Of a stretch of 64,000 bases of DNA, positions 1 to 64,000 are shown piece after piece (position 1 is the stretch's first letter; each line of letters starts with the position of its first letter). A model generated the notes under the pieces. The model had not been told where the DNA came from, did not search any database, and worked only from the letters and a program-made list of their open reading frames with translations. The translations under genes and the position numbers were made by a program. Location of the stretch: the NCBI GenBank assembly GCA_947462875.1, contig CANHQJ010000006.1:62001-126000 (forward strand). The letters run 5' to 3'. This DNA comes from Verrucomicrobiia bacterium. GTDB lineage: Bacteria > Verrucomicrobiota > Verrucomicrobiia > Verrucomicrobiales > Akkermansiaceae.

Positions 1-1
1 T

Positions 2-235
2 GAGGTGGCGGCCGAGTCCGTGCAGATCGAAGCGGGATCGAAGTATTTTATCAATGCCGGTTCCGTCGGTCAGCCGCGCGATGGTGACTGGAGAGCCTGT
101 TACGCGATCTATGACATCGACACGCGCCTGGTTGTGTTCCGTCGTCTCGAGTATGACATTGCCAAAACGCAGCAGAAAATCCTCGATGCGGGATTGCCGG
201 AGATGCTCGCCGCTCGCTTGGCGGATGGCCGGTGA
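2..235 (+). CDS. Metallophosphoesterase family protein, C-terminal part (cut by window edge)
   Basis: The reading frame is open from the window edge to a TGA at 233-235, leaving about 77 C-terminal residues. The segment FINAGSVGQPRDGD matches the closing metal-site loop of YfcE/MJ0936-type calcineurin-like phosphodiesterases, which usually reads NPGSVGQPR. The tail after it (a short beta hairpin and helix) is typical of small bacterial family members of about 240 residues. The N-terminal metal ligands lie outside the window, so activity cannot be judged and the substrate is unknown. The gene ends 60 bases before lpxA on the same strand. Confidence 0.75.
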   Translation, partial: EVAAESVQIEAGSKYFINAGSVGQPRDGDWRACYAIYDIDTRLVVFRRLEYDIAKTQQKILDAGLPEMLAARLADGR

Positions 236-295
236 TTCTGCGCTTGACGCTGTGACTCCCTTCGGTCAACAAAGCGGAGCCAATTCCTTGTTGCC

Positions 296-1069
296 GTGAT
301 TCATCCTACTGCCATCATATCTGCCGATGCCGTTTTGGGCGTCGATCTCACGATCGGTCCCTACTGCATCGTCGGCGCCGGTGTGGTTCTCGGCGACCGC
401 TGCGTGTTGCATTCCCATGTGGTCATCGAGGGCCCCTGTCGCATCGGCTCCGACAATGAATTTTTCCCCTTTGCGGTGATTGGTGGAAAAACGCAGGACC
501 TCAAGTATATCGGCGAGCCCACGCACCTGGAGATCGGCGATCATAACGTATTCCGCGAAAATGCCACGGTGCATCGCGGCACACATGAGGATATCCCCAC
601 GCGCATCGGGCATCACAACTTGTTTCTTTGCTACTCGCACGTCGCCCACGACTGCCAACTCGGCAGTCACATCATCATGTCGAACAACGGCACGTTGGCG
701 GGGCATGTGGAAGTGGGGGACTACGCGATCATTTCGGGACTGACGGCGGTTCATCAGTTTTGCCGGATTGGCGAACATTCGATCACGGGGGGCTGCTCGA
801 AGATTGTGCAGGACATCGCGCCGTTCATGCTCGTGGATGGCAATCCCGCCACCACACGCGGATTGAACCAGGTAGGGCTTCAGCGCAGGGGATTTTCCGA
901 GGATGACATCCGCGCCCTGAAGTCGGCCTACAAAAAGCTCTTTCTGAAAAAAGATCTCAACATGGCCATGGCGCTCAGTTCTCTGAAAGCAAGCTCCGCG
1001 GCGAGCAACCCTCATGTGGCGGATTTGATGCAATTCATTGAAACTTCGCAGCGCGGGGTGACGCGTTGA
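296..1069 (+). CDS. lpxA: Acyl-ACP--UDP-N-acetylglucosamine O-acyltransferase
   Basis: LpxA performs the first step of lipid A synthesis, moving a 3-hydroxyacyl chain from ACP to the 3-OH of UDP-GlcNAc in the cytoplasm. The 257-residue product has the left-handed beta-helix hexapeptide pattern over residues 1-190 and a helical C-terminal domain, close to the usual length of about 262. The catalytic-base motif SHVAHDC puts the expected histidine at residue 118. A GTG codon at 296 is the start because the product then begins with IHPTAIIS, the canonical LpxA N-terminus. Unlike enteric bacteria, it is not next to lpxD or fabZ. Its presence says the organism builds an LPS-type outer membrane. Confidence 0.95.
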   Translation: MIHPTAIISADAVLGVDLTIGPYCIVGAGVVLGDRCVLHSHVVIEGPCRIGSDNEFFPFAVIGGKTQDLKYIGEPTHLEIGDHNVFRENATVHRGTHEDIPTRIGHHNLFLCYSHVAHDCQLGSHIIMSNNGTLAGHVEVGDYAIISGLTAVHQFCRIGEHSITGGCSKIVQDIAPFMLVDGNPATTRGLNQVGLQRRGFSEDDIRALKSAYKKLFLKKDLNMAMALSSLKASSAASNPHVADLMQFIETSQRGVTR

Positions 1070-1110
1070 TCGTGGCAAAACGGTTTTTTTTGTTTTTCTG
1101 TCAATCTTTC

Positions 1111-1139
1111 TTGACAAGTTTTGCCCCGAACCGTAGCTT
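1111..1139 (+). promoter_or_regulatory. Predicted sigma-70 promoter for rpoD
   Basis: TTGACA at 1111-1116 is followed after exactly 17 bases by TAGCTT at 1134-1139. It lies about 95 bases before the rpoD ATG and just after a T-rich run (1083-1096) that may end the lpxA transcript. The same spacing and a similar -10 (TAGGTT) recur in front of leuC. Confidence 0.5.
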
Positions 1140-1232
1140 CCGCCCCGCTCGTCTCACGACAAGCCCCTATCATAGGTGAATTTTGTCCAAATTTTCCCTA
1201 GTTCTTATCGATTGACAGGATCATACAACTTT

Positions 1233-3269
1233 ATGGCAACCAAGAAAGCACCGCTCAAGCCAACGCAATCCGCCAAGAAAACCAGCGCCAAACCAGTTCC
1301 CAAGGGGAAAAGTGCGCCCAAGAAGGTGGCCGCAGCCCCAAGCAAAGCGGTGCCGGCTGGCAAGTCGAAACCCGCCGAAAAGCCTGTGAGCAAAAAGCCT
1401 GCTCCCGCCACTCCGGCCAAAAAGCCAACTCTGCCTGCGAAAACAACTCCGCCTGCGAAAACAACTCCGCCCGCAAAAACAGCCAAGGCTCCGGTGAAAG
1501 CCGAGGTCAAAAAAGCGCCTGTGACCAAATCATCGGCCAAGCCTGTGGCGCCAGCTCCTGCCAAAGGCTCCTCCAAGTCGGCGGCTCCCGCCAGCAAAGC
1601 CACGGAACCGGCGGCCGATGCCAAGAAGTCCGGTAAAAAAGGCGGCAAGGACAAACCAAGGATTCACACGCCGGAAATTCAGGAGAAAATCCGCGAACTC
1701 ATCAAGCTCGCCAAGGAGCAGGAGTATCTGACCTACGACGACATCAACGAGATCCTGCCGAATAACATCGTGGATCCGGACGATGTCGAGGCCATCATGG
1801 AGCAATTGCGCTCCATGGAGTTCGATATCATCGATGCTTCGGAAGTGGACCGTTTCAAAGACCGCCGCGGCGATGAGAGCGAACTGGATGAGGACGACAC
1901 CAAGGGCGAGCAGAAGCTCGATATTCTCGATGACCCGGTGCGCATGTATCTCAAGCAAATGGGTCAGGTGCCCTTGCTCACGCGCGAGCAGGAAGTGGAG
2001 ATCAGCAAACGCATCGAGGATGCGGAAATCGAAGTGGCGCGCCACCTGCACCAGTTCGGATTCATGCATCTCGATTATCTCGACCTTGCCGACAAGCTGA
2101 TCAAAGGCAAAGAGCGCTTTGACCGCGTCATTCTCGACAAAAAAATCGAGAGCCGCGAGCGATACATGAAAGGCTTGCCGCGTCTCTGCGAGCAGCTCAA
2201 GGCCCTGCATGCGGACAACGATGACCTCTTCCGCCAGATCACCGCCAAGAATCCCCGCGGTCTGAAAAAACTTCAGGAAGAGTTTGCGAAAAACATCGGC
2301 AACCTCAATCGCCACTACGTGAAGTTTTATTTCAAGCAGAAGATCGTGGAAGATTTCTGTGAGAAGGTGGACGAGTATCAGCAGAAATTTTGGAAATACG
2401 GCCGCAAGCTGCAGACGAATCCCGAGGACAAGGCCACGCAAAACATTGTGCGCGAGCTCCAGCAGCACGCATGGCACACGATCGATACCTTTGATCAGGC
2501 ACATGCGAATTTGCGCCACTGGATGAAAATGGCGCTCAAAGCGAAAACGGAAATGGTCGAGGCCAACTTGCGCCTCGTGATTTCCATTGCCAAAAAATAC
2601 ACCAATCGCGGCCTTTCTTTCCTCGATCTGATTCAGGAAGGCAACATGGGTCTGATGAAGGCGGTGGAAAAATTCGAGTATCGCCGTGGATACAAATTCT
2701 CAACCTATGCCACCTGGTGGATTCGCCAGGCGATCACGCGCTCCATCGCCGACCAGGCGCGGACGATCCGCATTCCCGTGCACATGATCGAGACCATCAA
2801 CAAGCTGATGCGCGTGCAGAAGCAGTTGGTCCAGGAATACGGCCGCGAGCCTTCCCCGGAAGAAATCGCGGAAGAAATCCACCTTCCCGTCGAGCGTGTG
2901 CGTGCCGTTCTCAAAATGGCCCAGCAACCGATCTCGCTGCAAGCGCCCGTGGGCGATAGCGATGATACCTCCTTCGGCGATTTCATCGAAGACAAATCGG
3001 CCGATAACCCGATGGAAGAAGCGGGATTCTCGATGCTCAAGGACAAGATCAAGGACGTTCTCGACAGCCTCACCGAGCGCGAGCGCGAAGTGCTGGAGCA
3101 GCGTTTCGGCCTCAAGGACGGCTACTCGCGCACGCTGGAGGAAGTCGGCCGTCAGTTCCAAGTCACGCGCGAGCGGATTCGTCAGATCGAGGCCAAGGCC
3201 TTGCGTAAGATGCGTCACCCCACCCGTATCCGCAAACTGGAAGGCTTCATCGAGCTTCCCGGCGCCTAA
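1233..3269 (+). CDS. rpoD: RNA polymerase primary sigma factor (sigma-70) with long Lys/Ala/Pro-rich N-terminal tail
   Basis: This is the housekeeping sigma factor that directs RNA polymerase to -35/-10 promoters. The 678-residue product has a low-complexity basic tail (about residues 1-145) rich in K, A, P and S, then a region 1.1-like segment, and region 1.2 starting [12 protein letters not shown] near residue 232. It continues with a non-conserved domain, regions 2.1-2.4 ([20 protein letters not shown], then [14 protein letters not shown]), region 3, and a region 4.2 helix-turn-helix containing [21 protein letters not shown] 1233 is preferred to an upstream in-frame GTG at 1176, which overlaps the leader. 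The tail is partly encoded by 18-bp direct repeats at 1433-1486. Confidence 0.96.
1433..1486 (+). repeat. 18-bp tandem repeat in the rpoD tail
   Basis: Two identical 18-bp units (1433-1450 and 1451-1468) are followed by a third diverged copy (1469-1486). They encode repeated Pro-Ala-Lys-Thr-Thr-Pro units in the basic tail of the sigma factor. Each unit is six codons, so copy-number changes keep the frame. Confidence 0.85.
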
Positions 3270-3289
3270 CATTTTTCCGCACTTCCCGC

Positions 3290-3913
3290 ATGTCGGAAAA
3301 AAACGCCATACCGAAAAAGGTGATCTACCGCCTTTCCACGTATCACCGCTGCCTGCAGCGACTGGCGGACAACGGCATCGAGACGGTGAGTTCCGGCACC
3401 CTGGCGAAAGCGGCAGGTGTGAACTCCTCGCAACTGCGCAAGGACATCACGTATCTGGGGCAATGGGGCACACGCGGTCTCGGCTATCCGGTGGAGACCC
3501 TGGCCAGCGCGCTGCGCGATGCCCTGCGGCAGGAAAAATTACAGCCCGTCATCCTCGTGGGTGCGGGCAATCTCGGCTCGGCCTTGCTGCGCTACCAAGG
3601 CTTCCAGAAAGAAGGCTTTGAGGTTGTGGCCGCATTCGATGCCGATCCCGCCGCGGCACGCAAACGCGGTGTCAACGTGCCGTTGTTTCTCGAAGAGGAA
3701 ATGGAGACGTTTCTGTTAGAAAATCCGGTGCGCTTGGCGATCCTCTGTGTTCCCGCCGAATTCGCCCAGGGCGTGGCGAATCGATTGGTGCGCGCCGGCA
3801 TTCAGGGCATCCTGAACTTCTCTCCCGCGGTGCTGGAGGTGCCGAAGGAGATTGTCGTCAACAGTGTCGATCTCGCCTCGGAGCTGGAAAATCTCAGCTA
3901 CTTCATTCGCTAG
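3290..3913 (+). CDS. rex: Redox-sensing transcriptional repressor Rex
   Basis: Rex dimers bind TTGTGAA-N4-TTCACAA operators and let go when NADH rises, coupling respiratory and fermentative genes to the NADH/NAD+ ratio. The 207-residue product has an N-terminal winged helix (residues 10-75, with [19 protein letters not shown] as recognition region) and a Rossmann domain with GAGNLG at 91-96. It ends with the domain-swapping C-terminal helix. The length is typical (about 210). It lies 20 bases after rpoD on the same strand and may be cotranscribed. A perfect Rex operator sits upstream of the cytochrome oxidase operon at 48052-48069. Confidence 0.95.
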
Positions 3914-3984
3914 TCCGGGCAAGCTGCCGAAAAAAGCAAATCCGCCATTGTCCAAACGGCTTTTCCGCGCTATGGATGCGCGTC

Positions 3985-4530
3985 ATGTCCGATATTACCA
4001 TCACTCTCCACACCACCGCTGGCGACATCCGCGCCACCTTGTTCGCGTCGAAAGCTCCGATCACCTGCGCGAATTTCCTCAATCTGGCCCGCCGCGGCTA
4101 CTACAACAACGTCGCTTTCCACCGCGTGATCGATCGTTTCATGCTGCAAGGCGGCGATCCGACCGAAACCGGACGCGGCGGTCCCGGCTACAAATTCGCC
4201 GATGAGTTCCACCCCGAGCTGCGCCACAACAAGCCCGGCATTTTCTCCATGGCCAATGCCGGTCCGGGCACCAATGGCTCGCAGTTTTTCATCACCACGG
4301 TGCCTACGCCGTTTCTCGACAACCGCCACTCGGTATTCGGTGAGGTAACCTCGCCGCTCGATGTGGTGAAGAACGTCACTGGCAAAAACAACACCGGTGA
4401 GCAGGGATGCAAGTTCAACGGTGTGGGCGACAAGATCGTTTCCATCACCATCCACGATGACACCACGGCTCTGTTCGAGGCGCAAAAAGACAATCTGGAA
4501 CACTGGAACTCCATCCTCGATAAAAAGTAA
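3985..4530 (+). CDS. Cyclophilin-type peptidyl-prolyl cis-trans isomerase
   Basis: This protein catalyses cis-trans isomerisation of peptidyl-proline bonds. The single-domain product of 181 residues carries the cyclophilin core: [15 protein letters not shown] with the catalytic Arg, [20 protein letters not shown], and [12 protein letters not shown]. No signal peptide is seen, so it is probably cytoplasmic. ATG 3985 is chosen over ATG 3976 because the product then opens with SDITITLHT, matching family N-termini. The C-terminus (about 20 residues after the fold) is a short charged extension. It is followed 18 bases later by metG. Confidence 0.93.
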
Positions 4531-4548
4531 TCGTCCTCTCCTTACGCC

Positions 4549-6108
4549 ATGCTTCTCACCACCGCCATCGACTATACCAACGGCTCGCCTCACATCGGTC
4601 ACGCCTATGAAAAAGTGCTCGCTGATGTGATCGCGCGCTACCAACGCCTGTGCGGGCGTCCGGTGTATTTCCTCACCGGTGTGGACCAGCACGGGCAAAA
4701 GGTCGAGCAAACGGCGGCCAAGGAAGGCGTCAGCCCGGAGGCATACGTCGAAAAAGTCACCGCACGCTTCACCGCGCTGTGGGAAAAAATCGGCGTGCAC
4801 TACGATGGCTGGGCTGCCACCACCGATCCTCGTCACAAGGCCTGCGTGCAGGCGATCCTCACCGATCTCAAGGAAAAGGGACAGCTCTACAAAAAAGCGT
4901 ATAACGGATTTTACTCCGTGCGCCAGGAGCAGTTCCTCACCGATCGCGATCGCGATGCGGAAGGAAACTTCGGCGCGGAGTGGGGGGAAGTCGTGGAGAT
5001 TCAGGAGGAAAACTGGTACTTCAAACTCAGTGATCACACGGAATGGCTGGCGGGTTTTTTGGAGAAGAACGATGTCATCCTGCCGCAGTTCCGCAAGGCC
5101 GAGCTGGTCAATGCCCTTGCGCGCAACGGCGGCATCGACCTCTGCATTTCCCGCCCGAAAGATCGTCTGCGCTGGGGCATCGAGTTTCCCTTTGACTCGG
5201 ACTACGTGACCTACGTCTGGTTTGATGCGCTGATCAATTACATCAGCTTCGCCGGTTACGGTAATCTCGATCCCTCGTTGCCGGATTTTGCGGCGACCTG
5301 GGAAAAGGTCGTGCACATCATCGGCAAGGACATCATGGTCCCGGCGCACGGCATTTACTGGTACTGCATGTTGCATGCGATGGGCTTCCGCGATGAGGAC
5401 ATGCCGACTTTGCTGGTGCACGGTTGGTGGAACATCCGCGGCGAAAAAATGTCGAAGACTCTCGGCAATGTGGTCGATCCCGATCAGCTGGCGGACACCT
5501 TCGGCGTCGATGCCCTGCGCTACTACCTGTGCCGCGATATCAGCACGGGCAAGGATAGCGACTTCGATCTGGATCGCCTCGTCATGCTCTTCAACACCGA
5601 GCTCGCGAACGAACTCGGCAATTTGTGCAATCGTGCGCTGAACATGAGCCAGAAATTCACGGGCGGTGTGCTGCATTGTTACCTGCCTCTGGAGGAAGAG
5701 GATCTGGGGCTGCAACACAGCCTGGTGGAATCGCTCAATCTCTATCGGGAAGCGATGGATGCGTATGACATTTCCAAAGGTCTCGAAGCCCTCAACCGCC
5801 ATGTGGTGAATTGCAATATCTACGCCGAGCGCATGAAGCCGTGGGAGATGAATAAAAATCCGGAGAACAAAGAGCGGGTCGCCACGGTGCTCTATCATCT
5901 GGCGGAAAGTGTCGCGCATTGCGCGGTGATGCTCTCGCCGGTGCTGCCCGATGCGGCGGCGAAACTCGCCGAGCAAATCGACCTGCCCGGACTGCTCGAT
6001 CGCAAGATCGATGAGCTGTCGTGGGGTCTGGTGCCAAACGATCATGTGATCCGGAAACCGAGCCCCGTTTTCCCGCGCATCGTGCCCGCCACTCCGCCTG
6101 ACGCATGA
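4549..6108 (+). CDS. metG: Methionine--tRNA ligase, short form
   Basis: The enzyme charges tRNA-Met with methionine. The class I signature is complete: HIGHAYE near residue 15, and the KMSKS loop as EKMSKTLGN near residue 300. The anticodon-binding helical domain follows. The 519-residue form lacks the zinc-knuckle cysteines in the connective region and also the C-terminal tRNA-binding dimer domain found in the E. coli enzyme, so it belongs to the compact Bacillus/Thermus-like type. The stop codon overlaps the next gene's start by four bases (ATGA), which implies translational coupling with the permease. Confidence 0.95.
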   Translation: MLLTTAIDYTNGSPHIGHAYEKVLADVIARYQRLCGRPVYFLTGVDQHGQKVEQTAAKEGVSPEAYVEKVTARFTALWEKIGVHYDGWAATTDPRHKACVQAILTDLKEKGQLYKKAYNGFYSVRQEQFLTDRDRDAEGNFGAEWGEVVEIQEENWYFKLSDHTEWLAGFLEKNDVILPQFRKAELVNALARNGGIDLCISRPKDRLRWGIEFPFDSDYVTYVWFDALINYISFAGYGNLDPSLPDFAATWEKVVHIIGKDIMVPAHGIYWYCMLHAMGFRDEDMPTLLVHGWWNIRGEKMSKTLGNVVDPDQLADTFGVDALRYYLCRDISTGKDSDFDLDRLVMLFNTELANELGNLCNRALNMSQKFTGGVLHCYLPLEEEDLGLQHSLVESLNLYREAMDAYDISKGLEALNRHVVNCNIYAERMKPWEMNKNPENKERVATVLYHLAESVAHCAVMLSPVLPDAAAKLAEQIDLPGLLDRKIDELSWGLVPNDHVIRKPSPVFPRIVPATPPDA

Positions 6109-7721
6109 AAAAGTCCTTCAGCCTGATGCTCGCCTGGCGCTACCTCAATCCGCGCCGGGCTTGGATTTCCTCAATCACCATGATCTCGGTGATCGGAGTT
6201 CTGTTAGGAGTATTGGTGCTGGTGGTGGTCATGGCGGTCTATGCGGGGCTGGAGCGCGAGCAGAAAAAACGACTGCTCGGATTTTCCCCGCACTTGTTGT
6301 TGCAATACAGCGAGACGGGGGAGCGCATGAACGAGATTTCCAACTGGGGCGAGGTGGTCGAGCGCATGCAGCAAATCCCCGGCGTGATTTCCTCCTATCC
6401 GCACATCGAGGACAATGCCGTGCTCGATTCATCCGATCTGCAACGGCCGGTGAACTACCAGGCGGTGGACTCGAACGATGCGGTGCAAATGCAGGGAGTG
6501 GAGGAAATTCTCGACTTGGAGAACTACCCCGGATCCACCGCCGACATGGGGCTGGATGCGCGGGTGGTGGTGTCTTCCCTCATGGCGGATCAATTCCAGT
6601 GGCAGCTCGGCGACAAGATCAATCTCTACTCCACACGAAATTTCCAGGAAGTGCTCAAGGCCTACAAGAGCACCGAGCAGGATCTGGTGCGCGATCGTTT
6701 TGCCGATACGATGAAGGCCGTGAAAGTCCTGGTGGACGAACAGTGGCAGGAAACGGCGGAAGGATTCACACTGAGCCGCGCACAAGCGAACGTGCTCAAC
6801 CAACTCTATCCGATTTACGAAACGGAAGATGTGCGCGAGAGCGAACGCAGTGCGATTCTCGGGATGCTACAGTTGTTTGATGGCGCGACGCATGATGCGG
6901 CAAAGGACACCTTTCATTTTGCCGCCGGGACCAAAGCCGAGTTCAAAAAGCATCATGACTTGCTGTGGACTGCCGAAAAGGATCAACTCGATGCCGATGT
7001 GCTCAAGAACTTGAAAGGCATCATCTTGCCGCGCGAGGTGGAAATCGTCGGCGTCTTTCAGGCCTCGCAAATGGTGAAGATGCCGGATTTGTTCGTGCCC
7101 TTGCCGCTGGCGCAGGGCCTATCGGGACTGGGCGAGGGGGTGCAGGGCGTGGCCTTGCGCATCGATGATGCCTATCAAGCGGATGCTTTTGTGGCAAAGG
7201 TATTACCCGCGCTTGATTCCGGTTGGATGGTATTCACGTGGGCGGATCAATACGCGCAGTTTTTCTCTCTCATCAGCCAGCAGCGGGTGATGATGTATTT
7301 TGTGCTGAGTTTCATCGTCCTGATTTCCGCGTTTTCGATGATGGCGGTGATGTTCACGGTGACGATTCAGAAGAAAAAGGAAATCGGCGTGATGAAGGCG
7401 CTTGGCGCGACGCCCGGCCAGATCATGCGGGTGTTTCTCTATCAAGGCACCATTCTCGGTGTCGCCGGTGCGGTGCTGGGAGTGTTTCTCGGACGTCTCG
7501 TGATTTATGGCAGAGGATCTCTCCAGGAAGTGCTGCGCCACCTCGGCTTCGATCCCTTCTCCGCCCGTCTCACCGGCTTCAAGGTGCTGCCCGCCTACAT
7601 GGACTGGCGCGAGCAGGTCCTGATCGGATGCATGGGCTTGTTGCTTTGCATGTTGGCTTCTTTTGTTCCCGCTTATTTCGCCTCGCGCAGTGATGCGGCC
7701 CGATCCTTGAGAAACATCTGA
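6105..7721 (+). CDS. ABC transporter permease, LolC/LolE-like
   Basis: The protein has the MacB/FtsX permease layout: one membrane helix at the N-terminus (residues 20-48, ISSITMISVIGVLLGVL region), a long periplasmic domain, then three C-terminal helices. The cytoplasmic coupling loop reads KKKEIGVMKALGATPGQIM. The conserved N-terminal segment LAWRYLNPRRAW is typical of lipoprotein-releasing permeases. At 538 residues it is longer than E. coli LolC (about 400), the extra length lying in the periplasmic domain. No LolD ATPase is adjacent, so the partner must be encoded elsewhere. Lipoprotein release to the outer membrane is likely but is inferred from the family. Confidence 0.85.
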   Translation: MKKSFSLMLAWRYLNPRRAWISSITMISVIGVLLGVLVLVVVMAVYAGLEREQKKRLLGFSPHLLLQYSETGERMNEISNWGEVVERMQQIPGVISSYPHIEDNAVLDSSDLQRPVNYQAVDSNDAVQMQGVEEILDLENYPGSTADMGLDARVVVSSLMADQFQWQLGDKINLYSTRNFQEVLKAYKSTEQDLVRDRFADTMKAVKVLVDEQWQETAEGFTLSRAQANVLNQLYPIYETEDVRESERSAILGMLQLFDGATHDAAKDTFHFAAGTKAEFKKHHDLLWTAEKDQLDADVLKNLKGIILPREVEIVGVFQASQMVKMPDLFVPLPLAQGLSGLGEGVQGVALRIDDAYQADAFVAKVLPALDSGWMVFTWADQYAQFFSLISQQRVMMYFVLSFIVLISAFSMMAVMFTVTIQKKKEIGVMKALGATPGQIMRVFLYQGTILGVAGAVLGVFLGRLVIYGRGSLQEVLRHLGFDPFSARLTGFKVLPAYMDWREQVLIGCMGLLLCMLASFVPAYFASRSDAARSLRNI

Positions 7722-7724
7722 CAT

Positions 7725-8582
7725 ATGAGAACCTGGATCATCATCGACGGCGAAAAGTCCGGACCTTTCGACATCGCGCAAATCGCGCGTCGCCTTGAAT
7801 CGGGAGATCTCAAGCCGGAAACCTATGGCTGGATCGAGGGCATGAGAGAGTGGCAACCCCTCTCGACCATACCGCAATTTTCCGAGAGCTGCCGCCAGGC
7901 GCAGACGCCCACACCACCGCCCTTGCCCGCCGTGGTGATTGACAGCACGGCTCCACCAAGCACGGTGCATTGGCAGATTCCCGCGAGCACCATGCAGGAA
8001 AAAACGGCGATTCTGATCCGACGTTTTTTTGCCCGTTGGTTCGATATGTTGCTGTGGTCTTCCGCCTATATGTGCGCGTTGCAGCTCTCCGGTTCGGATC
8101 TGAAGTCCTTGATGATGAGCTTCTGGTTCAACTACACGATGATGATCGTGTGGCTTTTGATCGAGGCGGCGATGATCCACGCCTGGGGCTCCACTCCGGG
8201 CAAGGCTTTGTTAGGGCTCCGTGTGCGCCGTGCCGATGGCAGCGCTCTTCGGGTAGGCCTCAGTCTGTTGCGCTCCATCCGTGTCTATCTGATGGGCATG
8301 GGCATGAGCCATCCGTTGCTGCTGCCCTTGTGTCACGGCTTTTCGTGGTGGTTCGTGCGCAAGCATGGCGCGGCGCTGTGGGATGGCGCCGTGGGCGTGC
8401 GCGTTACGATGCAGCCGATCCAGGTATGGCGCTGGGTCATCTATGCGATGGCAGCCTTTTTCATCATGCAAATCAGCGGTATGATTCTCGAACCCGTCAC
8501 CCGCGAGATCATGCAGGAAAATTTCCCCGAGCAAGCCAAGTGGCTCGATTCCTTACTACCAGCGCCTAAACCAACTCCATGA
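7725..8582 (+). CDS. GYF_2 domain-RDD family membrane protein
   Basis: Residues 1-50 form a GYF_2 module (IIDGEKSGPFDIAQIARRL, then GMREWQPLS), a presumed proline-peptide-binding fold. After a Pro-rich linker (about 60-85) comes an RDD domain starting RRFFARWFDMLLW, with several hydrophobic helices and the Gly-containing motif STPGKALLGLRV. The product has 285 residues. RDD proteins are linked to ion transport in some bacteria, but the function of this fusion is not established. It starts 3 bases after the permease and its stop overlaps the next gene (ATGA at 8579), so the three genes look like one operon. Confidence 0.8.
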   Translation: MRTWIIIDGEKSGPFDIAQIARRLESGDLKPETYGWIEGMREWQPLSTIPQFSESCRQAQTPTPPPLPAVVIDSTAPPSTVHWQIPASTMQEKTAILIRRFFARWFDMLLWSSAYMCALQLSGSDLKSLMMSFWFNYTMMIVWLLIEAAMIHAWGSTPGKALLGLRVRRADGSALRVGLSLLRSIRVYLMGMGMSHPLLLPLCHGFSWWFVRKHGAALWDGAVGVRVTMQPIQVWRWVIYAMAAFFIMQISGMILEPVTREIMQENFPEQAKWLDSLLPAPKPTP

Positions 8583-9757
8583 AATCGATCGCCCTGTTTT
8601 TAACCGTCTGCATCGCCAGCATCAGTTGCCAAAAAGAGAAAGCTCCGCTCACGACCGCGAGTGCGGCCGAAACCACAATTGCTACGATGAGCCGTGCGGA
8701 CGCAGAGGCTTTGGTCAAACAGCAGTGGGAAAAAACGTTAGAGACACTGCGCAAGGATCGTGCGGCGGAGATGGAGAGTAAAGAAATCACCCTCGGTGAT
8801 AAAAAGATGCGGTTCCTCCAGCGCGAGGTCGGGGAGGCTCCGGAAGGTGGTCGGGCTCTTTTGATCTCGCTGCACGGCGGTGGTAGCGCGGCACCACAGG
8901 TCAATGATGGGCAGTGGCAAAATCAAATCCGTCTTTATGATCCGGAGGGCTCGCTTTACATCGCTCCGCGCGCGCCGACCAATACCTGGAATCTCTGGCA
9001 TGAAGGACACATCGATGGCTTGTTCGATCGGTTGATTGCCAATTGCATCGCGATTCATGGCATCAATCCGGACAAAGTTTACGTGATGGGCTATTCCGCT
9101 GGCGGTGATGGTGTCTATCAGATCGGTCCGCGCATGGCCGACCGCTGGGCCGCCGCTTCGATGATGGCCGGTCACCCGAATGAGGCGAAACCGCTCAACC
9201 TGCGCAACGTGCCTTTTTCGCTTCAGGTGGGAGGAAAAGATGCTGCGTTCAAACGCAATGAAATTTGCCAACAATGGGCGGAGAAACTCGATACACTCGA
9301 AAAAGAAAATCCAGGGTCTTACGTGCATTTTTTCAAATCCTATCCGGAGTTCGGGCATTGGATGAACCGTCAGGATGCCGTGGCGGTGCCCTGGATGTTG
9401 AAATACACGCGTCAAGCGTGGCCCAAGGCTGTGACCTGGTATCAGGATGATGTCATCAGCCCGCGGATGTATTGGCTTGCCGTGGATCCCGCGCAAGCAA
9501 AAGCGGGTCAGTTGATCGAAGCTCGCTGCGAGGGCCAGCACATTGCCATCAAATCGGCGGATGTCATGAAAGTTACCCTGCGCCTCTCTGATTCGTTGTT
9601 GAATCTGGACGAAGAAGTCCGCGTGACGTGGAATAACAAGGAAGTGTTCTCTGGCAAAGTCGCGCGCAGTGCTGAAGCCATCGAAAAATCCCTCGCCGAG
9701 CGCGCGGATCCCTCCACGATCGCAACGGCTCTGCTGGAAGTGAGTGCGCCACAGTGA
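8579..9757 (+). CDS. Lipoprotein alpha/beta hydrolase (esterase/PHB-depolymerase-like)
   Basis: A lipoprotein signal with lipobox ASISC puts the modified Cys at residue 17. The alpha/beta-hydrolase core shows an oxyanion strand with LHGGGSAAP, the nucleophile elbow GYSAGG, and a late His in FKSYPEFGHWM. These give a plausible Ser-Asp-His triad, with the acid probably the Asp of QVGGKD. The order resembles feruloyl-esterase and poly-3-hydroxybutyrate-depolymerase-like secreted enzymes. About 90 residues beyond the fold are not recognised and look like a beta-rich appendage. The substrate is not known. The gene is translationally coupled to the preceding RDD gene. Confidence 0.78.
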   Translation: MKSIALFLTVCIASISCQKEKAPLTTASAAETTIATMSRADAEALVKQQWEKTLETLRKDRAAEMESKEITLGDKKMRFLQREVGEAPEGGRALLISLHGGGSAAPQVNDGQWQNQIRLYDPEGSLYIAPRAPTNTWNLWHEGHIDGLFDRLIANCIAIHGINPDKVYVMGYSAGGDGVYQIGPRMADRWAAASMMAGHPNEAKPLNLRNVPFSLQVGGKDAAFKRNEICQQWAEKLDTLEKENPGSYVHFFKSYPEFGHWMNRQDAVAVPWMLKYTRQAWPKAVTWYQDDVISPRMYWLAVDPAQAKAGQLIEARCEGQHIAIKSADVMKVTLRLSDSLLNLDEEVRVTWNNKEVFSGKVARSAEAIEKSLAERADPSTIATALLEVSAPQ

Positions 9758-9805
9758 TCGAAAAAACAGTGGTTTTTCCGGAACAATTGTGATTTTCTTC
9801 ACGGC

Positions 9806-10684
9806 ATGAGTTTGTCCCATCCTACCGCCAAAGCAGAAGCGTTGATCGAAGCCTTGCCGTATTTGCAAGCGTTTCGCGGCAAAACGGTGTTGGTGAAGAT
9901 GGGTGGCTCGGCGATGGAGGATCCGGAATTGGTGGCGAAGGTGATGCGCGATATCGTGTTTCTGGAAGTCGCCGGCATCAATCCCATCGTCGTGCATGGC
10001 GGCGGAAAGGCGATTTCCGCAGCGATGGAAGCCGCTGGTCTCGAAGCAAAATTCGTCGGCGGCTTTCGTGTCACCAGTGAGGAAGCGATTTCGATTGTAG
10101 AGAATGTTCTCTCGGAGGAGATCAATCCGGGACTGGTGAAGATGATTCGCGAGTTCGGCGGCAAGGCTGTCGGCATTCCCGGCACGGATGTGTTCTTCGG
10201 CGAAAAAATGAAGGTTACCGATAAGGAAGGAAACCGTGTCGATATCGGTCGCGTCGGCGAAGTGGTGGGCTGTCAGTTGGGGCGCATGGAATCAGCGCAC
10301 AATGCCGGCATCGTGCCGGTGATATCGCCTCTGGCGGCGGAGCTATCGACAGGGAAGCCGCTCAACATCAATGCGGACCTGGCTGCGGCGGCCCTGGCGA
10401 AGGAATTGCGCGTGGCAAAATTGGTGTATCTCTCGGATGTTCCCGGGCTGATGCGCGATCCGAGCGATCCCTCGACCTTGATCAAGTCGGTGAACCGCGC
10501 CGAGGCCGATGCGATGATCGCCGATGGCACGATTTCCGGCGGCATGATTCCCAAAATCAAGAGCGCGCTCGATGCGCTGAATGCCGGTGTGCGCAAGGTG
10601 CACTTCATCGACGGCCGACTGCCGCACGCGTTGTTGTTAGAGATTTTCACCGAGAAGGGCATCGGCACCGAGGTTTCGCGGTGA
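9806..10684 (+). CDS. argB: Acetylglutamate kinase
   Basis: ArgB phosphorylates N-acetylglutamate in the arginine pathway. The 292-residue product has the amino-acid-kinase fold with VLVKMGGSAM (phosphate binding), VVHGGGKAIS (substrate) and NINADLAAAALA. The end segment SGGMIPKIKSALDAL is diagnostic. The N-terminal helix (residues 1-25) is the kind that allows arginine-sensitive hexamers in longer family members, so feedback inhibition is possible. The gene stands alone with no other arg gene nearby and ends convergently with the minus-strand gene at 10706. Confidence 0.95.
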   Translation: MSLSHPTAKAEALIEALPYLQAFRGKTVLVKMGGSAMEDPELVAKVMRDIVFLEVAGINPIVVHGGGKAISAAMEAAGLEAKFVGGFRVTSEEAISIVENVLSEEINPGLVKMIREFGGKAVGIPGTDVFFGEKMKVTDKEGNRVDIGRVGEVVGCQLGRMESAHNAGIVPVISPLAAELSTGKPLNINADLAAAALAKELRVAKLVYLSDVPGLMRDPSDPSTLIKSVNRAEADAMIADGTISGGMIPKIKSALDALNAGVRKVHFIDGRLPHALLLEIFTEKGIGTEVSR

Positions 10685-10705
10685 GACGCCTCCGCCGCGG
10701 TTCAT

Positions 10706-10939
10706 TCAGCCTACAATGATATTGCGGAGCCCCTGATGTAGCTCGGTGGGAATTTCTTTGGAAAATTTGATGGGGCCTTTTTCCTTGAGCCAGATTTCCG
10801 CGTCGGTGATTCCCGCGTTCGATAGCTTTTCGGCAATGGCGCTCAGTTTCCATTGCATCAGTTTTCCGTTACTCGCTGTGGCGACGCCGTTGCGGTAGCG
10901 GATGGTGGAATCGGCACTCAGACGTTGGAACCATCTCAT
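10706..10939 (-). CDS. Small DUF3634-like protein
   Basis: The 77-residue product has two short beta strands at the N-terminus (TIRYRNGVATASNGK), a central amphipathic helix, then IWLKEKGPIKFSKEIPTELHQGLRNI. The ending motif E(I/L)xxxLHQxLRN resembles proteins annotated DUF3634, known mainly from proteobacteria and planctomycetes. No membrane helix is present. The function is not known. It lies 11 bases downstream of prfA on the same strand, so it is probably cotranscribed with the release factor. Confidence 0.6.
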   Translation of the reverse strand: MRWFQRLSADSTIRYRNGVATASNGKLMQWKLSAIAEKLSNAGITDAEIWLKEKGPIKFSKEIPTELHQGLRNIIVG

Positions 10940-10950
10940 GGCGCGATCCG

Positions 10951-12027
10951 TTAGACTTTGCTCGCCTCCGCCAGGCGCTCGGCGATTTCTTCTTTTTGCA
11001 GGGAACCGGTGAGGTCGTACAAATCTCCATCCATCACCGCGGCGAGATTGTGCGCGGTGTAGCCGATGCGGTGATCGGTGATGCGCGATTGGGGGAAATT
11101 GTAGGTGCGGATTTTTTCCGAGCGGTCACCCGAGCCGATGAGCGAGCGGCGGTGTTCCGAGTATTGTTCGGCGGCCTCGCGCTGCTTCATTTCATAGAGC
11201 TTGGTGCGCATGATTTGCAGGGCTTTTTCCTTGTTCTTGCCTTGCGAGCGACCGTCCTCGCAGCGCACATAGAGGCCGGTGGGAAGGTGGAATACCTGCA
11301 CCGCGGACTCCGTGCGGTTCACGTGCTGGCCACCCGCTCCACCCGAGCGACAGACCTCGATGCGCAGGTCGTTGGGATTGAGCTGTACGTCCACTTCTTC
11401 GGCTTCGGGTAACACGGCTACGGTGACGGTGGAGGTGTGAACGCGGCCTTGCGCCTCGGTTTCCGGCACGCGCTGCACGCGGTGGACGCCGGATTCATAC
11501 TTGAGGTAGCGGAACACTTCCTCGCCGGTGACGCGCAGGATCACTTCCTTGAATCCGCCGACCTCCGATGGCGAGGACTCGAGGTGCTCGGTTTTCCAAC
11601 CGCGTCGCTCGGCATAGCGCTGATACATGCGCAGCAACTCGGCGGCGAAAAGCGATGCTTCATCACCTCCGGCACCCGCGCGGATTTCCACCAAGGCATC
11701 GCGGTCCTCGTTCGGATCGGCGGGCAGCAGGGCGTATTGGAGATCATTTTGCAAACGCGGAATCTGTGCTTCGAGTTGCGGAATCTCCATGGCGGCCATT
11801 TCCGCGAATTCGGCATCGTCGCCCTTGGAGAGTTCGATGTTCTCTAACAACTGCCGCTTGCAATCTTCGAGTTGCCCGGCGATTTGCAGGGTCTCCTTGA
11901 GCCGTCTATGCTCGCGCAAGGTTTCCGTCGCGCGCTTGGGATCGGCAAAAAGATCCGGATCTCCGATGGCATGTTCCAGTTCGGCGAAGCGTTGTTTGCG
12001 TTGTTCGATCAGTGCGGAGTAGTCCAT
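10951..12027 (-). CDS. prfA: Peptide chain release factor 1
   Basis: RF1 releases the nascent chain at UAA and UAG codons. In the 358-residue product the tripeptide anticodon region reads RVPETEAQGR, giving a PxT motif at 188-190 as expected for RF1 rather than the SPF of RF2. The catalytic GGQ is at 232-234 in RSGGAGGQHVNRTES. The coiled N-terminal domain covers residues 1-105. ATG 12027 is preferred to an in-frame TTG six bases upstream. No RF-modifying methyltransferase (prmC) is adjacent, although the two are often paired. Confidence 0.95.
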   Translation of the reverse strand: MDYSALIEQRKQRFAELEHAIGDPDLFADPKRATETLREHRRLKETLQIAGQLEDCKRQLLENIELSKGDDAEFAEMAAMEIPQLEAQIPRLQNDLQYALLPADPNEDRDALVEIRAGAGGDEASLFAAELLRMYQRYAERRGWKTEHLESSPSEVGGFKEVILRVTGEEVFRYLKYESGVHRVQRVPETEAQGRVHTSTVTVAVLPEAEEVDVQLNPNDLRIEVCRSGGAGGQHVNRTESAVQVFHLPTGLYVRCEDGRSQGKNKEKALQIMRTKLYEMKQREAAEQYSEHRRSLIGSGDRSEKIRTYNFPQSRITDHRIGYTAHNLAAVMDGDLYDLTGSLQKEEIAERLAEASKV

Positions 12028-12084
12028 GAGCAAGGCGTGGGCGCGGAGGCTACAGCAAAGAGCGGGGGAAGGGGAGAAGATTTT

Positions 12085-15804
<3,720 letters not shown>

Positions 15805-15816
15805 GGAGCAGGAAAA

Positions 15817-16911
15817 TCAGGAAAGGATGGGGACTTCGCGCGGGACGGCGTGGCGCACGGCCTGGGCGATGGCGGCGACGTGTTCGGGAGTATTGCCGCA
15901 ACAGCCGCCCGCGAGATTGAGAAGACCGGCGTTGGCGAATTCCGCGAGCCAGCGATTCATGTCATCGGGCGACATGTCGAAGCCGGTGGGCGAGAGCGGG
16001 TTGGGCAAACCGGCATTCGGATAGCAGGAAATGTGCGTCGTCGCCGCTTGCGAAAGCTCTTCGAGAAAGGGCTTCATCAGGTCGGGACCGAGCGAACAAT
16101 TGAGGCCGATGGCGAGCGGGTTGGCGTGGGCGACGGCATTCCACAGTGCTTCCGAGGTTTGCGCGGAGATCATCGTTTCCCCACCCCGACCGACGGCGGC
16201 GGAGACGATGATGGGCATTTTCACGGAGTCTTCCTCGAACACCTCCTGAATGGCGACGAGTGCGGCCTTGGCATTCAGCGAATCAAAAATAGTTTCCACC
16301 ATCAGAAGGTCCGAGCCACCTTCGATCAGCGCGCGCACTTGTTCTTTGTAGGCGACGAGCACCTGATCGAAAGTGATCACACGGAAGCCGGGATCGTTGG
16401 CATCAGGAGAATTCGTTAGAGAAACGGTCAAGGGGCCGATGGCACCCGCGACGTAGCGTTTCACGCCGGTATCGCTGCCGATTTGATCCGCCCAGTGCCT
16501 GGCGAGGCGAGCGGACTCGACATTGATCTCCCAGGCCAGATCGCGGAGAAAAGCATTCTCGATGATGCCTTGGAAAAATTCGGGATCCTTGCGACCGCCG
16601 TGTTCGCGCGGGTCATCGACAAAAAACTCCGACTGCGAGATCGAGGTCGCGGAAAAATTGTTGGTCTCCACGATGTCCGAGCCTGCCTCGTAAAAGCGCT
16701 TGTGGATATCGCCGATCACTTGCGGATTCGTCAGCGTGAGGATGTCGCCATTGTTGAGGATGTCCTTTTTGCTATCGGCAAACCGTTTCCCCCGCGCCTG
16801 CTCCTCGCTCAGTCCGTAAGTGCGGATCGTCGTGCCCATCGCGCCATCGAGAACGAGAATGCGCTCTTTCAGGGCGGCGGTCAGTTCGGCAGTGAGATCA
16901 GGATGAGGCAT
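15817..16911 (-). CDS. metH: Methionine synthase homocysteine-binding subunit (split MetH N-terminal module)
   Basis: This 364-residue protein is the homocysteine S-methyltransferase barrel that forms MetH residues 1-350 in most bacteria. It starts its fold with RILVLDGAMGTTI. Its three zinc-ligand cysteines are Cys272 (GLNCSLGPD) and Cys337-Cys338 (LAGGCCGNTPEH). It ends 12 bases before the start of the folate/B12 subunit, so the two would be made from one transcript as a two-subunit enzyme. ATG 16911 is selected because upstream in-frame sequence has no family similarity. The residue set for homocysteine activation appears complete. Confidence 0.93.
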   Translation of the reverse strand: MPHPDLTAELTAALKERILVLDGAMGTTIRTYGLSEEQARGKRFADSKKDILNNGDILTLTNPQVIGDIHKRFYEAGSDIVETNNFSATSISQSEFFVDDPREHGGRKDPEFFQGIIENAFLRDLAWEINVESARLARHWADQIGSDTGVKRYVAGAIGPLTVSLTNSPDANDPGFRVITFDQVLVAYKEQVRALIEGGSDLLMVETIFDSLNAKAALVAIQEVFEEDSVKMPIIVSAAVGRGGETMISAQTSEALWNAVAHANPLAIGLNCSLGPDLMKPFLEELSQAATTHISCYPNAGLPNPLSPTGFDMSPDDMNRWLAEFANAGLLNLAGGCCGNTPEHVAAIAQAVRHAVPREVPILS

Positions 16912-17000
16912 GCGCGAAGATAGGGGATTTGTGCAGACTTGGCAAGAAGATATCAACGCATCGCGATTTGATGATGCGAAAACTTTCATCTTGATAAGAC
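16912..17000 (-). promoter_or_regulatory. Possible structured leader of the metH operon
   Basis: The 5' region of metH can fold into nested stems: TATCAA/TTGATA (16951-16956 with 16991-16996) enclosing CGCATC/GATGCG (16957-16962 with 16973-16978), with an asymmetric A/T-rich bulge. It lies about 40 bases before the start codon. The strand CTTATCAAGA recalls the 5' end of SAM-I riboswitches, but the rest of that consensus is missing. It could be an unrecognised leader RNA or chance pairing. The same bases are also the upstream region of the divergent Sco-like gene. Confidence 0.2.
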
Positions 17001-17058
17001 AAGTTTTTTCTCTTGGGAGCTTGCGTTGTCACTCGAACTGGGTATTTTCTGCCTGCCC

Positions 17059-17838
17059 ATGGCAAGACACGAAGGAAAATTGGAACCGGCGGTGCGTGAT
17101 GAAAAAAAATTGCGACGCACCGCGTTGATTCTCGTAGCGTTTGCCATCTTCGGCGGTGTGTTCATTTTCATGGCCTATGAGCGCTACGCCAGCAATGCGA
17201 ACAAAGAAGACCGTCCCTCGTATGTGGGGGAGCTGCGCTACAACTTGCCTGTTCTGCGTCAGGATGGTGTGCGCGTAGGGCTCGACGAGCTGCAGGGAAA
17301 GGTTTGGGTCTTGAACTCGATCAGCGTGACCCAGCCGGAATCCTGTGCGCTCGCCGTGCGTGTCATGCAGGATCTCGCGAAAAAATACGAATCGCGGCAG
17401 GATGTGGTTTTCATCAGCATGGTCATCGATCCCGGAGCACCCGAGCAGGCGGCCGCGCTGTTGAAACAGGAAGCGCAGCGGCAGGGTGCGAAATTGCCAC
17501 AGTGGTGGTTCGCCACAACGGAGCCTGCCGTATTGCACAAGTATCTCAAGGACAAGTGCAAGCTCGGCATGCTGCCGCATCAAGAGGAAGGGCAATGGAA
17601 ATATGACACTTCGCTGGTGCTGGTGGATCGTAATCTGAAACTGCGCAAGGCGGTGGTGCCGCAACAACGGGGCGGGCCTCCATTCGTCACCGGCTTTGAT
17701 TTTTCCCAGGCCGAGGGCTGGGATTCCAAGGGAATCAAGACGGGCACCGAGCGCAGCAATGTGGCTGAGCTACAACATTTGTTAGAAAGCACGATCGAGA
17801 TCCTGCTGAACGAAACCGTAAACCAGACCAATCGATGA
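17059..17838 (+). CDS. Sco-like thioredoxin-fold membrane protein with degenerate copper site
   Basis: The 259-residue product has a cytoplasmic basic start, one membrane helix (about residues 20-42, LILVAFAIFGGVFIFMAY) and a periplasmic thioredoxin fold as in SCO1/SenC copper chaperones. The fold segment VWVLNSISVTQPESCAL aligns with the CPxxxC-bearing loop of Sco, but the first Cys is Gln here and only one Cys remains. FISMVIDP and SLVLVDRNLKLR match later Sco strands, without an obvious His ligand. It may act with the next gene as a pair in oxidase assembly rather than binding Cu alone. Start ATG 17059 follows from the membrane-anchor layout. Confidence 0.75.
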   Translation: MARHEGKLEPAVRDEKKLRRTALILVAFAIFGGVFIFMAYERYASNANKEDRPSYVGELRYNLPVLRQDGVRVGLDELQGKVWVLNSISVTQPESCALAVRVMQDLAKKYESRQDVVFISMVIDPGAPEQAAALLKQEAQRQGAKLPQWWFATTEPAVLHKYLKDKCKLGMLPHQEEGQWKYDTSLVLVDRNLKLRKAVVPQQRGGPPFVTGFDFSQAEGWDSKGIKTGTERSNVAELQHLLESTIEILLNETVNQTNR

Positions 17839-18527
17839 ATCGCACCTCCAAAATCATCGCCATCTATGCCGCCACGCTCGTGGTTTCCGCTGCCATTTTG
17901 TGGATCGCTTTCTGGGTGCGCGATGGCTTGATCGAACGGGAAAAGCCCTTCGTCGTGAATACCGGCGCGGAAACGCAGCAGACCATGTTTCCCATCGCCA
18001 GCGATCTGGAAGCCACCAATCAGCTGGGCGAGGCGGTCAAGCTTTCCCAACTCAAGGGCAAGGTGTGGGTCGTGGCGGAGTTTTTCGCCGTATGCCCGCA
18101 CTGTGCCTTGCGCAACGGTCAGGAGCTGCGCGAGATTCTCAATGAATTTTCCTCGCAACAGGACTTCCACCTGACCTGCATCTCTATCGATCCGGAAACG
18201 GATAACGTGGACAAGCTCAAGGACTACGCCAGCGCTCTGAATGCCGATCCGAAAAACTGGTGGTTTTTAACGACGGGCGACAACGCCAAAGCACACGCAT
18301 ACATGGAAGGCACGCTGAAATTTTTCAAAATCAAACAGCGTACGGATCCCGCCGACATCGAGAGCAATGGCAAGTTTGCGCACGATCTCGGACTGGCCTT
18401 GGTGAACAAAAATTTCGAGGTCGTGGGCAAATGGCCCTTGGCTGACGCCCGCAAGACCGATCCCGTCCTGTATGAGTCCTTGAAAAAGGACATGTATGAA
18501 AAAATTCGCAGAGAACTCGCCAAATAA
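17835..18527 (+). CDS. Sco-like thioredoxin-fold membrane protein with CPHC motif
   Basis: This 230-residue protein has one N-terminal membrane helix (residues 7-28) and a periplasmic SCO/thioredoxin fold. The active loop reads FFAVCPHCALRNGQELREI, a CxxC spacing as in thiol oxidoreductases instead of the CxxxC of classical Sco. TCISIDPETDNVDKLKDYA matches the Sco core. It overlaps the previous Sco-like gene by four bases (ATGA) and is followed two bases later by a DUF420 gene, a set linked to cytochrome oxidase biogenesis. Reduction of the CuA site of subunit II is a reasonable role, by inference from family and context. Confidence 0.8.
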   Translation: MNRTSKIIAIYAATLVVSAAILWIAFWVRDGLIEREKPFVVNTGAETQQTMFPIASDLEATNQLGEAVKLSQLKGKVWVVAEFFAVCPHCALRNGQELREILNEFSSQQDFHLTCISIDPETDNVDKLKDYASALNADPKNWWFLTTGDNAKAHAYMEGTLKFFKIKQRTDPADIESNGKFAHDLGLALVNKNFEVVGKWPLADARKTDPVLYESLKKDMYEKIRRELAK

Positions 18528-18529
18528 TC

Positions 18530-19081
18530 ATGGAACAGCATTTGCCACTTTCAGCAGCAGCGGAAAAAAAACTACGCATCGGCGTGTGGGTTGTGACCGC
18601 GCTGGTGCTTGTATTGGTCGGCCTGATGCGTCGCCCCGAGCTTCGCATCGCCTTGCCTGAGGGCATGCATCTGAATTTTCTCCCTGCCGTTCACGCGGTG
18701 CTGAATTCCACCGTGGCGCTGTGCCTGATCGCGGCTCTGCTTGCCGTGAAACAAGGAAACATCGCGCGGCACAAACGTTTCATGACGGCGGCGATGGTCC
18801 TCTCCACGGTCTTTCTGCTCTGCTACGTGGCCTATCACTTCACCAATGCCGAGACAAAATTCGGCGGCGTGGGCGGGATCCGTGCCTTGTATTTCGGCTT
18901 GCTCATCACGCACATTTTCTCCGCAGCCGTGAGTTTTCCATTGATCCTGTTGACCTATCTGGCGGGCTGGGCGGACCGGCGCGAGGCACACCGACGCCTG
19001 GCGAAAATCACCTTTCCGTTGTGGTTGTATGTCGCCATCACCGGGCCGATCTGCTACCTGATGCTGCGTCCCTACTATTGA
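18530..19081 (+). CDS. DUF420 family membrane protein
   Basis: The 183-residue product has five hydrophobic helices and the DUF420 hallmarks: a His in LPAVHAVLNSTVALCL, a His in NIARHKRFM with the following CYVAYHF, and LITHIFSAAVSFPLI later. Bacterial DUF420 proteins (CtaM and relatives) are tied to heme-copper oxidase assembly, which fits its position directly behind two Sco-like genes. The conserved His residues could bind heme or copper, though this is not shown for the family as a whole. It sits in the cytoplasmic membrane. Confidence 0.85.
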   Translation: MEQHLPLSAAAEKKLRIGVWVVTALVLVLVGLMRRPELRIALPEGMHLNFLPAVHAVLNSTVALCLIAALLAVKQGNIARHKRFMTAAMVLSTVFLLCYVAYHFTNAETKFGGVGGIRALYFGLLITHIFSAAVSFPLILLTYLAGWADRREAHRRLAKITFPLWLYVAITGPICYLMLRPYY

Positions 19082-19091
19082 TTTTCCTCAC

Positions 19092-20387
19092 ATGAAAGTT
19101 CTCAGCTACAAAGATGCGGATTTTGCCGCGATGGCCACGATGATGAAACGCCGTGCGGTGCCCACCGATGCGCTGCGCGACACCGTGGCGTCCATCATTG
19201 CCGAAGTCGCAGCGAAAGGCGACGACGCGCTGTTGGCGTTCACGCAAAAATTCGATGGCGTTTCTCTCACGAAAAAACAACTTTTCGTCACGGAAAAGGA
19301 ATTTGCCGAAGCGGAGGCCGCCGTGGCACCGAGCACACGCGATGCGGTGGCGGCGACCTTGCGCAACATCCACGACTTTGCCAAGCGCAGCATGCGCAAA
19401 GACTGGAACTGGAAAAATGCGCAAGGAGCGGTGGTCGGCGAGCGATTCACGCCCTTTGATCGCGTGGGCGTTTACGTTCCCGGTGGCAAGGCTCCCTTGG
19501 TTTCCACGGCCTTGATGACGGCGGGCTTTGCACAGGCGGCAGGTGTGCCGCAGATCCTCGCGGCTACTCCGGTGGGACCAGATGGCAAGGTGAATGCCTC
19601 TCTGCTCTTCGCTCTGAAAGCCGCGGGCGCTACCGAAGTGCTGAAAATCGGCGGCGCACAGGCCATCGCCGCGATGGCGCTGGGCACGGCATCGGTAACT
19701 CCGGTGGATCGTATTTTCGGCCCAGGCAATCGTTTTGTCGTGGAAGCGAAACGGCAGCTCGTCGGTGCGGTGTCCATCGATCTTTTGCCCGGACCCAGCG
19801 AAATCCTCATTCTCGCGGATCGCAGTGGCAATGCCGAGTGCATCGCCGCCGATATCCTCGCCCAGGCCGAGCACGGTGGTGACAGTGCCGTCGGTTTCCT
19901 CACCGATTCCAAGGCTCTGCTCAACAGTGTTGTCAAAGCGGTAGCGCGCCAGAGTGCCCTGCTGTCTCGCTCGAAAATCATCGATGAAGTGTTGCAAAAA
20001 GGCACCTTTCTGCTGCACGTGAAATCGCTGGAACAAGGCATGCAGCTCGTCAATGATTTTGCCCCCGAACACCTTTCTCTGATCGTGGAAGAGGAAGCGC
20101 ACTGGCTGGCGAAAGTGCGAAGCGCCGGTGCCATTTATCTCGGCAATGCGTCGCCCGTGGCGGTGGGGGATTTTCTGGCCGGTCCCAGTCACACCCTGCC
20201 GACCGGAGGGGCCGGACGTTCGTTCTCCGGCTTGCGCGCCGATCAATTCCAGCGCCGCACCAGCATCGTCAAAATGAACCTTGCCGCCGTGAAAAAATCA
20301 CTGCCTATTACCGATGAGTTCGCCCGCATCGAGGGGCTGGATGCGCACGGCAGATCCGTTTCGATTCGACTCGACAGCACGCTGTGA
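19092..20387 (+). CDS. hisD: Histidinol dehydrogenase
   Basis: HisD carries out the last two oxidations of histidine synthesis, histidinol to histidine with NAD+. The 431-residue length is normal. Visible signatures are RVGVYVPGGKAPLVSTALM, ILKIGGAQAIAAMA-type sequence (LKIGGAQAIAAMALG), the DLLPGPSEILILAD block and ILAQAEHGGDS, which holds metal and catalytic residues. PEHLSLIVEE carries the base pair of the active site. It is not in a his operon. It overlaps the following zinc-ribbon gene by one or four bases. A second his gene (eukaryotic-type hisA) lies at 34.4 kb. Confidence 0.95.
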   Translation: MKVLSYKDADFAAMATMMKRRAVPTDALRDTVASIIAEVAAKGDDALLAFTQKFDGVSLTKKQLFVTEKEFAEAEAAVAPSTRDAVAATLRNIHDFAKRSMRKDWNWKNAQGAVVGERFTPFDRVGVYVPGGKAPLVSTALMTAGFAQAAGVPQILAATPVGPDGKVNASLLFALKAAGATEVLKIGGAQAIAAMALGTASVTPVDRIFGPGNRFVVEAKRQLVGAVSIDLLPGPSEILILADRSGNAECIAADILAQAEHGGDSAVGFLTDSKALLNSVVKAVARQSALLSRSKIIDEVLQKGTFLLHVKSLEQGMQLVNDFAPEHLSLIVEEEAHWLAKVRSAGAIYLGNASPVAVGDFLAGPSHTLPTGGAGRSFSGLRADQFQRRTSIVKMNLAAVKKSLPITDEFARIEGLDAHGRSVSIRLDSTL

Positions 20388-21043
20388 TGGGCTCTAGGAT
20401 GAGCACCGTCGTGACGATGCCCCCTACGCAAGATGTCTCCAGCTATGCCGCGAAGCGATTTGCGGCGGGCGCTCTGTTCTGTCCTGACTGCCGCTTGCGA
20501 TTGGAAAAGCCCGTGCTGCGTTGTCCGTCGTGCGGCTTCACTGGTGAGAATACCTTGCGACTGTTTTCCGGCGCCGCCCCTGCGATGGAGCCGTGGATGG
20601 ATCAAGCGCAGTGCTGGGATGAGTCATCGCGCAAAAAAATCCTGGGCTGGGTCGGCAGATTGCAGCGGCGTTTTCCGCAAATCGATTGGTGCTTGCTCTC
20701 GATCAAGCTGCCGGAGGAAGTGCGCCTGCGATTGTTCAATTTTTGGTTTTTCAACGTCAGTCCGGTGCAGAACGAAGAGGAACGTGAAAAACGCTCGTGG
20801 ACCGTGTTGCTTACCTACGATGTGGATCACCAGCGTTTTGTCATCACTCCCGGATATCAAGTGGAACCCATCCTGGCCGATGACGATTGGGAGGATTTGC
20901 TCACCACTCTGAAAACTTCCTGGCGTGAGGGAGGTATCCTGAAGGGCTATCGGGATTTTTTCGCGGAAGCGGAGCGCAAACTGGTGCTGGCGAGCCGTCG
21001 CATGAACGGTATCATCAAAAACAAAGAAGGAGGTGAGTCATGA
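20387..21043 (+). CDS. Zinc-ribbon TPM-like protein
   Basis: The 218-residue product opens with a zinc ribbon (FCPDCRLRLEKPVLRCPSC) and then a mixed alpha/beta domain with WCLLSIKLPEEVRLRLFNFWFFN and RSWTVLLTYDVDHQRFVITPGYQVEP. The second part resembles the TPM fold found in the neighbouring gene, where a strand is followed by a turn and a glycine-rich 'iTpGYglE'-like segment. There is no signal peptide or membrane helix, so it is probably cytoplasmic. The start is uncertain: GTG 20384, ATG 20387 or ATG 20399 are all in frame. It overlaps the next gene by four bases. Confidence 0.65.
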   Translation: MGSRMSTVVTMPPTQDVSSYAAKRFAAGALFCPDCRLRLEKPVLRCPSCGFTGENTLRLFSGAAPAMEPWMDQAQCWDESSRKKILGWVGRLQRRFPQIDWCLLSIKLPEEVRLRLFNFWFFNVSPVQNEEEREKRSWTVLLTYDVDHQRFVITPGYQVEPILADDDWEDLLTTLKTSWREGGILKGYRDFFAEAERKLVLASRRMNGIIKNKEGGES

Positions 21044-21807
21044 TGCGGTGCGTTTGTTTCCTGCTATGGGCGATCATGGCCGTGTGCGTTAGCGCTCAAT
21101 CGTCCTCACCCGTATTCATCATGCCCGACAAGCCCAAGGGACAGGTGTCCGATGAAAGCAAGTGGCTGACACCCGAGGAGCAGTACGAGTGGGAACGGCA
21201 ACTCGAGTCATGGAAGCGCAATGATGGCGTTGACATTTATCTGGTCATTCTGCCGAACTTGCACAACACCCCGGCGGATCACGTGATGCACGAAATCGCC
21301 AACCGCTGGGGGGATCCCGCCTTGCGTGGCGTGGTGCTCTATGTTCCCTCATCGGCGGGTCCACGCATCTGGTGGGAAGGGGAGATCATCGAAAAAATCA
21401 ACCTCGATCCCCGTGCCCAGCGGGAAATGATCCTGCGCATCGAAAAACGGGCCGGCTCTGAATCGACCGAGCGCGAGCGGCTCCGCAGCGCGATCTATCA
21501 ACTCAGCGATACCATGCGCGTGATCCATTCGCAGTGGCGGCAATTCAGCGCCATACGCGACAAGTGGAACGACAGCATCTATCAGAAATGGTCGAGAGAT
21601 CGGATGATTCGCCGTGCCAAATGGATCGGTATCGCCGCGGTTGGGTTGGTTGCTCTCGTGACAGTCGTCTGGTTCTTGCATCGCCGCTTTACCAGACAGC
21701 GTCGGTATTTTTTCCCTCAAGTCTCAGCCCAGCGCCGCTTCGGCGCTCTCCATGCCGGCGGCAGTGGTGCCGTCGTTTCCCTGCAATCCTCACGCCATCG
21801 CCCATGA
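21040..21807 (+). CDS. TPM-domain protein with signal peptide and C-terminal membrane helix
   Basis: The 255-residue product has a signal peptide (about residues 1-20) and a periplasmic TPM-type domain with LTPEEQYEWERQLESWKRNDGVD and IYLVILPNL. These are followed by ANRWGDPALRGVVLYVPSSAGPRIWWEGEI, where the family has 'w..G....n.gvlllv...dr...i..g.g'. A helical part precedes one membrane helix at about 198-220. TPM proteins are thought to act in membrane-protein quality control or photosystem repair, so a role here is only inferred. It is coupled to the zinc-ribbon TPM-like gene before it, and its stop overlaps the next gene (ATGA). Confidence 0.7.
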   Translation: MMRCVCFLLWAIMAVCVSAQSSSPVFIMPDKPKGQVSDESKWLTPEEQYEWERQLESWKRNDGVDIYLVILPNLHNTPADHVMHEIANRWGDPALRGVVLYVPSSAGPRIWWEGEIIEKINLDPRAQREMILRIEKRAGSESTERERLRSAIYQLSDTMRVIHSQWRQFSAIRDKWNDSIYQKWSRDRMIRRAKWIGIAAVGLVALVTVVWFLHRRFTRQRRYFFPQVSAQRRFGALHAGGSGAVVSLQSSRHRP

Positions 21808-22604
21808 AACTCCATCCACTGACACCATGCTTCTTCGCCCTCGTGTTTTTGAATTCCTGCAAAAAACCCGGGCAGAATGAAAATCTAACGGAACAACTCG
21901 CCAAGGAAGTCGCCGAGGAGGTGAAATCGGCGGGCAATGCCGAGTGGAAAAAATCCGACACGCCGATCCTGCCGTTGACGGTGGGCGATCACTGGGTCTA
22001 TCAGGTGAAACTCCAGGTTCCCGCGAATGCCCAATCGCCCGGATCGCCTGCCATCAGCCAGGACTTCGTGCGCAAAAGAACCTACAAGGGAAAAGTGAAA
22101 CCGACTGGCGATCACCCCGAGACGGATTGTTTCGAGATCGAGGCCACAGGCAGCCCGATCGAGCGCGAATTTGTCGAAATCGATGACGAGAAAGTGCAAA
22201 TGCGCGGTTCGGAAATCGTTGGTGCCGCACAACAAAGCCCGACGTGGTTGGACCCGGCGGTGATGCTGGTGCGCGCGGGGGTGATGCCTGGGGAGAGCCT
22301 GCCGCCCTTGCAGATCAAGGATCCGCGCACGGGCATCGAGGTCATACGCACGATTCAGGTGGTGGGGCGTGAAACCGTCACCGCCGCTGGTCGTGATTTT
22401 GCGACAATTCGCATTCTGATGACCGGAAAAGAAGGCAAGGACAGCAACTTGGAAATGCGCAAGACGATCTGGTTTGTGCCGCGTTACGGCATTGTACGCG
22501 AAGAAAAAGCGCGCTACATCAACGACACGCTGATGCTCAAAGAGACCATGGAGCTGAAGTCGTTCCAGTTGGCAAAGGATCCGGACGCGGTCAAAGAACC
22601 GTGA
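21804..22604 (+). CDS. Lipoprotein of unknown function
   Basis: The 266-residue product starts with a lipoprotein signal whose Cys is residue 19 (LNSCKK). A charged linker follows and then a beta-rich domain: PLTVGDHWVYQVKLQVP, CFEIEATGSPIEREFV, TIQVVGRETVTAAGRDF and IWFVPRYGIVREEK. The pattern 'G..W.Y.v....', with a later 'W.....GiVr.e', is seen in secreted proteins that measure or bind small ligands, but I cannot name a family. It ends exactly where the convergent ABC-F gene ends: both stops lie inside GTGATCAC at 22601-22608. The ATG start overlaps the TPM gene by four bases. Confidence 0.65.
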   Translation: MKLHPLTPCFFALVFLNSCKKPGQNENLTEQLAKEVAEEVKSAGNAEWKKSDTPILPLTVGDHWVYQVKLQVPANAQSPGSPAISQDFVRKRTYKGKVKPTGDHPETDCFEIEATGSPIEREFVEIDDEKVQMRGSEIVGAAQQSPTWLDPAVMLVRAGVMPGESLPPLQIKDPRTGIEVIRTIQVVGRETVTAAGRDFATIRILMTGKEGKDSNLEMRKTIWFVPRYGIVREEKARYINDTLMLKETMELKSFQLAKDPDAVKEP

Positions 22605-24626
22605 TCACTCCTGCGGCATCTGCGGCAGTTTGGCCTCGGCTGCTTCGATCGCCGCGGTGATTTCTCCCCAGCGGCTGAAGGCGATTTCGAGGTTTTGTGT
22701 GATCTTTTCCAGGGCATTGGTCGTCTCGCGGAACTTCTGCGGATCACCAGCCACTTCCTCGCTGGAAAGGTGCTGCGTGAGAGTTGCCTGGGCCTTTTCC
22801 ATTTCGGCAATTTTCCCTTCGACCGATTCCAGTTCCTCTTGCAATGGCTTGAGGACTTTGTTGCGCTGATTGCGGATCTCCGCCTCGAGCTTGCGCTGAT
22901 CCTTGCGGTTGCCGTTGTTCGCGGCGGCGGGGGCCGCCTCGGGTTGACGCTTGGCGAGCTGCGGCACGCTGGGCGTGGGGCTCTTTTGTTGTGTTTTGGC
23001 CTTGTCCTCTCGTGCGCGGTCGGCGGCGGATTTTTCGAGATAGTAGCTGATATTGCCGGGATACAGGGTCGGCTTGGCACCGGGGCGGAATTCCAGCGTT
23101 TTACTCACCAGAGGATCGAGGAAATTGCGGTTGTGCGAGACGATCAGCACGGTGCCGGGGTAGTCGATGAGCGCGCGCTGCAGCACGTCCTGCGATTGCA
23201 TGTCGAGGTGGTTCGTCGGCTCGTCGAGAATCAGGAAGTTCGCCGGTTGCACGAGCATGCGCACCAGAGCCACACGCGAGCGCTCGCCGCCGGAGAGCAC
23301 GCCGATTTTTTTGAACACATCATCGCCACGGAACAGGAAGCAGCCTAACAGATTGCGGCAATGCGGGGCGGCATCGCGCGTGGCCGTTTCCTCCACGGTT
23401 TCGAGCACGGTTTTGGTCGGGTCCAGTTCATCGGCGTGATTCTGCGAGAAATACGAGACACTGACGCGCATGCCGAGCGTGAAGGTGCCGGAGGTGGGCT
23501 CCTCCTGGCCGGTGATCATGCGGCAGAAGGTGGATTTGCCCGCGCCGTTCGGTCCGACGATGGCAAACTTCTCGCCCTTCACGACCTCGAAATCGAAATT
23601 CTCAAACACCGTGTGATTGCCGTAGCGCTTGGTCGCTTTTTCCAGCATCGCCACCGAGTGCCCTGAGGAGGGAGGTTTCGGGAAGCGGAAATTCATGATC
23701 GGGTCTTCCGCTTCGATGACGATGCGTTCGACCTTGGCGAGTTGTTTGATGCGCGACTGGACCAGCGTGGCCTTGTTCGCCGAGGCGCGGAAGCGGTCGA
23801 TGAACTCCTGTGTTTTGGCGATCTCCTTGCGCTGGGCTTCATACTGGCGCAGCAGGTTTTCTTTCCGCGCCACGCTTTCCTTTTCGTAATACGAATAGTT
23901 CCCCGCGTATTCCTCGGCGCGGCCTTTGTGGAAGGCGATGGTGCGTGTGCACAGCGTGTCAAGCAGCGAGCGGTCGTGGGAGATGAGCAGGATGGCACCG
24001 GGGTAGTTGATGAGGTAGTTTTCCACCCAGGCCTGCGAGTCGATGTCGAGGTGGTTGGTCGGTTCGTCGAGCAGCAGCACCTCGGGCGACTGGAGAAACA
24101 GTTTCGCCATGGCGATGCGCATTTGCCAACCGCCGGAAAAATGGCCGCAATCGCGCTCGAAGTCCGCTTCATTGAATCCGAGACCGAGCAGCACCGACTG
24201 GATTTTCGGTTTCATGCGACCGGGATCAAAGGCCTCGTACTGCAATTCGAGATTGCCGATTTCCTCGAGGCATTCGCTGAACGGTGAGGAGCGTGGATCG
24301 AGATGCTCCAACGAATCGCTGAGCTCATCGATTTTTCGTTTGATCTCCACGGCCTCGGCGAAAGCGGATTCGGTTTCCTCCCACAGCGTGATGCCCTTCA
24401 CGTGAATGCCCTCCTGCGGCAGGTAGCCGATGCGATGGCCCTTCGGAGCGGTGACTTTTCCGGCGGTCGGCTGGATGATCCCGGCGACGCATTTCATCAA
24501 GGTCGATTTTCCCGCACCGTTGTGTCCCGCGAACGCGATGCGCTCGCGCGGTTGCACGGTGAAGGACAGATCATTGAACAAAACGCGGGCGCCGTATTCG
24601 ACGCGTAAACCTTGAATGGAAAGCAT
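22605..24626 (-). CDS. ABC-F family ATPase
   Basis: The 673-residue soluble protein has two ABC ATPase domains in tandem and no membrane segment. Walker A motifs are GHNGAGKST (about residues 35-43) and GPNGAGKST (about 357-365). Signature motifs are HFSGGWQMR and LSGGERSRV, and the Walker B strands VLLLDEPTNHLD and FLILDEPTNHLD occur in each half. The interdomain linker with the YEKE/RKENLLRQYEAQRKEI helix is the ABC-F P-site tRNA-interaction motif. A coiled-coil C-terminal tail (about 570-665) is as in Uup/YheS types. These ATPases act on ribosomes in translation rescue. It is convergent with the lipoprotein gene. Confidence 0.93.
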   Translation of the reverse strand: MLSIQGLRVEYGARVLFNDLSFTVQPRERIAFAGHNGAGKSTLMKCVAGIIQPTAGKVTAPKGHRIGYLPQEGIHVKGITLWEETESAFAEAVEIKRKIDELSDSLEHLDPRSSPFSECLEEIGNLELQYEAFDPGRMKPKIQSVLLGLGFNEADFERDCGHFSGGWQMRIAMAKLFLQSPEVLLLDEPTNHLDIDSQAWVENYLINYPGAILLISHDRSLLDTLCTRTIAFHKGRAEEYAGNYSYYEKESVARKENLLRQYEAQRKEIAKTQEFIDRFRASANKATLVQSRIKQLAKVERIVIEAEDPIMNFRFPKPPSSGHSVAMLEKATKRYGNHTVFENFDFEVVKGEKFAIVGPNGAGKSTFCRMITGQEEPTSGTFTLGMRVSVSYFSQNHADELDPTKTVLETVEETATRDAAPHCRNLLGCFLFRGDDVFKKIGVLSGGERSRVALVRMLVQPANFLILDEPTNHLDMQSQDVLQRALIDYPGTVLIVSHNRNFLDPLVSKTLEFRPGAKPTLYPGNISYYLEKSAADRAREDKAKTQQKSPTPSVPQLAKRQPEAAPAAANNGNRKDQRKLEAEIRNQRNKVLKPLQEELESVEGKIAEMEKAQATLTQHLSSEEVAGDPQKFRETTNALEKITQNLEIAFSRWGEITAAIEAAEAKLPQMPQE

Positions 24627-24705
24627 GGGAGTGAAAAAAGTGGGGACCGCGAAACAGCGTCAACGCAGCCGTTTCACTTGTTGGGAAAAATGGCACAAGA
24701 CCGCG

Positions 24706-27700
24706 TTAGGCCTCAGTCTCGGAATCCTTGCCGCAGCATTGTTTGAATTTCTTGCCCGAGCCGCAAGGGCAGGGGGCATTGCGGCCGGAAGTCGCGATGT
24801 CAAAGCTTGGTTTGCGTTTGGGCAAATTGAGTTTGATGGTCGGGCCTTCGGGAGAGGGGAGCATCGTCGAGCCGGTGGACTGTGCGATGTTATCCTGCGT
24901 CAGCTCCACCTCGGCACTTTGCAACTGGTGCGGCGCGCTCTGGAGTTGCTTGATGAAGGCCTCGATCGCCGCAGCCGAGCGGAACAGGTTGTGGAACGCC
25001 TCCTGCTCGATGCTACCCATGAGCTCGACGAACAAATTGTAGGCCTCGTTTTTGTATTCCACCAGCGGATCCTTCTGGCCTTGGGCGCGGAGATACACGC
25101 CCTCGCGCAGGGCATCCATGTTGTACAAATGCGCCTGCCATTGTTTGTCGATCGCGGCCAGCACCATGCGGCGTTCTTCCTGCTCGAGAATTTCGGGCGG
25201 CAGCGTGACGGTACGGGCTTCGTAGGCTTCCTTGACTTTCTCCACCAGGAGCTCGGTGATCAGCTCGGGGCTTTTGGCATTCTGGATTTCTTCCAACTGC
25301 ACGCGCACAGGCAAATTGCCTTGGATCCAGTGGTAGAGCTCGGTGAGATCCGGAGAATTGTCATCGCGCCCGGCAAAGTAGCCGATGACATTGGCGGGAA
25401 TCACTTTCTCGATGATCTCGGTCACAAGATCGCGCGGTGTTTCCGTGGACAAGACCTCATTGCGGTAGCCATAGACCACCTCGCGCTGCTTGTTCATCAC
25501 GTCGTCAAAGTCCAGAACGCGCTTGCGCCAGATGTAGTTCCGCTGTTCCACGCGTTTTTGCGCGGTTTCCACCGAGCGGTTCAGCCACGAGTGCTCCAGC
25601 GCCTCGCCGTCTTCCATGCCAAAGCGCTCCATCATCTGGGTCATGCGTTCGGCTGCGGCGAAATTCCGCATCAGGTCGTCTTCAAAGGACAAAAACGCCT
25701 GCGACAGACCGGGGTCGCCTTGACGGGCGCAGCGACCGCGCAACTGGCGATCGACGCGGCGCGATTCATGACGCTCGGTGCCGATCACAAAGAGCCCGCC
25801 GAGATCGGCGACTCCCGCGCCCAGTTTGATGTCGGTGCCGCGTCCCGCCATGTTGGTGGAGACCGTCACCGCGCCACGCTGGCCGGCTTGGGAAATGATT
25901 TCCGCTTCTTGGCGGTGGTATTTGGCATTCAGCACCTGGTGCTCGATTTTTTCGCGTTTGAGCAAGCGGCTCAGCGTTTCCGAGGCATCCACCGATGCGG
26001 TGCCGACCAGAACGGGTTGACCCTTTTCGTGTGCCTCGGCGATTTTTTTCACCACGGCGTTGAACTTCTCACGGCGCGTTTTGAACACCTGGTCATTGAG
26101 GTCCACGCGCTTGTTCGGCTGGTTCGTCGGGATGGGCAGCACGTCGAGTTTGTAAATGTCGGAAAACTCCGCCGCTTCGGTTTCCGCCGTTCCGGTCATG
26201 CCCGCGAGTTTTTCGTAAAGGCGGAAATAGTTCTGGATCGTGATGGTGGCATAGGTCTGCGTCTCGCGTTCGATCACGCAGCCTTCTTTGGCTTCCACGG
26301 CCTGGTGCAGTCCGTCCGACCAGCGACGTCCGGGCATTTCGCGGCCGGTGTTTTCATCCACGATCACCACTTTTCCTTCGGTCACGACATACTGCACATC
26401 TTTTTCGTAAATGCAGTAGGCTTTGAGCAGTTGGGAAATGTTGTGCATTTTTTCGCCTTGCTGGTCGAGGCGGGTTTGCAGGGCCTCCTTGCGGGCGAAG
26501 CGCTCTTCATCGGTGAGCGTGGGATCGGCATCGATCTCGCCGTAGGCGTGCCCGAGGTCCGGCAGCACGAAGGCATCGGGATCATTGGGCGAGAGGAAAT
26601 TGCGCCCCATCTCCATCAGGTCGGCGTCGTGCGCTTTTTCATCGATGGTGAAATAGAGTTCTTCCTTGATCGCGAACAACTCGCGTTTCTGCGCATCCTG
26701 GTAGAAGGAAAGTTCGGTTTTTTCCAGCAGGCGGCGGTTTTCCGGCTCTTCCATCAGGCGCATGAACTGACGGTTGCGCGGTTGGCCGAGTTTCAGCTTG
26801 AACAGCGCGCGGCCCGCGGCCTCGGGATCACCGGCTTCGAGCTTGGCCTTCGCTTCTGCGGCGAGGTCGTTGCAGAGTTCGGTTTGTTTCTTCACCAAGC
26901 GCTCAATCAGCGGCTTGTAGGTGTCGTATTGATGCGAGGATACGGTGGCGGGGCCGGAAATGATGAGCGGGGTACGGGCTTCATCGATGAGAATCGAGTC
27001 CACTTCGTCGATGACGGCGAGGTAGTGCGCGCGCTGCACCTGTTCATCGGCGGCGGTGGCCATGCCGTTATCGCGCAGGTAATCGAAGCCGAATTCCGAG
27101 TTCGTGCCGTAGGTGATATCGCAGAGGTATTGCTCACGGCGGTCCTGCGGGTGCATCTGGTTCTGGATGCAGCCTACGGTGAGGCCGAGGAATTTGTAGA
27201 GCGAGCCCATCCACTCCGAGTCACGACGGGCAAGGTAGTCGTTGACCGTGACGATGTGCACGCCCAGGCCGGTGAGGGCGTTGAGATAGACGGGAAGCGT
27301 GGCGACCAGCGTTTTTCCTTCGCCCGTCTGCATTTCCGCGATCATGCCGCGGTGCAGCGCGATGCCGCCGATGAGCTGCACGTCAAAGTGCACCATCTCC
27401 CAGCTGAGTGTGTGATCGCAGACGGAAATTTGCGAGCCACACATGCGGCGGGCGCCATTTTTCACGACGGCATAAGCATCGGGAAGAATCTGTTCCAGAT
27501 ACTTCGCACGGCGTTCGCGGAAGGATGGTTCGATTTCGCGAAAGGCCTCCTTGGCGGCCTCGATCGAGTCGGGAGTCGGCTCAACGGTGGCGGGGAGTTG
27601 CGGAAATTCCTCGCGCAGGCGGGAAAAGCGCGTCTCGATTTCTTTCGCCACGGTGCGGAGTTCATCTTCCGCCATGCGGAAAAGTTGCGGTTTCGGCGGG

Positions 27701-27885
27701 GCTTGCAGCTCATGATAGCGCGCCAGATGGCTGCGCCATTTTTGGGTCAACTCGCGCAGTTTCTCGACGGGCTCCCGCTGCAAGGCTTCTTCAATCTCGT
27801 TGATGCGCGCCACAATCGGACGAATGCGGCGAATTTCCCGTTGGTTTTTGCTGCCAACGATTTTTTGAAGAATCCATTTGATCAT
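24706..27885 (-). CDS. secA: Preprotein translocase ATPase SecA
   Basis: SecA drives Sec-dependent export through SecYEG. The 1059-residue product has Walker A EMQTGEGKT near 184-192, a DEVDSILIDEARTPLIISG Walker B/switch segment, the preprotein cross-linking domain, and a second nucleotide domain with NMAGRGTDIKLG. The helical scaffold/wing region follows, and a C-terminal zinc finger with PCPCGSGKKFKQCCG binds SecB/ribosomes. It is longer than E. coli SecA (901): about 80 residues are added before the Walker A, and a charged helical stretch of over 100 residues is inserted in the first half. ATG 27885 gives the classical hydrophobic-basic start. Antisense frames across this gene are not real genes. 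Confidence 0.96.
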   Translation of the reverse strand: MIKWILQKIVGSKNQREIRRIRPIVARINEIEEALQREPVEKLRELTQKWRSHLARYHELQAPPKPQLFRMAEDELRTVAKEIETRFSRLREEFPQLPATVEPTPDSIEAAKEAFREIEPSFRERRAKYLEQILPDAYAVVKNGARRMCGSQISVCDHTLSWEMVHFDVQLIGGIALHRGMIAEMQTGEGKTLVATLPVYLNALTGLGVHIVTVNDYLARRDSEWMGSLYKFLGLTVGCIQNQMHPQDRREQYLCDITYGTNSEFGFDYLRDNGMATAADEQVQRAHYLAVIDEVDSILIDEARTPLIISGPATVSSHQYDTYKPLIERLVKKQTELCNDLAAEAKAKLEAGDPEAAGRALFKLKLGQPRNRQFMRLMEEPENRRLLEKTELSFYQDAQKRELFAIKEELYFTIDEKAHDADLMEMGRNFLSPNDPDAFVLPDLGHAYGEIDADPTLTDEERFARKEALQTRLDQQGEKMHNISQLLKAYCIYEKDVQYVVTEGKVVIVDENTGREMPGRRWSDGLHQAVEAKEGCVIERETQTYATITIQNYFRLYEKLAGMTGTAETEAAEFSDIYKLDVLPIPTNQPNKRVDLNDQVFKTRREKFNAVVKKIAEAHEKGQPVLVGTASVDASETLSRLLKREKIEHQVLNAKYHRQEAEIISQAGQRGAVTVSTNMAGRGTDIKLGAGVADLGGLFVIGTERHESRRVDRQLRGRCARQGDPGLSQAFLSFEDDLMRNFAAAERMTQMMERFGMEDGEALEHSWLNRSVETAQKRVEQRNYIWRKRVLDFDDVMNKQREVVYGYRNEVLSTETPRDLVTEIIEKVIPANVIGYFAGRDDNSPDLTELYHWIQGNLPVRVQLEEIQNAKSPELITELLVEKVKEAYEARTVTLPPEILEQEERRMVLAAIDKQWQAHLYNMDALREGVYLRAQGQKDPLVEYKNEAYNLFVELMGSIEQEAFHNLFRSAAAIEAFIKQLQSAPHQLQSAEVELTQDNIAQSTGSTMLPSPEGPTIKLNLPKRKPSFDIATSGRNAPCPCGSGKKFKQCCGKDSETEA

Positions 27886-28070
27886 AAAGTTGCGAGGAAA
27901 TACAGAGAAAAGCGGGCGCACTGATACAGGCGGATTTCCGTGAATGCAAGGAATTATTCGCGCGAACTGACCATGCGGAAAGCTCTCTGCGGGCATCCTC
28001 ATGCAATGGGCTAACGAGGCAACCTGCCTTCGAATCGGCTTTTCAGGATCGAAACGTCCTTGGCGGAAAA

Positions 28071-28967
28071 TCAATACGTTTCCAGCGCCCCGAGCAATAC
28101 GGCTTCGGCGTGGAGGGCTTTTTGGATGTCGATGACGCTCGGGACGCGGGCCATGATCACTTGTTGGCGCAGCGAGGCCTGTTTCCACAGCGCGAAATGC
28201 TGGACGTAGGCTTCCTTGTAGCGCTTGAGAGTGGTGGGCTCGATGCGGTGCGGATGGCGGGATTGTTTTTCGGCATCGATCATTTCGTAGTTCCCGCTCC
28301 ACTCCGGATCCATTTCGGCGGGAAGGTAGGGCACTAAGAGAATGCCGCTGCCCTGGCGCTGCTGCAGGGGGCGGAGAATCGGCTCGGGCTCACCGGCGAA
28401 GAGGAGATCGGAGATCAACAGGCGGATGGCATTGGCACGCAGGCTGATCTGATGGAGTTGCGGGGGCATGCTGGGATCGCCGGGCGCGCACTGGGCGATG
28501 AGATCGATCCAGCGGTGGCTGACGATGGCCTCGTAGGGGACGAGGCGGGTTTTGTCGCCGCAGATCAGATGAATGTGCAGCGATGCGCCGCTGCGTCGAG
28601 CGGACTCGGCGCAGAGATAGAACAAATCGCAGACGCGCTCGGTTTTCTGCGCATCGAAAAACATCGAGGCGGAGACATCGAGGATGAGATCGACCACGGG
28701 CCGGACTTCCTCGCGGTAGAGCTTCATCGAATACGAACCCGTGCGGGCGTAGGCCTGCCAGTTGATGTGGCGGGGGTCATCGCCGGGGACGTAGAGCCGG
28801 TGATCCTGGAAATCGAGCGACGATCCCGTGCCCGCGCCCGCGAACTCGCCGGCCTGCCCCTTCCACACCCGCGAACGCAGCGGCAGGCGGATGCGTGACG
28901 ATGCCGCGATGGCGCGGTGGTGGCACACATGGCAAAGATCCTGGTTCAGGGCGGCGGTGGGATTCAT
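28071..28967 (-). CDS. DUF58 domain protein
   Basis: The 298-residue soluble protein carries the DUF58 signature early (GTGSSLDFQDHRLYVPGDDPRHINW, shared as RxYxPGDdxRxIdW) followed by a von Willebrand A-like fold with DLILDVSASM, a MIDAS-type DxSxS motif. DUF58 proteins usually work with MoxR AAA ATPases. None is in this window, so the partner is probably elsewhere. ATG 28967 is chosen because 14 upstream in-frame residues overlap the potD-like stop region. It starts 18 bases after the PotD-like gene, so the two are probably cotranscribed, although no functional link is evident. Confidence 0.85.
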   Translation of the reverse strand: MNPTAALNQDLCHVCHHRAIAASSRIRLPLRSRVWKGQAGEFAGAGTGSSLDFQDHRLYVPGDDPRHINWQAYARTGSYSMKLYREEVRPVVDLILDVSASMFFDAQKTERVCDLFYLCAESARRSGASLHIHLICGDKTRLVPYEAIVSHRWIDLIAQCAPGDPSMPPQLHQISLRANAIRLLISDLLFAGEPEPILRPLQQRQGSGILLVPYLPAEMDPEWSGNYEMIDAEKQSRHPHRIEPTTLKRYKEAYVQHFALWKQASLRQQVIMARVPSVIDIQKALHAEAVLLGALETY

Positions 28968-28984
28968 GAGCGTTCGCGAATTTG

Positions 28985-30025
28985 TTAGGCGGATTTGATC
29001 TGATCCCACGCGGCGGTCCAGAGGGCGAGATTCTCGCCGATGTCATCGATGGGCATGCATTTCGCATCCAGTTCCGGCTCGGGAAACAACACCGGATTGC
29101 CGCGGACATCCTCGCTGAGGAGCGCATAGGCGGGGGAATTGGGCGCGCGGTAGCCGATGAATTCCATGTTCTGCGCGGCGTGGTTCGCTTCGCAGAGGAA
29201 ATTGATCCATGCATGGGCGAGCTCGGGATTCGGCGCTGTGGCGGGGATGCACAGGTCATCGCAGGTGAAGGCGGCACCCTCGCGCGGGACGAACACTTTC
29301 ACGTCCTCTTTCTCATCGGCCACGGCTAGCAGCTCGCCGGCGTATCCCTGCACGAGGAAAAATTCTCCCGAGGCAATGCCGCTTTTGTAGAGTTCGTTAT
29401 CGTATTTCGTGATGTTTTTTTTCCACTGGATGGCGACCTCGGTGGCACGTTTGATTTCCTGAGGATTGACCGAGTTCAGCGAAAAACCCAACGACAGCAG
29501 CGCGGCTCCTATGACCTCGCGCATGTCATTGAGCATGGTCATGCGGCCCTTGGCCTGCGGGTTGTTGAAAATCTGATAGCTGAGTTCCGGTTCGCCCAGC
29601 TTCGAGGTGAGATAGGCGATGCAGGTGGGCGCGGTCATGTAGGGCACCGAGTGGGCCATCGTCGGATCCAGCGATTTTTTCAAATGATCGGCATCAATGT
29701 TTTTGCTGAACGGGATTTTCGATAGATCCAGCGGGGCTAACAGATTTTCGCGCTTGAGCGCCTTGATCATGTAGGACGAGGGCACGAGAATATCGTAGCC
29801 CGTCGCACCGCCCTTGATCTTGGCAAACATCGATTCGTTGGAGTCGAAGGTATCGATGAACACCGTGCAGGAGTGCTGTTTTTCGAACTTCTCCTGAAGG
29901 GCGGGATCGAGGTAGTCCGACCAGGTGAACACATGCAATTCCGGTTTCTTCGTTGAAGAGCAGGAGGAAAATGCGGATGCGGCGAGAGCGGCCGTGCCGT
30001 GGCGCAAAAATGTTCTTCGTTGCAT
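28985..30025 (-). CDS. PotD-like polyamine-binding lipoprotein
   Basis: The protein (346 residues) is a type 2 periplasmic substrate-binding protein of the spermidine/putrescine class: ELHVFTWSDYLDPALQEKFEK and DILVPSSYMIKALKRENLL match PotD/PotF. It has a twin-arginine motif (QRRTFLR) together with a lipobox-like FSSC, Cys22, so it may be exported by Tat and then lipid-anchored. The motif PYMTAPTCIAYLTSKLG replaces the usual PYFWGTTGIGVN-type loop, so ligand choice may differ. No potABC permease or ATPase genes are nearby. I leave the symbol blank because the ligand is uncertain. Confidence 0.8.
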   Translation of the reverse strand: MQRRTFLRHGTAALAASAFSSCSSTKKPELHVFTWSDYLDPALQEKFEKQHSCTVFIDTFDSNESMFAKIKGGATGYDILVPSSYMIKALKRENLLAPLDLSKIPFSKNIDADHLKKSLDPTMAHSVPYMTAPTCIAYLTSKLGEPELSYQIFNNPQAKGRMTMLNDMREVIGAALLSLGFSLNSVNPQEIKRATEVAIQWKKNITKYDNELYKSGIASGEFFLVQGYAGELLAVADEKEDVKVFVPREGAAFTCDDLCIPATAPNPELAHAWINFLCEANHAAQNMEFIGYRAPNSPAYALLSEDVRGNPVLFPEPELDAKCMPIDDIGENLALWTAAWDQIKSA

Positions 30026-30080
30026 GAGGTGATCGTAGCGTGCGGCGGACAGAGGTCAAGAAAGCATGTGGTGCAAAAAA

Positions 30081-30107
30081 ATGCCGCACTGGCGGGCAGT
30101 GCGGCAT
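30081..30107 (-). terminator. Rho-independent terminator of the cytochrome c gene
   Basis: An 11-bp perfect stem (ATGCCGCACTG at 30081-30091 with CAGTGCGGCAT at 30097-30107, loop GCGGG) is followed on the minus strand by seven T residues. It lies 27 bases beyond the cytochrome c stop codon, separating it from the PotD-like gene. Confidence 0.85.
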
Positions 30108-30133
30108 GTTTCAGAAAGAATCGGGAAGGGGAA

Positions 30134-30595
30134 TTACTTCGCTTTGCCCATCTCTTCGAGCTTCGCGCGGGTCACAGGACCGGCCTGGGCCTTGAATTGC
30201 TCGCGGTATTTTTTCGCATCGGCAGGGGTGACTACGGAAGCGCTGTTGTTGAAAGAATTGCGCACGTAGGTCATGACGGCGGCGAGTTTGTTGTCATCGA
30301 GAGCCGCACCCAGAGGAGCCATCATACCGAGGTAGTCTTGGTTTTCCTTGGCGATGCCGTGAAGCACGACGAGGGCGAAGGTGGCAGGATCGCCCGTGGC
30401 GATTTTCGAACCGGTGAGGGAAGGTGCCATTTTTTTCGGACCGGCGGCCACACCTTGGCCGTCCATGCCGTGGCAGGCGGCGCAGGTCATGAAACTGGCT
30501 TTGCCAGCTTCCATCAGTTTGGCTTTCTCGGCATCGTCAGCAAATGCGAGCGAGGGAGCAACAAGGGCGAGGGTGAGGAATTTTGCGTATTTCAT
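30134..30595 (-). CDS. Periplasmic c-type cytochrome
   Basis: The 153-residue protein has a signal peptide (about residues 1-19, LTLALVAPSLAFA) and one heme-attachment motif, CAACH (Cys38, Cys41, His42). The distal Met is probably in YLGMMAPLG, and the class I fold is completed by the MTYVRNSF helix. A charged C-terminal helix of about 35 residues is added. The fold suits an electron carrier, perhaps feeding the oxidase at 48 kb, since its subunit II has no fused cytochrome domain. It is a monocistronic unit with its own terminator. Confidence 0.88.
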   Translation of the reverse strand: MKYAKFLTLALVAPSLAFADDAEKAKLMEAGKASFMTCAACHGMDGQGVAAGPKKMAPSLTGSKIATGDPATFALVVLHGIAKENQDYLGMMAPLGAALDDNKLAAVMTYVRNSFNNSASVVTPADAKKYREQFKAQAGPVTRAKLEEMGKAK

Positions 30596-30703
30596 GATCG
30601 GTAGGAGCCTTGGTCAGGGCGCAGGAAAATACTGTCATCTGCGAGATCTGTCAACAGGACAAATCGGGATGAGGATTTTCCAGCAATGAGACCACAGTGA
30701 GTG

Positions 30704-32548
30704 TCATTTTCCTGATCTTGTCAGCACAGGTTCGAGCCAGGTGGACCAGTCGCTTGTTTTGTCATCGCGCCCGGTTCCCGTGATGAGTTTCAGTTCTTTG
30801 ACCCCGCTGACGGTGACGGAAAATGGTTTCACGGCGCCGTCTTTGACCATGCCGGAATCCCACAGCACCTTGCCATCTCCCACGATGCGAAACTCCATTT
30901 CCGTGGCCTGTCCACTGGTGCTGCCGCAGGATCCGGTGAGAGTGTTCCAGGAGCCATCGAGTTGCCAGCGCAACTCGGCGGGGGCGTGCGCATAGAGGCC
31001 GTGGCGATAGATTTTTCCACCCGCCTGCAAGAGATACTGGGGAGCGGGAGCGCGGTTGCGCAAGGGCACGCCGTAGCCCACGGATTCCTTGTCACAGGCG
31101 AGATGCGATAGGGGAATGCTGAGCACTGAGGGATCGACGGATGCGGGAGCCTTGAGCGGCGAGGCGTCGGTGGAGCGCAGCAGTGCGGCGATGGCGACAC
31201 ATGTTTCCTCCTTGCGGAATGCATCACCCTGCGCGATGGAGTCATATGTTTTCATGTCTTTTTTCTCCAGTGCTTCCAGCAAGGGCTTGAGCAGCATGGT
31301 CTGGCGCAGCAAGGAAATGTCCGCATCGCCTTGGGCATCGACGGAGTAGGGATACTGATACGGGGTGCTGCTGAGCCATCCCGAGGTGACGCCATTCGCC
31401 TGCAAATAAAACACCCGCAACTGTGCCGACCTGCCCTTTTGCAATGCCTGGCAATCGAGGGTGAAACGCCCCTCTTTGTCAGGGATGGCTGTGGTGGTGG
31501 TCGCATCGTAATCGCCACCTCCATTCGGATCCATGTAGCCTAACACCGCATACACGGGGGGATCCGCCGTGACTTTGCCGGACATCTCGAAGCCCTTGTC
31601 TTTTTTGCGAAAGGATATGTCCGACGGTTTGGCCGAGGCGGGCAGGTCCATGCCCTTGACCGATCCGCTGAACATGGGATGCGAAGCGAGGCGCAGCGCG
31701 TGTGCCAGCGTGAGGAAGGAGCCCTTGCTCTCGCCGCGCAATTCCTCGCCATACGAGCGGTTGCCGGAACCCATCAAGGCGGTGCCGAAAGCGGCGCGTT
31801 CGTCATCGCGTTCCCGATTGTGCGGCAGGCTGAGCGCGTGACCGAGCTCATGACAGACACCGCCGATGAAGATGCTGTTGTAGCGGCCTAACGAAATATC
31901 GCCGTACTGGCCATCGCGCACGTTTTGGCCTTTTTCCGCGAGAAAATCGAGATTCAGGATGGGCGAGTCCACCTGCCAAGCCGTGCCGTTGCGGTGCGAG
32001 CCACCGGCATAATACGGGCTGTTCTGCGTGATCGTGCGTTTTTCCGGATCCCAGTTCGCCATGTTGCAAAAGATCACGATCGTTTCCTTGTCGGCATTGA
32101 TGCCGGCTGCCGTCAGTGTCGGCAGGCACTCGGTGCGGATTTCCGCTCCGCTGCCGCCTTCGTAGGCGCTGTAGGGCTTGCGACCTCTCACGACGTGGAT
32201 GTTGAGCAACTTGTCCTCCTTTTCGTCCAGCTTGATGGTCAGGGGACCAAAGCCGATGCGATTCATTTCTTTCGCATAAAATTTCCGGATGTCGTTCATG
32301 ATCGCGGTGAGTCGCTCGCGATACCGGGGCGCTGGTTCGCGGTCCTTGGGAGTCCAAAGAATCAAGTGCAGTTTGCGCTCCGCACGTTCGGGATTCTGTG
32401 ACTGCCAGGCGTTCAGAATGGCTTTGGCTGCCGCCACTTTGGGTGCGATTTCCTGTGTGGCGGTAGAGGATTGTGCTGGTGAGGATGTGTGATAGCAAAA
32501 AACACTGATTCCGGTAACAAACCATGATCTGTAAGGGCTGGAGCGCAT
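30704..32548 (-). CDS. Secreted zinc metalloprotease with NPCBM-like C-terminal domain
   Basis: The 614-residue exported protein has a metzincin-like zinc site HELGHALSLPH (His233, Glu234, His237, His243), in which the usual Gly is Ser. Upstream parts (HLILWTPKDREP, the ERLTAIMNDIRKFYAKEM helix) fit a peptidase domain of about 330 residues. A beta-sandwich part comes next. The last 130 residues (VGYGVPLRNRAPAP, IYRHGLYAHAPAELRWQLDG, GVKELKLITG) resemble NPCBM carbohydrate-binding domains, which read 'fy.G..yk.Gi..hapsei.y.l.g'. A role in degrading glycoproteins or glycan-bound material outside the cell is inferred. ATG 32548 gives the best signal peptide. Confidence 0.78.
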   Translation of the reverse strand: MRSSPYRSWFVTGISVFCYHTSSPAQSSTATQEIAPKVAAAKAILNAWQSQNPERAERKLHLILWTPKDREPAPRYRERLTAIMNDIRKFYAKEMNRIGFGPLTIKLDEKEDKLLNIHVVRGRKPYSAYEGGSGAEIRTECLPTLTAAGINADKETIVIFCNMANWDPEKRTITQNSPYYAGGSHRNGTAWQVDSPILNLDFLAEKGQNVRDGQYGDISLGRYNSIFIGGVCHELGHALSLPHNRERDDERAAFGTALMGSGNRSYGEELRGESKGSFLTLAHALRLASHPMFSGSVKGMDLPASAKPSDISFRKKDKGFEMSGKVTADPPVYAVLGYMDPNGGGDYDATTTTAIPDKEGRFTLDCQALQKGRSAQLRVFYLQANGVTSGWLSSTPYQYPYSVDAQGDADISLLRQTMLLKPLLEALEKKDMKTYDSIAQGDAFRKEETCVAIAALLRSTDASPLKAPASVDPSVLSIPLSHLACDKESVGYGVPLRNRAPAPQYLLQAGGKIYRHGLYAHAPAELRWQLDGSWNTLTGSCGSTSGQATEMEFRIVGDGKVLWDSGMVKDGAVKPFSVTVSGVKELKLITGTGRDDKTSDWSTWLEPVLTRSGK

Positions 32549-32623
32549 GCCCGGAGCTTGAAGATCAGGAGCGTTTTCTGCAACCTTCAAATCGAAAAGT
32601 TGGGACGGATCGCCTCTTTGGCG

Positions 32624-33541
32624 TCATGGCGAGGTATCGATCGATTCCTCGCGGTGCTGGCGGATTTGGCGCAGCGAATAGGCATAGAGTCCGATCGCGC
32701 ACCAGATCAGCAGAAACGAAATCGTGCGCTCGATCGTCATCTGTTCCCGATACATCATCCAGCCGATGAGAAACTGGAGAGTGGGTCCCAGGAATTGCAG
32801 GATGCCCAGGGTGGTGAGCGAGATGGTGCGTGCGGCGTAGCCGAAGAGCAGCAGGGGGATAGCCGTGGCAAAACCGGTGCAGATGAGCAGGATGGTTTGT
32901 GCATCGGCGGCGCGCAGGGTCGCGCCTAACGTGGGCGAGGTGGTCACTAGCCAACACAACGCGACCGGGGCGAGGAGCAAGGTTTCCAGGCTCAGGCCGG
33001 GCAGGGAGGTGAGTGGCGATTTTTTCCTCACCACGGCATACAACGAAAAACTCAGCGCCAGGGTGATGGCGATCCACGGGAAACCATGATTGCCGCGGAA
33101 TTGGCAGAGCACGCCGGCAAGGGCGATGGCGATGGAGGTTTTTTGCAACGGTGTCTGACGCTCGGCAAAAAGCAGGTAACCGAAGAGCATGTTGAAAAAC
33201 GGATTGAGATAGTAGCCGAGAGCGGCCTCGATGATGCGCTCGTGCAGGGTTGCCCAGACATAAAGCAGCCAATTGCCCGCGAGCAGCGTGCCCGAGAGCA
33301 GATGCCACGCGATGATGCGCGGCTGCCGCAACTGGCGCAGCGTGGCGGCGGCATTTCCCTGCATGGCCAGCAAGCCCCACAAAATCAGCAAGGCCCAGAG
33401 CGTGCGGTGGGCGATGATGTGGGGCGCGGGCGTGGCCTGCAAGGACTTCCAGTAAATCGGCAAAACGCCCCAGAGAAAAAACGCTCCCAGCGCCGCACCG
33501 ATGCCGGACGGTGAGGAAGCCGAGTTTTGTGGAGACGTCAT
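32624..33541 (-). CDS. rarD: RarD-type EamA transporter
   Basis: The 305-residue protein has about ten membrane helices in two EamA repeats. Its opening GIGAALGAFFLWGVLPIYWKSL and the following AHRTLWALLILWGLL match RarD, an inner-membrane member of the drug/metabolite transporter superfamily. QFLGPTLQFLIGWMMYREQM near the end is diagnostic of the RarD branch. The substrate is not known for the family (RarD was linked to chloramphenicol sensitivity). It lies 62 bases downstream of tatD on the same strand. Confidence 0.87.
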   Translation of the reverse strand: MTSPQNSASSPSGIGAALGAFFLWGVLPIYWKSLQATPAPHIIAHRTLWALLILWGLLAMQGNAAATLRQLRQPRIIAWHLLSGTLLAGNWLLYVWATLHERIIEAALGYYLNPFFNMLFGYLLFAERQTPLQKTSIAIALAGVLCQFRGNHGFPWIAITLALSFSLYAVVRKKSPLTSLPGLSLETLLLAPVALCWLVTTSPTLGATLRAADAQTILLICTGFATAIPLLLFGYAARTISLTTLGILQFLGPTLQFLIGWMMYREQMTIERTISFLLIWCAIGLYAYSLRQIRQHREESIDTSP

Positions 33542-33603
33542 GCCGGAGTCGATAGAGGATGATCGCGACGATCACAAGCGAAACACGCTGCGATCCGTCG
33601 GCT

Positions 33604-34434
33604 TCAGGGAATCGTGTGGGCGATTTTGGGCAGCAGCTTGGGAAAAAATGTCACGGTCGCGCGTCCGCAGTGTTCGGCAAGCGACTCCAGTGTCTCTCCC
33701 CGTGCCTCGGCGATGCATGCGGCGGTGTGGTGGACGAAAGAGGGTTCATTGCGCTGGCCGCGGAAAGGGACGGGTGCCAGATACGGCGCGTCAGTCTCTA
33801 ACAGAAAGCTTTCGCGTGGCAGTCGTGCCGCCACCTCCAGCACATCGCGTGCGGACTTGAACGTGCTCACGCCGCCAAAGGACACAAGCCCTCCGAGATC
33901 GAGCACGCGGCGGGCATTTTCATAGGTGCCGATGAAACAATGGAACAGGGCGCGCACCTCCGTGGCATGGCGTTGGTAGATTTCCATGGCGTCATCGAAC
34001 GACTGGCAGCCGCTGCGATCGCGGGTGTGGATCACCACGCCGAGTCCGCTGCGTTTGGCTAACAGAAAATGCCGTTCCAGAAAATCTCGCTGGCGCTCAC
34101 GGAAGGCGGGTTCCTCCCAGTTCTCCGGCGCGGGATGGTAGTAGTCCAGCCCGGTCTCGCCGATGCCGACGACGTGCGGGCCCGCCACCAGAGGCTCGAT
34201 CACGGAAATGGCGTCATCGGGCGCGTGATGCACATCGCAGGGGTGCATGCCGAGACAAACGCCCACCTGCGGATAGGTATCGGCGATGGTGAGATTGGCC
34301 TCGATGTCATCAAGGCAAGTGGCGAGGGAAACCATCGCGCGGACGTTCGCCTGGCTGGCGCGGGCGATGATTCCATCCAGCTCCGAGGGCGCGAACTTGT
34401 GGGATGCCAGATGGCAGTGCGAGTCGATCAGCAT
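33604..34434 (-). CDS. tatD: TatD family metal-dependent deoxyribonuclease/hydrolase
   Basis: The 276-residue TIM-barrel hydrolase shows DSHCHL at residues 4-9, the GETGLDYY metal-site strand, and VIHTRDRSG with the next His. HCFIGTYENA and LLETDAPYLAPVP contain the final Asp. These are the complete set of TatD metal ligands. TatD proteins are 3'-5' DNA exonucleases or quality-control hydrolases in the cytoplasm. In the family the second domain often helps with RNA ends, absent here. The gene follows hisA by four bases, so it is probably cotranscribed with it. Confidence 0.92.
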   Translation of the reverse strand: MLIDSHCHLASHKFAPSELDGIIARASQANVRAMVSLATCLDDIEANLTIADTYPQVGVCLGMHPCDVHHAPDDAISVIEPLVAGPHVVGIGETGLDYYHPAPENWEEPAFRERQRDFLERHFLLAKRSGLGVVIHTRDRSGCQSFDDAMEIYQRHATEVRALFHCFIGTYENARRVLDLGGLVSFGGVSTFKSARDVLEVAARLPRESFLLETDAPYLAPVPFRGQRNEPSFVHHTAACIAEARGETLESLAEHCGRATVTFFPKLLPKIAHTIP

Positions 34435-34438
34435 GGTG

Positions 34439-35206
34439 TCAAATTCGTTGGTTCCAGGCTAACAGATCGCTGTAGCGCACGCTGCTGCCGCCGAACAAAT
34501 CCAAGGCGCTGCCCACGGTGACATCGATTTTCCCACCGCTGAGTTGTTGGACTTTTTCCACATCGGCCATGGTGCCGACTCCGCCGGCGTAGGTGAGGGG
34601 GATTTTTCCCCAGGAGCCTAACAGCCCGACCAGTTCTTCATCGATGCCACCGCAGAGGCCTTCGACATCGGCGGCGTGAATGAGGAATTCGGCGCAATGC
34701 GCCGCGAGGTAGTCGAGGGTGGCAGTTGTGACATCGATCTCCGTGAGCGTCTGCCAGCGGTTCATCGCCACCGTCCAGCCTTGGGCCGTGCGGCGGCAAC
34801 TGAGATCGATCACAAGACGCCCGGCACCTACTTCGCTGACGAGGGACGCGAGCTGTGATTCCAGAAATTTTCCCTCCGCATCAAACAAGGCGCTGGTGAC
34901 GATCACGTGACTGGCACCGGCTTCGAGCCATGCGGCGGCATTCGTGGCGGAAATCCCTCCACCCACCTGCAAACCGCCTGGCCAGGCGAGCAGTGCCTCA
35001 CGCGCCGCCTCCGCATTTCCCGGTCCCAAACAAATCACGTGCCCGCCCGTGAGTCCGTCGCGGCGGTAGAGGCTGGCATACCATGCGGCATCGTGCTCGG
35101 AAACGAAGTTTTCGCGCGGTCCCGCACCATCATCGCGCAGAGTGCCGCCCACGATTTGTTTCACCTTACCGTGGTGGAGATCTATGCATGGTCGGAATTT
35201 TGTCAT
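34439..35206 (-). CDS. hisA: Eukaryotic-type HisA (ProFAR isomerase, HIS6-like)
   Basis: The 255-residue barrel follows yeast HIS6 far more closely than ordinary bacterial HisA. It starts MTKFRPCIDLHHGKVKQIVGG, and then has NFVSEHDAAWYASLYRRDGLTGGHVI, LQVGGGISATNAAAWL, LVIDLSCRR and VAMNRWQTLTEIDV. The stretch EFLIHAADVEGLCGGIDEEL is diagnostic. The reaction is the isomerisation of ProFAR to PRFAR in histidine synthesis. This class is universal in fungi and plants but rare in bacteria. ATG 35206 corresponds to the HIS6 start. No other histidine gene is adjacent apart from the distant hisD. It faces the FGE gene across 47 bases. Confidence 0.9.
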   Translation of the reverse strand: MTKFRPCIDLHHGKVKQIVGGTLRDDGAGPRENFVSEHDAAWYASLYRRDGLTGGHVICLGPGNAEAAREALLAWPGGLQVGGGISATNAAAWLEAGASHVIVTSALFDAEGKFLESQLASLVSEVGAGRLVIDLSCRRTAQGWTVAMNRWQTLTEIDVTTATLDYLAAHCAEFLIHAADVEGLCGGIDEELVGLLGSWGKIPLTYAGGVGTMADVEKVQQLSGGKIDVTVGSALDLFGGSSVRYSDLLAWNQRI

Positions 35207-35253
35207 CGCCTGCCGCGAACAAATCATTATGATGCCGGCAACTCCAGCACCAA

Positions 35254-36333
35254 ATGAGAGAATTCCACGCCCTATCCCACACACTCGCTCTCGTCATTTC
35301 CGCCGCGGCCCTTTGTTCCTGCGAAAAGCAAAAACTCACGCCGCTCGCGCCCACGGTGGTGCCGGAGGTGACCGTGGAAAACGGCATGGTGCGGGTGCCG
35401 GGCGGAACCTACATCATGGGTTCCACGGGCCTATTCCAGACCGACTTCGGCCCCAAAGTGTTCCCCGAGGAAAAACCACAGCACAAGGTAACGGTGAAAG
35501 GTTTCTGGATCGATCAAACGGAAGTCACCAATGCCCAATTTGCCGCATTTGTCAAAGCCACGGGCTACGTGACCTTTGCCGAGCGCGATGCGAAAAAAGA
35601 GGATTTTCCAGCGGAGGCGCACGGCAGTCTGCCGCCCTTTCCGTTCAAACAAGGGTCTTTGGTGTTTGTGCCGGACTCGAACACGCAGGGCGACCCGAAC
35701 GAACCGGGCCAGTATATGAATTGGTGGCGCTGGGATCCCAGTGCCAACTGGCGCATGCCCACAGGGAAGGGGAGCAGCATCGAGGGACTCGACGATCACC
35801 CCGTCGTCTGCGTGAACTTCGATGACGCCACCGCCTACGCGAAATGGGCGGGCAAGCGCCTCCCCACCGAGGCCGAGTGGGAATATGCGGCGCGTGGTGG
35901 TCTGGTGCAGTTGGAATTCACCTGGGGCAATGAACAACAACCCGGTGAAAAACCGCTGTGCAATCACTGGCAGGGAAAATTCCCGAATGAAAACACCAAG
36001 GCCGATGGTTTCGCCTTTTCCTCACCGGTGAAAAGCTATCCGCCCAATCCTTTCCAGCTCTACGATATGGCGGGGAATGTCTGGGAAATCTGCTCCGATT
36101 ATTACGATCCGGATTATTTCAAAAACAGCCCCAGCGATAACCCCCAAGGCCCCGAGACCTGGATCAATCGCGACACCGGCGTGAAAGGCCAGGCACCGGC
36201 GCACCATGTGAGCAAAGGCGGCTCATTCCTCTGCCACGAATCCTACTGCCTGCGCTTCCGTCCAGGTGCACGACATTCCCTCGATAGCCAATCGCCCACG
36301 AATCACACCGGCTTCCGCTGTGTGAAGGATTGA
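35254..36333 (+). CDS. Formylglycine-generating enzyme, lipoprotein form
   Basis: FGE (SUMF1 family) converts a Cys in sulfatases to formylglycine using O2 and copper. The 359-residue product shows MVRVPGGTYIMGS, FWIDQTEVTNAQFAAFV, RLPTEAEWEYAARGG and YDMAGNVWEICSDYY. Its active-site segment GGSFLCHESYCLRF places Cys327 and Cys332 at the CxxxxC spacing of the redox pair in human FGE. Most SUMF1-like proteins lack this pair, so this looks like a genuine FGE. A lipoprotein-type signal (AAALCSC, Cys21/Cys23) suggests maturation outside the cytoplasm. No sulfatase gene is in the window. Confidence 0.88.
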   Translation: MREFHALSHTLALVISAAALCSCEKQKLTPLAPTVVPEVTVENGMVRVPGGTYIMGSTGLFQTDFGPKVFPEEKPQHKVTVKGFWIDQTEVTNAQFAAFVKATGYVTFAERDAKKEDFPAEAHGSLPPFPFKQGSLVFVPDSNTQGDPNEPGQYMNWWRWDPSANWRMPTGKGSSIEGLDDHPVVCVNFDDATAYAKWAGKRLPTEAEWEYAARGGLVQLEFTWGNEQQPGEKPLCNHWQGKFPNENTKADGFAFSSPVKSYPPNPFQLYDMAGNVWEICSDYYDPDYFKNSPSDNPQGPETWINRDTGVKGQAPAHHVSKGGSFLCHESYCLRFRPGARHSLDSQSPTNHTGFRCVKD

Positions 36334-36443
36334 GTTTCCTCGCGGCATAAAGGTCAGTGACGAGAATTGATGAAAATCGGCAGTGACATGGGGTGATTTT
36401 GCTGTTATAACTTGAATGTCGTTCACATCACACCTCTGATTTT

Positions 36444-37304
36444 ATGAAGCTTCCTTCCCTTTTTACTCTTTTCGCTCTTGCTTCACTTTCTATCGGAAGT
36501 TGTTCTCCTGATAAGTCGCCTCCCAACGAAAATTTCCGAGGTCCGATGAAAACGGCATCGAATTCCGATTACCGTACACCACTGCCGCAGGGTCCCGTGC
36601 CGCGCAATCCGGACATGGGAATGTCGGGGGATTTCAGCAAATCAAGCGGTGTGACGTTCAGCCGTGTGTCGGTTCCCGGACCTTATGTGGCACTGACATT
36701 TGACGATGGCCCCCATGCTTCCAACACTCCGCGTCTGCTCGATATCCTGCGTGCACGCAATGTGAAGGCCACGTTTTATGTGATCGGGAAAAATGTCGAT
36801 CTCTATCCCGGCATTGTTCGTCGCACGGTGGCGGAAGGTCACGAAATCGGCAACCACACCTACACACACCCCAAGCTCTCCAGCCTTGGCAATGACCGCG
36901 TGATGTCGGAAATCCGCAAGACGGATGATGCGATCGTTCGCGCCTGCGGCATTCGTCCGAAGACCCTGCGTCCTCCCTATGGCGCCCTTCTCCAGAACCA
37001 GCGTCAGATGATCCATTCCACTTTCGGCTATCCCACCATCATGTGGTCGGTGGATCCGCTGGATTGGAAACGTCCCGGCTCGGGCGTGGTGACATCGCGC
37101 ATCGTCAGCGGCACGAACAATGGTGCCATCATTCTGGTGCACGACCTGCACGCTTCCTCGGTGGACGCGATGCCGGCCACCGTCGATGCGCTGCTGCGCA
37201 AGGGCTACAAGTTTGTCACCGTTTCCCAACTTCTGGCCATGGGTAGCTCAGGACAAGCAAGCACGAATGCCCGGCCCAGCGCCCTGGTGAATGCGGGCCA
37301 GTGA
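36444..37304 (+). CDS. Lipoprotein polysaccharide deacetylase (NodB domain)
   Basis: The 286-residue product is a lipoprotein (lipobox SIGSC, Cys20) with a carbohydrate-esterase-4 domain starting at about residue 80. Motif 1 is TFDDGPH, motif 2 HEIGNHTYTHPKL (the His-x3-His zinc pair), motif 3 RPPYGALL, motif 4 WSVDPLDWKRPG and motif 5 ILVHDLHASSV. All metal ligands and the catalytic base are present. It probably removes N-acetyl groups from peptidoglycan or another GlcNAc polymer in the periplasm. The target is not fixed by sequence. A Ser/Gln-rich tail of about 20 residues follows the domain. Confidence 0.9.
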   Translation: MKLPSLFTLFALASLSIGSCSPDKSPPNENFRGPMKTASNSDYRTPLPQGPVPRNPDMGMSGDFSKSSGVTFSRVSVPGPYVALTFDDGPHASNTPRLLDILRARNVKATFYVIGKNVDLYPGIVRRTVAEGHEIGNHTYTHPKLSSLGNDRVMSEIRKTDDAIVRACGIRPKTLRPPYGALLQNQRQMIHSTFGYPTIMWSVDPLDWKRPGSGVVTSRIVSGTNNGAIILVHDLHASSVDAMPATVDALLRKGYKFVTVSQLLAMGSSGQASTNARPSALVNAGQ

Positions 37305-37334
37305 TGGCCGTGGGCACCTGCCGTCCGATACGAT

Positions 37335-39053
37335 ATGCTAGGGAAAAGTCTGTTCGCCACGCGTCGCCGATTGTTGGATGCATTCGATGCGGTTGTCGCT
37401 CTGGCCGATGAGACGAACGTGACTCGATCCGGATCGGAGAGTCCTGAGACGCTGCGCGAGGGCCTGGAGCAGCCGCTGCTGTTTTCCGTATGTGGAGAAA
37501 TCAACGCGGGAAAGTCCGCGCTGATCAATGCGATCCAGGGGAGTTACCTGTGCCGGGTCAGTGACTTGCCGGAGACGGATCTGCCGGTTCTTCACGTCCA
37601 TGGGCGCACGCGCCATGAAAGCGAGCGGGCGGGAAAATGGCGGGAATGCCAATGGCCTGAGGAATCCCTGCGGCATTTGCATTGGCTGGATCTTCCCGGC
37701 ATCGATGCATTGGGAAAATCGGCCGTACAAGCCTGGCAGCCATGGCTGGAGGGCACGGATGTGTTGTTGGTGGTGTTCGCGTTTCGCAATCCCTGGGGCG
37801 CGCCGACGTGGGACTTTGTGGCTCGACTGCCGGAAAAATTGCGCTCGTCGATGGCATTCGTGGTGCAGCAGTGCGATGAGGCGGATCCTTCCGATCTGCC
37901 GGTTTTGTTAGAGCACATGCGCGATCTTGCGGTGAAGCGGATCGGTGTGGCACCGCCCGTGTTTCTCGTCTCGGCGCGTCAGGCCTTCGAAGCGAAAACC
38001 CAGGCCCGATCGGCACACTTGTTGGCGGGCAGCGGGATTCCGGCTCTGGAAGCCTGGCTGGAAGAGCGCATCCACCAATGCGCCGAGAAAGAGCGCGCGC
38101 TCGAGTCGCTTCGACGCGCGGCACTGGGTTTGCTGCATCAGATCGATGATCAGCTGGACGGGGCCAAGCGCAACATACACCGCGATGTGCGTTTTCTGGA
38201 GGGGCTGGAGCGTGAGATCGACGCGATGCTGCAGAAAACGGTGCGCCAGCAAATACAAGGCCTGGGCGCGATCGGCGAGGAGTTTTCCCAGCAATCCCAC
38301 GGCATCGCCCGTTTGCTGCAATCGCGACTGGGCATTTTCCGCAGCCTCTGGCGCGTGATGCGTGGGGAAAACACGGCGCAGCGATTGGAAACCTTGTTGC
38401 AAGAGCGTCTGAGAGATGCGGTGAAGGAAGCGGCGGCACGCGATGCGAGCGCTTTGATCGAGGAATGCGCGGCACACTGGCGCACTGTCGTGCAGCGCAT
38501 CGACGAGCAGACGGGCGTCTCGGCAGCGCCGTGGTCGGATATCGAGTCGCGTTTGCAGCTGGCTCGGCAGCAGCTCGTGGAGCGCATGGGCCGGGCCGCC
38601 GGCTTGAGCATCGGCCAGTTGCGCGTGCGCGGCGTCCTTGGCGGCTCGCTGCGTCAGAGGAATGAGGGGCTATCGATGTGGATGATTCTGTTTTTATTGG
38701 CCATCATCGCTGCGGGCATCTGTGGTGGTTTGTTCCTGCCCTGGTTGCCTGGGCTGTTGAGTGGACTGGCACTGTTTTTTTGGATCTGTTTGTCGGTGTA
38801 TGCCGTGCGCAGTGCCCGTGAGATGGTGGATGATTATCGCGATCGTCTGCTGCGCAGCGGGGAGGTGTTTTTTGCGGCGCTCCGGGGTGACTACGAGGAG
38901 GGCCTGCGTTTGTTTTTTCGCGAGTATGCGCAGGGCCTGCAGAGCGTGCGCGTCTCGCTCGTCCAGCGAGAGAATGCATTGCAGCCGCATTTGCAACGGT
39001 GGAATGATCTGTTTCTGAAAATCAAGGCGATCGAGCAGGAGATGACATTTTAA
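37335..39053 (+). CDS. Membrane-anchored dynamin-like GTPase
   Basis: The 572-residue protein has a GTPase domain near the N-terminus: Walker A GEINAGKS (G54 to S61), DLPG as G3 (residues 119-122), and a G4-like QQCDEADPSDL. Long helical stretches (about 240-410, LEERIHQCAEKERALESLRRAALG and so on) suit a dynamin stalk. Two hydrophobic helices at about 448-490 (MWMILFLLAIIAAGICG and PGLLSGLALFFWICLSV) anchor it. This fits bacterial dynamin-like proteins that remodel membranes, not the soluble Era/EngA types. The gene does not neighbour other membrane-remodelling genes. Confidence 0.85.
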   Translation: MLGKSLFATRRRLLDAFDAVVALADETNVTRSGSESPETLREGLEQPLLFSVCGEINAGKSALINAIQGSYLCRVSDLPETDLPVLHVHGRTRHESERAGKWRECQWPEESLRHLHWLDLPGIDALGKSAVQAWQPWLEGTDVLLVVFAFRNPWGAPTWDFVARLPEKLRSSMAFVVQQCDEADPSDLPVLLEHMRDLAVKRIGVAPPVFLVSARQAFEAKTQARSAHLLAGSGIPALEAWLEERIHQCAEKERALESLRRAALGLLHQIDDQLDGAKRNIHRDVRFLEGLEREIDAMLQKTVRQQIQGLGAIGEEFSQQSHGIARLLQSRLGIFRSLWRVMRGENTAQRLETLLQERLRDAVKEAAARDASALIEECAAHWRTVVQRIDEQTGVSAAPWSDIESRLQLARQQLVERMGRAAGLSIGQLRVRGVLGGSLRQRNEGLSMWMILFLLAIIAAGICGGLFLPWLPGLLSGLALFFWICLSVYAVRSAREMVDDYRDRLLRSGEVFFAALRGDYEEGLRLFFREYAQGLQSVRVSLVQRENALQPHLQRWNDLFLKIKAIEQEMTF

Positions 39054-39110
39054 AAAATTCTTTGTGCTTGACCTGTTGTGCACGCTGGCTCAGTAGTGGT
39101 TTAGTATAAG

Positions 39111-39371
39111 ATGAAACCAGAACGTTCGAGAATGATGACAGGCACCAAGCGCTTCGATGCGGGCCGCAGACATTACCATCACAGCCAAAAGGCGGAGGAC
39201 GAGCAATGGGATGATTTTCTCGGAGAAAAAGTCAAGGGTCCGTTGCGTCAGAAATTCGATCAGATACTGCAAATCATCGGTACTTTGGTGGCCGGGTGCG
39301 TGTTGTTGGTGGGGATTTTGTATGTTTTGTATTTTGTCATGGGCAAGATTTTGCCCATGATTGGAAAATAG
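39111..39371 (+). CDS. Small single-helix membrane protein
   Basis: The 86-residue product has a charged soluble part with repeated His, Arg and Asp/Glu (RRHYHHSQKAEDEQWDDFLGE), then one membrane helix at about 55-78 (IIGTLVAGCVLLVGILYVLYFVM). No known family is recognised. It sits between the GTPase gene and leuC, 57 bases after the former. It may interact with the GTPase or be independent. The ATG at 39111 is supported only by position. Confidence 0.55.
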   Translation: MKPERSRMMTGTKRFDAGRRHYHHSQKAEDEQWDDFLGEKVKGPLRQKFDQILQIIGTLVAGCVLLVGILYVLYFVMGKILPMIGK

Positions 39372-39381
39372 CACTCATGCT

Positions 39382-39410
39382 TTGACAAGCGGTGCGTTTT
39401 CCCCTAGGTT
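39382..39410 (+). promoter_or_regulatory. Predicted sigma-70 promoter for leuC
   Basis: TTGACA at 39382-39387 is followed after 17 bases by TAGGTT at 39405-39410. It lies 37 bases before the leuC ATG. The -35 is immediately followed by AG, as in front of rpoD. Confidence 0.5.
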
Positions 39411-39446
39411 TCGCGCCCCCGCTCCCAACCAAGCGGGTTCACACAC

Positions 39447-40856
39447 ATGGGCAAGAGCCTTTTTCAAAAAGTCTGGGATTCACATACCGTAGGAACGCTG
39501 GCCGATGGCCGGACGCAATTATTCATCGGCACCCACCTGATTCATGAGGTGACTTCGCCGCAAGCTTTCGGCATGCTGCGCGATCTCGGGCTGAAGGTGA
39601 AATTTCCTTCACGCACTTTTGCCACGGTGGACCACATCGTCCCCACCATCAATCAGGATGCCCCGCAGGATCCGCTCGCGGCGGAAATGATGCAGGCGCT
39701 GCAGAAAAACTGCGATGACTTCGGCGTCACGTATTTCGACCTGCGCTCGGGCAAGCAGGGCATTGTCCACGTCGTGGGACCGGAGCAGGGGATCACGCAA
39801 CCGGGCACGACCATCGCCTGCGGTGACTCGCACACCGCCACGCACGGAGCCTTCGGCGCGATCGCATTCGGCATCGGCACCACCCAGGTGCGCGATGTGC
39901 TCGCGACACAAACGATGGCGCTGGAGCCGCTGAAGGTACGCCGCATCGAGGTCACCGGCGATCTGCGCCCGGGCGTCTATGCGAAGGATGTGATCCTTCA
40001 CATCATCCGCTTGCTCGGTGCCAAGGGCGGCATCGGCTACGCGTATGAGTATGCCGGCGATGTGTTCGACCGCATGTCGATGGAGGAGCGCATGACCGTT
40101 TGCAACATGTCGATCGAAGGCGGCGCCCGCTGTGGTTATGTCAATCCTGATGCGAAAACCATCGCGTATCTCCAGGGTCGTCCTTATGTGGACATGAGCG
40201 ACTTCGATGCCACCGCCGCGCGCTGGCTCAGCTTCGCTTCGGATGCGGACGCGCACTACGATGACATCGTGCGCATTTCCGCCGCAGACATCGAGCCAAC
40301 GGTGACCTGGGGCATTTCTCCGGACCATGGCGTGTCGATCAATCAAACGATCCCCGATCCCGCCAAGGCGGCGACCGAGATTGAAAAACAATCGATCGAG
40401 GAGGCGCTGGCCTACATGAAACTCCAGCCCGGCACGCCGATCAAGGGCGTGAAAATCGATGTCGCCTTCCTCGGTTCCTGCACCAACGGGCGTCTGTCGG
40501 ATTTCCGCGAAGCCGCGAAATATCTCAAGGGCCACAAGGTCGCCGCTGGCGTGCATGCCATCGCGGTGCCGGGTTCCCAGATCGTGGCGGTGCAGTGCGA
40601 GAAAGAAGGTCTCGATCAGATCTTCCGCGATGCCGGCTTCGAATGGCGCGCCGCGGGCTGCTCGATGTGCCTGGCGATGAATCCTGACAAGCTCGTGGGC
40701 GATCAACTCTGCGCCTCTTCCTCGAACCGCAACTTCAAAGGCCGCCAGGGAAGCTCCACCGGTCGCACGGTGCTGATGTCGCCGGTCATGGTCGTGGCTG
40801 CGGCGATCAAAGGTCACGTCGCCGACGCGCGTGAGGTATTCGACATGCCTGCCTAA
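39447..40856 (+). CDS. leuC: 3-isopropylmalate dehydratase, large subunit
   Basis: LeuC with LeuD turns 2-isopropylmalate into 3-isopropylmalate in leucine synthesis. It is a [4Fe-4S] aconitase relative. The 469-residue product has [13 protein letters not shown], a [14 protein letters not shown] block with the first cluster Cys, and [15 protein letters not shown] with the other two, plus [17 protein letters not shown]. The normal length is about 466. It is 23 bases upstream of leuD with a good promoter before it. No leuA or leuB is present in the window. Confidence 0.97.
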
Positions 40857-40879
40857 CACATTTACCCCAATCAATCATC

Positions 40880-41482
40880 ATGGCTCTGGAAAAAGTAACA
40901 CAAGTGAGCGGTCGCGGCGTATTCGTCCCCGGCGCTGATATCGATACGGACCGCATCATCCCGGCGCGTTTCATGAAATGCGTGACCTTCGATGGTCTGG
41001 GCGAGTTCGCGTTCTACGACGTGCGTTTTGACTCGCAAGGAAATCGCACGGATCACCCGCTGAACGACGCCCGTTTCGCCGGTGCGAACATTCTCATCGC
41101 GGGCATGAACTTCGGCTGCGGATCCTCCCGCGAGCACGCGCCGCAATCTCTGCGCAAGTACGGCTTTGATGCCGTGATCGCCGAATCGTTTGCGGAAATT
41201 TTCAATGGCAACTGCACCACGCTCGCCATGCCCTGCGTGGTCGCCAGTGCGGCGGACATCGCCGCCCTGCGCGCCGCCGTGGAGGCGGACCCGCAGCTGC
41301 AGATCACCATCGATCTCGGCAGCCTGCTTGTCACCACTTCCGCCGGACACAGCATCGCCATCACCATGCCGGAATCGGCACGTGACGCGCTGATGGCCGG
41401 CCGCTGGGATCCGATCCAGGAATTGCTGGACAACGATAGCAAGATCGAGGAACGCGCGAAAGCGCTCGGTTACGTTGCCTGA
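40880..41482 (+). CDS. leuD: 3-isopropylmalate dehydratase, small subunit
   Basis: LeuD is the swivelling small subunit of isopropylmalate isomerase. The 200-residue product shows RGVFVPGADIDTDRIIPARFM and NFGCGSSREHAPQSL (the substrate-binding loop), then AESFAEIFNGNCTTLAM. It is of normal length. It forms an operon with leuC and continues to rpe with only 13 bases between the leuD stop and rpe start. Confidence 0.97.
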   Translation: MALEKVTQVSGRGVFVPGADIDTDRIIPARFMKCVTFDGLGEFAFYDVRFDSQGNRTDHPLNDARFAGANILIAGMNFGCGSSREHAPQSLRKYGFDAVIAESFAEIFNGNCTTLAMPCVVASAADIAALRAAVEADPQLQITIDLGSLLVTTSAGHSIAITMPESARDALMAGRWDPIQELLDNDSKIEERAKALGYVA

Positions 41483-41495
41483 ATACCCGCACGCC

Positions 41496-42161
41496 ATGAT
41501 CGCCCGCACCTGTCAGGATCGTGTGATTGCGCCGTCGCTTTTGGCGGCGGACTTCGGGCGCATCCAGGAAGAGACCAGCCGCGCGATTCACGCGGGGGCG
41601 GACTGGATGCATCTCGATGTGATGGACGGGCACTTCGTCGACAACATTTCCTTCGGTCCCGCCGTGGTGCAGGCGGTGCACGAGAGCAACGACATTTTTC
41701 TGGATGTGCACCTGATGATCTCGCGTCCGGATCATTACCTGCCGCGTTTCATTGCGGCGGGGGCGGATCTGATCACCGTGCATGTCGAGGCCGATCACGA
41801 TGTGGCGGAAACTTTGCGTCGCATCCGTGAAGCGGGGTTGCAGGCGGGTTTGGCGCTCAATCCCGCGACGCCGATGTCCGCCGTGGAGCCCTACCTCGAT
41901 CAAATCGACCTGTTGCTCTGCATGACGGTCGTGCCGGGCTTCGGCGGGCAGGCGTTCATGGAAGAAGTGCTGCCGAAAATCGCCCAAGCGGCCGCCTGGC
42001 GTGAGGAAAAAGGCCTGCGCTATCACATCGAAGTCGATGGCGGCATCGGTCTTGCCACCGCTCCCAAAGCCGTGGCCGCAGGGGCCAACGTGCTCGTCGC
42101 CGGATCCTCCACCTTCTCCGCCCCCGACATGGCCGCGGCGATCCAGGCGCTGCGCAGCTAG
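41496..42161 (+). CDS. rpe: Ribulose-phosphate 3-epimerase
   Basis: Rpe interconverts D-ribulose 5-phosphate and D-xylulose 5-phosphate in the pentose phosphate pathway. The 221-residue TIM barrel shows IAPSLLAADFG, HLDVMDGHFVDNISFGP, DVHLMISRPD, MTVVPGFGGQAF and EVDGGIG, which carry the metal and catalytic Asp/His residues. ATG 41496 is preferred to TTG 41475, which overlaps leuD. The island of foreign-looking cassettes starts shortly after its stop. Confidence 0.95.
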   Translation: MIARTCQDRVIAPSLLAADFGRIQEETSRAIHAGADWMHLDVMDGHFVDNISFGPAVVQAVHESNDIFLDVHLMISRPDHYLPRFIAAGADLITVHVEADHDVAETLRRIREAGLQAGLALNPATPMSAVEPYLDQIDLLLCMTVVPGFGGQAFMEEVLPKIAQAAAWREEKGLRYHIEVDGGIGLATAPKAVAAGANVLVAGSSTFSAPDMAAAIQALRS

Positions 42162-42271
42162 TCGCACGGCTTCCCGCATGCGGGCTACTACGCTGGCAAT
42201 GGGAATGAGTTTTTTTTCCAGAGCAAGGCTCCGCTTTTGTCCCGGCCGGTGTTGATCTGCCAGCCGGGTTT
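42162..42271. other. Gene-free stretch between rpe and the cassette island
   Basis: About 110 bases without a gene. A perfect palindrome CCCGCATGCGGG sits near 42174-42185, with a T-run at 42210-42217, which may act as a weak rpe terminator. A second short GC stem (CCGGC/GCCGG) lies near 42242-42266. I see no promoter and no GCAGAAC core here, so the left boundary of the cassette array is not defined by a repeat. Confidence 0.35.
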
Positions 42272-42274
42272 TCC

Positions 42275-42565
42275 TCAAGGCTCGTCTGAACGGGAGCCCG
42301 GGTTGCTTGATGGCAGCATCTTATCCGCCATCTGCTGCGCGTGTGCCAAAGGATCAGTCAACAACCGTTCACGCTCGGTCCACCATGTCTCCTTCCATTG
42401 GGGTGCGCCTGACTGCCGATCGTATACAGCCGATCTTTGTGGTCCTGATGGACTGTTGGTTACCACTGCCAGTAGCTGTCCATCCACCGAGACTTTACGC
42501 CACATGTGCGGTGGATCGTGAGCTCAAGGGAAGGAAGAACCCGCGATATCTTCGACATCGGTCAT
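42275..42565 (-). pseudogene. Cassette gene with in-frame TGA
   Basis: From ATG 42565, six bases past the repeat core GTTCTGC, a frame reads 13 codons (ending GSSFP), hits TGA at 42524-42526, and then stays open in the same frame for 82 more codons. Those start AHDPPHMWRKVSVDGQLLAVV and end at 42275. The two halves read as one protein of about 96 residues interrupted by a stop. The downstream part alone could start at ATG 42505 (76 residues). No family is recognised. A nonsense mutation is the simplest reading. Confidence 0.45.
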
Positions 42566-42571
42566 TTTTTT

Positions 42572-42696
42572 GCAGAACGTTTAGGCCTGGAAATCCGCTA
42601 CCGGGAGCGCTCCTCCGCTTTAGGTTGAGGTTTGTCGCCATCCTCCGAGTTCGACTCGTGGCGGGTAGCGGGTTGCGGAGTGCCGGCTTGTTCGCT
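42572..42696. repeat. attC-like inverted-repeat element 1
   Basis: The left core GCAGAAC is at 42572-42578 and the right core GTTCGCT at 42690-42696 (one change plus a shift from GTTCTGC). Inside, CCGCTACC (42595-42602) pairs with GGTAGCGG (42664-42671). The element covers the last 33 codons of the gene at 42598. It is the most diverged of the three copies. Confidence 0.55.
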
Positions 42697-43356
42697 GTTT
42701 CTTTTGTCGATCCACGCTAGGTATATTGGAAGCTCGGGCAATTCGATAAAGCCCTCGTCCTCCGGCTTCTTGGGGAGTGCGACCACTTCGAGATGTCGGA
42801 TGCGATCCGCGCACGTCTTCTCACCGAGTCCTGTATCCAGAATGATCCAAACGGAGTTCTTAATCTTGTCCTCAGAGTCCTCGTCGAAATCATAAAGGCC
42901 AATTCGCAATCCTAAGATCGAAGGATCGGTCTTGGCGGTCAGCGGGAGAAACCAGAGTTTCCGTGGATCAATCTTTAGCTCGCCATACACGTGAACGAAC
43001 TCGAATCCTAAGGCCTGCTTGAACGCTATGATCTTCCACTTTGGGAGCTTCGGCGCGGCCGCAACGAGTGTCTCGACCTTCGGGAACTTCGCACGAACAC
43101 CCTCAGCAGAAATAATCAATTCATTCGAACCATCATCAAGCGGTTGGGAAACCTCAAAGAAGAGTTCGGAATCGTATTCATGGAGGTGTTCGAGGAGTAG
43201 GTCTAGCAACTCTTCGCCATCTTCTGCCTTGTCGATACTTCTATAACGCTCGTTCTCACTTCTGAACCATGTCCAAAACTTGGCTTCGGGGGATGTATTG
43301 GCAGATGCAGACATGGCAAATACTGCGTATACGCAGGTGATTGTCGCAAGGGTCAT
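42598..43356 (-). CDS. Cassette gene: secreted hypothetical protein
   Basis: The 252-residue product starts with a signal peptide (TITCVYAVFAMSASANT) and then FWTWFRSENERYRSID, a long acidic helix (EDGEELLDLLLEHLHEY) and a beta-rich part with SNELIISAEGVRAKFP. The next motifs are LPKWKIIAFKQ and VWIILDTGLGEKTCADRI. The pattern 'FW.WF...e..l', later 'li.SaeG....fP.v..L..aAP.l..W....F', is one I recognise from uncharacterised bacterial proteins of about 150-200 residues, without a known function. ATG 43356 lies six bases after the repeat core. An in-frame start further upstream would run through the repeat and is rejected. GC content is clearly below the neighbours. Confidence 0.6.
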   Translation of the reverse strand: MTLATITCVYAVFAMSASANTSPEAKFWTWFRSENERYRSIDKAEDGEELLDLLLEHLHEYDSELFFEVSQPLDDGSNELIISAEGVRAKFPKVETLVAAAPKLPKWKIIAFKQALGFEFVHVYGELKIDPRKLWFLPLTAKTDPSILGLRIGLYDFDEDSEDKIKNSVWIILDTGLGEKTCADRIRHLEVVALPKKPEDEGFIELPELPIYLAWIDKRNSEQAGTPQPATRHESNSEDGDKPQPKAEERSR

Positions 43357-43362
43357 TTTATT

Positions 43363-43491
43363 AGCTAACGGTGAGCACTTGCACCCGCTACCAGCGACAC
43401 GGGAAGACGAACTCGGGGTGATCTTTGAAACTACGATAAACGCCGCAAACACCGCCGCTGGTAGCGGGTTACACGATGCGGATTGTTCTGC
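43363..43491. repeat. attC-like inverted-repeat element 2
   Basis: The right core GTTCTGC is at 43485-43491, directly after the stop codon of the gene at 43492 (minus strand). The left core is AGCTAAC at 43363-43369. A perfect 14-bp stem, ACCCGCTACCAGCG (43383-43396) with CGCTGGTAGCGGGT (43456-43469), leaves a loop of 59 bases. Arm sequence is shared with element 1. Confidence 0.65.
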
Positions 43492-43977
43492 TCATGGTCG
43501 ATTCCATCTTTCGATTCTGTATCTTAAATTAGTCTTCTTAGGTGATTGGTAAAGATTACTTGGTGGCTTTTGTGTCTCAAGAGCCTGGAAAGCACTGCCT
43601 AAGACGTGTGATGGATTAACTGTAGCATCGGGATCGCGCCATTCGCTCCAGACACTGCTAATGGATAAGCCGTGCTTCTTCAAATCATAAATTTCAGATC
43701 TTTTCAGGCTGTCACTAGTAGGCTCAAGATCAATTACAATTAGGCACTTTCGACGATCATGTAGTAGGGCTGAATATTCGTAATATTTGTAATCTGAATC
43801 AGATCTTGAAGTCTCTGGATTGATCTTACTGGAACTCATAGATTCATGCTGTACCAGATGAAATCTGTTAATCTTGGGGGATGCTTTGTCTACACGAACT
43901 TCAACAAATACGTGTTTAGTATCCATTGAGCCACAGGCAGCAAGTAATAGTGTAGCGCATAATGCGAATATTTTCAT
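43492..43977 (-). CDS. Cassette gene: hypothetical lipoprotein
   Basis: The 161-residue product has a lipoprotein signal with lipobox LAACGS (Cys15), then a Ser/Lys/Asp-rich mainly beta domain with KCLIVIDLEPTSDSLKRSE and SSVWSEWRDPDATVNPSH. No family is recognised. ATG 43977 lies four bases after the repeat core GTTCTGC and the TGA stop directly touches the core of the next repeat, so the gene fills its cassette exactly. AT content is high compared with the core chromosome (many AAA, AAT and ATT codons), a sign of transfer. Confidence 0.65.
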   Translation of the reverse strand: MKIFALCATLLLAACGSMDTKHVFVEVRVDKASPKINRFHLVQHESMSSSKINPETSRSDSDYKYYEYSALLHDRRKCLIVIDLEPTSDSLKRSEIYDLKKHGLSISSVWSEWRDPDATVNPSHVLGSAFQALETQKPPSNLYQSPKKTNLRYRIERWNRP

Positions 43978-43981
43978 TTTT

Positions 43982-44069
43982 GCAGAACGATAAAGTGGAG
44001 GCACGCGACCAATGAAGCCCGAATCCAACAATAAACGTCCCTCGCGTTGCCTCGCACGCCTTGTTCTGC
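43982..44069. repeat. attC-like inverted-repeat element 3 (best copy)
   Basis: GCAGAAC (43982-43988) and GTTCTGC (44063-44069) are perfect inverted 7-mers bounding 88 bases. Inside, GAGGCACGCGA (43998-44008) pairs with TCGCGTTGCCTC (44042-44053) apart from one extra T, an extrahelical base as in integron attC sites. The overall plan (two cores, a stem with a bulged base, a variable terminal loop) is that of an attC/59-base element. Confidence 0.7.
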
Positions 44070-44338
44070 TTTGGGCGCGAATTAGGGGTGAACGACGCAT
44101 CCGGCACAACCAATGCCCTGCCTGCAACTCCGACGCGCCTGCCGTGGATTCCTGTCCGGTGTGCGAGAGCTACGACGCCCGCAACCAGTGGGACGTGTAT
44201 CCGCCGGAAGGATGGCGAAAGATGGACTGGCGGAAACGCTACGGATCATACGTGGAATATCTCTACGTCGAGAACCCGCCGAAACTTGAATGGGATGGCG
44301 AGCGATGGATTGAGAAGCCGAACAGTATTTATTCGTAG
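44012..44338 (+). CDS. Cassette gene: zinc-ribbon hypothetical protein
   Basis: The 108-residue product has a basic N-terminus, a zinc ribbon CPACNSDAPAVDSCPVC and a tail rich in aromatic residues (WRKMDWRKRYGSYVEYLYVE). The first 19 residues are read from inside attC-like element 3, so the true start may be a later non-ATG codon. It points away from the other cassette genes. Function is unknown. It ends 86 bases before the inverted repeat at 44424. Confidence 0.45.
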   Translation: MKPESNNKRPSRCLARLVLLWARIRGERRIRHNQCPACNSDAPAVDSCPVCESYDARNQWDVYPPEGWRKMDWRKRYGSYVEYLYVENPPKLEWDGERWIEKPNSIYS

Positions 44339-44423
44339 CCCATCCGACCGTTATATCAGGCAGGCATTTCTTTCGATAGAAAACCATGTTTTCCTTCCTG
44401 CGGCAAGGAATATCCCAGGAAAT

Positions 44424-44490
44424 CGTTCGTATATCAGGTCATTGCCTGGGGTGGTTCGGAGCAGGGGATGTTTTGGCTGATATACGAACG
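44424..44490. repeat. 14-bp perfect inverted repeat
   Basis: CGTTCGTATATCAG at 44424-44437 and CTGATATACGAACG at 44477-44490 are perfect inverted copies 39 bases apart. A partial third copy (GTTATATCAGG) lies at about 44350-44360. The arms are AT-rich inside GC-rich DNA. It could be the end of a small mobile element, an operator pair for the short-chain dehydrogenase downstream, or a further recombination site at the right boundary of the cassette array. Confidence 0.6.
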
Positions 44491-44598
44491 CCGGGCCCTG
44501 GTTCAGGGGGGGTACGGGCGTGGTCGCAGGATTCCGCCGCCACGGGCGCCTCTGCGACTGGTCTTGACGCCGCTGCCGCGGTGATTTATGAGTGGGTC

Positions 44599-45375
44599 AT
44601 GCATGAGACACATTCATTGGTAGGGTTGCGGTTGGACGGGAAAGTGGCTTGGGTGACGGGGAGCAGCCGCGGGCTGGGCAAGGCGATCGCGGTATTGCTG
44701 GCGAAGCTCGGGGCCAAGGTGGTGGTGAATTGTTTTTCCAACATTGCTCTCGGCCAGGCGGTGGTCGATGAAATCACGGCCGATGGTGGCCAGGCCTTGC
44801 TGGTGGCGGGGGATGTGATGGATGCCGCGGAAATCCAGCGCATGGCGGAGGAGATCGAGGCGCACTGGGGTGGGGTGGATATTTTGGTGACGAATGCCAC
44901 GCCGCCGCAGCCGATGAAGTGGATCGCGGACTACGAGTGGTCGGAGTATCAATCGATGTATGATGCCTTTGTCAAAAGCCCGTTCCTGCTGGCGCAGCGG
45001 CTCTTGCCCGGCATGAAGGCTAGCCGTTGGGGACGCATCGTGCAAATCACCAGTGAGGTGTTTCACGAGGGAATGCCGGAATTTTCCGCGTATGTGGCGG
45101 CGAAGGGCGCGCAGGTGGGGTGGTCGCGCTCGATGGCGAACGAGTTGGCGGCGGAGGGCATCACGGTGAATTGTGTGGCGCCCGGCTGGATTCCGGTGGA
45201 GCGGCATGAGGCGGTGCCGCAGGAGGCGAAAGATGCGTATGTCAAAACCATTCCGGTGGGGCACTGGGGGACGCCGCTGGATGTGGCCTGGGCGGTGGCA
45301 TGGTTCGCCAGCCCGCAGGCGGGATTTCTGACGGGACAGACCTTGGTCGTCAACGGTGGCCGCACCATGCACTGA
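44599..45375 (+). CDS. SDR family oxidoreductase
   Basis: The 258-residue protein is a classical short-chain dehydrogenase. It has VAWVTGSSRGLGKAI (NAD(P)-binding TGxxxGxG), VTNATPPQP in place of the common NNAG, the catalytic Tyr/Lys pair in FSAYVAAKGAQVGW, and the closing GFLTGQTLVVNGGRT. It resembles 3-oxoacyl-ACP reductase (FabG)-type enzymes but has no fab neighbours. The motif NATPP instead of NNAG makes a non-FabG substrate likely. ATG 44599 is chosen by family length. Longer in-frame starts run into the inverted-repeat region. Confidence 0.82.
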   Translation: MHETHSLVGLRLDGKVAWVTGSSRGLGKAIAVLLAKLGAKVVVNCFSNIALGQAVVDEITADGGQALLVAGDVMDAAEIQRMAEEIEAHWGGVDILVTNATPPQPMKWIADYEWSEYQSMYDAFVKSPFLLAQRLLPGMKASRWGRIVQITSEVFHEGMPEFSAYVAAKGAQVGWSRSMANELAAEGITVNCVAPGWIPVERHEAVPQEAKDAYVKTIPVGHWGTPLDVAWAVAWFASPQAGFLTGQTLVVNGGRTMH

Positions 45376-45382
45376 ATGCGTC

Positions 45383-45658
45383 ATGTCCGATTCATCCTGG
45401 CTGGGAATGGTGGTGGCGCTATCGCGGGCGATCCTGCACGACCGCACCACGCGCCGGAAATGGCTGGGGACGGCGGCGTTTCTGATGCTTGGGCTGTTTG
45501 CTCTGGGATTGTGGGGCATCGCGGGGTGGCTGGCGGATTCACCGCTGCGATTTGGCTTGTGGTGGCTGGGGGTGGCGTGCTGGACCCTGGTGGTATTGCT
45601 GTTTTCCCTCTATGATGCCATGGCGGCGATTCGTGAGGAGCGCGATAAAATGAAATGA
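45383..45658 (+). CDS. Small two-helix membrane protein
   Basis: The 91-residue product has two hydrophobic helices (about residues 29-50, TAAFLMLGLFALGLWGIAG, and 57-78, FGLWWLGVACWTLVVLLFSL). It ends with a charged tail EERDKMK. No family is recognised. It starts 8 bases after the SDR gene and lies 38 bases before the lipid kinase, so it may belong to the same transcript. Confidence 0.6.
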   Translation: MSDSSWLGMVVALSRAILHDRTTRRKWLGTAAFLMLGLFALGLWGIAGWLADSPLRFGLWWLGVACWTLVVLLFSLYDAMAAIREERDKMK

Positions 45659-45695
45659 AATTCGCACTGGAGATCTTGCGGAGTTTTGTTATCTC

Positions 45696-46652
45696 ATGGC
45701 TGTGACGCAAGCGCCGCGATATCCATTGCTCTTCAATCCGAAAGCCCGCAGCCAACGCGCCCAGCGCGCCGCGAGCTTTATCATGGAGCGGGCGACCCGT
45801 TTCGCGCTGTATGCGACGAGCTCGCCGGAAGAGGCGCGCGATCTGGCGGCGAAGTTCGCGGCGGAGGGGGAGCCGGTGGTGGTGGCAGCCGGGGGCGATG
45901 GCACGCTGAACGCGGTGCTGCAAGGCCTGGCGGGATCGGTCACGGCCCTGGGTGTGATTCCCGCGGGCACCATGAATGTCTTCGCGCGCGAGCTGGGGAT
46001 TCCCTATGGCAATCTCGACAAGGCCTTTGAAGTCATCGAGCAGGGCTACATCCGGGAAATCGATTTGTTCGCGGTGAATGGCTCGCCGTTCATGCAGATG
46101 GCGGGGCTGGGATTCGATGCCTCGGTGATCGAGGAAACCACGTGGGAAAGCAAAAAAATGTTAGGCCCGCTGGCCTATCTGCTCGCCGCGGTGAAAGTGC
46201 TGGGGGAAAAGCCGCCGCTGATGGAAGTGATCACGGCCGATGGCCGGCGTGAGGAGGGCGTGGCGGTGCTGGCGGGAAATGGCACCCTCTACGGCGGGCA
46301 GTTGCCGCTTTTCCGCAAGGCGGACAATCAGGATGAAATGCTCGATATCCTGGTGTTCAAGGAGTCCGGCTACCGGCTGGTGTTCGATTCCTTTGCCAAT
46401 CTGGCGCGGGGAGGGGTGGATCTATCGGATTCCGTGACCCATCTGCAAGCGGGGTGTTTTACCGTGAAGTGCGCCTCCGAGTTCCCGATCCAGGTGGATG
46501 GTGAATTGTTAGGGCGCGATACCGAAGCGCATTTCCGCCCGATGGAGCGCAAGCTGCGCGTGCTGGCTCCGGAGCAGCCGATGATCAGTCGCTTCGGAGA
46601 ATCCATGAAGGCGTTGTGGGGCTGGACGCGGAAAATGCAGGGCGTGGATTGA
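45696..46652 (+). CDS. Diacylglycerol/lipid kinase family protein
   Basis: The 318-residue product has the DAGK catalytic signature GGDGTLNAVLQGL and the following VIPAGTMNVFARELGIP, where most members read PxGTaNdfAr. Later parts EFPIQVDGELLG match the C-terminal beta domain of YegS/DgkB/LCB5-type lipid kinases. It phosphorylates a lipid-linked hydroxyl, most likely diacylglycerol, at the inner face of the membrane. The next gene starts on its stop codon (46652), so the two are coupled. Confidence 0.88.
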   Translation: MAVTQAPRYPLLFNPKARSQRAQRAASFIMERATRFALYATSSPEEARDLAAKFAAEGEPVVVAAGGDGTLNAVLQGLAGSVTALGVIPAGTMNVFARELGIPYGNLDKAFEVIEQGYIREIDLFAVNGSPFMQMAGLGFDASVIEETTWESKKMLGPLAYLLAAVKVLGEKPPLMEVITADGRREEGVAVLAGNGTLYGGQLPLFRKADNQDEMLDILVFKESGYRLVFDSFANLARGGVDLSDSVTHLQAGCFTVKCASEFPIQVDGELLGRDTEAHFRPMERKLRVLAPEQPMISRFGESMKALWGWTRKMQGVD

Positions 46653-47335
46653 TGAGAAGGATATCGACATTTTTCCGATGGCGCGGCTGGCGTTTTACCT
46701 TGCGCTGGCTTGCCAAGGGTGTGGCGCTGCTGGCCTTGTTGGGCTGCATCACGGTTCTGGTGATCCAGCACGCGGTGGTGCAATGCGCGCGCGGCAAGAC
46801 CTACGATGACCCGCTGCGGATTTCCGGTCAGCATGTGGGGCTGGTGTTCGGATGCGACGACCGGTTTCAGAATCGCGAGAACCTGTATTTCACCTATCGC
46901 ATGGATGCGGCGGCGGCGTTGTGGCATGCGGGGAAACTGCGGTGTCTGATCGTCTCGGGCGACAACCGCAGTGATCAATACAACGAACCGCGCAAGATGA
47001 AGAAGGCCTTGATCGATCGCGGGGTGCCTGCGGAAAAAATCGTCTGCGACTACGCGGGCCTGCGCACGCTGGATTCCGTGCTGCGCTGCCAGTCGGTTTT
47101 CGGTGCCAACCAGTGCCTGATGATTTCCCAACGTTTTCAAAACGAACGCGCGATTTACATCGCACAGGCGCACGGCATGGAGGTGATCGGTTTCAATGCC
47201 AGGGATGTGAGCGGTGCGGGTGGTCGCAAGACCAAGTGGCGCGAGTTTGCCGCCCGTCTGATGATGTGGCTGGATGTGCACGTGCTGTATACCCAGCCGA
47301 AGCATGGAGGCCCGCGGGAGCTACTGCCGATCTAG
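46652..47335 (+). CDS. DUF218/SanA-type membrane protein
   Basis: The 227-residue product has one N-terminal membrane helix (about 22-42) and a DUF218 Rossmann-like domain in the periplasm. Visible are GLVFGCD in the position of the SanA strand, YRMDAAAALWHAGKLRCLIVSGDN, DYAGLRTLDSVLRCQSVFG and CLMISQRFQNERAIYIAQ. This matches SanA/YdcF, linked in E. coli to vancomycin sensitivity at high temperature and cell-envelope integrity. The ATG overlaps the TGA of the lipid kinase by one base. Confidence 0.85.
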   Translation: MRRISTFFRWRGWRFTLRWLAKGVALLALLGCITVLVIQHAVVQCARGKTYDDPLRISGQHVGLVFGCDDRFQNRENLYFTYRMDAAAALWHAGKLRCLIVSGDNRSDQYNEPRKMKKALIDRGVPAEKIVCDYAGLRTLDSVLRCQSVFGANQCLMISQRFQNERAIYIAQAHGMEVIGFNARDVSGAGGRKTKWREFAARLMMWLDVHVLYTQPKHGGPRELLPI

Positions 47336-47427
47336 TAGCTGCGATGGCGGTGTGACAGGATTGTGCGATCTTTTTCCCTTTCCTGCTTGCGGGGCGGAGG
47401 ATTTTGCGCTAATGCCCATGGGTAATC

Positions 47428-48036
47428 ATGGAGCAGGTCTTGCACAAATCGGTATTGGTGCTGAACCGCAACTGGCAGGCGGTGCAGACCTGCACGGCGC
47501 GGCGGGCGGTGCATTTGCTGAGCATCGGCCATGCCCGGGTGGTGCAGGAAGAGGGGGAGGAAATGTATGAGACGCACGATTTCGAGTCGTGGCTGGACTA
47601 TTCCCAGCGCGCGCCGCAAGCATCGATGATTCACTCGGTGCGCATTGCCATGCGGGTGCCGAAAATCATCGTGCTCTCGCTCTACGACAAGATCCCCAGC
47701 AAGGACGTGACCTTTTCGCGGCGCAACGTGTTCTGGCGGGATCAATACACCTGTCAGTACTGTTTCCAGTCCTTCGCCGAATCCGAGCTGAACCTCGATC
47801 ACGTCATCCCGCGGCAAAAGGGCGGCAAAACCAGCTGGGAAAACATCGTGACCTCCTGTGTGAAATGCAATACCCGCAAGGGCAACAAGCTGCCGCACGA
47901 GGCAAACATGCACCCGCGCAACAAGCCCGTCGCGCCGCGTTGGAAGCCGGATTTCGGCATCCGCGAGCAGCAACAGGATGAGGCGTGGGCGACGTTTCTG
48001 ACCCCGAATCGCGATCGCTACGGCCTGGCGGGATGA
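47428..48036 (+). CDS. HNH endonuclease family protein
   Basis: The 202-residue product starts with HKSVLVLNRNWQAVQTCTARRAV, an N-terminal region common in small HNH proteins of environmental bacteria. The HNH core contains CQYCFQSF, LNLDHVIPRQKGGKTSWENIV and SCVKCNTRKGNKLP. The two Cys pairs bind structural zinc and the Asp-His pair binds the metal. It is not next to a methyltransferase, intron or phage genes, so a restriction role is not supported. Members like this are widespread as single chromosomal genes. Confidence 0.88.
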   Translation: MEQVLHKSVLVLNRNWQAVQTCTARRAVHLLSIGHARVVQEEGEEMYETHDFESWLDYSQRAPQASMIHSVRIAMRVPKIIVLSLYDKIPSKDVTFSRRNVFWRDQYTCQYCFQSFAESELNLDHVIPRQKGGKTSWENIVTSCVKCNTRKGNKLPHEANMHPRNKPVAPRWKPDFGIREQQQDEAWATFLTPNRDRYGLAG

Positions 48037-48051
48037 GTTCCGCAAGGGAGC

Positions 48052-48069
48052 TTGTGAAAAATTTCACAA
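48052..48069. promoter_or_regulatory. Perfect Rex operator upstream of cytochrome oxidase operon
   Basis: TTGTGAAAAATTTCACAA is an exact match to the Rex operator (TTGTGAA-N4-TTCACAA): 7-bp arms at 48052-48058 and 48063-48069. It lies 160 bases before the coxA start. Candidate promoter elements (TTGCCT at 48072 and TTTACA at 48095, 17 bases apart) are directly downstream, so bound Rex would cover the promoter. A Rex gene is in the window at 3290. Confidence 0.8.
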
Positions 48070-48228
48070 AGTTGCCTAAAAACGCATCTTTTCCTTTACA
48101 AGGACGGCGATGAAGTACACTTTGTCGCAGCAATTCCGAGTCGAGCAGCGTTGATTTTTGCAAACAATTGCAGGAGAAAATGTTGCAAAACCAAGGGTTG
48201 TGGGGCCATCTAACAATTTATCACATAC

Positions 48229-50121
48229 ATGAGCGCACACGCAGCGACCGCAGATCACAGCCACCATGACGACCATGGGCACCATCATGAACCGGGCTTT
48301 TGGCAGAAGTATGTTTTTTCGACCGACCACAAGGTGATCGGCATCCAGTATGGCATCACCGCGATGCTGTTTTTGTTGTTCGGATTTTACCTGATGATGG
48401 TGATGCGCTGGTCCATCGCCTACCCGCACGAGCCCCTGCCGGGCTGGATGAGCTGGGTGTTTACGGACACCTGGAAAGCACGCTGGTTGCAGGATGGCAA
48501 AGTCACGGGTGATACCTACAACATGTTCGGTGCCATGCACGGCACGATCATGGTCTTCCTCGGCGTGGTGCCGCTCGGATTCGGTGCTTTCGGAAACTAC
48601 GTGACGCCCTTGCAGATCGGTGCCGTGGATATGGCGTTCCCGAAACTCAACATGATGTCCTACTGGATCTACCTGCTCGGTGGTCTGATCATGTGTGCCT
48701 CGTTTTTCATGGAGTCGGGAGCCGCCAAGTCCGGCTGGACGAACTACTCGCCCCTGGCGGGATTTGCCGACGGGCAGATTGTCAACCAATGGCTCGCGGG
48801 GCAAACGCAGTGGCTGCTGGGACTGGTGATGCTCATCACTTCCTCGCTGCTGGGTTCGGTCAACTTCGTGACCACGATCATAAACCTCCGCGCCCGCGGC
48901 ATGACCTGGATGCGAATGCCGTTTTTCGTATGGGCCATGCTGGTGACCGGTTTCCTCCTGCTGCTCGCTTTCCCACCGCTGGAAGCCGCGGGCATCATGC
49001 AGCTGGTGGACCGCGTGTTCCATTCCTCGTTCTTTATGCCATCCGGTCTGTTCACCAAGTCGGAAGGTCTCGCTGAGCTTTCCGGTGGCGGTAGTCCGCT
49101 GCTGTTCCAGCACTTGTTCTGGTTCCTCGGCCACCCTGAGGTGTATGTGCTTCTTCTTCCCGCCATCGCTTGCGTGGCGGAAATCATCCCCGCCAACACA
49201 CGTCGTCCGATGTGGGGCTACAAGTCGATGGTCTATGGTGTGATCGTGCTCGGCTTCCTTTCCTTCATCGTCTGGGCGCACCACATGTATCTCACCGGCA
49301 TGGGGCCGAAAATTTCCACATGGTTCCAGATCACGACCGTGCTCATTTCGGTTCCTTCGGTGATTCTGCTCACCGCCTTGATGATCTCGCTGTGGGGTGG
49401 TTCCATCCGCTTCACTCCCGCGATGATCTGGGCCTGCGCGTTCATCCCGATGTTCGGCATCGGCGGTCTTACCGGCCTGCCGCTGGCCTTCAACCTGGTG
49501 GACTTGCACTTGCATGACACATACTACGTGATCGGCCACTTCCACTACGTCGTGGCACCGGGCATTTTGTTCGGTCTCTTTGGAGGTGTTCATCACTGGT
49601 ATCCGAAGATCACCGGTCGCTACCTGAGCAAGACGCTCAATCACCTGCACTTCTGGCCCACGCTGGTCTGCATGAACTTCCTGTTCTTCCCGATGTTGAT
49701 CCAAGGCATGGCCGGTTTCCACCGCCGCTGGTACAACGGTGGTGACGCCTATCTGGCCAAGGCGGCCGATTCCGCCAACGTCTTCGGCAAAACGGTGGCC
49801 GAGTATATCGACCTCAATATCACCATGTCGTGGGCTGCCTGGATCATGGCCGCCTTCCAATTGCCCTTCATCATCAACGTCTTCCTCTCCCTTCGCACCG
49901 GCAAAAAAGTCGAAAGCGACAATCCTTGGAATGCGACGACTCTCGAATGGGCGACGCCGACACCTCCGGGCCATGGCAACTTCACCTTCGATGTGGCGGC
50001 CTATCGCGGACCCTACGAGTATAGCCAGCCCGGTGCGGATGAGGATTACTCGCCGCAGTGGGAGAAACCCAAAACGGACAGCCCCGTGGTGGCACCGCAG
50101 CCCACCACCGCCCATCATTGA
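48229..50121 (+). CDS. coxA: Cytochrome c oxidase subunit I (heme-copper oxidase, type A)
   Basis: This is the catalytic subunit that reduces O2 and pumps protons. The 630-residue membrane protein starts with a His/Asp-rich tail (HSHHDDHGHHHE). Heme a is bound by the His of FGAMHGTIMVF and by HFHYVVAPG, the CuB site by GHPEVYVLLLP and HHMYLTGM, and LHDTYYVIGHFHY ends the heme a3 site. The D-channel Asp sits in LQIGAVDMAFPKLN. The segment GHPEVY carries the Tyr-His pair and pump Glu, so this is an A1-type proton-pumping oxidase. A Pro/His tail of about 50 residues closes it. It is the first gene of a six-gene operon. Confidence 0.95.
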   Translation: MSAHAATADHSHHDDHGHHHEPGFWQKYVFSTDHKVIGIQYGITAMLFLLFGFYLMMVMRWSIAYPHEPLPGWMSWVFTDTWKARWLQDGKVTGDTYNMFGAMHGTIMVFLGVVPLGFGAFGNYVTPLQIGAVDMAFPKLNMMSYWIYLLGGLIMCASFFMESGAAKSGWTNYSPLAGFADGQIVNQWLAGQTQWLLGLVMLITSSLLGSVNFVTTIINLRARGMTWMRMPFFVWAMLVTGFLLLLAFPPLEAAGIMQLVDRVFHSSFFMPSGLFTKSEGLAELSGGGSPLLFQHLFWFLGHPEVYVLLLPAIACVAEIIPANTRRPMWGYKSMVYGVIVLGFLSFIVWAHHMYLTGMGPKISTWFQITTVLISVPSVILLTALMISLWGGSIRFTPAMIWACAFIPMFGIGGLTGLPLAFNLVDLHLHDTYYVIGHFHYVVAPGILFGLFGGVHHWYPKITGRYLSKTLNHLHFWPTLVCMNFLFFPMLIQGMAGFHRRWYNGGDAYLAKAADSANVFGKTVAEYIDLNITMSWAAWIMAAFQLPFIINVFLSLRTGKKVESDNPWNATTLEWATPTPPGHGNFTFDVAAYRGPYEYSQPGADEDYSPQWEKPKTDSPVVAPQPTTAHH

Positions 50122-50158
50122 TCCCCGGCACGCACTCTATCTCTCTAACTGATTCACT

Positions 50159-51742
50159 ATGGAAATTCCCTACATTTTCACGCCGCGCAAAGATACTGGA
50201 ATGTGCAATTCCAAGATCGCCATCTGGCTGTTCCTGGCATCCGAGGTGATGCTCTTCGGCGGCTTTTTCTCGTCCTACGTTTACCTGCGTCTGGGCGCCG
50301 ACTATCCCTGGCCGGAGCGTGCTCTGCCGGTGCTGCCGGGTCTGATCAACACCTTCGTGCTGATCTTTTCCTCGGTCACTGTGGTGTTCGCGTGGGCGGC
50401 GCTGAAATTGCGCAAGTGGGGCATGTTCCAATTGTGCATGGGCATCACCATCGCCTGCGCTGCCATTTTCATGGGCTTGAAAGGCATTGAGTATAACGTC
50501 AAGTGGCATCACCAAGCAGTGCGTCTGACCGACTACACCATTCTGGAAGGCCACCTCGATAAGGATCCGAAAGCTATCGACGCCAAAGGCCAGCCGTATG
50601 AGGCCGATGTCATTCACGTCAATGCCGAAAAACTGACCTTCAGCACCGTGCGTTTCCACAAGCCATGGGTCGAGGAAATCATCCGCCAGGCAGAAGCGGG
50701 CAAAGCCACCGTCGCTCTTGCCGAGGAGCTTTCGCTGCAGGGACAAAAGCTCCCCGCTGGCACCAAACTGAGTGTTGACCTGCTGGAAGCGATTCAGAAA
50801 AACCACCTCAAATCCCGTGCCAACAACGCCGATGTCCGCACCGATGCCCTGCGCGGCGAGTGGGTGGCGGCCAAGGCTAAGGCGGAAAACGCTGGCAAAC
50901 AAGGCTGGGAAATGGCACCGAACATCAACATCGATCCCGCCAAGATTGCCAACAGCATCATGGTCGAGACTCCGAGTGTTTCCTTTGTGGTCACGCCTCC
51001 CACCAATCTGTGGTTCAAGCACCGCGACATCAAGGAAGGTGCTGATCAATCGCGTCTCCGCGATGACACCGCCATCATCGGCAAACTGCAAGACAGTCCC
51101 GTGGCCTTCCACAACCTGGACGCCATCGATTTCCGCCACGTCGTGATGCAGGCGGAAAAGAAGGGGATCGATCCCGTGAAAGCCATCGAAAACACCTGGC
51201 TGATCAAGCATAGCAAAGAGGCCAAAGAGGCGTGGGAGTGGAACAAGGCGCAAACCGCGAGGCTGGAGCAAGAGCTTCTCGATAAATACGGTCGCGATGA
51301 AAACAACCAACCCAAGCGTGTGCCTACCCTGACCGAGCGCTATCGCATCGGCTGGAAGGACTTTGTGGCGAAGGCGGATGGCGTGGACAAAGGCAAAGAG
51401 AAAATCCACACCAGCGAGGAGTTCATGGGGCCAAACTATGAACTGCGCGAGCCCAAGCACACTTTCCCGCACCTGCACATTCCCCGTGAGCTGGTCTTCC
51501 TCAGCGGCAAGTTCACTCCCGCCTGGAACACCTACTATGCCATTTATTTCACAATGACCTTCCTCCACGGCTTGCACGTGATCGGTGGTGCGATCGTGCT
51601 GGGCTACTATCTGTTCCGCGGCAAAAAAATGTATCAGAGCAATCCCGAGTGGCTCGCGAACCGCGTGGAAGTCGGCGGCCTGTTCTGGCACTTTGTGGAC
51701 CTGGTGTGGATCTTCCTCTTCCCCATCCTCTATTTGATGTAA
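50159..51742 (+). CDS. coxC: Cytochrome c oxidase subunit III with large inserted loop
   Basis: Residues 18-112 form three membrane helices (AIWLFLASEVMLFGGFFSSY, the LINTFVLIFSSVTVVFAWAA helix, and CMGITIACAAIFMGLKGIEY). Residues 452-527 give two more (the FTMTFLHGLHVIGGAIVLGY part and VGGLFWHFVDLVWIFLF). All five match a five-helix CoxC. Between them lie about 330 extra residues (about 118-450, bases 50510-51509), hydrophilic and rich in Lys, Asp and Glu, with helical stretches (EEIIRQAEAGKATVALAEEL). By topology of subunit III the insertion should face the periplasm. The frame is clean and codon use does not differ, so this is not an artefact. Its function is unknown. Confidence 0.9.
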   Translation: MEIPYIFTPRKDTGMCNSKIAIWLFLASEVMLFGGFFSSYVYLRLGADYPWPERALPVLPGLINTFVLIFSSVTVVFAWAALKLRKWGMFQLCMGITIACAAIFMGLKGIEYNVKWHHQAVRLTDYTILEGHLDKDPKAIDAKGQPYEADVIHVNAEKLTFSTVRFHKPWVEEIIRQAEAGKATVALAEELSLQGQKLPAGTKLSVDLLEAIQKNHLKSRANNADVRTDALRGEWVAAKAKAENAGKQGWEMAPNINIDPAKIANSIMVETPSVSFVVTPPTNLWFKHRDIKEGADQSRLRDDTAIIGKLQDSPVAFHNLDAIDFRHVVMQAEKKGIDPVKAIENTWLIKHSKEAKEAWEWNKAQTARLEQELLDKYGRDENNQPKRVPTLTERYRIGWKDFVAKADGVDKGKEKIHTSEEFMGPNYELREPKHTFPHLHIPRELVFLSGKFTPAWNTYYAIYFTMTFLHGLHVIGGAIVLGYYLFRGKKMYQSNPEWLANRVEVGGLFWHFVDLVWIFLFPILYLM

Positions 51743-51767
51743 TTTTCCCTGCTAAATCATTATTCTT

Positions 51768-52115
51768 ATGGCTGATTCTCCCGAACAAATCAAAAAGTCG
51801 ATCAAGACCTACACCTTCATCGGTCTTGTGCTCTTCATCTTCACCGGCGTAACCGTCGCCGTGGCAACAGTGCCTGCTCTTGACATCGGCGTTCATGGCT
51901 TCGACCACTGGGACATGATTCTCGGTCTGCTCATCGCCAGTTTCAAGGCGACCCTGGTCGGCTACATTTTCATGCACTTGAATCACGAGAAAAAGGCCAT
52001 TTACTGGATCTTTTTCGGAGCGCTTGTGTTTTTTGCGTTCATGATTGTCCTGATCATGTCGGCGAAAAGCGACCCGATCCACTTCAACGGTTTTGATCTC
52101 GGTCTGCCATTCTGA
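51768..52115 (+). CDS. Cytochrome c oxidase subunit IV-like protein
   Basis: The 115-residue product has three hydrophobic helices, with IKTYTFIGLVLFIFTGVTVAVATV first and then ILGLLIASFKATLVGYIFMHL and IFFGALVFFAFMIVLIM. The segment SFKATLVGYIFMHLNHEKK is the signature of the cytochrome oxidase subunit IV (COX4_pro/CtaF-like) family. It is a small accessory subunit in the cytoplasmic membrane. It lies between subunit III and the two tiny proteins of the operon. Confidence 0.85.
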   Translation: MADSPEQIKKSIKTYTFIGLVLFIFTGVTVAVATVPALDIGVHGFDHWDMILGLLIASFKATLVGYIFMHLNHEKKAIYWIFFGALVFFAFMIVLIMSAKSDPIHFNGFDLGLPF

Positions 52116-52133
52116 TCCTCAACAGCCATCGCC

Positions 52134-52334
52134 ATGTCGCTCAAATCCTTCCACATCGTCTTTGTCACGTTCACCTTCCTGATGAGCCTGTTTTTCGTGT
52201 TGTGGTCGTTTCTCTGGGCGGCGGATGTTTCGATGGTCACGCGGGTGATCGGCTGGAGCGGCATTGCCGGTCTCTTGCTGGTGCCGGTTTACGCCGTGTA
52301 TTTCTGGAAAAAATCCGCCAAGCTCATCCTCTAA
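52134..52334 (+). CDS. Small membrane protein of the oxidase operon (two helices)
   Basis: The 66-residue product has two hydrophobic helices (about 5-29 and 38-58, with the pair TFTFLMSLFFVLWSFLW and IAGLLLVPVYAVYFW). It ends KKSAKLIL. No family name is known to me. Its place inside the operon, 18 bases after subunit IV, suggests a small structural or assembly subunit of the oxidase. Confidence 0.7.
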   Translation: MSLKSFHIVFVTFTFLMSLFFVLWSFLWAADVSMVTRVIGWSGIAGLLLVPVYAVYFWKKSAKLIL

Positions 52335-52347
52335 CCTTCTTGGAATC

Positions 52348-52551
52348 ATGCTCTCTTGTGTCACATGCCAAGCCAATAGCGCCCTGGGCGGTAACGATGC
52401 CGTGGGGTGGTCGATCTTTTTCCTGTTGATCGTGATTCTTCTGGTCGCGGCCACGGTGGTCTTTTTCATGGTTCGCCTCGCGATGCGGGCGAAAAAATAC
52501 GCCCTGGAAGAAGAGGCGGCCCTGCTCGCCGAATCCTCCGTTTCCCAATGA
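52348..52551 (+). CDS. Small CxxC membrane protein of the oxidase operon
   Basis: The 67-residue product begins MLSCVTCQAN with a CxxC motif, then has one membrane helix (about 20-47, SIFFLLIVILLVAATVVFFM) and an acidic C-terminus. Short 'CxVC...' single-helix proteins often precede subunit II genes in planctomycete and verrucomicrobial oxidase operons. The two Cys may contact copper or heme during assembly, which is inference. It is too short to be a subunit IV. It starts 13 bases after the previous gene. Confidence 0.7.
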   Translation: MLSCVTCQANSALGGNDAVGWSIFFLLIVILLVAATVVFFMVRLAMRAKKYALEEEAALLAESSVSQ

Positions 52552-52566
52552 TTTTCCCTTTTTCTT

Positions 52567-53352
52567 ATGTCACCATCCAAATTCCTAGGTATTCCCGATA
52601 GTTTTTCCGACCACGGCCCGCAAGTCGACCACTTGATCGATGTGGTGCATTGGTTCATGATCGTGCTGTTCATCGGTTGGTCCGTTTACATGGCCGTCAC
52701 CCTGATCCGTTTCCGCCGCTCGGCCAAGCCCAAGGCTGACTATCACGGTGTGACGAATCATGCCTCCTCGCACATTGAGATTGCCGTGATCATCGTGGAA
52801 GCTGTGTTGCTGCTGGGTTTCGCGATTCCGCTATGGCGCGAACGCACCGATACCTTCAAGCTGGTGGTGCAAAATGATCACGTCCGCGTGCGTGTGGTGG
52901 GTTGGCAGTTCGGCTGGACCTATCACTACCCCGGTGCCGATGGCAAGTTTGGCCGCATCGATCCCTTTGCCATCTCCAGCACGAACGAGCTCGGTATCGA
53001 TTACACCGACCCGAATGCGGCCGATGACTTCACCAGCCCGATCCTGAAGCTGCCCAAAAATATTCCTGCGATTCTCAACATCGGCAGCAAGGACGTGATT
53101 CACAACTACTCGATTGTGCCGATGCGCATCCAGCAGGATGCGATCCCCGGCAAGGAGATCCCGATGTGGTTCACTCCCATCAAGACGCTCGAAACCTCCG
53201 TGGTTTGCGGTCAGCTTTGCGGTGAAGGTCACGGCAACATGGTCGGCTCGCTGGAGGTCATCGAAGCCGCGGAATTCAAGACATGGTCGGCCGGCCTATC
53301 GGATGCCGCGTTGAAAGCCAATCAGCCGAAGGCACCGGTGGCTGCACGCTAA
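52567..53352 (+). CDS. coxB: Cytochrome c oxidase subunit II
   Basis: The 261-residue product has two membrane helices at the N-terminus (VHWFMIVLFIGWSVYMAV; VIIVEAVLLLGFAIPL) and a periplasmic cupredoxin domain. The CuA site is complete: the His of DVIHNYSIVPM, then CGQLCGEGHGNM with two Cys, Glu, His and Met. WQFGWTYHYPG is the usual aromatic electron-entry patch. No c-type heme motif is fused, so electrons come from a separate cytochrome. It is the last gene of the operon, unlike the usual coxB-coxA-coxC order. Confidence 0.94.
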   Translation: MSPSKFLGIPDSFSDHGPQVDHLIDVVHWFMIVLFIGWSVYMAVTLIRFRRSAKPKADYHGVTNHASSHIEIAVIIVEAVLLLGFAIPLWRERTDTFKLVVQNDHVRVRVVGWQFGWTYHYPGADGKFGRIDPFAISSTNELGIDYTDPNAADDFTSPILKLPKNIPAILNIGSKDVIHNYSIVPMRIQQDAIPGKEIPMWFTPIKTLETSVVCGQLCGEGHGNMVGSLEVIEAAEFKTWSAGLSDAALKANQPKAPVAAR

Positions 53353-53432
53353 TGCGGGGCTGTCCCGCTGGCGTGTGAATTTTTCCGTTGTGGTTTTGAT
53401 CGATCTTTTTTAGACTCGACCCACTCGCGATC

Positions 53433-54158
53433 ATGATCTTTTCCTTTACCAGATGGCTGCGCAGCCTGTCCGTCTTCTTGTTGCTGACTTCCCTGACCTG
53501 GGCGGCTGACGAGACAAAGCCCGGTAAGGTGACCGCACCCGCTGGCAATGCAACAACCCCGGCGGCTGAGGCAGCGAAAGGGGAGGGCAAAGAGACAGCC
53601 GCGCCAGTTGCGGTAAAGCCTAACGACGAGGCTCCCGGCACTGAACCCGAGGAGGACGAGGAACGGGCGGCGGAAAAAAAAGAGGCGGAAGACTCGGTCA
53701 AGGTCGCGCGTCCTGTGAGTGCCGATCCCGTTCAGGTCTTTGGCTGGCGTGAAAAGGTCAAAGTCGGCGAGATGACGGATACGATGGTGGCGAAGTTGGA
53801 CACCGGCGCCCTCACGAGCTCGCTGCACGCGGAAAACCAGCAGTTGTTCGAGCGCGATGGGAAAAAGTGGGTGAAGTTCGTGCTGACGGATCCCGGCCAG
53901 GCGGGAGCGAAACGCTATGACATCGAGGCTCCTCTGGCGCGCACGGTGCTGATCAAGGAACCGGGTGGGCAATCGGAACGCCGCAATGTGGTGCGGTTGA
54001 ATTTTCAGATTGGCGAGCGCAGCATCAAGGCGGAGTTCACCTTGAACAATCGCGACAACATGATTTGTCCGGTATTGATCGGACGCTCCACGATCCAAGT
54101 CCTCGGCTGGGTGGATCCCAGCCGCACCTATCTGGCCGACGATAAAATCTTTCGCTAG
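53433..54158 (+). CDS. Retropepsin-like RimB-type protease, exported
   Basis: The 241-residue product starts with a signal peptide and a long Ala/Pro/Glu linker (about 25-90), followed by a RimK/LysX-associated protease domain. It has VFGWREKVKVGEM, KLDTGALTSSLHAEN (the Asp-Thr-Gly catalytic-type motif) and FTLNNRDNMICPVLIGRSTI. Proteins of this family are called ATP-dependent zinc protease in databases, but the fold is retropepsin-like. In Pseudomonas a relative (RimB) works with RimK on the glutamate tail of ribosomal S6. An exported form next to a membrane transglutaminase-like protein acts elsewhere, probably on peptides made by the ligase two genes on. Confidence 0.85.
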   Translation: MIFSFTRWLRSLSVFLLLTSLTWAADETKPGKVTAPAGNATTPAAEAAKGEGKETAAPVAVKPNDEAPGTEPEEDEERAAEKKEAEDSVKVARPVSADPVQVFGWREKVKVGEMTDTMVAKLDTGALTSSLHAENQQLFERDGKKWVKFVLTDPGQAGAKRYDIEAPLARTVLIKEPGGQSERRNVVRLNFQIGERSIKAEFTLNNRDNMICPVLIGRSTIQVLGWVDPSRTYLADDKIFR

Positions 54159-54166
54159 GAAAATCT

Positions 54167-55717
54167 ATGTCCTCCCAATTGCGATTGATTCTGGCAGTGC
54201 TGTTCTTGTGCGTGCTGGGCATTGGACTGGCGGTTTATAAAAATCGATCTCTCGGCGTGCCGTTGTGGGTGGGCACCAAGGCGACATCGTGGCTGGTGGA
54301 GGCCAAGGTTTCGTTTTTTCACGGTGAGGCAGCCGCTCCCGTTACGGTCAAGCTGGCGCTGCCCGCCGCTGCTGCGGACGAAAGCATTGGTCAGGAGGCT
54401 GGCTCGCTGGGTTTCGGCTACACGACAGAGGCGGGATTGTCGGGATTGAAAGCGGTGTGGTCGGCACGGCAACCGTCGGAGGGCTCGCATGCGCTCTACT
54501 ACCGTGTGCGTTTTCCCGAGCGGTTCAAGACTGGCGGTGGTGGTGAGGAAGTGAAGGGGACTCCGCCAGTGGCCGAGTCTCCGGGGTTGTCGGGTCCGCT
54601 GGAAAAAGCGGCGCAGGGGCTGATCGAAAAATCGCGCGCGGTCTCGGCAGATACGGATACTTTTTTTACCCATCTTTTTTTACAGGTGGCCAAGGACAAC
54701 TCGGCCCAGGAGGTGTTGCTGCTGCGCCGGCACTACCAGAACGTCGAGAAGGTGAGTGAGGAAAACCTGCTGATCGTGATGGGCATCGATTTGCTGAAAC
54801 TTGCGGGCATCCCCGCGCGTCTGGCGCATGGTGTCCGCCTGGATGCGAACATCGGGCCGCAGCAGGCGCTGCCTTTGATCGAATACTGCGATGGCGCGAC
54901 GTGGAAGGTCAAGAACCCCGCGCAGCCGAACGTGAGCCTGCGCAGTGAGAATATTTTTGTCTGGAACCGTGGCGGTGTGCCGCTGCTGGATGTGATCGGT
55001 GGCGAAAACTCGAAGGTGTCCTTCACGGTGGTGAAGGACATGATTCCGCTGGACCGCATGAACAGCCTGCGCGATTCGCCGTTTCTGGCATCGACGATTC
55101 TCTCCCTCCCGGTCTCCGAGCGCGCGGTGTTCCGCTATGTGGTGCTGATTCCGTTAGGGGCTTTTGTGGTGGTGATTTTGCGCAATATCGTCGGCATCCC
55201 GACTCTCGGCACCTTTATGCCCGTGCTGCTGGCGCTGGCCTTTCTGGAAATGGACCTGGGCCTGGGCATCGTGATGTTTGCGGTGATCGTGGCCGTGGGT
55301 TTGTATTTCCGTTTCCTGCTCTCCAGCATGAACCTGCTGGTGGTGCCGCGCGTGGCGGCCTGTGTGGTCATCGTGACGATGCTGATGCTGTTGATGTCCC
55401 TGATCAGCTGGCGCTTGGGCGTCCGTGGTGTGCTGCAGATCACCTTGTTTCCCATGATCATCATTGCCTGGACGATCGAGCGCATGTCGCTGATCTGGGA
55501 GGAAGAGGGCAAACGCAATGCCATCATGCAGGTGGGCGGCTCGGTGTTTGTGGCGGTGGTGGCGTATCTGGTGATGAAAGTGCCGCAGATCCAGTACTGG
55601 GCCCAGTATTTCCCCGAACTGTTGTTGGTGCTCCTGGCGGCGATCCTGTTGATCGGTCGCTACACGGGCTATCGATTGAGCGAACTGCACCGCTTTCGCA
55701 ATTTTTCGGAATCCTGA
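54167..55717 (+). CDS. Inactive transglutaminase-like membrane protein (7TM)
   Basis: The 516-residue product has one N-terminal helix, a periplasmic inactive transglutaminase fold (about 40-310, with DTFFTHLFLQVA and LAGIPARLAHGVRL, but no catalytic Cys), and then seven C-terminal membrane helices from about residue 325 (FRYVVLIPLGAFVVVILRN region). This is the known domain pair Transglut_i_TM and 7TM_transglut. It probably presents or transports peptide substrates of the ATP-grasp ligase encoded next, 6 bases downstream. The protease gene lies 8 bases upstream. Activity is not proven for any member that I know. Confidence 0.87.
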   Translation: MSSQLRLILAVLFLCVLGIGLAVYKNRSLGVPLWVGTKATSWLVEAKVSFFHGEAAAPVTVKLALPAAAADESIGQEAGSLGFGYTTEAGLSGLKAVWSARQPSEGSHALYYRVRFPERFKTGGGGEEVKGTPPVAESPGLSGPLEKAAQGLIEKSRAVSADTDTFFTHLFLQVAKDNSAQEVLLLRRHYQNVEKVSEENLLIVMGIDLLKLAGIPARLAHGVRLDANIGPQQALPLIEYCDGATWKVKNPAQPNVSLRSENIFVWNRGGVPLLDVIGGENSKVSFTVVKDMIPLDRMNSLRDSPFLASTILSLPVSERAVFRYVVLIPLGAFVVVILRNIVGIPTLGTFMPVLLALAFLEMDLGLGIVMFAVIVAVGLYFRFLLSSMNLLVVPRVAACVVIVTMLMLLMSLISWRLGVRGVLQITLFPMIIIAWTIERMSLIWEEEGKRNAIMQVGGSVFVAVVAYLVMKVPQIQYWAQYFPELLLVLLAAILLIGRYTGYRLSELHRFRNFSES

Positions 55718-55723
55718 TGTGAT

Positions 55724-56710
55724 ATGAAACGTTGGTGGCATCGCTGGTTTCGCACCCCCAAGGAGCTTCGTGCGATGGGCGTGGTGGGCATCAACATGCG
55801 CAACGCGCGGTTTCTTTTGCCGAACAATCCGCGGAGGTTGTACCAGCGTGTCGATAACAAACTGATGACCAAGGCGCTGGCCGAGGAACGCGGACTGGAG
55901 GTGCCTCTGACCTATCTGGTGGTGACCTCGCCTCACGATGTGGCGTTCATGGAAAAGAAGCTGCTGGCGCACGAGGCGTTTGTGATGAAACCCGCGCGCG
56001 GCAGTGGCGGCAAGGGCGTGTTGGTGATCGATCATCGCGATGGCGATACCTACGTGAAGCCCAGCGGCTCGCGTCTGACCGGTGCCGAGCTGCGTCACCA
56101 TGCGGAGAACATTCTGGCGGGACTCTACAGTCTCGGCGGCAATCGCGACCACGCTCTCATCGAGTATCGAGTGACACCGGCCAAGGTCCTCACCGAGATC
56201 AGCTTCCAAGGTGCCCCCGACATCCGCATAGTGATGCTGCATGGCTACCCGGTGATGGCGATGCTGCGCGCGGCGACTAAAGAGTCGGATGGTCGGGCCA
56301 ACCTGCACCAGGGTGCCATCGGCATCGGCATCGATCTTGCGACGGGTTTGACGGTACGCGCCGTGCACCATGGTTCCATGATCACACATCATCCCGATCT
56401 GAAATCGCCGCTCATCGGCGTGCAGATTCCGTATTGGGACAAGATTCTCGAAATCGCCGTGACCTGCCATGAAATGACGGAACTCGGTTATCTCGGCGTG
56501 GATCTGATGGTGGATGAAACAAAAGGACCGCTGATGATCGAAGTCAACGCCCGTCCCGGCCTGGCGATCCAGATGGCCAACGGCGTGGGACTGATGAAAC
56601 GTCTGATGCCCGTGGTCGAACGCCACAAACTAAAACCACAGGAAAGCGCCGCCGATCGCATCGCCTTCAGCCGCGAGGTTCTGAAGGCGAGAACTTCAGC
56701 ATCAGCCTGA
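55724..56710 (+). CDS. ATP-grasp alpha-L-glutamate ligase-like protein
   Basis: The 328-residue product is an ATP-grasp peptide ligase related to RimK. It shows VMKPARGSGGKGVLVI (the ATP-clamp loop), LIEYRVTP, DIRIVMLHGYPVMAMLR, and a metal-binding EVNARPGLAIQMAN at the end. The N-terminus has the WRxPxELRxxGVVGINMRN-type start seen in this subfamily. It probably joins Glu or another amino acid to a peptide or protein. The fixed association with the inactive transglutaminase and RimB-like protease defines the three-gene set. A second, true RimK lies at the window end. Confidence 0.87.
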   Translation: MKRWWHRWFRTPKELRAMGVVGINMRNARFLLPNNPRRLYQRVDNKLMTKALAEERGLEVPLTYLVVTSPHDVAFMEKKLLAHEAFVMKPARGSGGKGVLVIDHRDGDTYVKPSGSRLTGAELRHHAENILAGLYSLGGNRDHALIEYRVTPAKVLTEISFQGAPDIRIVMLHGYPVMAMLRAATKESDGRANLHQGAIGIGIDLATGLTVRAVHHGSMITHHPDLKSPLIGVQIPYWDKILEIAVTCHEMTELGYLGVDLMVDETKGPLMIEVNARPGLAIQMANGVGLMKRLMPVVERHKLKPQESAADRIAFSREVLKARTSASA

Positions 56711-56735
56711 CGAACAGCGGAGGTTGAGGCGCCTG

Positions 56736-57452
56736 TCACTTCGTTAGGTCCTTGAAGATGCCGAGGGCTGCGTTGGCGGAGATTTTTTGATTGCGGGCGT
56801 AGGCTTGGGCGGCGGCCTGGCGGATTTCCGTTAGTCCCTTCCCCTGGCTCCATGGCACGAGACTGTCGTGAAGAAGAAAGGCTCCCGGATACATCAGTTG
56901 CTGGGTGAGCAGGATGGGGCGCACTTTGAGCGCGGTCAGGCGATCGCGAAAGTAGGCATCGCTTTTGCAGCAGAGCACGATCGCGTCACAGGACTTGGCA
57001 GCGGCCGGGGCCGGGGGATCGATGGCTTTGTCCATCAGGACATTGTGACCGATGAAAACGACGAGTTGGTATTCCCCGGCCACAAGCGCCTTTTCGAAGG
57101 CTTGCAGACAGGCAGCGATTTCCGATCCGCGCCATGCTTCCGCCGTCAGTTCGCAATCGAGCGCGGCATTCGTAAAAAACAGGCGTTCGAGAATCGTCCC
57201 GTCATCGGTGGCGGGTGATGGCTGGAGTTTCCATGACTTGCTGGCCTTGAAGTAAGATGCCAAACCATCACTGCAACCCCAATACAAGTTTTGCGCCGGC
57301 TGATTGCCGTCGCCGATTTTGGCGGGGACGGGTGCGATGCCCTGACTGGCATTGTCGCACAGGGCGACGAATACTTTTACTTTTTTGACCGCAGCGGAGG
57401 CGGGTGAAAGCAATGCACAGAAGAGCACCGCGATGAACCAGCCTCTACGCAT
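56736..57452 (-). CDS. Secreted hypothetical protein
   Basis: The 238-residue product has a signal peptide (about 1-20), then VFVALCDNASQGIAPVPAKIG and NLYWGCSDGLASYFKASKSW. The middle has VVFIGHNVLMDKA and AIVLCCKSDAYF, consistent with an alpha/beta fold of parallel strands. I recall similar uncharacterised bacterial proteins sharing 'F.alCDN..QGI.PVp..iG.G'. No catalytic set is obvious, though the conserved Cys and His could be functional. It overlaps the pyruvate kinase stop by eight bases and follows it on the same strand. Confidence 0.65.
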   Translation of the reverse strand: MRRGWFIAVLFCALLSPASAAVKKVKVFVALCDNASQGIAPVPAKIGDGNQPAQNLYWGCSDGLASYFKASKSWKLQPSPATDDGTILERLFFTNAALDCELTAEAWRGSEIAACLQAFEKALVAGEYQLVVFIGHNVLMDKAIDPPAPAAAKSCDAIVLCCKSDAYFRDRLTALKVRPILLTQQLMYPGAFLLHDSLVPWSQGKGLTEIRQAAAQAYARNQKISANAALGIFKDLTK

Positions 57453-58851
57453 GATAGAGCAGGATCGAGTTGGCGGTGAAATGATCGGACAGCATGTCGG
57501 AAACGATCACGATCGGCGTGCCGGGTTGGGCAAGGTTGTTCTGGCGCAGGATTTCCGCGGCACGCTGGATCGTCTCGTCGATGGTGGGGGAGAAGGGGAG
57601 CTGAAATGAGGTCACGCCGCGCGAGAGGGCGAGTTGGCGGCAGACGCGCTCCTTGGGCGAGAAGGCGTAGAGGGGCGTGCGCGGCCGCAGCAGGGCGGTG
57701 TGGTTCGCCACGATGCCGCGGCGGGTGAGCACGATCAGGCGGGCACCGGGCAGGGAATCGGCGAGAATCACAGCGGCGCGGCAGGTTTTCTGGCGCTCAT
57801 CGCGCAGGATGGCGTGCTCGGCGTATCCGAGGCCGCCGCTGCGTTCGATGCGTGAGGCGATGCGTACGAAGGCCTCCATGCAGCGCAGGGGATAGGCACC
57901 GACGGATGTCTCGCCCGAGAGCATCAGGGCATCCGCTTCCTCGAAAGTGGCGTTGGAAACATCCGTCACCTCCGCGCGGGTGGGCGTCGGGTTGCTGATC
58001 ATCGACTCCAACAATTGGGTGGCGACAATGACACGGCGTCCCAGCTCGTGGCAGCGTTTGACGATGCGGCGCTGGAGGATGGGGAGTTCTTCAAATTCCA
58101 CTTCCACACCGAGGTCACCACGGGCGATCATGATGACATCGGTGGCCTGGATGATGGAGTCGATGTTGCGAATGGCTTCCTGGTCTTCGATTTTGGCAAC
58201 GATTTGCGCGTTGCCCTCCAGTTTTTCCATGGCGCTGCGGAGCTCGCGGACGTGGGCGGCATCGCGGACGAAGGAGCCCGCGACGAAGTCGGCATCGCAT
58301 TCGACGGCCAGTGCCAGATCCGTATGGTCTTTTTCTGTTAGGGCGGGCAGATTCAGTCGCACGCCGGGGAGGTTGATATGGCGTCGCGAGCCCAATTTGC
58401 CGGGCGTCTTGACCTCGCAGGTGATGGCATCCGGGCGCACGCTTTTGATCAGCATGAGCATGGCACCGTTGTCCACGACAAGGGTATTTCCCTCGCTGAC
58501 GTCTTCCATGAGTCCGTCGTAATTGACGGTGGTGGAGAGTTCGATGCTTGCGGGAGTCTTGGATTTGCGGAACTCGACGAGATCGCCTTCCTTCAATTCG
58601 AAAGGCTTTTCCAGATCTCCGGTGCGGATCGACGGGCCGGTGAGATCGAAAAGCACGGCAATGTGGGCATTGCGGTCCTTGGCTTGCTTGCGCACGCGGC
58701 GTGTCATTTCGCGGGCCCATTCGTGCTTGGCGTGCGACATGTTGAGGCGGAACACGTCAGCTCCGATATCGATCAAGGCACCGATGGTTTCTTCCGCTTC
58801 TGTGGCGGGGCCGAGTGTGCAAATGAATTTGGTACGTGGTTGTGGAGGCAT
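57445..58851 (-). CDS. pyk: Pyruvate kinase
   Basis: Pyk makes pyruvate and ATP from phosphoenolpyruvate and ADP. The 468-residue product starts with RTKFICTLGPATEAEETI, has GADVFRLNMSHAKHEW, and the strands with DFVAGSFVRDAAHV and IVAKIEDQEAI. The active-site segment is MIARGDLGVEVEFEELPILQRRIV, and the monovalent cation and metal residues look complete. The C-terminal allosteric domain ends ILLYHA. ATG 58851 matches the family start. It shares the strand with pfkA upstream (91 bases between), so the two committed glycolytic steps may be cotranscribed. Confidence 0.94.
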   Translation of the reverse strand: MPPQPRTKFICTLGPATEAEETIGALIDIGADVFRLNMSHAKHEWAREMTRRVRKQAKDRNAHIAVLFDLTGPSIRTGDLEKPFELKEGDLVEFRKSKTPASIELSTTVNYDGLMEDVSEGNTLVVDNGAMLMLIKSVRPDAITCEVKTPGKLGSRRHINLPGVRLNLPALTEKDHTDLALAVECDADFVAGSFVRDAAHVRELRSAMEKLEGNAQIVAKIEDQEAIRNIDSIIQATDVIMIARGDLGVEVEFEELPILQRRIVKRCHELGRRVIVATQLLESMISNPTPTRAEVTDVSNATFEEADALMLSGETSVGAYPLRCMEAFVRIASRIERSGGLGYAEHAILRDERQKTCRAAVILADSLPGARLIVLTRRGIVANHTALLRPRTPLYAFSPKERVCRQLALSRGVTSFQLPFSPTIDETIQRAAEILRQNNLAQPGTPIVIVSDMLSDHFTANSILLYHA

Positions 58852-58942
58852 GGTTGGGGATAACCAACACGATTTATACCAAGTTGGCAAGCAATGGATG
58901 GAAAACGGATGCGCGGAAACCTCAGATTGACCATGAGGGGGT

Positions 58943-59932
58943 TCAACCCGCCAACGGCGCGCAGAGCTTGAGCAGGTCCTGATCGATCTTGTAGCGGGAA
59001 CCGGCCACCTGATCGATGGGGATGGTGCCGAAAGAGCCGTCTTTGTAAGTCATGATGGCATTGGTTTTGCCTTCCTGCAGGGCATCGACCGCTGCCACGG
59101 CAAATTTATACGCCATGATGCGATCATGCACCGTGGGCGAGCCGCCGCGCTGGACGTGGCCCAGCACGGTGAGACGGGCATCCATGTTCAGGGAGTCGGT
59201 GAGCCAGCGGGTCAGATGCTCTGACATGCGCGTGCCCTCGGCGACGATCGCCAGGACGTAGGTGCGGCCATTTTTGTTCTCCTCGCTGAGGCGGGCGCCG
59301 ATGGAGTCGAGGTCGTACGGAAGCTCCGGAATCAGACAAATTTCCGCACCGCTGGAAAGGGCTGAGACCATCGCCAGGTAGCCGCAGTGGCGGCCCATGA
59401 CCTCGATGACGAAGGCGCGGGAAAAGGATGTGGCGGTGTCGCGGATCGAGTCCACCGACTGGCGGATCATGTTGAGCGCGGTATCCACGCCGAGACAGTA
59501 ATCGGTGCCGGGAATGTCATTGTCGATGGTGGCGGGGATGCCGGCGAAAGGCACGCCGAAGTCGGTATAAAATTGGTTCAGGGCGCTGAACGAGCCGTCG
59601 CCGCCGATGACGATCATTTGCCCGATGCCGCGACGCTGCAGATTGTCGTAGGCTTGCTGGCGGTACTGCAGTTCGAAAAAACGCTTGGAGCGTGAGGAAC
59701 GGAGAACCGTGCCGCCGCGGTGCAGGATGCCGGAGCAGCGATCGCGGTCCGCTTCGAAGATATGATCATCGATGAGGCCGCGCAAACCGTCATAGACCAG
59801 ATAAGGCTTGTAGCCTTGTTTGCGAGCGTATTCCACGCAGCACTTGATGGCAGGGTTCATTCCGGCGCTATCACCTCCGGAGGTCATGATCGCTAATCCT
59901 TTTGACATGTCAGACGCAGAGAACGCTTTCAT
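58943..59932 (-). CDS. pfkA: 6-phosphofructokinase (ATP-type)
   Basis: PfkA phosphorylates fructose 6-phosphate. The product of about 329 residues shows GLAIMTSGGDSAGMNPAIK, the GGDGS motif in VIGGDGSFSALNQF (Gly rather than Asp, as in ATP-dependent enzymes), GIPATIDNDIPGTDY with the catalytic Asp, and EVMGRHCGYLA. LGHVQRGGSPTVHDR follows. Position 124 (E. coli numbering) is Ala, neither the Gly of ATP enzymes nor the Lys of PPi enzymes. The start may be ATG 59932 or ATG 59908. Confidence 0.92.
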   Translation of the reverse strand: MKAFSASDMSKGLAIMTSGGDSAGMNPAIKCCVEYARKQGYKPYLVYDGLRGLIDDHIFEADRDRCSGILHRGGTVLRSSRSKRFFELQYRQQAYDNLQRRGIGQMIVIGGDGSFSALNQFYTDFGVPFAGIPATIDNDIPGTDYCLGVDTALNMIRQSVDSIRDTATSFSRAFVIEVMGRHCGYLAMVSALSSGAEICLIPELPYDLDSIGARLSEENKNGRTYVLAIVAEGTRMSEHLTRWLTDSLNMDARLTVLGHVQRGGSPTVHDRIMAYKFAVAAVDALQEGKTNAIMTYKDGSFGTIPIDQVAGSRYKIDQDLLKLCAPLAG

Positions 59933-60069
59933 GAGATAAAATGCAAGCACATCGTGTGCAAAGGTGAGAGGAATTGGTCCGGATGCGATTTTCTCATGGG
60001 AAATGGTTGTGTCTGATCAACGAATATTGAGGCTTGGAATCTTGCGGAAGTCGTTCATGCTGCACGGGC

Positions 60070-61404
60070 ATGACAGAACGTGAAATCCGCCAAGTGCTCA
60101 ATCTAACCGGAGTGATGCCCAGCCGCCAACTCGGCCAGAATTTCCTGACGGACGCGAGCATTGCCCGTGGCATTGTGGATCATCTCGACCTCCAGCCTGA
60201 CGATACCGTGGTGGAGGTGGGACCGGGCACGGGAGCGCTGACGAATCATGTGGTCGGGCGCGTGAAAAAAGTGATCCTGGTGGAGTTTGATTCCCGGCTC
60301 GCGGCGGCGTTGCGCGAGAAATTTTCCGGTCGCACGGATGTGGAGGTCGTGCATCAGGATGCGGTGGAGTTTGACCTGCGTCGCTTGTTCGCGGATCGTC
60401 CGGTAAAATTTCTCGGCAATCTGCCCTATGCCAGTGGCGGTGCCATCATGAAAAATTTCCTCTCGGTGCCGCATCCGTTCGAGCGCGCGGTGATCATGTT
60501 GCAGAAGGAAGTGATTGATCGTCTGAGCGCCGTGCCGGGGCACTCCGACTATGGATTGTTATCCTTGCGGGTGCAGAGCGCATGGCATGTGGAGACGGTG
60601 ATGGAAGTGCCGCCGGAGGTGTTTTATCCGATTCCCCAGGTGGACTCCAGCGTGGCGGTACTACTGCCGCGTGCGGATTTGCCGGCCTTCGATCGACGGC
60701 TTTTTGACGAATTATTGCGGCGTGGTTTCGGTCAGCGGCGCAAGCAATTGCACAAATTGTTACCTGACTGTGATGACTGGGCGGCATTGGTCGCAAAGCT
60801 GGGCATGCCCGCAACCATGCGTGCGGAAGAGCTGAATCTGGAGCAATGGCTTACGATTACGCATCATTTTGATGATCATCCGCTCAAGGAAATCCCGCAA
60901 AAAGGATCGGAAGTGTTTGATGTGGTGGATGAGGATGACCAGGTCGTCGGTCGATCGACACGTGCGGAAATCCACGCCAGCGGCACACTGCACCGTGCTG
61001 TTCACATCTTTGTGTTCAACAAGCGGCGCGATCTGCTCTTGCAGTTGCGTTCACGCTGGAAAGACAATCACCCCGGCGTGTGGGATTCCAGTGCCGCGGG
61101 ACATCTGGATGCGGGAGAGCACTATCATTCCTGCGCCGTTCGCGAACTGCAAGAAGAACTGGGAATCGAAAAGGAGGCGCTGATTGAAATCGGGAAAATC
61201 CGCCCTTGCAAGGCAACGGGCTGGGAGTTTGTCACCTTGTATGCGGCCCAGTATCAGGGAGCCCTGCGCTTTCCCTGCTCCGAGATCGATGCCGTGCAGT
61301 GGTTTCCGCTTCCGGTCATCGAAGATTGGCTGAAAAACCGACCTGACGACTTCGCCACCGGCTTCATCGAGTGCTGGAAATTGTTTCAGCAAACGAGCCG
61401 CTGA
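60070..61404 (+). CDS. rsmA: RsmA (KsgA) 16S rRNA dimethyltransferase fused to a Nudix hydrolase
   Basis: Residues 1-270 are RsmA, which dimethylates A1518/A1519 of 16S rRNA: GQNFLTD (22-28), VGPGTGALT (50-58) and NLPY (117-120), where the usual NLPYxxS is NLPYASGG. Residues 278-444 are a Nudix domain of the IPP-isomerase/YfcD-like type. The Nudix box is perfect at residues 344-366 (G-x5-E-x7-RELQEELGI), after DVVDEDDQVVGRSTRAEIHASG. The 444-residue frame has no stop between them. RsmA normally has about 270 residues, so this is a true fusion. ATG 60070 is preferred to TTG 60034 for lack of family sequence upstream. Confidence 0.93.
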   Translation: MTEREIRQVLNLTGVMPSRQLGQNFLTDASIARGIVDHLDLQPDDTVVEVGPGTGALTNHVVGRVKKVILVEFDSRLAAALREKFSGRTDVEVVHQDAVEFDLRRLFADRPVKFLGNLPYASGGAIMKNFLSVPHPFERAVIMLQKEVIDRLSAVPGHSDYGLLSLRVQSAWHVETVMEVPPEVFYPIPQVDSSVAVLLPRADLPAFDRRLFDELLRRGFGQRRKQLHKLLPDCDDWAALVAKLGMPATMRAEELNLEQWLTITHHFDDHPLKEIPQKGSEVFDVVDEDDQVVGRSTRAEIHASGTLHRAVHIFVFNKRRDLLLQLRSRWKDNHPGVWDSSAAGHLDAGEHYHSCAVRELQEELGIEKEALIEIGKIRPCKATGWEFVTLYAAQYQGALRFPCSEIDAVQWFPLPVIEDWLKNRPDDFATGFIECWKLFQQTSR

Positions 61405-61432
61405 TGTTCTGCGGAACTATCAAAATGGATAT

Positions 61433-61470
61433 AAAAAATGCTTCGTATCGATAAATACGAAGCATTTTTT
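61433..61470. terminator. Bidirectional terminator
   Basis: A 16-bp perfect stem (AAAAAATGCTTCGTAT at 61433-61448 with its complement at 61455-61470, loop CGATAA) has A-runs on one side and T-runs on the other. It lies between the end of the RsmA-Nudix gene and the convergent small basic protein gene, and serves both. Confidence 0.9.
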
Positions 61471-61492
61471 GTGTTAGATTTTCACTGTGATG

Positions 61493-61831
61493 TCAGTCAA
61501 TGGCGGCGCGGATTTCCTTGCGCAATTCCTTGGCTTCGCGATTGAGTTTTGCCAGCAGTTTTTCCGCTTTGGCGATTTCCGATTTCACGGTGGCGAGGCG
61601 CTCCCAGAGTTTGCTTGGGTTGCGGGTTTTCTTTGCCGTTTTGCTGGCTTTTTTGGCTTTTTTGCCGGATTTTTTGCCCCATGCGGCGAGCGAAGCTGCG
61701 GTGACGCCGAATTTTTTGATGGCTACGGTTTGTCCGCCGCGACCATTCTCTGCATTGTGTTTTTCAATGAATGCGAGAATTTCACCTTTTTGCTCTTCGG
61801 TATAACGTTTGATTGTGCGTTTAGCTGGCAT
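61493..61831 (-). CDS. Small Lys-rich HTH-like protein
   Basis: The 112-residue product has an N-terminal helix-turn-helix-like part (RYTEEQKGEILAFIEKHNAE, then KKFGVTAASLAAWGKK), a Lys-rich linker of about 20 residues (KSGKKAKKASKTAKK), and a C-terminal coiled coil (LATVKSEIAKAEKLLAKLN). The first part resembles the HTH of IS3-type transposase OrfA and MerR-like DNA-binding folds. No transposase follows, so it is probably a chromosomal DNA-binding protein. It ends near the shared terminator. Confidence 0.65.
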   Translation of the reverse strand: MPAKRTIKRYTEEQKGEILAFIEKHNAENGRGGQTVAIKKFGVTAASLAAWGKKSGKKAKKASKTAKKTRNPSKLWERLATVKSEIAKAEKLLAKLNREAKELRKEIRAAID

Positions 61832-61934
61832 AACGCGCGACTGATAGTTCGGAAGTGATGGGTATGCAAGCGAATATTTCAGTGAATTCCGCTACAGTAA
61901 GGACAATGGTCTATCTGTTAGAAATGATGGATGA

Positions 61935-63317
<1,383 letters not shown>

Positions 63318-63337
63318 TCCAGCTCCGCTTCACTCAC

Positions 63338-63372
63338 AAAAAAAGGTCACACGGCAACGTGTGGCCTTTTTT
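63338..63372. terminator. Bidirectional terminator after enolase
   Basis: GGTCACAC pairs with GTGTGGCC across the loop GGCAAC (one G-T pair), flanked by A7 upstream and T6 downstream. It lies between eno and the convergent rimK gene and fits both. Confidence 0.85.
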
Positions 63373-63402
63373 CTTGGGCAGAAATACCGCTCATCACCCA
63401 TT

Positions 63403-64000
63403 TTATTTCCCATCAATCGACTTGGGTTTTTTCTCCTGGAGGGAATTTTCCAGGAACTGGATGATGGCATCCGCGCAGTTTTTGTTCGTGGCGTTTTCAA
63501 TACCCTCCAGCCCGGGCGAGGAATTGACCTCGATGACCAGCGGTCCACGCGCGGAACGCAGCAGATCCACCCCGGCGAGGTTCAGGCCCATGATTCTCGC
63601 GGCCTTGATCGCCGTCTTGCGCTCATCCGGCGTGATGGCGATTTTTTTCGCCTTGCCGCCGCGGTGCAGGTTCGAGCGGAATTCGCCATCGATGCCCTGT
63701 CTCTCCATGGCGGCGATGACTTTTTTCCCTAACACAATGCAGCGTATGTCCGCGCCTTTGGATTCGGCGATGTATTCCTGCACCAAAATATCCGCGCGCA
63801 CTTCCTTGAAGGCCTCGATCACCGACTCGGCGGCTTTTTTTGTCTCGGCCAGCACGACTCCCATGCCCTGGGTGCCTTGCAGCAGTTTCACCACGAGAGG
63901 CGCGCCGCCGCACATGGAGATCAGCTCGTTGGTGGCATCGATCGAGTGCGCGAAGCCGGTGACGGGCAGGCCCACGCCTTTTTTCGCGAGCAGTTGCAGG
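63403..64000 (-). CDS. rimK: RimK-family alpha-L-glutamate ligase (cut by window edge)
   Basis: About 199 C-terminal residues are visible; the start lies beyond the window. They contain [12 protein letters not shown], the ATP-grasp clamp [37 protein letters not shown], and [16 protein letters not shown] with the metal site [14 protein letters not shown]. Each matches RimK, which adds Glu residues to the C-terminus of ribosomal protein S6. Compared with the cluster ligase at 55.7 kb it is clearly closer to true RimK. A terminator between it and eno isolates it. Confidence 0.9.

Follow-up and report, generated by a model that had tools for sequence, protein, structure and literature searches.

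A probable integron cassette array behind one of eight attI copies in an Akkermansiaceae genome

The window analyzed here is a stretch of 64,000 nucleotides (G000:C6:62001-126000) from a 3.95-Mb draft genome in 39 contigs. Between the gene for a ribulose-phosphate 3-epimerase (rpe) and that for a short-chain dehydrogenase it contains a small array of cassettes separated by hairpin elements, all three of which run R″ to R′ on the minus strand, the strand on which the array is read (Table 1). The sequence-only reading had given this array the extent 42272-44340; the feature in fact runs on to 44490, where an attI copy that had been overlooked forms the right edge. The rpe and dehydrogenase genes are adjacent in this genome only, and in relatives they lie 27–45 kb apart or on separate contigs. 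Because the locus lies at this break in synteny, no relative showed the window site in its empty state.

Table 1. Predicted features of the array and its flanks (window positions), with the intron found in other arrays of the genome
Feature	Position	Strand	Remarks
Left flank: ribulose-phosphate 3-epimerase	41475..42161	+	downstream of leuC and leuD; kept across the genus
Terminal cassette 4, probably decayed	42272..42577	-	begins GTTCTGC AAAAAAATG past attC site 3; ORF fragment 42275-42505, 76 aa
attC site 3, type B, about 129 bp	42572..42696	-	AGCGAAC/GTTCTGC; held-out model R1, 91.9 bits
Cassette 3, 791 bp	42578..43368	-	own ends GTTAGCT / AGCGAAC, 6/7 match
attC site 2, type A, about 130 bp	43363..43491	-	GCAGAAC/GTTAGCT; held-out model R1, 53.8 bits
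Cassette 2, 619 bp	43369..43987	-	own ends GTTCTGC / GCAGAAC, 7/7 match
attC site 1, short, 88 bp	43982..44069	-	GCAGAAC/GTTCTGC; attC anatomy
Cassette 1, 335 bp	43988..44322	-	ends GTTCGGC / R″ GCAGAAC, 6/7 match
attI-like site, solo, no adjoining intI	44323..44490	-	crossover between 44323 (G) and 44322 (T); one of 8 genomic copies
Right flank: short-chain dehydrogenase	44611..45375	+	homology with the related genome G004 begins at 44555, about 65 bp past attI
Group IIC-attC-type intron	L041:1326-3174 (G000:C28)		also at the contig ends of C5, C8, C13, C11 and C19

Judged by sequence and structure, the three hairpins are integron attC sites of ordinary attC architecture, with R″, L″, L′ and R′ boxes and one arm that carries additional bases. 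Seven genomic attCs outside the window, with no window element included, served to build a covariance model of 22 pairs (R1). This model matches 42570-42698, at E 2e-23 when the window is searched and 1.3e-21 over the whole genome, as well as 43361-43493, at E 4.7e-11 over the whole genome; a search of the full 64 kb gave no further matches. It misses the element at 43982-44069 because that site, at 88 bp and not about 130 bp, is too short for the model; the element nevertheless shows R boxes that are complementary at 7/7 positions, two unpaired spacers and a bulged L stem, GAGGC(A)ACGCGA/TCGCGTGCCTC, whose L″ arm carries one additional base. Genome-wide, R1 yields 24 matches at E ≤ 1. Across 43 matches from this genome and its genus, 159 helix cells are doubly compensated versus 66 ± 8 in shuffles, and sliding the partner columns by 1–3 lowers the covariation score from 0.37 to 0.06–0.08. 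A search of the region against Rfam returned nothing beyond a lone weak match to Giardia U1 (E 0.13), which we attribute to chance. Additional attC matches are present at loci where neither attI nor intI was detected (C11:71068, C6:156251, C14:77229, C22:15095, C5:125790 and C9:127586), and part of the genome's attCs are therefore single or belong to true CALINs.

These results confirm the elements that had been seen in the window and support part of the interpretation given to them. The inverted repeats lie exactly where they had been placed, and their assignment to an integron-type cassette array is upheld by the held-out covariance matches to two of the three elements, by covariation, by matching cassette ends and by an intI gene elsewhere in the genome. 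The 24 genomic matches and the covariance support speak clearly against the outcome that the same reading had set as its own refutation, namely no other copies and no covariance match. Its outer cores, GCAGAAC/GTTCTGC or close variants, describe the 43982-44069 element well; the other two sites pair GCAGAAC with GTTAGCT and AGCGAAC with GTTCTGC, and the halves of a junction need not match.

A mismatch between R″ and R′ inside one junction is tolerated because the two halves belong to neighboring cassettes, and for the same reason a script that demanded perfect R and L boxes picked up only the short attC. The cassette is the unit whose ends agree. Own-end complementarity averages 6.04 of 7 bases over 25 cassettes, compared with 4.77 when ends are permuted (0 of 20,000 permutations as high), and in the same test the two halves at one junction pair at chance (4.48 versus 4.72 permuted, p 0.92). 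The 14 cassettes located directly behind attI copies reach 6.29 versus 4.91 permuted (0 of 100,000), and window cassettes 1, 2 and 3 score 6, 7 and 6. By sequence, each cassette is a discrete unit with matching ends, as expected of a circle that was opened at G/TT on insertion (here and below, the slash in such motifs marks the crossover or insertion point); the R′ at its start and the R″ at its end would then derive from one site and so match. Evidence for such entry comes, at the level of sequence, from the own-end complementarity together with the conservation break described below.

The cassette genes start a few bases past the R′ core, as the initial reading had noted. That they are richer in AT holds overall (50% versus 58% GC) but not for cassette 1, which is itself 58% GC. 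The best open reading frame of cassette 1 (44012-44338, plus strand, 108 aa) is antisense to the array, starting inside the cassette's attC and stopping inside attI; it has a CxxC...CxxC pattern, and its zinc-ribbon matches are weak and below the cut-off. The product of cassette 2 (43492-43977, 161 aa) has an N-terminus, MKIFALCATLLLAACGS, that resembles a lipoprotein signal, and that of cassette 3 (42598-43356, 252 aa) begins with a signal-peptide-like segment; neither matched a Pfam family. The cassette 3 frame passes R″ into its own attC, and attC site 3 encodes the final 32 residues of the protein. At the far end of the array, the R1 search of the 64-kb window found no attC closing cassette 4. 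Its first frame (42505-42577, minus strand) opens with ATG and is closed after 13 codons, and the next open stretch, of 76 codons, is in a different frame; the terminal cassette therefore looks frameshifted.

The window attI is a 168-bp sequence shared with the site adjoining intI and ends exactly at the crossover. Eight copies occur in the genome (the window, C1 with intI, C5, C7, C8, C13, C17 and C28), five of them within 4 kb of a contig end in this 39-contig draft. All are alike up to ...TACGAATAAATACTG/TT and unrelated beyond it, with conservation ending exactly at the G/TT crossover and a different cassette behind each copy. Mean pairwise identity is 0.95 over the last ten bases before the crossover and 1.0 for the TT, then drops to 0.44 over the next ten bases and to 0.26–0.34 thereafter. 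The arrangement TGATAT-N15-TACGAAT is conserved across the attI family, and the window core, TGATAT-N15-TACGAATAAATACTG at 44323-44358, has 0 mismatches to the attI search pattern described below. A TGATATA(A)CG motif found in the core is repeated twice upstream, once inverted; in the window the upstream copies are at 44424-44437 and 44477-44490 and form an inverted pair. By analogy with DR1 and DR2 of attI1, we infer that these repeats are putative accessory binding sites. A sigma-70 scan found no promoter in attI. The R′ core is GTTC... at 18 of the 28 attI junctions in the family and conforms strictly to GTTRRRY at only 2, so the lineage prefers GTTC cores. The deviation from GTTRRRY that the sequence-only reading had pointed out is thereby borne out to some extent; the phylum-specific class it had proposed is not, the architecture being that of ordinary attC. 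In one related genome (G005; L132, L133 and L135), the upstream attI motif CGTCGTTATATCAG is tandemly repeated, and an adjoining stretch of 1.8 kb has been duplicated both between and within loci.

An intact intI adjoins only the C1 copy of attI. This gene is the one match in the genome above the TIGR02249 cut-off (340 bits versus 265; G000:C1:351769-352716), and its open reading frame (L016:6764-8074, minus strand) lies about 375 bases from the contig end. Divergent to it is attI at L016:8155-8330, which reads ...ATACTG/TTGTGC and leads into a cassette start, as expected of an integron. The 436-residue product contains the Pfam domains Phage_integrase and Phage_int_SAM_4. Its best solved relative is the Vibrio cholerae integrase VchIntIA (PDB 2A3V), which aligns with residues 119-433 (E 7e-70), a range that covers the IntI-specific stretch together with the R...HxxR...Y residues. 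Residues 1-118 fall outside this match and constitute an N-terminal extension of about 115 residues relative to VchIntIA. Open frames of 428–539 aa in many relatives suggest that a long N-terminus is common in the family. Among named sequences, those closest to the integrase come from metagenome-assembled genomes of Akkermansiaceae and other Verrucomicrobiota. The window itself has no integrase, as had been stated, and tblastn found no trace of intI below E 0.5 in the 18 kb around the array; with the sole above-cut-off intI on C1, the window locus is not a complete integron. Remnants of the intI start persist beside attI at C13 (82 residues), C5 (56) and C28 (26), and no intI sequence was found beside the copies in the window, C7, C8 and C17.

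Taken together, the stretch is very probably an integron array in which three or more minus-strand cassettes follow the solo attI, and on which the C1 integrase presumably acts in trans. The whole is best described as a chromosomal integron dispersed among many solo attI sites. In the mechanism we propose, the C1 integrase would excise cassettes as single-stranded attC hairpins and, acting in trans, insert them at any member of the attI family. As for the origin of the attI copies, the intI–attI platform, or only its edge, may have been duplicated and its intI then truncated or lost. Each copy would carry a cassette promoter and thereby constitute a separate expression site.

The attI family extends well beyond this genome. 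A pattern with 21 fixed bases, allowing ≤2 mismatches, was searched in 260 Akkermansiaceae genomes; it is present in 46 of them, in 5 of 16 genera and in 10 of 10 genomes of the source genus, and the reversed pattern used as a control had 0 matches in the 260. G164 (97% complete, 70 contigs) and G198 each have 14 copies; the 24 matches in G009, a 9.4-Mb, 82%-complete bin, are given no weight. In G134, which is a single contig of 5,677,198 bases, there are four attI copies, two with intI within 2 kb and two without, and one of the latter heads three attC matches. Copies of attI occur in G001, G005, G006 and G008, where no intI was found at E 1e-25.

One solo attI is orthologous in two species (G000:C7 and G001:C14). 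The left flanks are collinear, with about 80% identity up to attI itself; attI aligns across both arms and the core, and divergence begins directly past CTGTT. The cassettes that follow are all different (about 5 kb in G000 and 5.8 kb in G001), and beyond them the collinear flank resumes from the same gene in both. No trace of intI was found at either locus by tblastn. Since flanks and attI are kept and there is no local intI, the cassettes were replaced without a local integrase. Most simply, this attI would predate the split of the two species, and cassettes are most likely exchanged in trans at attI sites that have no adjoining integrase, although homologous replacement from relatives, instead of IntI acting in situ, is also possible in principle at this locus. 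We consider it moderately likely that the integron of Akkermansiaceae is a distributed one, in which a single IntI, perhaps present only intermittently, acts on many solo chromosomal attI sites, each an independent site of insertion and expression kept by selection, and that many integrase-less arrays of such genomes are live outposts rather than relics.

The chief rival, in our opinion unlikely, is that the window array is itself a relic; it shows no sign of recent exchange and occupies a synteny-break locus. In its general form, this explanation holds that several complete integrons once existed and that the window and the other solo-attI arrays are their dead remains, engaged in no further exchange, a scenario that we likewise regard as improbable. 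The intI fragments of varied length beside three attI copies are what it would predict, as are the three intI matches at E ≤ 1e-25 in each of G134 and G275, the several attI copies without intI at the cut-off in G001 and G005, and the decayed appearance of cassette 4. The window attI core is nonetheless intact, and the orthologous C7/C14 locus has kept its flanks and attI while its cassettes have changed with no trace of intI, which argues against the loss of all exchange.

Still more doubtful is the possibility that the attI copies of about 170 bp are a discrete mobile unit, a solo attI with G/TT at both ends that is moved by IntI, rather than products of platform duplication. The solo copies in the window, C8, C17, C7 and G001/G004 do have almost identical starting points, at GGCG/TTCGTATATCAG, a sequence that itself resembles a GTT core. 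The copies in G164, however, share an upstream stretch of differing lengths with no single edge, three copies in the source genome retain intI sequence, and the functional limit of attI would yield the same sharp edge.

Insertion of cassettes at genomic sites other than attI (attG) has been reported elsewhere (PMC12901181, PMC12444791), and this genome has other attC loci where no attI was detected (C11, C19, C14, C22 and C9). For the window, a CALIN produced by attG insertion, with no attI of its own, is very improbable and is refuted by the 168-bp attI copy at which the array begins and which ends exactly at the crossover. That the hairpins are chance inverted repeats, or REP-like or terminator elements between ordinary small genes, is hardly credible: their single-strand folding energies are only modestly below those of shuffles (z −0.6 to −2.6), but the held-out covariance matches, covariation, own-end matching, genomic intI and the attC-specific intron insertions described below refute it.

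Integrons have been described with one attI, which adjoins intI. The predicted distributed integron resembles the Vibrio cholerae superintegron in its IntI family, its species-specific attCs of about 130 bp, its cassettes of unknown function and the proximity of cassette starts to the core. It differs in that V. cholerae has one long array beside intI, compared with many small arrays at eight attI copies here, and in the N-terminal extension of the integrase. By the IntegronFinder rule (at least two attC sites and no intI near by; PMC9024848) the window array, with three attC sites, would qualify as a CALIN, but it has its own attI, which the CALIN definition does not foresee. Beyond class 1, attI sites are so little known that IntegronFinder leaves them out of its search (PMC9024848); arrays headed by attI would therefore be filed as CALINs unnoticed. 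CALINs are said to be mobilizable in trans, and Xanthomonas is known to have arrays distant from intI (PMC12444791). The attG insertion sites and delta-attI cassettes that have been described (PMC12901181) are similar in that insertion occurs away from the intI-linked attI and pieces of attI are found in unusual places; delta-attI sites, however, replace attC at the cassette end, whereas the sites dispersed through this genome are complete attIs, accessory repeats included, and stand at the head of arrays. A limited search of the open literature, with subscription journals and preprints outside its scope, found no description of multi-copy solo attI. The present case adds many attI copies per genome and orthologous solo sites with cassette turnover. 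Comparative genomics now gives this attI family a recognizable core, making attI recognizable outside class 1, and solo attI sites provide a testable explanation of how some of the integrase-less arrays now classed as CALINs originated. A single genome could in this way take up, and probably express, cassettes in many locations.

A near-identical group II intron that encodes an RT-maturase (RVT_1, GIIM; group-II-D1D4-3) interrupts several of the genome's arrays. The intron sits in R″ of attC, on the strand opposite to the cassettes, between TTGT and GTGTG (TTGT/GTGYG). At C28, C11 and C19 we find hallmarks of group IIC-attC introns: an RT-maturase ORF, a 5′ GTGYG and TTGT/T insertion in R″. 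Known group IIC-attC introns are reported to enter the R″ box at TTGT/T on the strand opposing the cassettes (PMC7923331); the insertion rule is the same here, and the one difference of note is the interruption of several arrays in a single genome by a near-identical intron. Five contigs break inside arrays because these near-identical introns sit there. An identical 148-bp repeat at contig ends, considered as a shared cassette or attC, was rejected as such and is the end of the group II intron. Three loci of G001 (L126, L127 and L130) have an identical 148-bp end in common, probably the same kind of intron end.

The reading of cassette 3 into its attC is one instance of what appears to be a class of translated attC sites, in which unrelated cassette proteins read through R″, GAA replacing a TAA stop. 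Codon-position and NG86 counts gave no convincing sign of purifying selection on the attC-encoded tail. The tail is hydrophilic, about 32 residues long and contains ...EQAGTGQPATRPES...; it reads (A/S/T)EQAGTGQPATRPESKSEGSDKPQPEAEGRSR up to a stop at a common position, and it is found in at least three genera. Most of the tail-bearing proteins start with a signal or lipoprotein signal. Besides the window (42598-43356, minus strand), the tail occurs at L042:9913, L042:10486, L135:5449, L126:5556 and L149:687, and further loci that carry it are L153, L207, L208, L204, L202, L201, L213 and L189.
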